From a virus: DNA of 23,037 nucleotides. Positions 1 to 23,037 of the stretch are shown here, piece by piece. The notes beneath the pieces are model-generated. The model made no database searches. It had not been told where the DNA came from and was given only the letters and a program-made list of their open reading frames with translations. The stretch is taken from the IMG/VR virus record IMGVR_UViG_3300031862_000046, positions 1 through 23,037 of that record; one strand, written 5' to 3'. Each line of letters starts with the position of its first letter. The stretch's first letter is position 1. Both the position numbers and the translations under genes were made by a program.

Positions 1-1134
1 CTACAGGGCCTGAGTCCCGCGCAGCTTCGCGAGCAGGCCCGGCTACGGGCATTCCAGGAATCGCTACGCTCCAAGCCGCGGGAGGCATTCACGCTCGTGC
101 TTGCGGACCTGGAGGTGCCCGTGATCTCAGGCCGCGTGACCCGCACCCTGGACACGGTGGCCGACGGCTGGAGCGCGGAGATCGCCTGGATGCCGGGCAA
201 GGATCGGGCGCTGGACGCGCGGCTGGCCCCCTACGCCTATCCGAAGGCCCAGGTCTATCTCGGCTCGACGCTGGTGAACACCGGGCGCCTGTATACGATG
301 GCCAACGAGGTAAGCGAGACGGGCATCCTCAAGAAGCTGGAAGGCTGGAGCTACACGGCGGACCTCGTGGATTCGCACATCCCGCCCGGGAGCTGGAAGT
401 ATCAATGGTCCAATCTGTCGGTCTGGAATCTGGCCCTTGCCTTCGGCGCATCCCTGGGCATAGGGGTCAAGACCGACATCGGTAACGTGACGCTTCCCGG
501 ACAATCCACGCGCGTCACCGAGCCCTTCGAGGAGATCAAGGCGCAGCTCACCGAAAGTTACGCCGAGCTTCTGGCGCGCCTGGCCTCGCAACGCGGCCTG
601 CTGGTGAGCAACGACGAGCAGGGGAATCTATTTTTGACCGCCGCGCGGACCAAGGGGCCGATCGTCGCCAGCCTACAGGAGGGATCCCCACCGGCGCAGA
701 AGCTTGGGGCTACCTTCGACGGCCGCAAGCGCTTCTACCGCTATACGGTATACGGTCAGGGCGGCATGGGAGATGAGATTAGCTCCCAGGCCGTCGATGA
801 GCGGGTGCCCTCCTCGCGGACCATTAATTTCATGGCGCCGGAGGTGAGCTCCGGCGGCGCATCGATCAACGCGGCATGGCGCCGGAGCAAGCAGCTCGCG
901 GAGGCCCTCTCGATCTCCTTCCCCGTGATAGGCTGGTACACTCCGCGCGGCGAGCTATGGGCGCCCAACACCCTGGTAAACGTGGTCGCCCCCAGCCTTC
1001 ACATCGCCGACGGATTCACGTTCCTCGTCCGCTCCGTGGAGTACCTGCACGAGACCGACGGGCAGACCTCGATGCTGCAGCTGGTGCCGCCGCAGGTATA
1101 TACCGGCGAGCCGCTGGAGGAGCCCTGGGCATGA
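1..1134 (+). CDS. Mu gp44-like baseplate hub protein, 5' end cut by the window
   Basis: The reading frame is open from base 1, so the GTG at 97 is probably internal and the true start lies upstream. The protein resembles the phage late-control/gp44 (Mu P) baseplate hub family. The segment FTLVLADLEVPVISGRVTRT near the visible N-terminus corresponds to the entry beta-strands of the hub domain, followed by a long beta-rich body. In this family the protein forms the hub ring under the tail tube and carries the spike. It is the first of five genes in the same order as Mu genes 44-48, and its stop overlaps the next start (ATGA at 1131). The family call rests on sequence feel and synteny; I am confident of the tail module and less so of the exact subfamily. 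Confidence 0.8.
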   Translation, partial: LQGLSPAQLREQARLRAFQESLRSKPREAFTLVLADLEVPVISGRVTRTLDTVADGWSAEIAWMPGKDRALDARLAPYAYPKAQVYLGSTLVNTGRLYTMANEVSETGILKKLEGWSYTADLVDSHIPPGSWKYQWSNLSVWNLALAFGASLGIGVKTDIGNVTLPGQSTRVTEPFEEIKAQLTESYAELLARLASQRGLLVSNDEQGNLFLTAARTKGPIVASLQEGSPPAQKLGATFDGRKRFYRYTVYGQGGMGDEISSQAVDERVPSSRTINFMAPEVSSGGASINAAWRRSKQLAEALSISFPVIGWYTPRGELWAPNTLVNVVAPSLHIADGFTFLVRSVEYLHETDGQTSMLQLVPPQVYTGEPLEEPWA

Positions 1135-1601
1135 TCCGCGTGGGGAAGATCAAGGGGAGCAAGCTCGGTAAGCCGACCAACGCAAGAAGCGGACAGGCGC
1201 GACTGCTCCAGGTGCAGATCGGACCCCAGCTACAGATCGTGCAGCTTGCTCCCGGGGCGGGCGAGGATGTCAATCCGCCGACGGACTCCCTTGCCATGGT
1301 CCTGGAATCCGGGGTCCTGCGCTTCGCCGTGGCGAGCTTCGATGGGATCGCGCCTGAGGTCGGCGAGGGCGAGCGGGAACTGTACTCCAGCTCCGGCGGC
1401 TCGAAGAAGACCCGCATCAGACTCAAGGCCGGAGGCACCCTGTACATAGGCGGACCCGCCTACAATCTACGCGCCGCGCTCCAAAACCTCGTGCAGGGCA
1501 TCCAAGGGGCCACCGCCGGCGGGGACCCGATCGTGGATGCCACGGGCAAGATCGCGCTGGCCCTGACGCAGATCCAGGGGCTACTGGACTCATCGCCATG
1601 A
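1131..1601 (+). CDS. Mu gp45-like baseplate assembly / spike protein
   Basis: A 156-aa protein. I chose the ATG at 1131 because it overlaps the previous stop (ATGA); an in-frame extension back to 876 would lie inside the hub gene. The middle has the pattern of Mu gp45-type baseplate proteins: an OB-fold-like N-terminal part (VQIGPQLQIVQLAPGAGED), a region with ELYSSSGGSKKTRIRLKAGG, and a short C-terminal helix. In Mu, gp45 is the membrane-piercing central spike. The stop again overlaps the next ATG (1598), showing tight translational coupling. Position between the gp44-like and gp46-like genes supports the call. Confidence 0.78.
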   Translation: MIRVGKIKGSKLGKPTNARSGQARLLQVQIGPQLQIVQLAPGAGEDVNPPTDSLAMVLESGVLRFAVASFDGIAPEVGEGERELYSSSGGSKKTRIRLKAGGTLYIGGPAYNLRAALQNLVQGIQGATAGGDPIVDATGKIALALTQIQGLLDSSP

Positions 1602-2035
1602 GCGACCGTTACTCCGGCGATCCGCGCATCCTGATTACCGCCGAGGGCGCGGATCTCGACTATGCCGGCGGGCAGCCGACCATGGACCAGGGGCTGGAAA
1701 ACCAGGCGCTGCTGAGCCTTTTCACGGAGCCGGGCTGGTGCGGGAACGTGTTTTTGCCGCGCGCCTCGCGCATCGGGAGCGACTTCCAGCAGACCTGCCA
1801 GGGCGCCATTACCCTGCAGGCGATCACCGCCGACATCCCCAACGCCGCCGAGCGGGCGCTGGCCTCCGAGCTATTCCCGGAGCGCTCCGTGGAGGTCCGC
1901 AATCCGCAGAGCTATGACCTGGCGATCCGCGTGACGCTCGGTCCGGGACGGGCGCTCCTCTTGGACCGCCGGGGCATGCTATGGAGCGCGCAGGCCGGCA
2001 ATCCCGCTTACCGTCGGTTGGTGAAGGAGGAGTGA
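1598..2035 (+). CDS. Mu gp46-like baseplate protein
   Basis: A 145-aa protein. It starts MSDRYSGDPRILITAEGADL and ends with a region in which the hydrophobic and Arg/Gly pattern (LAIRVTLGPGRALLLDRRGM) resembles the GP46 family of Mu-like phages. Proteins of this size and position are baseplate wedge components functionally comparable to T4 gp25. The ATG overlaps the upstream stop. A short 6-nt gap separates it from the J-like gene. No enzymatic motif is visible. The family assignment depends on overall pattern plus gene order. Confidence 0.75.
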   Translation: MSDRYSGDPRILITAEGADLDYAGGQPTMDQGLENQALLSLFTEPGWCGNVFLPRASRIGSDFQQTCQGAITLQAITADIPNAAERALASELFPERSVEVRNPQSYDLAIRVTLGPGRALLLDRRGMLWSAQAGNPAYRRLVKEE

Positions 2036-2041
2036 GGCGCG

Positions 2042-3211
2042 ATGAGTATCGAGCTACCTACAACCCAGCAGATCATCGACCAGAATATCGCCAACCTTGA
2101 GGCCCGGCTCAATCAGAGCACCCCCGCCGCCGAGCGCTCTTTTAACCGGGTGCTGGCCGCCATGGAGGGCATGGCCTATACCTCGCTGTACAAGTATGCC
2201 GCGGATCGCATCCTGGCGGCGCTCGCGCAGACGGCCCGCGGCGCTGACCTCGACCTGCTGGGGGGAGAGTACGACACTCCGCGGCAGCAGGCAACCGCCG
2301 CCGTGCTGACGATCAGCCTCACCGGCACCAACGGCACGCAGATACCGGCCGGCACCGTGTTCATCGGAGACTCGAATGGCGAGCTGTACACGAACCAGGC
2401 GCTGGGCGAGATCGCCGACGGCACGGTCACGCTCACTATCCGCGCGCAGATCCCCGGGGTCTCGGGCAACCTCAACGATGGGGAGACCCTCACCCTCCAG
2501 TCGCAGATCGCCGGGGCAACCGGTGTGCCGACCGTGGCATCCACCGTGACCACCGGAGCCGATGAGGAGAGCGACGACGCCTACCGCGCGCGCGTGCTGG
2601 ACGCGCAGCGCTCGCAAGGCGGCGGGGGGAACTCCGCCGATTACCGCAACTGGGGCCAGGAGGTGGCGGGGGTCGCGCGCTGCTACCCCTACTCCGGGCC
2701 TCCGAGCGGCGACTCCCATCCTCCGATGCGCACGGTGTACGTGGAGTGCGATCCCTCGATCCAGGCGGATGGCATCGCGCCCTCCGGGCTCCTGGATCAG
2801 GTGCGGGAGGCGCTCACCACGGACCCGGATACCGGCCTGGCGCGGCAGCCGCTGGGCCTCACCGACGGCACGCTATACGTCCAGGCGATCACGCGCACGC
2901 CGATCTACGTGCAAATCACCGGCCTCATCGTGCCCTCGGGACAGACCGCGCAGTGCAAGGCGGCCATCGAGGCGGCGCTCGCGGCCTACTTCCTGTCGAT
3001 CACCCCTTTCATCTCGGGGCTGGACCCGACCTTCAGCCGCAACGACTCGATCACCAACTTAAGCGTCGGCAAGATCGTGCAGTCCGTCCTCACGGCCTAC
3101 GGGGCCTCGGCCTCTAACATCGGCTTCGGCTTGTCCGCAGACTCGTTCCAATCCGTATATACGATGTCCGCCGGCGAGAAGGCCAAGCTCGGAGCGGTAT
3201 CCTATGTCTGA
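2042..3211 (+). CDS. Baseplate J / Mu gp47-like protein
   Basis: A 389-aa protein with the hallmarks of the baseplate J family. An N-terminal helical region is followed by GADLDLLGGEYDTPRQQAT, then a beta-rich core with AGTVFIGDSNGELYTN and GVSGNLNDGETL. After that comes the family segment GADEESDDAYRARVLDA and an SQGGGGNSADYRNW region, typical of how these proteins pass into their second half. It would form the wedge-to-hub connector of the contractile-tail baseplate. The C-terminal end overlaps the next gene by 8 bases. Length fits the Mu gp47 family. This is the most secure tail call in the window. Confidence 0.92.
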   Translation: MSIELPTTQQIIDQNIANLEARLNQSTPAAERSFNRVLAAMEGMAYTSLYKYAADRILAALAQTARGADLDLLGGEYDTPRQQATAAVLTISLTGTNGTQIPAGTVFIGDSNGELYTNQALGEIADGTVTLTIRAQIPGVSGNLNDGETLTLQSQIAGATGVPTVASTVTTGADEESDDAYRARVLDAQRSQGGGGNSADYRNWGQEVAGVARCYPYSGPPSGDSHPPMRTVYVECDPSIQADGIAPSGLLDQVREALTTDPDTGLARQPLGLTDGTLYVQAITRTPIYVQITGLIVPSGQTAQCKAAIEAALAAYFLSITPFISGLDPTFSRNDSITNLSVGKIVQSVLTAYGASASNIGFGLSADSFQSVYTMSAGEKAKLGAVSYV

Positions 3212-4037
3212 GCGCACCCTGATGCGGGCCTTCCTCGACGCGGCGCTCCCCCCTGGAGCGGCCTGGCAGCCAAAGCCCGGGGGAGACCTGGACCGCCTCC
3301 TCGATGGCCTTGGGGATAACGCGCTAGTGGTGCGCGATTTCCTGGCGAACCTGGCGCGCGTGCGCGATCCCTGGACCACGCCGTATCTGGATGAGCTGGA
3401 GCGGGAGTACGGCGTCAGCCCCAACGTCCAGCTTACCGCGGCTCAACGGAGGGCCACGCTTGCCCTGGTGAAATACGCGCGCCGCAGGCGGGGCACGCGG
3501 GATGACTTGCAGCAGGCCCTCGATCGGGCGGGGCTCGGCGCCGGAGGCTACGGCCTTCATGTCTATATAAATGATCCCCCTGTCGATCCGGGGCCATACA
3601 TGAACTACGCCTTCATCACAATGGCCGGAGAGGCGGATGCCCTATGCGGATACTACACGAGCGGTCCGATACTCGCGGTGGCCGGAGTGAGCGGCGGCCT
3701 CTGGGTAGTAAATGGAGACGTGTTCATCCCGACGCTGCCCAATTACCTGGGTTGCGGAGACCCGGCGATGCTCTGCGGCTATATCCCCGCGGGCGGCAAC
3801 AAGATCATGGCCGAATGCGGCATCTATTACACGCTGAGCTATATGCCCATCGAGTACGACTCTCCGCCGGAGAGCTGGATGTGGCCGCTGGTATTTTTCA
3901 TCGCCAAGGAGGGCGGCACGCTCGCCGATCTACAAATGGCGCAGATCCCGGATAATCAGAGAGCGGCGCTCATCGAGCTAATCATGCGCTACAAGCCGCT
4001 GGGCACGTGGTGCGCGCTACTGGTGACGTTTAGCTAA
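3204..4037 (+). CDS. Mu gp48-like baseplate protein (DUF2313-type)
   Basis: A 277-aa protein. The N-terminal third, with ALPPGAAW, the LDELEREYGV motif and LALVKYARRRRGTRDDLQQA, matches the pattern of Mu gp48/YmfQ-type baseplate proteins. These have a tail-hub-proximal helical domain followed by a variable receptor-side part. The middle is rich in Cys-Gly-Tyr (for example LCGYYTSGP and GCGDPAMLCGY), also common in this family. It overlaps the gp47-like gene by 8 bases and precedes the fibre gene. It is somewhat longer than Mu gp48, so the C-terminal half may be an adaptor domain for the fibre. Confidence 0.75.
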   Translation: MSERTLMRAFLDAALPPGAAWQPKPGGDLDRLLDGLGDNALVVRDFLANLARVRDPWTTPYLDELEREYGVSPNVQLTAAQRRATLALVKYARRRRGTRDDLQQALDRAGLGAGGYGLHVYINDPPVDPGPYMNYAFITMAGEADALCGYYTSGPILAVAGVSGGLWVVNGDVFIPTLPNYLGCGDPAMLCGYIPAGGNKIMAECGIYYTLSYMPIEYDSPPESWMWPLVFFIAKEGGTLADLQMAQIPDNQRAALIELIMRYKPLGTWCALLVTFS

Positions 4038-4049
4038 TGGGAGGATACG

Positions 4050-4892
4050 ATGATTGATTTCGTGACGGGTCAGGGCGGGAACATCATCGGGAGTTACCCG
4101 AACGTGTTGGCCAAGAACACATCCGGCGCGGGGGCCACTGACGGCACGGCGCTGCTGGCCAACTGGGTCAGCAACCTCTGGGGCATGGTCCAGGACCTGA
4201 TGCAGCGCGCGGGACTCACGCCCTCGGGGGTCGCGGAGCAGTACGCGGCGGAGACCGGGGCGCTGCCGCTGGGCACGACCTCCACGCAAGCGCGCACGGC
4301 CCTGCAGATGGCTTTCGGCTCGCCAGGGGAGCTGGTGCTCTGGTGCCGGAATCAGGCGCCGGCCACGGTCGGCGCGCGCATCCTGCTACTGCAAGGGCAG
4401 ACCATTGCCATCGCCAACTACAAGGACCTGGTGGCCGCCACCTACTGCGGGGACGCGCTCAACAACTACGCTGACGTCCCGTTCTACAAGTCCAGCGACT
4501 CCGGGGGCGCGACCCGAAATACGGCGGGTACCTACTTCACTCTGCCCGATGCGCGCGGCGTGACGATCCGGGGCATCGACATCGGCGAGACGCGCGACCC
4601 TCAGGGCAACCACCGCGGCGGCACCAACCCGAACAACTATCCCTGCGGGAGCATCCAGCTGTACGCGATGCAGGGGCACTGGCACGAGGTTGTTGATGAT
4701 TCTAGCCATTATGAGGGCTATAGCACGACGGGGCGCGCGGCAGGAGACCCGGGCGTTGCATGGGCAGCGTCGGACAACTCGACGCGAGTTAAGGCCAGAA
4801 CAGCGCAAACCGATGGCGTAAACGGCACCCCGCTCACGTCGAGCGAGACCCGCATGATTAACATGGCCGCTTACATCGGCATCCGGTATTAG
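4050..4892 (+). CDS. Tail fibre protein with phage tail-collar-type domain
   Basis: A 280-aa protein. The ATG at 4050 is preceded by GGGAGG. Residues about 90-180 follow the tail-collar layout: GELVLWCRNQAP, a region describing a length of fibre around ILLLQGQTIAIANYKDLV, then YFTLPDARGVTIRGID, which is the classical LPD-x-RG motif. Collar-domain proteins are short distal fibres that contact the cell surface. The C-terminal part contains GHWHEV, the His-x-His type motif seen in metal-binding short fibres, and ends MAAYIGIRY, a typical fibre tip ending. It follows the baseplate genes, as in Mu (gene S position), and is likely a host-range determinant. Confidence 0.85.
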   Translation: MIDFVTGQGGNIIGSYPNVLAKNTSGAGATDGTALLANWVSNLWGMVQDLMQRAGLTPSGVAEQYAAETGALPLGTTSTQARTALQMAFGSPGELVLWCRNQAPATVGARILLLQGQTIAIANYKDLVAATYCGDALNNYADVPFYKSSDSGGATRNTAGTYFTLPDARGVTIRGIDIGETRDPQGNHRGGTNPNNYPCGSIQLYAMQGHWHEVVDDSSHYEGYSTTGRAAGDPGVAWAASDNSTRVKARTAQTDGVNGTPLTSSETRMINMAAYIGIRY

Positions 4893-4901
4893 GAGGAAAT
4901 C

Positions 4902-5723
4902 ATGAAGACAGTATTTCACGCCAACATCGACGGACAAGAGGTCGTGCTGGGTTTCGGCGAGGCGCATGGACTAATCGATCCGGTGGCTACGGCCGTGAAG
5001 ATCGCGCCCCTGCTTGCCGCCTGTGAGGAGCAGAAGCAGATGAGCGCGCTCAATCGGCAGATCGACGCCCGACGGCAAGAGGCGGGGCAGGCTTTTGCCC
5101 TGGCCGATCAGGCGCGCCGGGCCGGAGACTCTCCGACCATGACCCGGCAGAATGCCGAGTATCAGGCGAAACTCCTGGAGGCGGCGGAGTTGGAAAAGCA
5201 GCTCGCTCCGCGGGTCGCGGCCTTCGAGCGGGCGCGCGCGCGGATCGTGACCGAGGCCGCGGCCTACTTCGGCCCGCCGCAGGGCGAGGACCTGATCACC
5301 GATGGGCAGGCGGCGGAGCTACGGGCGAAATATGAGGCGCGCGGAGCAAATCGGCAGCTCTTGTTGACGGGAGACTATATCGCGGATTTCCGCGGCCGCG
5401 AGTACTGGATCAAGGGCGCACGATGGGAGCGGAGGCTCATCCAGGCGCTTGGCGAGCTCCCGCCGGCTGGCGGCATCCCGCCGGAGGCGCTGACCGACGA
5501 GCAGCGGCAGGAGATCTCCGCGCAGCAGGAAGCCGACCGCCTGGCGGCCCTGACGAGCGCGGAGTTGGCAGCCGAGGCCGAGCGGGCGAGGGCGCAGGCG
5601 CTCGCTCAAGCCGCGCAGATGCGCTCGCAGCTGGAGATCGCCGGCGATCCTGATGCCCTCGCCAAGAGCCAGGAGTACTATCAAGGCGAACTTGCGGCGA
5701 TCGAGGCGAAGTATAGCTTATGA
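4902..5723 (+). CDS. Coiled-coil protein in the tail-fibre-assembly position, function unknown
   Basis: A 273-aa protein following the fibre gene by 9 bases with AGGAGG ahead of its ATG. The first 40 residues are compact and hydrophobic, with a VVLGFGEAHGLIDP segment. Residues about 48-115 and 195-270 are Ala/Glu/Gln-rich heptad-like helices, suggesting coiled coils. A middle part (residues about 145-180) is more globular. I do not recognise a catalytic motif. The position after the fibre is where Mu-like phages encode the fibre-assembly chaperone (gene U), so a fibre chaperone or accessory fibre is possible, but this is inference from order only. It is the last gene of the late plus-strand operon. 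Confidence 0.7.
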   Translation: MKTVFHANIDGQEVVLGFGEAHGLIDPVATAVKIAPLLAACEEQKQMSALNRQIDARRQEAGQAFALADQARRAGDSPTMTRQNAEYQAKLLEAAELEKQLAPRVAAFERARARIVTEAAAYFGPPQGEDLITDGQAAELRAKYEARGANRQLLLTGDYIADFRGREYWIKGARWERRLIQALGELPPAGGIPPEALTDEQRQEISAQQEADRLAALTSAELAAEAERARAQALAQAAQMRSQLEIAGDPDALAKSQEYYQGELAAIEAKYSL

Positions 5724-5726
5724 AAA

Positions 5727-5780
5727 AGCGGGGCTCGCAGCCCCGCTCTCTCTCACCTGGGGCCCGCAAGGGCCCCTTTT
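5727..5780. terminator. Bidirectional two-hairpin terminator
   Basis: Two hairpins lie between the convergent genes ending at 5723 and 5782. Hairpin 1 (5728-5746) has stem GCGGGGCT/AGCCCCGC with loop CGC. Read on the minus strand it is followed by TTTTT (5727-5723), so it terminates leftward transcription. Hairpin 2 (5759-5776) has stem GGGGCCC/GGGCCCC with loop GCAA and is followed by TTTT (5777-5780) on the plus strand, so it terminates rightward transcription. Together they insulate the late tail operon from the minus-strand cassette. Confidence 0.9.
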
Positions 5781-5781
5781 G

Positions 5782-7161
5782 TTATTGCGTAATAGCTTGA
5801 ATTGGCCCGCCCGCGTAGATCTGCGGTGTGGAGATCGTGGCGGCCTCGGCATCAACCGTCGCCTGGTAGGTGCCCGTGTCATCAGTGTAGAATAGCACCC
5901 CGCCCACCACGTCCCACGCGCTGATCGTGGAGCTGTCATTGACGAGCGTGGTGCAAGTCCCGCTGCCGCCGGAGAACTTGATGATCCCGATCTTCTGCTC
6001 GCTGGCCGGCCCCGCGTACACGTGTCCCCCGCTCCACTTCCAGTTCGCCACGTTCTCCCCGCCCATCGCGGGCACAGTCGAGGTGTCGAAATGCTCCAGC
6101 GCGATCTGGCCGGCAGACACCGCCCCGCGGAAAGTGTCCGTGCCGTTCGACCAGATGGAACTATCCAGCGCCGAGGCGAATCCGACGTAGGTGGTCGGTG
6201 CGAGGTACAGGGTCATGACGCTAGCGGCCGTCGGATAGGTGGCGACGCCGAGGACCGCGGGGTCTTCCGGATCGAAGGTCACGGCGTAGGCCTTGAGCGC
6301 CATTCCGGTGATCGTGGTGCCTCCCACAGCGAGCGGGTCCCCATCCCAGATATCCTGCCCGCGGAGGAGGTAGCAGAGCCCAGATGCCAGATCGACTGCC
6401 ACGTGATTGACCCATGCTCTGCCCGTGGGGATTTTCTGAATCGCATTAAAGAACACCCACGCCGCCGGCTCGTCCCCGAAGTCCACCGCCCCGCCATCCG
6501 CCTTCATGCACAGGGCCATCATGCTCGCTGAGTTCTCGGCGTAGATCGCGTAAGCATTCCCCGCGACATCTGCATAGATCCACGTACTCCATGACCAAGC
6601 TGCATAGCCGCTGACCGTCGCCCTGTCCGTGTCCCAGGTCGTGGATCCACTACTCAATTCGGCCACCGCGCCTGTAGTCAGGTCCGTCCTCCAAATCGAG
6701 CCCGCGCTAACGTACCAGGCGCTCGTCCCCCGGCTATAGATGTTGGCCCAGTTGTCGGGTACTTGCGAGAGCGAAGCCAGATTCCCCGATGTCATGTCCA
6801 GGATCCCGGTCTTCGATCCGCCGGCGTAGGTGTAGGACAGGAGCACGAAGGTACTGGTGAGCTGGAGCGCCTTCGTGACTGTCACGTCGACCGTGGCGCC
6901 CATGTCGTCCGTGAAGGTGGCGATCTCGGGGATGCCCGCAGTAGTAATCGCGCCGAGAGTCCCGGCGGTCGCCGAGATCACCGCGCGCGACTGGAGCGTC
7001 CGCAAGAGGTTCATCGCCTTCCCCGAGTTCTGGAGGAACAACCCCTTCGCCCCGGAGATCGTAATTCGCGACGGGGCGCCCTTCCCGGGTCCGGAAAGGG
7101 TACACGCCAGCGCCAGCAATAGGATCGCGAGGATCCACCCCCATTTCAATTTTCCGTTCAT
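5782..7161 (-). CDS. Secreted or lipoprotein-like beta-rich protein, possible lysogenic-conversion factor
   Basis: A 459-aa protein. The ATG at 7161 is chosen over a longer frame because GGAGG lies 5 nt upstream and it overlaps the regulator stop (ATGA). The N-terminus MNGKLKWGWILAILLLALAC is a signal sequence whose Cys20 could be a lipidation site, although ALAC is not an ideal lipobox. The remainder is rich in Gly, Ser, Thr and Trp with recurrent blocks such as SYTYAGGSKTGILDM, SAWYVSAGSIWRTDL and GGVLFYTDDTGTYQA, resembling beta-propeller blades. No enzyme motif is seen. It is co-transcribed with the XRE gene and bounded by its own promoter and terminator, typical of a phage moron expressed in the lysogen. 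Confidence 0.75.
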   Translation of the reverse strand: MNGKLKWGWILAILLLALACTLSGPGKGAPSRITISGAKGLFLQNSGKAMNLLRTLQSRAVISATAGTLGAITTAGIPEIATFTDDMGATVDVTVTKALQLTSTFVLLSYTYAGGSKTGILDMTSGNLASLSQVPDNWANIYSRGTSAWYVSAGSIWRTDLTTGAVAELSSGSTTWDTDRATVSGYAAWSWSTWIYADVAGNAYAIYAENSASMMALCMKADGGAVDFGDEPAAWVFFNAIQKIPTGRAWVNHVAVDLASGLCYLLRGQDIWDGDPLAVGGTTITGMALKAYAVTFDPEDPAVLGVATYPTAASVMTLYLAPTTYVGFASALDSSIWSNGTDTFRGAVSAGQIALEHFDTSTVPAMGGENVANWKWSGGHVYAGPASEQKIGIIKFSGGSGTCTTLVNDSSTISAWDVVGGVLFYTDDTGTYQATVDAEAATISTPQIYAGGPIQAITQ

Positions 7162-7340
7162 CTCTTCCTCCTCGGCCTTTTGGCCAGTATTTCCAATAGG
7201 CGCATAGCCGGGCCAAGAGGCACCCGGCGTCCAATCTCCCAACTCTGGATCGTGGAAAGGCTCACATCAAGCTTGCGCGCAAAGGCGCGTTGCGTCAAAT
7301 GTAAGCGCTTGCGGAGCGCGGCTATCTCATTGGCATTCAT
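7158..7340 (-). CDS. Small XRE-family helix-turn-helix regulator
   Basis: A 60-aa protein that is almost entirely one helix-turn-helix domain: LTQRAFARKLDVSLSTIQSW with the conserved Gln and the following GRRVP. The C-terminus is basic. The frame opens further upstream at a TTG (7376), but that TTG is the -35 hexamer of a good promoter, so the ATG at 7340 (or 7349) is the plausible start. The stop overlaps the start of the secreted-protein gene. A 13-bp inverted repeat covers its own -10 box, suggesting autorepression. It resembles short regulators of the HigA-like XRE type, but no toxin partner is recognisable. Confidence 0.82.
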   Translation of the reverse strand: MNANEIAALRKRLHLTQRAFARKLDVSLSTIQSWEIGRRVPLGPAMRLLEILAKRPRRKR

Positions 7341-7342
7341 AT

Positions 7343-7376
7343 TGTACATAGTACAGCATGAACGGATATTTGTCAA
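7343..7376 (-). promoter_or_regulatory. Promoter and operator of the XRE / secreted-protein cassette
   Basis: Minus strand: -35 TTGACA (7376-7371), 17-nt spacer, -10 TACTAT (7353-7348), then 7 nt to the ATG at 7340. The inverted repeat TGTAC-ATA-GTACA (7343-7355) overlaps the -10 box, a typical autoregulatory operator position. The start codon falls where +1 is expected, so the mRNA may be leaderless. Confidence 0.75.
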
Positions 7377-7399
7377 TTACCCCGTGCACGTGGTATATT
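7370..7399 (+). promoter_or_regulatory. Probable divergent promoter for the VRR-NUC gene
   Basis: Plus strand: TTGTCA (7370-7375), 18-nt spacer, TATATT (7394-7399). The -35 box overlaps that of the opposing XRE promoter, so the two probably compete. A GTG start lies 7 nt after the -10 box. Confidence 0.45.
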
Positions 7400-7406
7400 G
7401 GAGGCC

Positions 7407-7772
7407 GTGGCCGCCCCAGAGCGCTCAATCATCGAGGCTCGCCTCGCCTCCCTCCGGCCCCACGAGCGCCGCTTCCGCATTAATGCGGGAGCAGGCTGGA
7501 CGGGAGAGGTGCTGCGGCGCACGGCCACGACGATTACGCTGAAAGAGCCTCGCGTGTTTCATGCCGCGCCCCCCGGCTGGCCGGACCTGTTCGGCTGGGA
7601 CGCGGTAATCGTCACCCCCGAGATGGTGGGCACGGTGATCGCGGTGGCCGTAGGCGAGGAGGTCAAGACGGGGCGCGGGAGATTGTCGCGGGTACAGCGC
7701 CTTTTCCGCGACTGCCTGCTGCGCATGGGCGGAGAGTACCGGATCATACGGTCATCTCCTCCTTTTCCCTGA
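7407..7772 (+). CDS. VRR-NUC domain nuclease
   Basis: A 121-aa protein from the GTG at 7407; a TTG at 7398 in the same frame would overlap the -10 box. The VRR-NUC (PD-(D/E)xK superfamily) pattern is clear: GWPDLFGWDAV supplies the catalytic Asp after Gly-x-Pro, IAVAVGEEVKTGRGRLSRVQ supplies the E-x-K motif followed by the conserved Ser and Gln, and RLFRDCLLRMGGEYRIIR forms the closing helix and strand. VRR-NUC proteins of phages are structure-selective nucleases thought to act in recombination or replication fork processing. Its 3' end overlaps the convergent helicase gene by 29 bases with no terminator between them. Confidence 0.88.
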   Translation: MAAPERSIIEARLASLRPHERRFRINAGAGWTGEVLRRTATTITLKEPRVFHAAPPGWPDLFGWDAVIVTPEMVGTVIAVAVGEEVKTGRGRLSRVQRLFRDCLLRMGGEYRIIRSSPPFP

Positions 7773-9351
7773 TCCCTCGCTCGATTTCTTTCCGCTTATA
7801 CCAGGCCCATCCGGGCTTATAGCCCTTCTGCCGCGCGATCTCATGGAGTAGCGGCACATTCACCCCGCGATGTCGCGGTTGTTCGCGCTCCACGAGGTGC
7901 CAGTATACCCACATTGGGCTGCGCCCCAGCTCCTCGGCGATCCGCAGCAGCTCCCCGATCGGCCCGAAGTCGATGCGCGGCGGGTCCTCGGCCAAGGCTT
8001 CAAGGTAGGCATCGGTGGCCGCCCCGATCCGGTCCTGGACCTCCCGGCGCTCCCCTGGTTGTAGCTCATGCCATCCGCGCGCCGGCGTGCGCTCCTGTAG
8101 GGGCACATCCACCGTTTCCAGGGCGCGCCCACGGCTGAGCGCGGCTTGAGGGTCCATCTTGCAGCCTGTGCGACAGGCCGGGTCCGCGCAGTACTGGTAG
8201 TCCTTAAACGGGCAAAGGCGCACCGAGACCTCGGCCCTCGCCCGCTCGCGGCGCTCCCGGCCCTCGAAGTTCCAGGTCAGGCGGTCCAGATAGAATAGCG
8301 GAACTCCCGGAGCAGACGGCTCGCCGTGCTCCTCCACAAGGTTCGCGTGATCGAAAAACAGGGCTTCGGATTTTCCAGGGGCGGGCCGCAGGATGCGGCC
8401 CACCATCTGGAAGTACAGCGCCCGGCTCAAAGTCGGTCGGATGGAGGCTCCATACTCCACGCGCGGCACGTCCAGGCCGTAGGTGAGAAGCTCGCAGCTC
8501 ACCAGGCCGTCGATCCGGCCCTCCCGCAGCCCCGTGATCAGCGTGTTGCGCTCCCCTGACGGCATGGTGCCCCATACCGCGTGAAAGGCCAGGCCCGCCT
8601 CCTGGAAGCGGCTGGCGGTCTCGTGGGCCGAGCGCACGGAGCGCGTGAAGATCAGGGCCGAGCGCCTCCGGCCGCCGGCCATCCCGTACTTCTGGTAGTA
8701 GCGCACCACGTCGCCATAGACCTTGCGCTTCTCCAATAGCTCATCCAGCTCATCGGCGTCGTACTCCGTGCCGCGCCGGTGGATCTTCTCCAACCCCTCG
8801 ATGGGTGGAGCGAAGTAGCGCAGCGGCACCAGAAATCCTCGCTCGGTGAGCCAAGGGATCGAGGGGCCATAATGGATCGCCTCATAGATGTCCGCCAGGC
8901 CCCGGCCATCGAGCCGCTCTGGAGTCGCGGAGATCCCCAGGACTCGGGCGGTCGGCGGGAGTGAGCCGATGATCAGAAGCTGCGCGTCGTAGTACAGGTG
9001 CGCCTCGTCGAAGATCAGGAGATCCGGCCAGTTCTTGATCCGCTGGAGGCGCCGCAGGAGCGTGTCCTTGCTCACGATGTGCACGCGGTAGGCGCGCGAC
9101 TCCTCGATGCCCGCGGCGATCAATCCATGCGGCACGCGCCACTTCGCCAGATGCGCGCTTGCCTGTTGGAGTAGCTCGTTCCGGGGCACCACGAACCAGA
9201 CGCGGAAGGAGCGGCTAAAGGCCACCGAGGTAATATGGGCGACGATCGCGGTCTTGCCCGCGCCTGTTGGTAGCTGGTAGAATACCGTGCTATGATCCCG
9301 GACCAGCGGGCTCAGGGCGGCCACGTCGGCCGCCTGATAGTCGCGGAGCAT
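7744..9351 (-). CDS. Superfamily II DNA helicase (DEAH-type, type III restriction/RecG-like)
   Basis: A 535-aa protein. Walker A LPTGAGKT is at residues 27-34 and the Q-motif-like RDYQAADV at the extreme N-terminus. Other motifs are DEAH at 115-118, GISATP at 139-144, a domain-2 region with LVSCELLTYGLDVP, and motif VI QMVGRILRP. About residues 380-410 hold a Cys cluster (CPFKDYQYC, DPACRTGC) that may bind zinc. The C-terminus is helical. Such phage helicases take part in replication or recombination-dependent DNA processing. It is the last gene of the minus-strand early operon, and its start touches the stop of the upstream gene. Confidence 0.93.
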   Translation of the reverse strand: MLRDYQAADVAALSPLVRDHSTVFYQLPTGAGKTAIVAHITSVAFSRSFRVWFVVPRNELLQQASAHLAKWRVPHGLIAAGIEESRAYRVHIVSKDTLLRRLQRIKNWPDLLIFDEAHLYYDAQLLIIGSLPPTARVLGISATPERLDGRGLADIYEAIHYGPSIPWLTERGFLVPLRYFAPPIEGLEKIHRRGTEYDADELDELLEKRKVYGDVVRYYQKYGMAGGRRRSALIFTRSVRSAHETASRFQEAGLAFHAVWGTMPSGERNTLITGLREGRIDGLVSCELLTYGLDVPRVEYGASIRPTLSRALYFQMVGRILRPAPGKSEALFFDHANLVEEHGEPSAPGVPLFYLDRLTWNFEGRERRERARAEVSVRLCPFKDYQYCADPACRTGCKMDPQAALSRGRALETVDVPLQERTPARGWHELQPGERREVQDRIGAATDAYLEALAEDPPRIDFGPIGELLRIAEELGRSPMWVYWHLVEREQPRHRGVNVPLLHEIARQKGYKPGWAWYKRKEIERGIREKEEMTV

Positions 9352-9695
9352 CAGTTCAGTTTCGGCCCCGGCGGAAGCACGATTCCCGACAGCGTAGAGC
9401 GGGCGAGTGAGATCAGTTGCGCGTCTGTGGTGTCCTGCACCTGGACGATCAGCGCCTTGGGCACGAATACCTTGCTGGGAGCGAACAGCCCGCCGGCCAT
9501 CTTGAAGAGCTGATAGGGCGTCTGCCCGTCCTTATTTGCCATGCCCACCTTTATGATGAGACTCTTGGCGGCCTCGAAGGTGTAGCCCTCGCTACTTTCG
9601 ATCGCGCACTCGCTATAGATGAAGTGCCCCTGCGTATGCAGATACAGACACAGGATGCCCGTCGCAAGCGAGCCGTCGGATTTCATGAGTTCCAT
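9351..9695 (-). CDS. Hypothetical phage protein
   Basis: A 114-aa protein whose ATG (9695) is preceded by GGAGG 6 nt upstream. A downstream ATG (residue 4) is also possible. The sequence mixes short beta-like blocks (GILCLYLHTQGHFIY) with a C-terminal helix and ends LPPGPKLN. I do not recognise it. It is directly upstream of the helicase gene, whose ATG shares a base with its stop, so a small helicase cofactor is conceivable, but nothing in the sequence shows this. Confidence 0.7.
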   Translation of the reverse strand: MELMKSDGSLATGILCLYLHTQGHFIYSECAIESSEGYTFEAAKSLIIKVGMANKDGQTPYQLFKMAGGLFAPSKVFVPKALIVQVQDTTDAQLISLARSTLSGIVLPPGPKLN

Positions 9696-9826
9696 GAATT
9701 ACCTCCACTCTGGATCAGGCGGATGAGCCATTGCCATGCCCGCCCCACCGGAGTCCACCACAGGCGCTGCGTAGCCCGGGCCGCATAACCCAGGGCGAAC
9801 CAAATCCACCAACGCATGATCCTCAT
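9683..9826 (-). CDS. Tiny Trp-rich membrane-like protein (47 aa)
   Basis: This gene has a strong Shine-Dalgarno (GGAGG before the ATG at 9826), a start overlapping the stop of the upstream gene (ATGA), and an end overlapping the start of the next gene by 13 bases. The product begins MRIMRWWIWFALGYAARATQ and has eight Trp residues, with a short hydrophobic segment and amphipathic remainder. It could be a membrane-associated peptide. No homologue comes to mind. The reality of the gene is supported by coupling on both sides. Confidence 0.6.
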   Translation of the reverse strand: MRIMRWWIWFALGYAARATQRLWWTPVGRAWQWLIRLIQSGGNSWNS

Positions 9827-10056
9827 CCCTCCTCCTTCCCGCCCGCCTGTATCTTCCTCCTTGCGGCGGCGATTATCTCATCGGCGCGCTTGCCGATGCC
9901 GTTAGGAATACCGATACGGTACAGCTCGATTTCAAATAACTCGCCTGCGCGGCCATAGATCAATATCACCCGCATCGCGGCAGCCAGCGCATCGCGCAGC
10001 TCCATGCAGCAATGCAGCAGATTTGTGTAATCCGCATTATTTTGCCGATTCCGCAT
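9823..10056 (-). CDS. Hypothetical small phage protein (77 aa)
   Basis: I chose the ATG at 10056 because AAGGAG lies 8 nt upstream. A longer frame from 10086 overlaps the previous stop (TAATG) but has no Shine-Dalgarno. The product is helical with NLLHCCMELRDALAAAMRV in the middle and a basic ADEIIAAARRKIQAGGKEE tail. There is no recognisable domain. It is translationally coupled to the 47-aa gene downstream. It is probably a DNA-metabolism accessory protein by location only. Confidence 0.65.
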   Translation of the reverse strand: MRNRQNNADYTNLLHCCMELRDALAAAMRVILIYGRAGELFEIELYRIGIPNGIGKRADEIIAAARRKIQAGGKEEG

Positions 10057-10085
10057 AATCCCTTCTCCTTCGGGCTTCGGCGGCA

Positions 10086-10379
10086 TTAGCCCGGCAGGCG
10101 CGGCTCATACAGCAGCACCCAGCCAAGGACGCCGTCATCGTCAAGGTCGTCATCCGGATAGAGCCGGTATACCCCCGGCCGGTCGCCGGAGGGACCGTCG
10201 CTGTACACGTACTCATCCTTGGTGGCCGGATGGGGCCCCGGCCCCTCATGATCCCCTATCTCCTCCATGATCGTGCCGATCAGGCTAACCGGGTTCCAGT
10301 TCAGCCCCCCGTCGGAGATCACGCACCCGGGGTGCGCCGCGATCATCTCATCAAGAGCCTTCAATAGTGTGGTAGCCAT
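10086..10379 (-). CDS. Hypothetical acidic phage protein (97 aa)
   Basis: The ATG at 10379 has a Shine-Dalgarno-like AGAGGAA upstream. The product is acidic, with a YPDDDLDDDGVLGW run near the C-terminus and GDHEGPGPHP in the middle. It has a compact N-terminal helix (LLKALDEMIAAHPG). I recognise no family. An acidic protein of this kind could mimic DNA or bind a basic partner, but this is only a compositional observation. Confidence 0.65.
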   Translation of the reverse strand: MATTLLKALDEMIAAHPGCVISDGGLNWNPVSLIGTIMEEIGDHEGPGPHPATKDEYVYSDGPSGDRPGVYRLYPDDDLDDDGVLGWVLLYEPRLPG

Positions 10380-10432
10380 CGCTTAATTCCTCTTCCACTC
10401 GCACCTATTCGCTACAAGTCGTCTCCCATTAG

Positions 10433-10648
10433 TCATGCCTTCTTATACCAGTCAATCGACATCCAAGGATTCTTGCGTCCTGTTTCACTCAGAGCGTGAA
10501 TCATCCAACCGCCCTGAGCGCTCGGATCGCGTTCTATACCGATAACAGTATAGGTTTCCCAATCTCTTTTATTATTCCAGTACGCCGTATCGGTTCTCAT
10601 TTTTACAATAGTGCCAATTCCAAGAGGACACATTATTAACCGCTTCAT
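10433..10648 (-). CDS. Hypothetical small phage protein (71 aa)
   Basis: The ATG at 10648 is chosen because AAGGAGGAGG lies just upstream; the frame runs further upstream but without support. The product begins MKRLIMCPLGIGTIVKMRT and has a small beta-barrel-like pattern (GIGTIVKMRTDTAYW, TYTVIGIERD). Its ending, NPWMSIDWYKKA, contains several aromatics. I do not recognise it. The A/T-rich codons here contrast with the GC-rich neighbours, suggesting separate acquisition. A strong hairpin precedes its ribosome-binding site. Confidence 0.65.
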   Translation of the reverse strand: MKRLIMCPLGIGTIVKMRTDTAYWNNKRDWETYTVIGIERDPSAQGGWMIHALSETGRKNPWMSIDWYKKA

Positions 10649-10668
10649 AATTCCTCCTCCTTGTAAGA

Positions 10669-10697
10669 CGCCGCGGGGTTTTGCGCTCCCCGCGGCG
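10669..10697 (-). other. Strong RNA hairpin upstream of a ribosome-binding site
   Basis: A perfect 10-bp stem, CGCCGCGGGG / CCCCGCGGCG, with a 9-nt loop lies in the minus-strand transcript between the HNH gene and the gene starting at 10648. It is followed by TCTTACAAGGAGG, so there is no proper U-tract. It is more likely a processing, pausing or stability element than a terminator. Confidence 0.5.
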
Positions 10698-10807
10698 CGG
10701 GTATGAATAGCTACAGTTGGCGTCCTCCGCTTTCCGCTGCACCCCCAAAGTAATGGCTCGCGGCTCCTCCGGAACACGTCCAGGACGCGGTGCCGGATAG
10801 CGCCTAA

Positions 10808-11170
10808 TCATGCGATCCGCTCCAGAGCGAGGAGCTCGTCCAATCTCTCCACGACCTCCTCGCGGCTCAGGTCCTGGTGCAGGTACTTCCATGCGTAGAA
10901 GCCCGCCGCGTAGGGGCGGAACCAAGCGGAGTGCTCGAAGACGTAGGGCTGATCCATCACGACGCGCGCCTGCACGGACAGGTGGCAGCGCTGGCAGAGC
11001 GCCGGGAGGTTCCACCACCGGCAGTTGGACTTGTCACCGTCGAGGTGGTGGACGGTCAGGATTCGCCATCCCTCCTGGGAATTAAGGGCACCGCAGCGGA
11101 CGCACCTCCAGCCTGCTGCGGCCTTCACTTCCAGGGCGATCTCAGGCCAGTCCGGCGGGTACTCACTCAT
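10808..11170 (-). CDS. HNH endonuclease
   Basis: A 120-aa protein. The two zinc-binding Cys pairs of HNH nucleases are present: CVRCG (residues 23-27) and CQRCH (58-62). Between them is the catalytic segment ILTVHHLDGDKSNCRWWNL with the HH pair and the Asn. The C-terminal helix (LSREEVVERLDELLALE) is phage-like. Such free-standing HNH proteins can be homing endonucleases or act in packaging; far from terminase genes, as here, a homing or DNA-metabolism role is more likely. It overlaps the cytosine methyltransferase gene by 8 bases. Confidence 0.88.
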   Translation of the reverse strand: MSEYPPDWPEIALEVKAAAGWRCVRCGALNSQEGWRILTVHHLDGDKSNCRWWNLPALCQRCHLSVQARVVMDQPYVFEHSAWFRPYAAGFYAWKYLHQDLSREEVVERLDELLALERIA

Positions 11171-12245
11171 GCTCCTCTCCTTTCTCTAATCGCTGTTTTT
11201 CCTCTTCGACTTCCTGGATTCGCTCTCCGATCCACCGCATCACTGGCACGGCTATGCTGTTGCCGAGCGCCTTGTAGCGCGGGCCGTCAGCAGCGGGCTT
11301 GCCGCGGTATGGGATGGCGGTATAATCATCAGGCAGTCCTTGGAGGCGCTCGCACTCCCTGGGGGTCAAGCGGCGGACGGCCATGCCCGCCTGTACCGCC
11401 GTGGTGCTACTGTTCTCTACGGCGAAAGCTACGAGTCCGCCGTCACAGTCGAAGTCGGTGCCAAGGCCACCACCCGCAGAGCTTCGCGCAGGGATGCAGG
11501 GAGCGGCTATGACTAGATTCCCGCCACTATCCACATCCTGACCCGCATGATTGCCGCCTCTCGTTTTGATCGGCTCCACTACGAGATTGTTTCCGTGCGC
11601 TTCTCTGCGTTCGCCACCTCGGTCAACGCGGCCCGTAACTGGCAGGGCAACTCTTTCCCCCGCTTCCCGGCTCGGCGGAGGATACCCGCGCAGGCTCTCG
11701 CGCTCAAAAAGTACCGCCGCGGGAGGTCGCCAGTCTCCAAGATATCCGACAACGAACACACGCCTTCGTCTTTGAGGAACGGCGCGAGGGTGTGATTCCA
11801 CTCGGACGAACTCAGCGTCAAGAACCCGGTAGGCGAACCCATACCCGCATTCCGCCAGCCCTCCGAGGAAGGCGCCAAAATCCCGCCCTCGGTTAGAGGA
11901 CAAGACGCCAGGGACATTTTCCCAGACCACCCATCGGGGAGTAAAGCGGCGAGCAATTGCCAAATAGACGAGCATGAGATTACCTCGCGGATCATCGAGT
12001 CCCCACCGCAGCCCCGCGATGCTAAAACTCTGACAGGGGGTGCCTCCAACGAGAAGGTCAATTGGTCCAATGTGCCACTCCTTAAATGCAGTCATGTCGC
12101 CGAGGTTTGGCGTCTCGGGGTAGTGATGCGCCAGCACCGCACAGGGGAATGGCTCGATCTCTGAGAAAGCCACCGCCTCCCAGCCCAGCGGATGCCACGC
12201 CACAGTAGCCGCTTCGATGCCGCTGCACGCGGAAAGATAGCGCAT
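11163..12245 (-). CDS. DNA cytosine-5 methyltransferase
   Basis: A 360-aa protein. Motif I LSACSGIEAA is at residues 4-13. The catalytic GGTPCQSFSIAG has Cys71 as nucleophile. The ENV motif is at 109-111, QRRRRVF at 158-164, then a variable target-recognition part, followed by the closing motifs RRLTPRECERLQGLPDDY (291-308) and GNSIAVPV (328-335). All motifs of a complete enzyme are present. It probably protects phage DNA from host restriction. Nested in another frame is a second conserved-looking reading frame (11579-12070). The start overlaps the stop of a possible 21-aa gene, and the end overlaps the HNH gene. Confidence 0.95.
   Translation of the reverse strand: MRYLSACSGIEAATVAWHPLGWEAVAFSEIEPFPCAVLAHHYPETPNLGDMTAFKEWHIGPIDLLVGGTPCQSFSIAGLRWGLDDPRGNLMLVYLAIARRFTPRWVVWENVPGVLSSNRGRDFGAFLGGLAECGYGFAYRVLDAEFVRVESHPRAVPQRRRRVFVVGYLGDWRPPAAVLFERESLRGYPPPSREAGERVALPVTGRVDRGGERREAHGNNLVVEPIKTRGGNHAGQDVDSGGNLVIAAPCIPARSSAGGGLGTDFDCDGGLVAFAVENSSTTAVQAGMAVRRLTPRECERLQGLPDDYTAIPYRGKPAADGPRYKALGNSIAVPVMRWIGERIQEVEEEKQRLEKGEEHE
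11579..12070 (-). CDS. Overprinted gene inside the cytosine methyltransferase gene
   Basis: A 163-aa frame wholly inside the methyltransferase gene, +1 relative to it (methyltransferase residues 59-222). It starts with TTG (12070) and has AAGGAG at 12083-12078, 7 nt upstream. The product has a non-random look: CSLSDILETGDLPRRYFLSA followed by a helical RACAGILRRAGKRGKELPC. From memory, phage proteins with this YFLS-x-x-AC-x-GILRRAE-x-RG pattern and an upstream APSS-x-x-W-x-NSGMGSPT-like segment recur in databases, next to or within phage methyltransferase genes. Function is unknown. Reality needs a homology check, because any frame inside GC-rich DNA can stay open. Confidence 0.6.
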   Translation of the reverse strand: MDQLTFSLEAPPVRVLASRGCGGDSMIREVISCSSIWQLLAALLPDGWSGKMSLASCPLTEGGILAPSSEGWRNAGMGSPTGFLTLSSSEWNHTLAPFLKDEGVCSLSDILETGDLPRRYFLSARACAGILRRAGKRGKELPCQLRAALTEVANAEKRTETIS

Positions 12246-12310
12246 TATCCTACTCCGCAGTTCGTATCATCGCCCGCGCGTCGCCGGCGGCCGCCAATTC
12301 CAACGCGCAT
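12245..12310 (-). CDS. Possible 21-aa peptide between the two methyltransferase genes
   Basis: An ATG lies immediately after the stop of the adenine methyltransferase gene (TAA then ATG at 12310). Its own stop overlaps the start of the cytosine methyltransferase gene (TAATG at 12247-12243). The product is short and basic (GGRRRRAGDD). Perfect coupling on both sides is the only evidence; it could act merely to carry ribosomes across the gap. Confidence 0.3.
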   Translation of the reverse strand: MRVGIGGRRRRAGDDTNCGVG

Positions 12311-13027
12311 TTAGCATAACTCCCCCTGTGCCGGCTCGGGCTTCGGCTCCTCTAGCGGGAGCCTCGGCTGCGCGTAGGCATCGCGTATGCGGCGGCAGGC
12401 GATGTCAAAGTAGCGCGGCTCAATCTCGATGCCGATAAACTTTCGGCCAAGCCGCGCGCATGCCACGCCAGTTGTGCCGGAGCCCATAAAGGGGTCAAGG
12501 ATGGTGTCGGCGTCGGCACGTTTCAATATCCCCGTGAGAAGGGCAACGGGCTTCTGGCAAACGTGCTGCCTGCCCTCTTTGAAATTGCTCTGCGGAGTAG
12601 GAACGGTGAACACAGCCGAGTCCGGGAACACACCCATTATCGCTTTGAACTTTCCCCGTCCACCGTAATAAATTGGTTCCCATGTCTGCTTCCAGTCCGA
12701 ATGATTATATATGTTGACAAAATTTGGGCGGTGCCATATCAGCCACTGGCGGAAACGGAAAAAGGGCCACACTTCACACCTTGCCATCATTTGCGTAGAG
12801 CATGTGAAATACACCACCCCGCCCTCACGGAGAGGAACGGATCCCATGCGGGATTCAAGCCATGTCCAGAACTCGAGTTCTGGCATAGCATCGTCGTGGA
12901 TGCCATAATGCTTGCCATAGTTGTATGGCGGGTCCGTGACCACGGCGTCCACCGGCCCGAGGGTAGGCAGCACCTGTAGGCAGTCGCCGAGGTACAACGT
13001 GGCGTCGCCTATGCGCTCAACGCGCAT
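12311..13027 (-). CDS. DNA N6-adenine (or N4-cytosine) methyltransferase
   Basis: A 238-aa protein with the catalytic motif TDPPYNYGKHY (Asp32-Pro-Pro-Tyr35) followed much later by the AdoMet-binding motif DPFMGSGTTG (178-187). This is the beta-class motif order of the N6/N4 methyltransferase family. DPPY rather than SPPY favours adenine as target. The segment HVCQKPVALLTGILKRA before the AdoMet motif is also typical. Length is normal for a phage orphan enzyme. No restriction partner is nearby, so a protective or regulatory role is likely. The start overlaps a 21-aa reading frame. Confidence 0.93.
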   Translation of the reverse strand: MRVERIGDATLYLGDCLQVLPTLGPVDAVVTDPPYNYGKHYGIHDDAMPELEFWTWLESRMGSVPLREGGVVYFTCSTQMMARCEVWPFFRFRQWLIWHRPNFVNIYNHSDWKQTWEPIYYGGRGKFKAIMGVFPDSAVFTVPTPQSNFKEGRQHVCQKPVALLTGILKRADADTILDPFMGSGTTGVACARLGRKFIGIEIEPRYFDIACRRIRDAYAQPRLPLEEPKPEPAQGELC

Positions 13028-13082
13028 ATACTTTCCGCCTCAACGCCCACAGATCAAGCAGCGTCGGATAAGGCCTAATCAT
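13017..13082 (-). CDS. Possible 21-aa peptide related to the end of the upstream 60-aa protein
   Basis: The ATG at 13082 lies in the overlap with the upstream stop, and the TGA lies inside the first codons of the adenine methyltransferase gene. The product contains LLDLWALRRKVYAR, clearly similar to LLDLRALRALRAKLYVR at the end of the upstream 60-aa protein, so it looks like a partial duplicate. The Shine-Dalgarno is weak. Confidence 0.35.
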   Translation of the reverse strand: MIRPYPTLLDLWALRRKVYAR

Positions 13083-13257
13083 GCGCACAATTCCAGCGCA
13101 CATACAGTTTCGCCCTCAACGCCCGCAGCGCCCGCAGGTCGAGCAGCGCCGCCTTGGGCACCTTGACACCCGAGCGCCGGAGCTGCCGCTTAATGGCCAG
13201 CCGGCGATGTATCGGACCGCGTCTCGCCGCCGCCTTCCCTATGCGCCCGCTCCTCAC
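13075..13257 (-). CDS. Small very basic protein (60 aa)
   Basis: It starts with GTG at 13257, overlapping the upstream stop (GTGA). The product is rich in Arg and Lys (for example KAAARRGPIHRRLAIKRQ). It ends with an ALRALRAKLYVRW segment that is repeated in the next small frame. It has no recognised domain and is likely a nucleic-acid-binding peptide by composition. The coupling to the upstream gene is the main support. Confidence 0.45.
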   Translation of the reverse strand: MRSGRIGKAAARRGPIHRRLAIKRQLRRSGVKVPKAALLDLRALRALRAKLYVRWNCAHD

Positions 13258-13487
13258 AGCCCCAAATCCTTTCTCACCGCCTCCACGTCCGGCGCCTGCT
13301 TAAGCGAGGCCAGGAATTGCCTCACCCGCTCGCGGTAGCCGGGCGTGCGGACGATCGGCATGTCGTCGTACAGGGCGTCCAGCACCCGCCAGATTCCGCG
13401 CCGCGTCTCCGGCGAGAGCCTCCGCTCCACGGCCGCCCGGTCCCAGCTCCAGACCTTGGCGATAAGCGCCTCGCGCAGCTCGCTCAT
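13254..13487 (-). CDS. Small helical protein after the primase-helicase (77 aa)
   Basis: The ATG at 13487 overlaps the stop of the primase-helicase gene (ATGA), so I prefer it to a longer frame running back inside that gene. The product is fully helical: MSELREALIAKVWSWDRAAV, then ETRRGIWRVLDALYDDMP and a C-terminal RERVRQFLASL helix. I do not recognise the family. Tight coupling suggests a small partner of the primase-helicase. Confidence 0.65.
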   Translation of the reverse strand: MSELREALIAKVWSWDRAAVERRLSPETRRGIWRVLDALYDDMPIVRTPGYRERVRQFLASLKQAPDVEAVRKDLGL

Positions 13488-15547
13488 ATCGGTGGCTCCC
13501 CCTCCAGGACTCCTCGGGAGAACATGAGGCATTTCCTGCTCGGCTCCCCCGTAGGGGTGATCGTCATGCTCTTGCTCAGGCATAGCGGATGCCGGCCGAG
13601 GACCTTGGCATAGCTCATCGTGGTGGCCATCACCCGGGCAAGCCACGGGTGGCGGATCGACAGCGCCAGGCAGCCTTCATATTCCCCTCGACGCGGCACG
13701 TGCATCCCGTATAGATGCAGCGTCTTCTGGTAGCGCGTAGCGTCCTCCTCGAACAGGGGCATGGCCGGTAGCTCCTCCTCAGCCCGCGCCTCAAGGCTCG
13801 TAGATAGGGCCAGGGCCATGTGCTGGATCGTATGCCGGCGGCTGGGGGCATCCTGGAGTTGCACGACCTCGGCCAGGACCCGCTGCAGGAGCACCACCGC
13901 GTCGTCCTCCGGCTGCTCCGGGGCCTTAAGGCGGTAGAGGCGCTCCAGCCATTCACGCAACTCCGCATCCTCGGGGAAGCGGTCGCGCCATACCCGCCAG
14001 TGCGCGGCCCAGAGGATCCCCTCCAGCAGCGCGTAGCGCGTATCCAGCCCCGCCACGTCCTGGATCGCCTCGGCGATGGCCTCCGCCTGCTCGATAATCT
14101 CAGCCAGGTGCGCCCAGGTGAAGGCCCTGACGCCGGCGCAGGCCTCATCGGTGAACGTCTCGTTGATCAGCCGACGCACGGCGCTCCAGTCGTTGTCCGG
14201 CCGCTTGAGGTCCACCACGAACATGCGGTTGGCATCGGCTTGCTTCTCCACTCCCGGGCTGATCGCGCTAAACAGGTACATATTGCGCGTCATGTAGCTG
14301 ATCGCCCGGCCGCTCGTAGAGCCCTTGCCGATCCGCGGCGCATCATCGCTCGTGGACTGGCGCATCAGGGCCCAGACATCGGTCATCCGGCGGTGCTCGT
14401 AGTCGCTCTGCGCCTCCGCCTCGTCGATCACCACCGGCAGGCAGTCGTTCCCCGTCTCCTGGCGGATAAAAGCCGCGGTGGAGTCGCCGGAGATGAATAG
14501 AGGATGAGCCAGCTTGGTAACGACGTAATTAAGGATGGTGGATTTCCCCGATTTGCTGGCTCCGGTGAGGAAGCCGGCCGGCCGCCAGGGAAGCGCTCCG
14601 CAGAACGGGGCAAGCGCGCTCCATGCCAATAAGCGCGCGCAGTCGGCCTGTGTTTCAAACGACATCTGCGCAGCCGCGTCCAGCATTCCCGCGCGCGCCT
14701 CGGGGGATGCGACAGGGGAGTCCAGTCCCAGGTCGATGCGCGTTTTTTTCTGATATATTCGCCGTGGATTTGGCCGTCCATAGGTCTTGGCTCCATCGTG
14801 ATAGCAGAGCGATCCGTCGCGCTCCCGCCAAGCGCCCCGGCCGCGCAGCGAGGCAAGATCAAAATCCCGGCCGTTCGCGATGTCGATCACGAAGTCGATG
14901 GCGATCTCCGTATCGAGGCGCCCGCGGCTACCGGGAAACTGCGTTAGCCACCAGGTGATGGGCGCCAGCAGTTGAAGCTGCGTCTTGCTGAGGCTCCCCA
15001 GGCGCAGGGCCTGCAGGCGCTGGGAGCGATCCAGGACGTAGGTCAGCCCGTCGTCGGCAGTACCCAGGACGCGGAAGGGCAGGTCTTGCGCTTTGTCCTC
15101 GTACTGCCGGCGGCGCTCGGCGACCTTGAGCGAGTCCAGCTCCCGCCGCTTTTCTCGGGTAGCTTTGGCGGCCACCTTCTGCCGGGCGACCTGCGCCTTA
15201 AGCTCCTCGTCGGTCCATTGGGCGATGGGCTTGGAGGCCAGCTCCGCGGGGATCTCCGCCTCCACCTCGGCCAGCGTATAAGCCACCAGCTCGGCCCGGC
15301 GGGGAAAGGTATGCTTGTGGATCTCGATCCCCTCCAGGAAGCCGCATACGTCGTAGATGTCCCGCTTGTCCATGCAGGCCGGACACTCGATCCAATCGCG
15401 GCCCGGATCATCCTCCTCAAGCAGGGCCAGCGTATCGCCAGAGTGCTGCGGATTGGGGCAGCGCAGCTCGCCGGAGGCCCCGACCTCTATGCCCTTCAGG
15501 CGTAGATAGCGGCGCAGTTGCTTGCGGTAGCGCTGGAGGTTTTCCAT
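13484..15547 (-). CDS. Phage primase-helicase (zinc-finger N-terminus, P-loop ATPase C-terminus)
   Basis: A 687-aa protein. The N-terminus holds a probable zinc site (Cys30, His35, Cys55, Cys58), as in primase zinc ribbons. A charged linker, helical around 110-150, follows, then a middle region that may be the primase part though I see no clear catalytic motif. The ATPase has Walker A TGASKSGKST (328-337) and Walker B VVIDEAEA (372-379), with an Arg-rich sensor region (RMTDVWALMRQ) after it. It resembles the DUF927/primase-helicase proteins of phages that load at the origin. It is preceded by GGAGG and the M23 peptidase gene and is the core replication gene here. Confidence 0.85.
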   Translation of the reverse strand: MENLQRYRKQLRRYLRLKGIEVGASGELRCPNPQHSGDTLALLEEDDPGRDWIECPACMDKRDIYDVCGFLEGIEIHKHTFPRRAELVAYTLAEVEAEIPAELASKPIAQWTDEELKAQVARQKVAAKATREKRRELDSLKVAERRRQYEDKAQDLPFRVLGTADDGLTYVLDRSQRLQALRLGSLSKTQLQLLAPITWWLTQFPGSRGRLDTEIAIDFVIDIANGRDFDLASLRGRGAWRERDGSLCYHDGAKTYGRPNPRRIYQKKTRIDLGLDSPVASPEARAGMLDAAAQMSFETQADCARLLAWSALAPFCGALPWRPAGFLTGASKSGKSTILNYVVTKLAHPLFISGDSTAAFIRQETGNDCLPVVIDEAEAQSDYEHRRMTDVWALMRQSTSDDAPRIGKGSTSGRAISYMTRNMYLFSAISPGVEKQADANRMFVVDLKRPDNDWSAVRRLINETFTDEACAGVRAFTWAHLAEIIEQAEAIAEAIQDVAGLDTRYALLEGILWAAHWRVWRDRFPEDAELREWLERLYRLKAPEQPEDDAVVLLQRVLAEVVQLQDAPSRRHTIQHMALALSTSLEARAEEELPAMPLFEEDATRYQKTLHLYGMHVPRRGEYEGCLALSIRHPWLARVMATTMSYAKVLGRHPLCLSKSMTITPTGEPSRKCLMFSRGVLEGEPPI

Positions 15548-15562
15548 GGAAGCGGGAGGAGG

Positions 15563-16162
15563 CTACGATTGCCGCGCGATCTGCGCCCCCAGGAAGAGCA
15601 TCGGGTCCGCCACGACCTCGAAGTGCAGGTGCGGTCCGGTCGCCTTCCCGGTAGCCCCGAGCAGTCCGATCAGCTCGCCTTGCCGGACCCGCTGGCCCGT
15701 GCGCACTAGACTGAGCGACAGATGCCCATAGCAGGTGATCAGGCCCCCGCCATGGTCGATCGTGATATAACCGCCGAACTCCGGATGCCCGCGGAAGAGC
15801 ACGCCGTCGGAGCGCCGCTGGCCCGGGGCCGGCCAGTTCTCCCGGATGAGCCCCGAGGCGGAGGCGTAGACCGGAGCGCCTATCGGGCCAGCCAGGTCTA
15901 TGCCGCGGTGTAGCGACTCCTCTCCTCCGCCCATGGGAGACATCCGATAGCCCATGGCCGAGGTAAGAGCGCAGCCGTCTACCGGCCAACGCAGAGCGCC
16001 GAGGACCGAGGCCAGCTCCGCCAGCTCCCGCTCCTTGGCCGCGAGAGCCGCCTCGCGCTCGGCGAGGCGCCTGTTGAACGCCATCATGCCGCCGAGGGCG
16101 AGAAGGGCCGCAAGGGCCAAGCTCATGATCCATAGCCGCTTCATCCGATCAAGTGAGTCCAT
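15563..16162 (-). CDS. Membrane-anchored M23 (LytM-type) peptidase
   Basis: A 199-aa protein with GGAGG 6 nt before the ATG at 16162. Residues 10-29 form one hydrophobic segment (LWIMSLALAALLALGGMMAF) that serves as signal anchor, followed by a short helical stalk (RRLAEREAALAAKERELAEL). The M23 motifs are complete: HRGIDLAG (His85, Asp89), GHLS (His147) and GPHLHFEV (His178, His180). It should cut peptide bridges of peptidoglycan in the periplasm. It is unusual that it sits in the early replication operon rather than with tail or lysis genes. Confidence 0.92.
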   Translation of the reverse strand: MDSLDRMKRLWIMSLALAALLALGGMMAFNRRLAEREAALAAKERELAELASVLGALRWPVDGCALTSAMGYRMSPMGGGEESLHRGIDLAGPIGAPVYASASGLIRENWPAPGQRRSDGVLFRGHPEFGGYITIDHGGGLITCYGHLSLSLVRTGQRVRQGELIGLLGATGKATGPHLHFEVVADPMLFLGAQIARQS

Positions 16163-16562
16163 GGATGTCCTCCTCAGTCTTGTGATTCCTTCGATAAAGC
16201 GCGACCCATCGCCGCAGCTTGGCGTTTGCCGCGCGCAGGCGGGTGCTCTGGTGGCGCAGGTACTCCATGCGCTGGAGGCGGATGTCCTGATTGGCGAGTT
16301 TCACGCTCAGGCGCATGCACTCCTTCTCCAGGCTCGCCAGGCGCTTGGCGCTCTTGCTTTCGGCCAGCCGATGCCGTAGCCGGATGCAGTAGCATTTAAG
16401 GAAGCGCAGATAGGAGAAGACCTGCGGGATGCTATACTCGCCCAGGTGATAATCGCTACCGTCTCCCGTGCGCCGCCGGTCCCAATCCATGAACTCCTGG
16501 AAGCCCGCCTCATCCAGGGCATCGAGGTCCTCGGCGCTGAGCTCCTTCTGCTCATCGGCCAT
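16149..16562 (-). CDS. Coiled-coil protein, function unknown (137 aa)
   Basis: An acidic N-terminus (ADEQKELSAEDLDALDEAGF) is followed by a long heptad-rich basic segment from about residue 60 on, with leucines every 3-4 residues and many Arg/Lys, so a coiled coil is likely. The start overlaps the end of the 28-aa gene and the end overlaps the M23 gene by 14 bases. It could be the cytoplasmic partner of the adjacent membrane proteins, but this is only context. No enzyme motif is seen. Confidence 0.65.
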   Translation of the reverse strand: MADEQKELSAEDLDALDEAGFQEFMDWDRRRTGDGSDYHLGEYSIPQVFSYLRFLKCYCIRLRHRLAESKSAKRLASLEKECMRLSVKLANQDIRLQRMEYLRHQSTRLRAANAKLRRWVALYRRNHKTEEDIHGLT

Positions 16563-16638
16563 CGAACGCTCTTAAAACCGCGCCTACCGCGAGGATCACG
16601 ATGGCCGCGAGCACGATCAGATCGGCGATTGCCTCCAT
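16552..16638 (-). CDS. 28-aa single-helix membrane peptide
   Basis: The ATG at 16638 has GGGAGGAG 6 nt upstream, a strong ribosome-binding site. The product has one clear transmembrane helix (DLIVLAAIVILAVGAVL) and a short charged tail. The stop lies inside the first codons of the coiled-coil gene, so the genes are coupled. It precedes a coiled-coil protein and an M23 peptidase with a signal anchor, suggesting an envelope-acting set. It could be a pinholin-like peptide or a small membrane regulator. Confidence 0.6.
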   Translation of the reverse strand: MEAIADLIVLAAIVILAVGAVLRAFDGR

Positions 16639-16703
16639 GGCGGTCTCCTCCCTAAAGCTGCGCGTGTAGGATGCGCGCCCCCCCGATTGCTCCGCTATCA
16701 TCC

Positions 16704-17576
16704 TCAGAAAATATCCAGCTCTCCCTTATCCCTCTGCGCTGTCGGGCTCGCCTCTGCGGAGGGTGAGGCCGCCTGCGGCGCCTCCGCCATCTGCGCCTGC
16801 TTTTCCTCCAGCTTGCGCTCGAGCTCGGCGGCGCCCGAGCCGGGCATCTGCTCGAAGCTCCCGGGGATCGCCTCCTCCTGGGCCTCGGCCTCCTCGGCGG
16901 CCCCGATCACGCGCTCGGCCTCCTTGGGCAGCGCAATGCGACGCAGGGCCATCTTGATCACGGTCTTGATCCCCATGCCCTCGAAGGACTTCCGCCAGGC
17001 GCTGTCGGTCTTGGCGAGGCCCTTGCCGTAGGCGTCACGGTGCGCCTCCACCTCCTCGCGGCTCATCCAGTGCACGAGGCTCCCGCCGTCGCGCAGGCGG
17101 ATGGCGCAGAAAAACCCGATGATCTCTCCCCTGTTGCGCGGAGAGGGGCTAAACTCGTAGCTATCCCCATCCAGCGTCTCCGTGAGCCGGAACTTGTCGC
17201 CGGAGCGCACGGAGTTGGCCCGGATGAGCTTCACCGCCCCGGTCTCCATCACCAGGTCGATCATCCCGCCCTTCTCGATCCAGTAGTGGACCTTGCCCTG
17301 GATCGGCACCAGGGCCGCCTTGCCCTCCTGCGGATTGAGGCTCAGCCCCGTGGTGGCCGCGTAGCGTAGCGCATGGTATAGGCTCGCCTTGCCCGCGCTG
17401 GTGGCCATGCAGGCCAGCAGCTCCGGGTTGTCCACGATGCAGAGCATGGCGGTCTTGGCCCAGGCGTCCGGAGCGTAGGCGCGCACCGCGTAGTTCATCA
17501 GGTTGGGTAGCGCGCCGCGCACGAAATCGGCTACCGCCTTCTCGGTGACGGCAATCGCAGTCGTCTCGTTTCCCAT
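16704..17576 (-). CDS. recT: RecT-family single-strand annealing protein
   Basis: A 290-aa protein. The ATG at 17576 has AAGGGG upstream; a GTG three codons earlier is too close to it. The core carries the RecT family pattern: a helical N-terminus, YHALRYAATTGLSLNPQEG followed by ALVPIQGKVHYWIEKGGM, then GKGLAKTDSAW and FEGMGIKTVIKMALRRIALP. After about residue 225 the tail is acidic and Ala/Glu-rich, probably for SSB or exonuclease contact. It anneals complementary strands during phage recombination and sits directly after the YqaJ exonuclease, the usual pairing. Confidence 0.95.
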   Translation of the reverse strand: MGNETTAIAVTEKAVADFVRGALPNLMNYAVRAYAPDAWAKTAMLCIVDNPELLACMATSAGKASLYHALRYAATTGLSLNPQEGKAALVPIQGKVHYWIEKGGMIDLVMETGAVKLIRANSVRSGDKFRLTETLDGDSYEFSPSPRNRGEIIGFFCAIRLRDGGSLVHWMSREEVEAHRDAYGKGLAKTDSAWRKSFEGMGIKTVIKMALRRIALPKEAERVIGAAEEAEAQEEAIPGSFEQMPGSGAAELERKLEEKQAQMAEAPQAASPSAEASPTAQRDKGELDIF

Positions 17577-17588
17577 TTCTCTCACCCC

Positions 17589-18614
17589 TTACCTAAAGAT
17601 TTTCCCGTTCCACTGAACGAGCTTTTGCCCTTGTCGATCGCGCAGCACGGTCCGCTCCCGGCTCTCATCGTCAAAAGCGCGGTCCGAGGAGCGCATGGAT
17701 TTCAGGATCAACACCTTGAGCTCCTCGCGCCGCTTGCCCAGCCGCCCGCGCGGCGAGATTTCCTCCCCGATCTCCCGATACTCCCGCGCCCAGCGCTCCA
17801 GCTGCTCGTCGGCCACCACCGTGCCCACTGGCTGGGGGAATGCCCGGCGCACGTCCTCGTAGCTGGCGAGGTCCGGCTCTCGCTCCGGCAGCACGTAGCG
17901 GTGCCAGAAGTCGGAGTAGGCATCGACGAGCAGCCGCTGGAGCGACGGCGAGGCGGCCACGGGATACTGATGGAAGAGGCCCATCTCGGCCAGGACCCGC
18001 GCCCAGGTAATCGGCTCGGCGATCTCCGGCAGGCGGTCGTTTCGCAGGAGCCAGTGTCCGGTCTCCGCATCCAGCTCGCAGCGCCAGTCCTCCGCCTCCC
18101 ACTCCTCCGGCCGGCGCGGAAACACCAACACGCTGACGATGGCCTCCCGCGCGCCCGTGCATAGGCACTGGTGTTGGACCTGCACCTGGTAGATTTGCGG
18201 CACGCGATCCGATCCGGGCTCCCCCCAGTTATCCCAATAGTTGAATAGCCCGGTCGTCTTGCCCTCGTGGAGCGTGCCGCCGTCATAGCGGCCATCGATG
18301 TGGCAGGTGATGAAGCGGTCCTCGCCTCCCTCAGTCCCCGCGCCGTCTATGCTATAGAAGCCCTCGCGGTCACGGATCTGGCAGCCGAGGCGGCCGGCCT
18401 GCGCCAGCTCGATGATCGCGTCCTCGAATGCGCCGCCCCAGCGGATCGCCGCGTTGTCCGGCTCCTCGGGGAGCAGGTATCCGCGCTCGGCGTTGAACCC
18501 GGGCCGACGCTCCTCGCAGATGCGCTGCCAGACAGTGAAGGGGGTCTGGTACTCAGAGAGCCCGAGGACGGCCGCCCCCCGGCTGGCGCTCAAGCCGACC
18601 GGCTTGCTACCCAA
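17589..18614 (-). CDS. YqaJ-like phage exonuclease
   Basis: A 341-aa protein of the YqaJ/lambda-exonuclease type in the PD-(D/E)xK superfamily. It has SASRGAAVLGLSEYQTPFTV near the N-terminus, the motif-1 Glu64 in GGAFEDAI, Asp107 in HIDGRYDG followed by HEGKTT (Glu117, Lys119) as the catalytic site, and the conserved PQIYQVQVQHQ helix (139-149). It resects double-stranded ends so that the adjacent RecT can anneal the strands. The C-terminal third is helical and less conserved. It overlaps the upstream helix-turn-helix gene by 8 bases. Confidence 0.93.
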   Translation of the reverse strand: MGSKPVGLSASRGAAVLGLSEYQTPFTVWQRICEERRPGFNAERGYLLPEEPDNAAIRWGGAFEDAIIELAQAGRLGCQIRDREGFYSIDGAGTEGGEDRFITCHIDGRYDGGTLHEGKTTGLFNYWDNWGEPGSDRVPQIYQVQVQHQCLCTGAREAIVSVLVFPRRPEEWEAEDWRCELDAETGHWLLRNDRLPEIAEPITWARVLAEMGLFHQYPVAASPSLQRLLVDAYSDFWHRYVLPEREPDLASYEDVRRAFPQPVGTVVADEQLERWAREYREIGEEISPRGRLGKRREELKVLILKSMRSSDRAFDDESRERTVLRDRQGQKLVQWNGKIFR

Positions 18615-18807
18615 GGCTGGCCTCCTTCGCCTCGTGGGTGTTCGCCTCCAGGTACGCGGCCAGCTGCTCGCGGCGGAACCGCAGACCCCGCTCGCTCACC
18701 CGGATATGGCCGATCCTGCCCTCCTCCACCAGGCGGTATAGCGTGCGTAGCGATACCGTTAGCATTCGGGCGGCCTCGCTCGGCCGGAGGATTTCATCCG
18801 CCATCAT
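18607..18807 (-). CDS. Excisionase-like winged helix-turn-helix protein
   Basis: A 66-aa protein with the MerR/excisionase-type DNA-binding pattern: LRPSEAARMLTVSLRTLYRL followed by VEEGRIGHIRVSERGLRF and a C-terminal helix. Two adjacent ATGs (18807, 18804) could serve as start. Such proteins are either excisionases (Xis) or small regulators. Lying in the early operon, with no integrase nearby in this window, a regulatory role is equally possible. The stop region overlaps the exonuclease start. Confidence 0.85.
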   Translation of the reverse strand: MMADEILRPSEAARMLTVSLRTLYRLVEEGRIGHIRVSERGLRFRREQLAAYLEANTHEAKEASLG

Positions 18808-18971
18808 CGGGCCGTGATCTCGAAGGCGAAGCGTAGCCAGAATAGCGCCCTACTGCCGCGCCAGGGCGTAAGCCACAGGTGGCAGGTATTGGGCAGCCGC
18901 AGGATGGCCAGCCGGCCGCAGTACAGCGACCAGGCGCCATTATCGTGGCGATAGAATCTAATGGCTCTCAT
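18804..18971 (-). CDS. Hypothetical small protein (55 aa)
   Basis: The ATG at 18971 overlaps the previous stop (ATGA) and has GAGGAGGTG 5 nt upstream. The stop overlaps the next start. The product begins MRAIRFYRHDNGAWSLYCGR, is rich in Trp and Arg, and has a beta-hairpin-like pattern, ending ALFWLRFAFEITAR. No family is recognised. Coupling on both sides and the strong ribosome-binding site make it a real gene. Confidence 0.65.
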   Translation of the reverse strand: MRAIRFYRHDNGAWSLYCGRLAILRLPNTCHLWLTPWRGSRALFWLRFAFEITAR

Positions 18972-19192
18972 CTGAGCACCTCCTCGAACGCCGGCAGGTC
19001 GTTGATTGCCAGAAACTCGGCGAATGTCGCCGCCGGCTCATATAGCTCGGCCTCGGCGATACTGACCGCGCGCTGCGCCTCACGGTCTCCCGCCTGCGCG
19101 CGGAAGATCAGCGCCAGGCGCATCAGGGGCGCGATCTTGTACAGCCGCCGCATCAGGATGAAGCGCTTGTGTCGCTCCAGGGTGTTCATCAT
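18968..19192 (-). CDS. Small helical protein (74 aa), long overlap with upstream gene
   Basis: The ATG pair at 19192/19189 is the chosen start, preceded by GGAG 4 nt upstream. The product begins MMNTLERHKRFILMRRLYKI, then MRLALIFRAQAGDREAQRAV, and ends with an acidic helix (LAINDLPAFEEVLR). It looks like a small helical phage protein. It overlaps the preceding gene by 113 bases in another frame, and that gene's tail looks like out-of-frame translation, so a frameshift may join the two. Function is unknown. Confidence 0.6.
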   Translation of the reverse strand: MMNTLERHKRFILMRRLYKIAPLMRLALIFRAQAGDREAQRAVSIAEAELYEPAATFAEFLAINDLPAFEEVLR

Positions 19193-19325
19193 CGCGCTCC
19201 ATGGCCCGGTCGATCGCCCGCTCGATTTCCGCTTCCTCCGCATCCCGCTCCTCCTCGGTAGGGCCGTCCAGCCCCGCAAACCGTTCATACGCGCCGGCCG
19301 ACTCAAGCCAGCCGTCATAGCTCAT
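19080..19325 (-). CDS. Small acidic helical protein (81 aa), possibly frame-shifted into the next gene
   Basis: The ATG at 19325 overlaps the upstream stop (ATGA). The first 45 or so residues look genuine (MSYDGWLESAGAYERFAGLD and an acidic EEERDAEEAEIERAIDRAME helix). The last 30 residues are Pro/Ala/Asp-rich in a way typical of a shadow frame and coincide with the start of the next gene. Either a programmed or mutational frameshift, or a simple long overlap, explains this. No function is recognised. Confidence 0.55.
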   Translation of the reverse strand: MSYDGWLESAGAYERFAGLDGPTEEERDAEEAEIERAIDRAMERDDEHPGATQALHPDAAAVQDRAPDAPGADLPRAGGRP

Positions 19326-19507
19326 GGGCAAAGTGGCGGCCCCGGCAAGGAGATGGAATCCGGAGCCGCCGGAATCAGGTGCGTATTGCCAGATGCGTCA
19401 TCGGATTTCATGCTCGGCTTCATAAAAACGCTCGACCTTGTTGGTTTTCTCGCGCGGCATGGCTCACTCGCTGCGATTGGTTTTCTCCTATTTTCTGGCT
19501 CACTCAT
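19322..19507 (-). CDS. Possible 61-aa gene translated across array 3
   Basis: The ATG at 19507 lies next to the tas stop, and the stop overlaps the next start (ATGA). The first 26 residues (MSEPENRRKPIAASEPCRAR and on) are encoded by the third TIGR-like array, read in a different phase from arrays 1 and 2 because the in-phase codon would be TGA. The rest is Pro/Ser-rich. It may be a coupling frame rather than a functional protein. Confidence 0.4.
   Translation of the reverse strand: MSEPENRRKPIAASEPCRARKPTRSSVFMKPSMKSDDASGNTHLIPAAPDSISLPGPPLCP
19425..19505 (-). repeat. TIGR-like array 3 (short, at the 3' end of tas)
   Basis: Plus strand: GGTTTTCTC (19443-19451), 9-nt spacer, GGCTCACTC (19461-19469), 9-nt spacer, GGTTTTCTC (19479-19487), 9-nt spacer, GGCTCACTC (19497-19505). 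The 18-nt half period equals that of arrays 1 and 2. A degenerate AAAACGCTC at 19425-19433 extends it. Spacers are GCGCGGCAT, GCTGCGATT, CTATTTTCT and probably GACCTTGTT; all end in T before GG. The last repeat contains the tas stop codon. Confidence 0.75.
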
Positions 19508-20291
19508 GCTTCTTCCCGAGGTATTCCTCCGCATACGGCGGGCGCACTTTGCGCCCTTCTAGCGCCGCACGCGCGTTCACATAGTCTATGAGCATCTCCT
19601 GGACCGCGCGCCGGATCGCCGCATTCCGCCGATGCCCGGGCCGCGCATCTTTCCAGGGGATCTTCTTTGCGCCGTTGATCTTGCTGCGCTCTAATACTTC
19701 GCGGTCGCTATTCGCATAACGCTCCTTGATGCCGAGATAGATCGCATGGTATTTGCTCTCGCACGACTCACCCAATTTTTCCAGTGACATGCCCCATTGA
19801 TAGAGCTGCGACTTGAGGGAGGCGCAATATTTCCGCTTGCCGGGCGCGTTCTTATCCTCGGCAGGCCCATATCCGCAGAAACGACGGACCTTGCTGATGA
19901 CCACGCGCCCTTGATTGTCACTCGCTTCCTCCAAGTCGACCAGCGCCTCCAAATAGGCGATGGTGATCTCGCCCATGGGTTTGACCGCAACCGCCCATTC
20001 CGTCCAGATCGGAAGCTGATGCGCAAGATCGGCGATTTCCTTCTTGATTTCATCCGCCCATGTATCGCTTTGCGCCAGCAGACCTTCCATGCGCTGCTTA
20101 TATTCAGATGTAAGCACATAAGGGGTAGGGCGCTTCTGCTCCTCGCCGTCACGCTTCAACTTCAGCGCGTTTCGATAGCCCGTCTGCCAGCGCTTATAGT
20201 GTGTGTAATCCCGCACTAAGACTTTCAGCCTCGCGCGGATTTGCTCCTGATCGCTAGCCGGGGCAGCGATCGCTATGCTTGTGCTGCTCAT
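19500..20291 (-). CDS. Tas-like protein, Nop/IS110-C-terminal type without nuclease domain (TasA-like)
   Basis: A 263-aa protein. Residues about 15-90 are helical. Residues 104-142 (PMGEITIAYLEALVDLEE, then ISKVRRFCGYG) resemble the helix-hairpin-helix-like part of the IS110/IS116 transposase C-terminal domain. Residues 152-260 continue the resemblance: LKSQLYQWGMSLEK, YHAIYLGIKERY, the Gly-His start of GHRRNAAIRRAVQEMLIDYV and the PPYAEEYLG ending. That domain is structurally related to the Nop domain of box C/D RNP proteins and of Tas proteins. No RuvC or HNH nuclease part is present, so it would bind the guide RNA and DNA without cutting. Arrays of 9-nt spacers flank it. The start overlaps the ParB-like stop, with GAGGAG upstream. 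Confidence 0.75.
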   Translation of the reverse strand: MSSTSIAIAAPASDQEQIRARLKVLVRDYTHYKRWQTGYRNALKLKRDGEEQKRPTPYVLTSEYKQRMEGLLAQSDTWADEIKKEIADLAHQLPIWTEWAVAVKPMGEITIAYLEALVDLEEASDNQGRVVISKVRRFCGYGPAEDKNAPGKRKYCASLKSQLYQWGMSLEKLGESCESKYHAIYLGIKERYANSDREVLERSKINGAKKIPWKDARPGHRRNAAIRRAVQEMLIDYVNARAALEGRKVRPPYAEEYLGKKHE

Positions 20292-21028
20292 TTGTCACTC
20301 TCCTCGTTTAAGATTTTGCCGATTATATCGGCTAGGATTTCGAGGACGCGACGCGCATCCGCCCACGCCGCCGGCACCAGGTTTTGCAGCCGTTCGACGT
20401 GGAAGCGGATGGCGTTACAGATAGGACGCTCTAGAAGACTGGGTGTCTCGCTTTCTGCGGCTCGCTCCACGCGGGCGGGTATCTCTCTTTTTTCGGATCG
20501 CTCTATTATGATGGGTGTCTCTTGCGCAGCGGTTCGCTCTCTCGTGCCGGATATCTCAGTCTCTTCGGCTTCTTCTTCTGTCGATTCCATGCGAATCATG
20601 CCCTGGTCGATGCGTTCCGCATGCTCCGTGGTCAGCCGCAAGAGTTTGCGGGCTTCGCTCTTTGAGAAGCCCAATTCCCGCGTAAGGCGCATATAGAGCG
20701 CCCCGATCTGCCCAATAGTGTAGTTGCGAGCATTCTTGATGTTGCTCTCGATGGCAACAGTGAATCTTGATGATTCGTCTGGGCAGTCGGCGACGGCGAC
20801 CTTGATCTCCTCGTCATGGCCGTTGAAAGCTCGCGCCCAAGCCTCATGCCGGTCAAATCCGTCGAGCAGAAGATAGCGATCACCGGCCTTGCACACAATC
20901 ATAGGCGGTGGATATTCGCCGAGACCGATCAGCTCTACGATCCTGTTGATATCCTCGGGATTGGTGGGCCGCGTTTTGTAATGCTCGTTTGCTTCGATCT
21001 CACTGAATCGGATGATCTGCTCTATCAT
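20288..21028 (-). CDS. ParB-like (ParB/Srx fold) protein carrying TIGR-like array 2
   Basis: A 246-aa protein with GGAGG 5 nt before its ATG. The N-terminal 110 residues follow the ParB/Srx pattern: a strand with RFSEIEANEHYKTRP, then a conserved pocket with YPPPMIVCKAGDRYLLLDGF and the DRHEAW motif. A helical part with LTRELGFSKSEARKLLRL suggests a DNA-binding helix-turn-helix. Residues 152-202 are encoded by array 2 (ERT, ETP, ERS, EIP, ERA, ETP). A short helical C-terminus follows. ParB-fold proteins bind CTP or act as nucleases; which applies is not visible. Linkage to tas may be functional. Confidence 0.75.
   Translation of the reverse strand: MIEQIIRFSEIEANEHYKTRPTNPEDINRIVELIGLGEYPPPMIVCKAGDRYLLLDGFDRHEAWARAFNGHDEEIKVAVADCPDESSRFTVAIESNIKNARNYTIGQIGALYMRLTRELGFSKSEARKLLRLTTEHAERIDQGMIRMESTEEEAEETEISGTRERTAAQETPIIIERSEKREIPARVERAAESETPSLLERPICNAIRFHVERLQNLVPAAWADARRVLEILADIIGKILNEESDK
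20423..20575 (-). repeat. TIGR-like array 2 (inside the ParB-like gene)
   Basis: An 18-nt half-period array like array 1 but with diverged repeats. On the plus strand, GGNTCGCTC at 20459, 20495 and 20531 (degenerate copies at 20423 and 20567) alternates with GGGTGTCTC, GGGTATCTC, GGGTGTCTC and GGATATCTC at 20441, 20477, 20513 and 20549. Eight 9-nt spacers lie between. It is in frame with the ParB-like protein. Confidence 0.8.
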
Positions 21029-21037
21029 GGCTCCTCC

Positions 21038-21787
21038 TTAAGAACGCTCGCTTGACACGGGTGACTCGATTTTTTTGGCTCGCTCCAAGCTCGTGGGTGA
21101 CTCGATTTCCATGGCTCGCTCACAATCCGTGGGTGACTCTATACATGTGGCTCGCTCATAGCTCCTGGGTGACTCTTGACTTTTGGCTCGCTCATTAATG
21201 ACGGGTAACTCCGGCTCCATGGCTCGCTCGTATGTATTGGGTAACTCTTTAGGCATGGCTCGCTCCTCTCGTCTGGGTGACTCCTTCGCGATGGCTCGCT
21301 CACTACGCGTGGGTGATTCTACTAAGCTGGCTCGCTCAGTTATTTTGGGTGACTCTTTTAACATGGCTCGCTCGTGTGCCTTGGGTGACTCCGCCACATT
21401 GGCTCGCTCGCATTGCCTGGGTGACTCGTCTATGCCGGCTCGCTCATTTTTAGTGGGTGACTCTTCTAAAGTGGCTCGCTCGCAAACCATGGGTGACTCT
21501 TTCATGCCGGCTCGCTCGATCAAGATGGGTGACTCTGGGTTCCTGGCTCGCTCATCTACGATGGGTAACTCTTTCAGAATGGCTCGCTCATATTTTTTGG
21601 GTGACTTAAATCCTCTGGCTCTCACTAAATGCGTATTCCCATCAGGCGTGTTGAACCATAGCGCCAATTCGCCATCCGGCAGCCGCGTAAAGCAATCCAT
21701 CAGGCTGCGCTTGCCGGCGCAGGGCCGGATGGCGCCATGGCGACGGCGGGCCCTGCGAATGAGCCGAGCTCTCCAATCATTGGCCAT
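21038..21787 (-). CDS. Short phage protein fused in frame to TIGR-like array 1
   Basis: The ATG at 21787 overlaps the end of the ribbon-helix-helix gene and has GGAG-like bases upstream. Residues 1-54 form a small phage-type domain: a basic helix (ANDWRARLIRRARRRHG) followed by a DCFTRLPDGELALWFNTPDG beta-hairpin. From residue 55 to the stop (249 aa in all) the protein is array 1 read as 12-residue units, Glu-Arg-Ala-x3-Glu-Ser-Pro-x3, repeated 16 times. The unit codons are constant (GAG CGA GCC) while the x residues vary freely. The array part is unlikely to be a folded domain. The frame may exist only to keep the operon translated. Confidence 0.6.
   Translation of the reverse strand: MANDWRARLIRRARRRHGAIRPCAGKRSLMDCFTRLPDGELALWFNTPDGNTHLVRARGFKSPKKYERAILKELPIVDERARNPESPILIERAGMKESPMVCERATLEESPTKNERAGIDESPRQCERANVAESPKAHERAMLKESPKITERASLVESPTRSERAIAKESPRREERAMPKELPNTYERAMEPELPVINERAKSQESPRSYERATCIESPTDCERAMEIESPTSLERAKKIESPVSSERS
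21041..21625 (-). repeat. TIGR-like array 1: 32 nine-nt spacers in a 36-bp period
   Basis: The plus-strand unit is GGCTCGCTC, N9, GGGTGACTC, N9. GGCTCGCTC is identical in 15 consecutive copies, 36 nt apart from 21077 to 21581, with degenerate copies at the ends (21041, 21617). GGGTGACTC occurs 16 times from 21059 to 21599; five copies differ by one transition (GGGTAACTC at 21203, 21239 and 21563; GGGTGATTC at 21311; GGGTGACTT at 21599). All 32 spacers are exactly 9 nt and distinct, although nearly all end in T (C in a few) before GG. The 36-nt period equals the reported length of mature tigRNAs with two spacers. Orientation of the guide transcript is not certain; the operon is transcribed on the minus strand. 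Confidence 0.9.
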
Positions 21788-21962
21788 CGCCGCCCGCCTT
21801 CTCTCCAGCCTGCCGCCGTTCATATTCGGCCAATCCGAGGCCGACGAGGATCTCCGCCTGCCTGCCAATCCCCCGGTTCTCGCTTTTGGCGATCTTGAGC
21901 ACCCGCGCGCGGAGCTTGGCCGGTAAGCGCACCGGAATGTAGCTATATTTTCTGCCGCTCAT
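21777..21962 (-). CDS. Ribbon-helix-helix (Arc/CopG-type) regulator, first gene of the early operon
   Basis: A 61-aa protein. The N-terminal strand (YSYIPVRLPAKLRARVLKIA) and the helix that follows (IGRQAEILVGLGLAEYERR) match the ribbon-helix-helix layout. The start lies 8 nt after the -10 box of a strong promoter, so the message may be leaderless. A palindromic operator sits in the promoter spacer, and its twin lies at the divergent promoter, so this protein is a good candidate to control both. The end overlaps the array-fusion gene. Confidence 0.82.
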   Translation of the reverse strand: MSGRKYSYIPVRLPAKLRARVLKIAKSENRGIGRQAEILVGLGLAEYERRQAGEKAGGDGQ

Positions 21963-21970
21963 CAGTCTGG

Positions 21971-21999
21971 AGTATAGTCCACACTTGTGGTCTTGTCAA
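21971..21999 (-). promoter_or_regulatory. Early leftward promoter with operator
   Basis: Minus strand: -35 TTGACA (21999-21994), 17-nt spacer, -10 TATACT (21976-21971). The spacer holds the inverted repeat CCACA-CT-TGTGG (21979-21990, plus strand). It drives the whole minus-strand operon down to the helicase as far as can be seen; no other good promoter was noticed inside. Confidence 0.85.
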
Positions 22000-22018
22000 T
22001 ATTTTTTTGGAAAAAAAT

Positions 22019-22051
22019 TTGCAAAGATTTTTAACCATGCTACACTTGTAG
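22019..22051 (+). promoter_or_regulatory. Divergent rightward promoter with matching operator
   Basis: Plus strand: TTGCAA (22019-22024), 16-nt spacer, TACACT (22041-22046). The inverted repeat CTACA-CT-TGTAG (22040-22051) covers the -10 box and matches the leftward operator at 10 of 12 positions. The two centres are 61 bp apart. Confidence 0.6.
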
Positions 22052-22079
22052 TTAGGCGGGAGGGAAAAAGGAGATTAAG

Positions 22080-22355
22080 ATGCCGGTATTGAAAAAGCGG
22101 GCCGCTCTCAGCAAACCGGAAAAAGTCCGCCTCTCCGAGGAGCTAAAAAGGCGCTGCATTGAGGCTTGGGAAAAGTCCAACGATCGAGAAAAACCATTCA
22201 GCGACTTTCTGCGCCGCCTGATCCATATCGGAGTGAATGTCTATGAAAGACAAGTGCTTCCAATTGAAAGCGGAGAGGCTCCGTATGTGGAAAGCTTAAG
22301 CGCATGGAATGGTGTTGAGCGAAGGAGGGCAGAAAGACGCAAACTGGGTTCGTGA
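22080..22355 (+). CDS. Small putative regulator (91 aa), ribbon-helix-helix-like
   Basis: The ATG at 22080 has AAGGAG 6 nt upstream. The product is basic and helical: KPEKVRLSEELKRRCIEAWE followed by REKPFSDFLRRLIHIGVNVY, a pattern seen in ribbon-helix-helix proteins where a strand precedes two helices. The C-terminus (NGVERRRAERRKLGS) is strongly basic. It is transcribed divergently from the early operon with the shared operator motif, so it is a plausible partner or antagonist of the leftward regulator in a lysis-lysogeny switch. The domain call is tentative. Confidence 0.6.
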   Translation: MPVLKKRAALSKPEKVRLSEELKRRCIEAWEKSNDREKPFSDFLRRLIHIGVNVYERQVLPIESGEAPYVESLSAWNGVERRRAERRKLGS

Positions 22356-22447
22356 TGCCTCAACCGGAGGACGGGCCGTCGGCTGGGCGCATCATAGACT
22401 TCAAGAAGGCCCGCGCGGCTCTTTTCTCTAAGGAGGTGAGTTCATGA
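22355..22447 (+). CDS. Tiny coupled protein (30 aa)
   Basis: The ATG overlaps the upstream stop (TGATG at 22353-22357) and the stop overlaps the next ATG. The product contains a GRIIDFKKARAALFSK helix. It has no Shine-Dalgarno of its own, so it would depend on coupling. Function is unknown. Confidence 0.45.
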   Translation: MPQPEDGPSAGRIIDFKKARAALFSKEVSS

Positions 22448-22662
22448 GAGCTACGGTGATCCAAATCGAGCATCGCCAACAGAAAAACGTCGTGGCGGAC
22501 TATCAAAAGAAGCTCGACGAGTTTCTGGCGACTCCCATTAATGGGAAGATTCCGGAGGTGAAGTTCATTACCCAAAGCGAGTTCAGCCCTATGGAAATGG
22601 GAGGCGTCCGCGCGTTCGTCGCGAGCAATCCGCATATCACGTGCACCATTCTTTGGGAATAG
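22444..22662 (+). CDS. Hypothetical small phage protein (72 aa)
   Basis: A very strong ribosome-binding site (AAGGAGGTG, 5 nt before the ATG at 22444) precedes it. The product has an N-terminal strand (MRATVIQIEHRQQKNVVADY), a helix, and a C-terminal segment with GGVRAFVASNPHITCTILWE that could be another beta-alpha-beta layer. I do not recognise it. It is immediately followed by the ribbon-helix-helix gene with no gap. Confidence 0.65.
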   Translation: MRATVIQIEHRQQKNVVADYQKKLDEFLATPINGKIPEVKFITQSEFSPMEMGGVRAFVASNPHITCTILWE

Positions 22663-22863
22663 ATGGCGAGAAGCGAAGAAGCCAAGCCACGCGGCATCCG
22701 CTTTCCTGAGCCGCTGCGCCAGCGGCTGATGCAGCTCGCTGCAGAAACACAGCGCACGTTCAGTGATATGGTGATCTATGCGATACGCAAGGGCTTGGTC
22801 GTCTTAGAACAAGAGGAGCGGGACCGGAAGGCGGGCGAACGGATGCGGCGGCAGCGGGAATGA
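22663..22863 (+). CDS. Ribbon-helix-helix regulator (CopG/Arc-type)
   Basis: A 66-aa protein: an N-terminal strand with RGIRFPEPLRQRLMQLAAET, then helix 2 with FSDMVIYAIRKGLVVLEQEE and a charged tail. The GIRFPEPL strand with its following helices is the standard ribbon-helix-helix pattern. The ATG directly follows the previous stop and has no Shine-Dalgarno of its own, so it is coupled. It is the third small DNA-binding candidate in the switch region. Confidence 0.8.
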   Translation: MARSEEAKPRGIRFPEPLRQRLMQLAAETQRTFSDMVIYAIRKGLVVLEQEERDRKAGERMRRQRE

Positions 22864-22995
22864 GTCCTTGCAAAAGTTCTTGCAGATTTCTGGCTTGGGT
22901 GGCGAACATGGCAAAAAAGGCAAAAAAATAGCCCTTTTCCGGCACAAATGGCCCTTATGTTGGCTAATTTCGCAGTTGGCAACTACTTTGGGCGC
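22864..22995. other. Non-coding att-proximal region
   Basis: About 130 bases between the last gene and the tRNA fragment. It is A/T-richer than the rest, with two TTGCA copies (CTTGCAAAAGTTCTTGCAGA) and A-rich tracts (GGCAAAAAAGGCAAAAAAATAG), as would suit integrase or host-factor arm sites. I see no convincing gene and no clear terminator. Confidence 0.4.
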
Positions 22996-23037
22996 CTGTT
23001 AATCACTAGGTCGGAGGTTCGAGTCCTTCCGGGGGAG
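22996..23037 (+). tRNA. 3' part of a tRNA-Asn (anticodon GTT), probable attachment-site core
   Basis: Anticodon loop CTGTTAA (22996-23002, anticodon GTT), 3' anticodon strand TCACT, variable AGGTC, T-arm GGAGG-TTCGAGT-CCTTC (23013-23029), acceptor CGGGGGA (23030-23036) and discriminator G. The bases 5' of the loop (GGCGC) do not pair with TCACT, and no TCCCCCG acceptor strand lies upstream, so the 5' part is absent. This is the usual structure of the duplicated tRNA end at a prophage boundary. Confidence 0.8.

What the first reader, a model, noticed from the sequence alone, without database searches (positions are those of the whole stretch)
19425..21625. A TIGR-Tas-like RNA-guided system in a phage early operon
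Seen in the sequence: array 1 has 36-bp units of conserved 9-mer, variable 9-nt spacer, second conserved 9-mer, variable 9-nt spacer, next to a 263-aa protein with a pattern like the IS110 C-terminal domain. Established knowledge: TIGR-Tas systems consist of a tandem interspaced guide RNA array processed to 36-nt tigRNAs with two spacers, and a Tas protein with a Nop domain structurally related to box C/D RNPs and IS110. Inference: this is a TasA-like, nuclease-less system. The GGCTCGCTC codons do not vary in 15 copies while all spacers differ, so constraint acts on the nucleic acid and not on a recently duplicated protein repeat.
Basis: partly seen in the sequence, partly recalled or inferred. 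Interest (0 to 1): 0.95.

Follow-up and report, generated by a model that had tools for sequence, protein, structure and literature searches.

The report
TIGR-TasA array inside a gene
This phage carries a recently described kind of RNA-guided DNA-binding system (TIGR-Tas, the version without a nuclease), and part of its guide-RNA array is written in frame inside the protein-coding sequence of its own partner gene, an arrangement that I also found in other phages and did not find described.

Summary
The finding is right and understated. The minus strand carries an operon: ribbon-helix-helix gene, array A1 (exactly 16 units of 36 nt), tasParB, tasA (263 aa), array A3 (2 units). The defining TIGR-Tas features that could be settled by computation were met. 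TasA folds (pLDDT 90) like TasH (Z 22), TasR (Z 17.5) and IS110 (Z about 14). Repeats are 10 nt, GAGCGAGCCR and GAGTCACCCR, with 8-nt spacers, as in the SpTIGR array. All arrays end in the half-edge GAGCG. A scan of viral contigs with the array pattern alone recovered a tas gene in 87 of 120 stretches, and 197 of 197 tas-linked arrays lie on the tas strand. The ParB-like neighbour is the known TasParB. What looks new: a further array, A2, with four complete units, lies in frame inside tasParB and encodes its disordered linker. Recoding tasParB with synonymous codons never rebuilds it (0 of 20,000). Other phages show the same trick, most strikingly L127, where an array interrupts the Nop domain of tas itself. 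Spacer targets remain unknown: a paired-spacer search gave no signal. Processing of A2 and its effect on the mRNA are inferred, not shown.

The parts
21971..21999 (-). sigma-70-like promoter (TTGACA-17-TATACT) in front of the operon
   Evidence: consensus scan, 11 of 12; a consensus match only
21777..21962 (-). small ribbon-helix-helix (Arc-like) regulator, first gene of the operon
   Evidence: phrog_3431 E 4e-4
21038..21787 (-). possible 249-codon ORF whose start overlaps the regulator's stop and which runs without a stop through the whole of A1; coding status not shown
   Evidence: ORF and frame; no stop in A1 in this frame, chance 0.003-0.017 by column shuffles; no relatives found
21045..21620 (-). 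TIGR array A1: 16 units of half-edge AGCCR, spacer A (8), loop GAGTCACCCR, spacer B (8), half-edge GAGCG
20288..21028 (-). tasParB: ParB N-domain, array-encoded linker, C-terminal helices
   Evidence: phrog_1033 E 1.4e-4; TasParB relatives; ParB fold, Foldseek E 4e-7
20427..20570 (-). TIGR array A2: 4 complete units in frame inside tasParB
   Evidence: encodes the low-confidence stretch of the model
19500..20291 (-). tasA: Nop-domain protein without nuclease; start overlaps the tasParB stop (ATGA)
   Evidence: PDB TasH sequences E 1.5e-14; model and fold matches
19429..19500 (-). TIGR array A3: 2 units, loop GAGAAAACCA; first unit begins at the last base of the tasA stop codon

Best explanation
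A TIGR-TasA-TasParB system of a phage. Shown by computation: one co-oriented set of three dual-repeat arrays (22 units), a nuclease-less Nop protein and its ParB-like partner. Inferred from the TIGR-Tas paper: the polycistronic transcript is cut in the middle of each edge repeat (GAGCG|AGCC) into 36-nt tigRNAs with two 8-nt spacers; a TasA dimer binds one tigRNA and pairs spacer A with one DNA strand and spacer B with the other, opening and sharply bending an about 16-bp site without cutting it. Inferred, less sure: TasParB acts on or from that site, and the system blocks transcription or replication of competing elements or regulates genes. Four of the 22 units lie in frame inside tasParB, so the same RNA is both message and guide precursor; because maturation needs Tas, rising TasA should cut the tasParB-tasA message upstream of tasA and limit its own synthesis.
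For: Fold: TasH Z 22.0, TasR 17.5, IS110 14.6, Foldseek E 2.8e-12. Sequence: PDB TasH E 1.5e-14. CGphi29 array: edge AAGCGAGCCA, loop AAGACAACCA on the gene strand. Exactly 16.0, 4.0 and 2.0 units with the half-edges described in the paper. Array-only DNA search returned tas genes in 87 of 120 stretches; 197 of 197 arrays on the tas strand; box base 10 agrees between edge and loop in 85 of 89 loci. TasParB upstream of tasA with arrays around both is described and recurs here. A2: 0 of 20,000 synonymous recodings reach the observed chain; linker predicted disordered. In-frame arrays elsewhere: L127 tas, L126 tas, L008, L061.
Against: No RNA data. No target found for any spacer pair. No terminator was recognised after A3. 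Some A2 edges differ from the A1 edge in one middle base (GAGCGAACC, GAGCGATCC), so A2 may be less active. TasA is divergent (long branch, at most about 33% identity to any relative found).
Confidence: 0.78

Rival explanations
1. A2 is a relic: a piece of array once captured into tasParB that now serves only as a flexible protein linker and is no longer processed.
For: A2 edges and loops vary more than those of A1; the linker is predicted disordered and would tolerate almost any sequence.
Against: All A2 variation falls between the box motifs; GAG and CCR are intact in 7 of 7 repeats while the amino acids vary; the array has exactly four units and both half-edges; synonymous recoding destroys it.
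Confidence: 0.25
2. The repeats are a repeated protein motif (ERA...ESP) and the nucleic acid pattern is a by-product.
For: A1 and A2 are open in the frame GAG CGA GCC; high-GC genomes do contain runs of ERA codons that match the pattern without tas.
Against: Middle codons of the A2 repeats are R, T or I and the third residues S, T, P or A while the boxes stay fixed; rare codons CGA, ACA and ATA are used; 119 tas-linked arrays show no overall loss of stops in this frame (158 seen, 167.6 expected); arrays abut tas with one orientation.
Confidence: 0.03
3. An IS110-type transposase remnant with unrelated repeats.
For: PHROG names the family transposase; IS110 is the third-best fold.
Against: No DEDD/RuvC domain; TasH and TasR match better; the array is of the SpTIGR type.
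Confidence: 0.01

Closest known systems
TIGR-TasA-TasParB operons (Faure et al. 2025, PMC12045711, section on parB-like genes)
   Same: tasParB directly before tasA, dual-repeat arrays with 10-nt repeats around them, nuclease-less Nop protein, phage genome
   Different: One array of four complete units lies in frame inside tasParB; the text describes arrays upstream, downstream and between the genes only
SpTIGR-TasH of Salicola phage CGphi29
   Same: Edge repeat identical in 9 of 10 bases, 8-nt spacers, array on the gene strand, homologous Nop domain (28% identity)
   Different: CGphi29 has an HNH nuclease domain; the window protein has none, and has TasParB instead
IS110 family recombinases (IS621, ISCro4)
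   Same: Nop-like RNA-binding fold
   Different: No DEDD catalytic domain, no bridge RNA, guide arrays instead

Membership tests
TIGR-Tas | Nop-domain Tas protein | tested here: met
   model pLDDT 90.3; TasH Z 22, TasR Z 17.5; phmmer E 1.5e-14
TIGR-Tas | dual-repeat array of edge, spacer A, loop, spacer B with 8-12 nt repeats next to tas | tested here: met
   16, 4 and 2 units of 36 nt
TIGR-Tas | arrays begin and end with truncated edge repeats | tested here: met
   A1 and A2 start with AGCC and all three arrays end with GAGCG
TIGR-Tas | box motifs shared by edge and loop repeats and covarying between loci | tested here: met
   position 10 agrees in 85 of 89 loci, position 1 in 72 of 89
TIGR-Tas | rho-independent terminator after the array (typical, not strictly defining) | tested here: inconclusive
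   T5 directly after A3 but no hairpin recognised
TIGR-Tas | processing to 36-nt tigRNA bound by Tas | not testable with these tools
   needs small-RNA sequencing
TIGR-Tas | two spacers pair with opposite strands of one DNA target | tested here: inconclusive
   no enrichment of paired matches over swapped-pair controls in 1.8 Mb; the true targets may lie outside the sequence held
TasA subtype | no HNH or RuvC domain in front of the Nop domain | tested here: met
   263 aa; helices of the Nop coiled coil start at residue 14; no Pfam nuclease hit
TasParB association | ParB-like gene in operon with tasA | tested here: met
   ParB fold E 4e-7, same family as TasParB of L025, L037, L099, L101; stop/start overlap
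IS110 transposase | N-terminal DEDD RuvC-like catalytic domain | tested here: not met
   the 263-aa protein has no room for it: only the Nop-like part aligns (model residues 10-245 to 121-314 of IS110)

The most novel reading that the evidence does not exclude
TIGR arrays can be dual-function sequence: in-frame guide arrays built into the coding sequence of tasParB, of tas itself and of other phage genes, so that Tas-dependent guide maturation cuts the message and feeds back on the system or on the gene that holds the array.
Probability: 0.4. Interest if true: 0.8.

Novelty: new variant of a known kind. Interest (0 to 1): 0.66.

Why it matters
TIGR-Tas was described in 2025 and the function of its nuclease-less, ParB-linked form is open. 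Guide arrays written inside protein-coding genes, even inside the effector gene, would be a new principle for RNA-guided systems. It would couple guide production to cutting of the message, give a simple testable feedback loop, and offer a way for arrays to settle in new genes. It also warns that gene callers can hide such arrays inside hypothetical proteins.

Tried and rejected
Close relatives of TasA or TasParB in viral contigs by single-protein search: none; TasA in plasmids: none. Pfam on TasA: nothing. Targets: 800, then 997 distinct units against 1.1 and 1.8 Mb of loci, both arrangements, gaps up to 4, at most one mismatch, with swapped-pair controls: no signal; one apparent excess (B-A same strand, gap 1, 90 against 51) came from two low-complexity chance arrays. 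Translation of all arrays: 119 arrays show no general loss of stops in the GAG frame, so I do not claim that arrays in general are coding. The upstream ORF that runs into A1 has no relatives. Candidates for in-frame arrays that I rejected or hold as weak: L020 and L031 (recoding test not clear), L134, L138 and L094 (no recognisable flanking domain), L083 (start lies after the array), L018, L137 and L189 (start may lie after the array). The C-terminal part of the L008 protein has no known relative. Most hits in high-GC genomes are ERA-rich coding runs without tas. The paper's supplement (fig. S14) could not be read, so an in-CDS array may be shown there.

Full report
Observation. The repeats are real. 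On the minus strand the window reads, from 21620 down, AGCCR-N8-GAGTCACCCR-N8-GAGCG sixteen times without a break (21045-21620). The exact edge-spacer-loop pattern occurs 15 times and never in 100 shuffles. The tenth repeat base is A or G in all 32 repeats of A1, so the repeats are 10 nt and the spacers 8 nt. Two further arrays share the same boxes: A2, four units at 20427-20570, and A3, two units at 19429-19500. All three end in the half-edge GAGCG. A3 begins at the last base of the tasA stop codon.

Protein. The 263-aa protein matches PHROG 4285 (E 1.7e-13), the TasH of Salicola phage CGphi29 and solved TasH chains (E 1.5e-14). A model built with an alignment of 30 sequences from loci fetched here has mean pLDDT 90.3. 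Foldseek ranks TasH first (E 2.8e-12), then TasR (1.4e-6), then IS110 recombinases; VIA-align gives Z 22.0, 17.5 and 14.6. There is no nuclease domain, so it is a TasA. Its branch is long and its exact place in the tree is unsure.

Strand and repeat type. CGphi29, a system tested by experiment in Faure et al. 2025 (PMC12045711), has edge AAGCGAGCCA and loop AAGACAACCA with 8-nt spacers on the gene strand (read). The window edge GAGCGAGCCA differs from it in one base. This fixes the RNA strand and the repeat borders.

Independent test. I scanned viral contigs with the array pattern alone, without any protein information. Across all fetched loci every one of 197 tas-linked arrays lies on the tas strand, and box base 10 agrees between edge and loop in 85 of 89 loci, as the paper states for box motifs.

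Partner. The gene before tasA is a ParB-like protein: PHROG 1033, ParB/Noc fold by Foldseek E 4e-7. It overlaps tasA by ATGA. The same family precedes tasA in L025, L037, L099 and L101. [quoted passage not shown]

What is unusual. A2 lies inside tasParB, in frame. It encodes about residues 154-201, between the ParB core and the C-terminal helices that align with the other TasParB proteins. The model is disordered there (residues 146-191 below pLDDT 50). In seven complete A2 repeats the boxes GAG and CCR never change while the encoded residues do. When tasParB is recoded with synonymous codons at the phage's own usage, none of 20,000 versions contains the observed chain of seven; the longest chain is five. 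So selection keeps the RNA pattern inside a coding sequence. Four exact units with both half-edges suggest a working array.

It recurs. In L127 the tas gene itself is interrupted in frame by about fifteen repeats between two halves of the Nop domain, both recognised by the same profile; relatives at 35-48% identity lack the insert. In L126 four units follow directly on a start codon placed right after tasParB, though a later start cannot be excluded. In L061 the array lies in the tail of a RecT gene and in L008 in a multi-HTH regulator. Recoding tests support L127, L126, L008 and, less strongly, L061. I found no statement of this in the main text of the paper, but its supplement could not be read.

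Mechanism. Shown by computation: architecture, fold, strand, unit borders, constraint on A2. From the paper: processing in the middle of the edge, need of Tas for processing, one tigRNA per Tas dimer, two spacers on opposite strands, strong DNA bend. Inferred: TasA binds without cutting; TasParB modulates or spreads from the bound site; Tas-dependent maturation of A2 cuts the tasParB-tasA message and limits the system. Targets stay unknown: paired-spacer matches are no more frequent than for swapped pairs.

Judgement. As a system this is a further TIGR-TasA-TasParB locus. The in-frame coding array makes it a new variant that deserves a direct test.

Noticed in passing
L127 911-1984 (+): Tas gene of another phage with a TIGR array in frame inside the Nop domain, flanked by two CxxC pairs (CMAC ... 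CKNC).
   Followed up: yes
L082 618-2774 (-): 718-aa Tas protein with Hint and LAGLIDADG domains: an intein inside a Tas protein.
   Followed up: partly
L091 1563-2441 and 3215-4123 (-): Two closely related tas genes with alternating arrays in one phage locus behind a TasParB gene.
   Followed up: no
L151, L170, L176, L189, L212: TIGR-Tas loci in MAGs of Spirochaetota, Acidobacteriota and Dehalococcoidia; those in Spirochaetota and Dehalococcoidia carry TasParB.
   Followed up: partly
window 22970-23037: The window ends in what looks like the 3' part of a tRNA gene (anticodon loop CTGTTAA, GTTCGA arm), perhaps the attachment site of a provirus; ARAGORN reports no whole tRNA.
   Followed up: no
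window 21038-21787 (-): 249-codon ORF without relatives runs in frame through all 16 units of A1 and ends just before tasParB; the chance of no stop in A1 in this frame is about 0.003-0.017.
   Followed up: partly
window 19429-21620: The three arrays of one locus use different loop repeats (GAGTCACCC, GAGACACCC, GAGAAAACC) with the same boxes.
   Followed up: no
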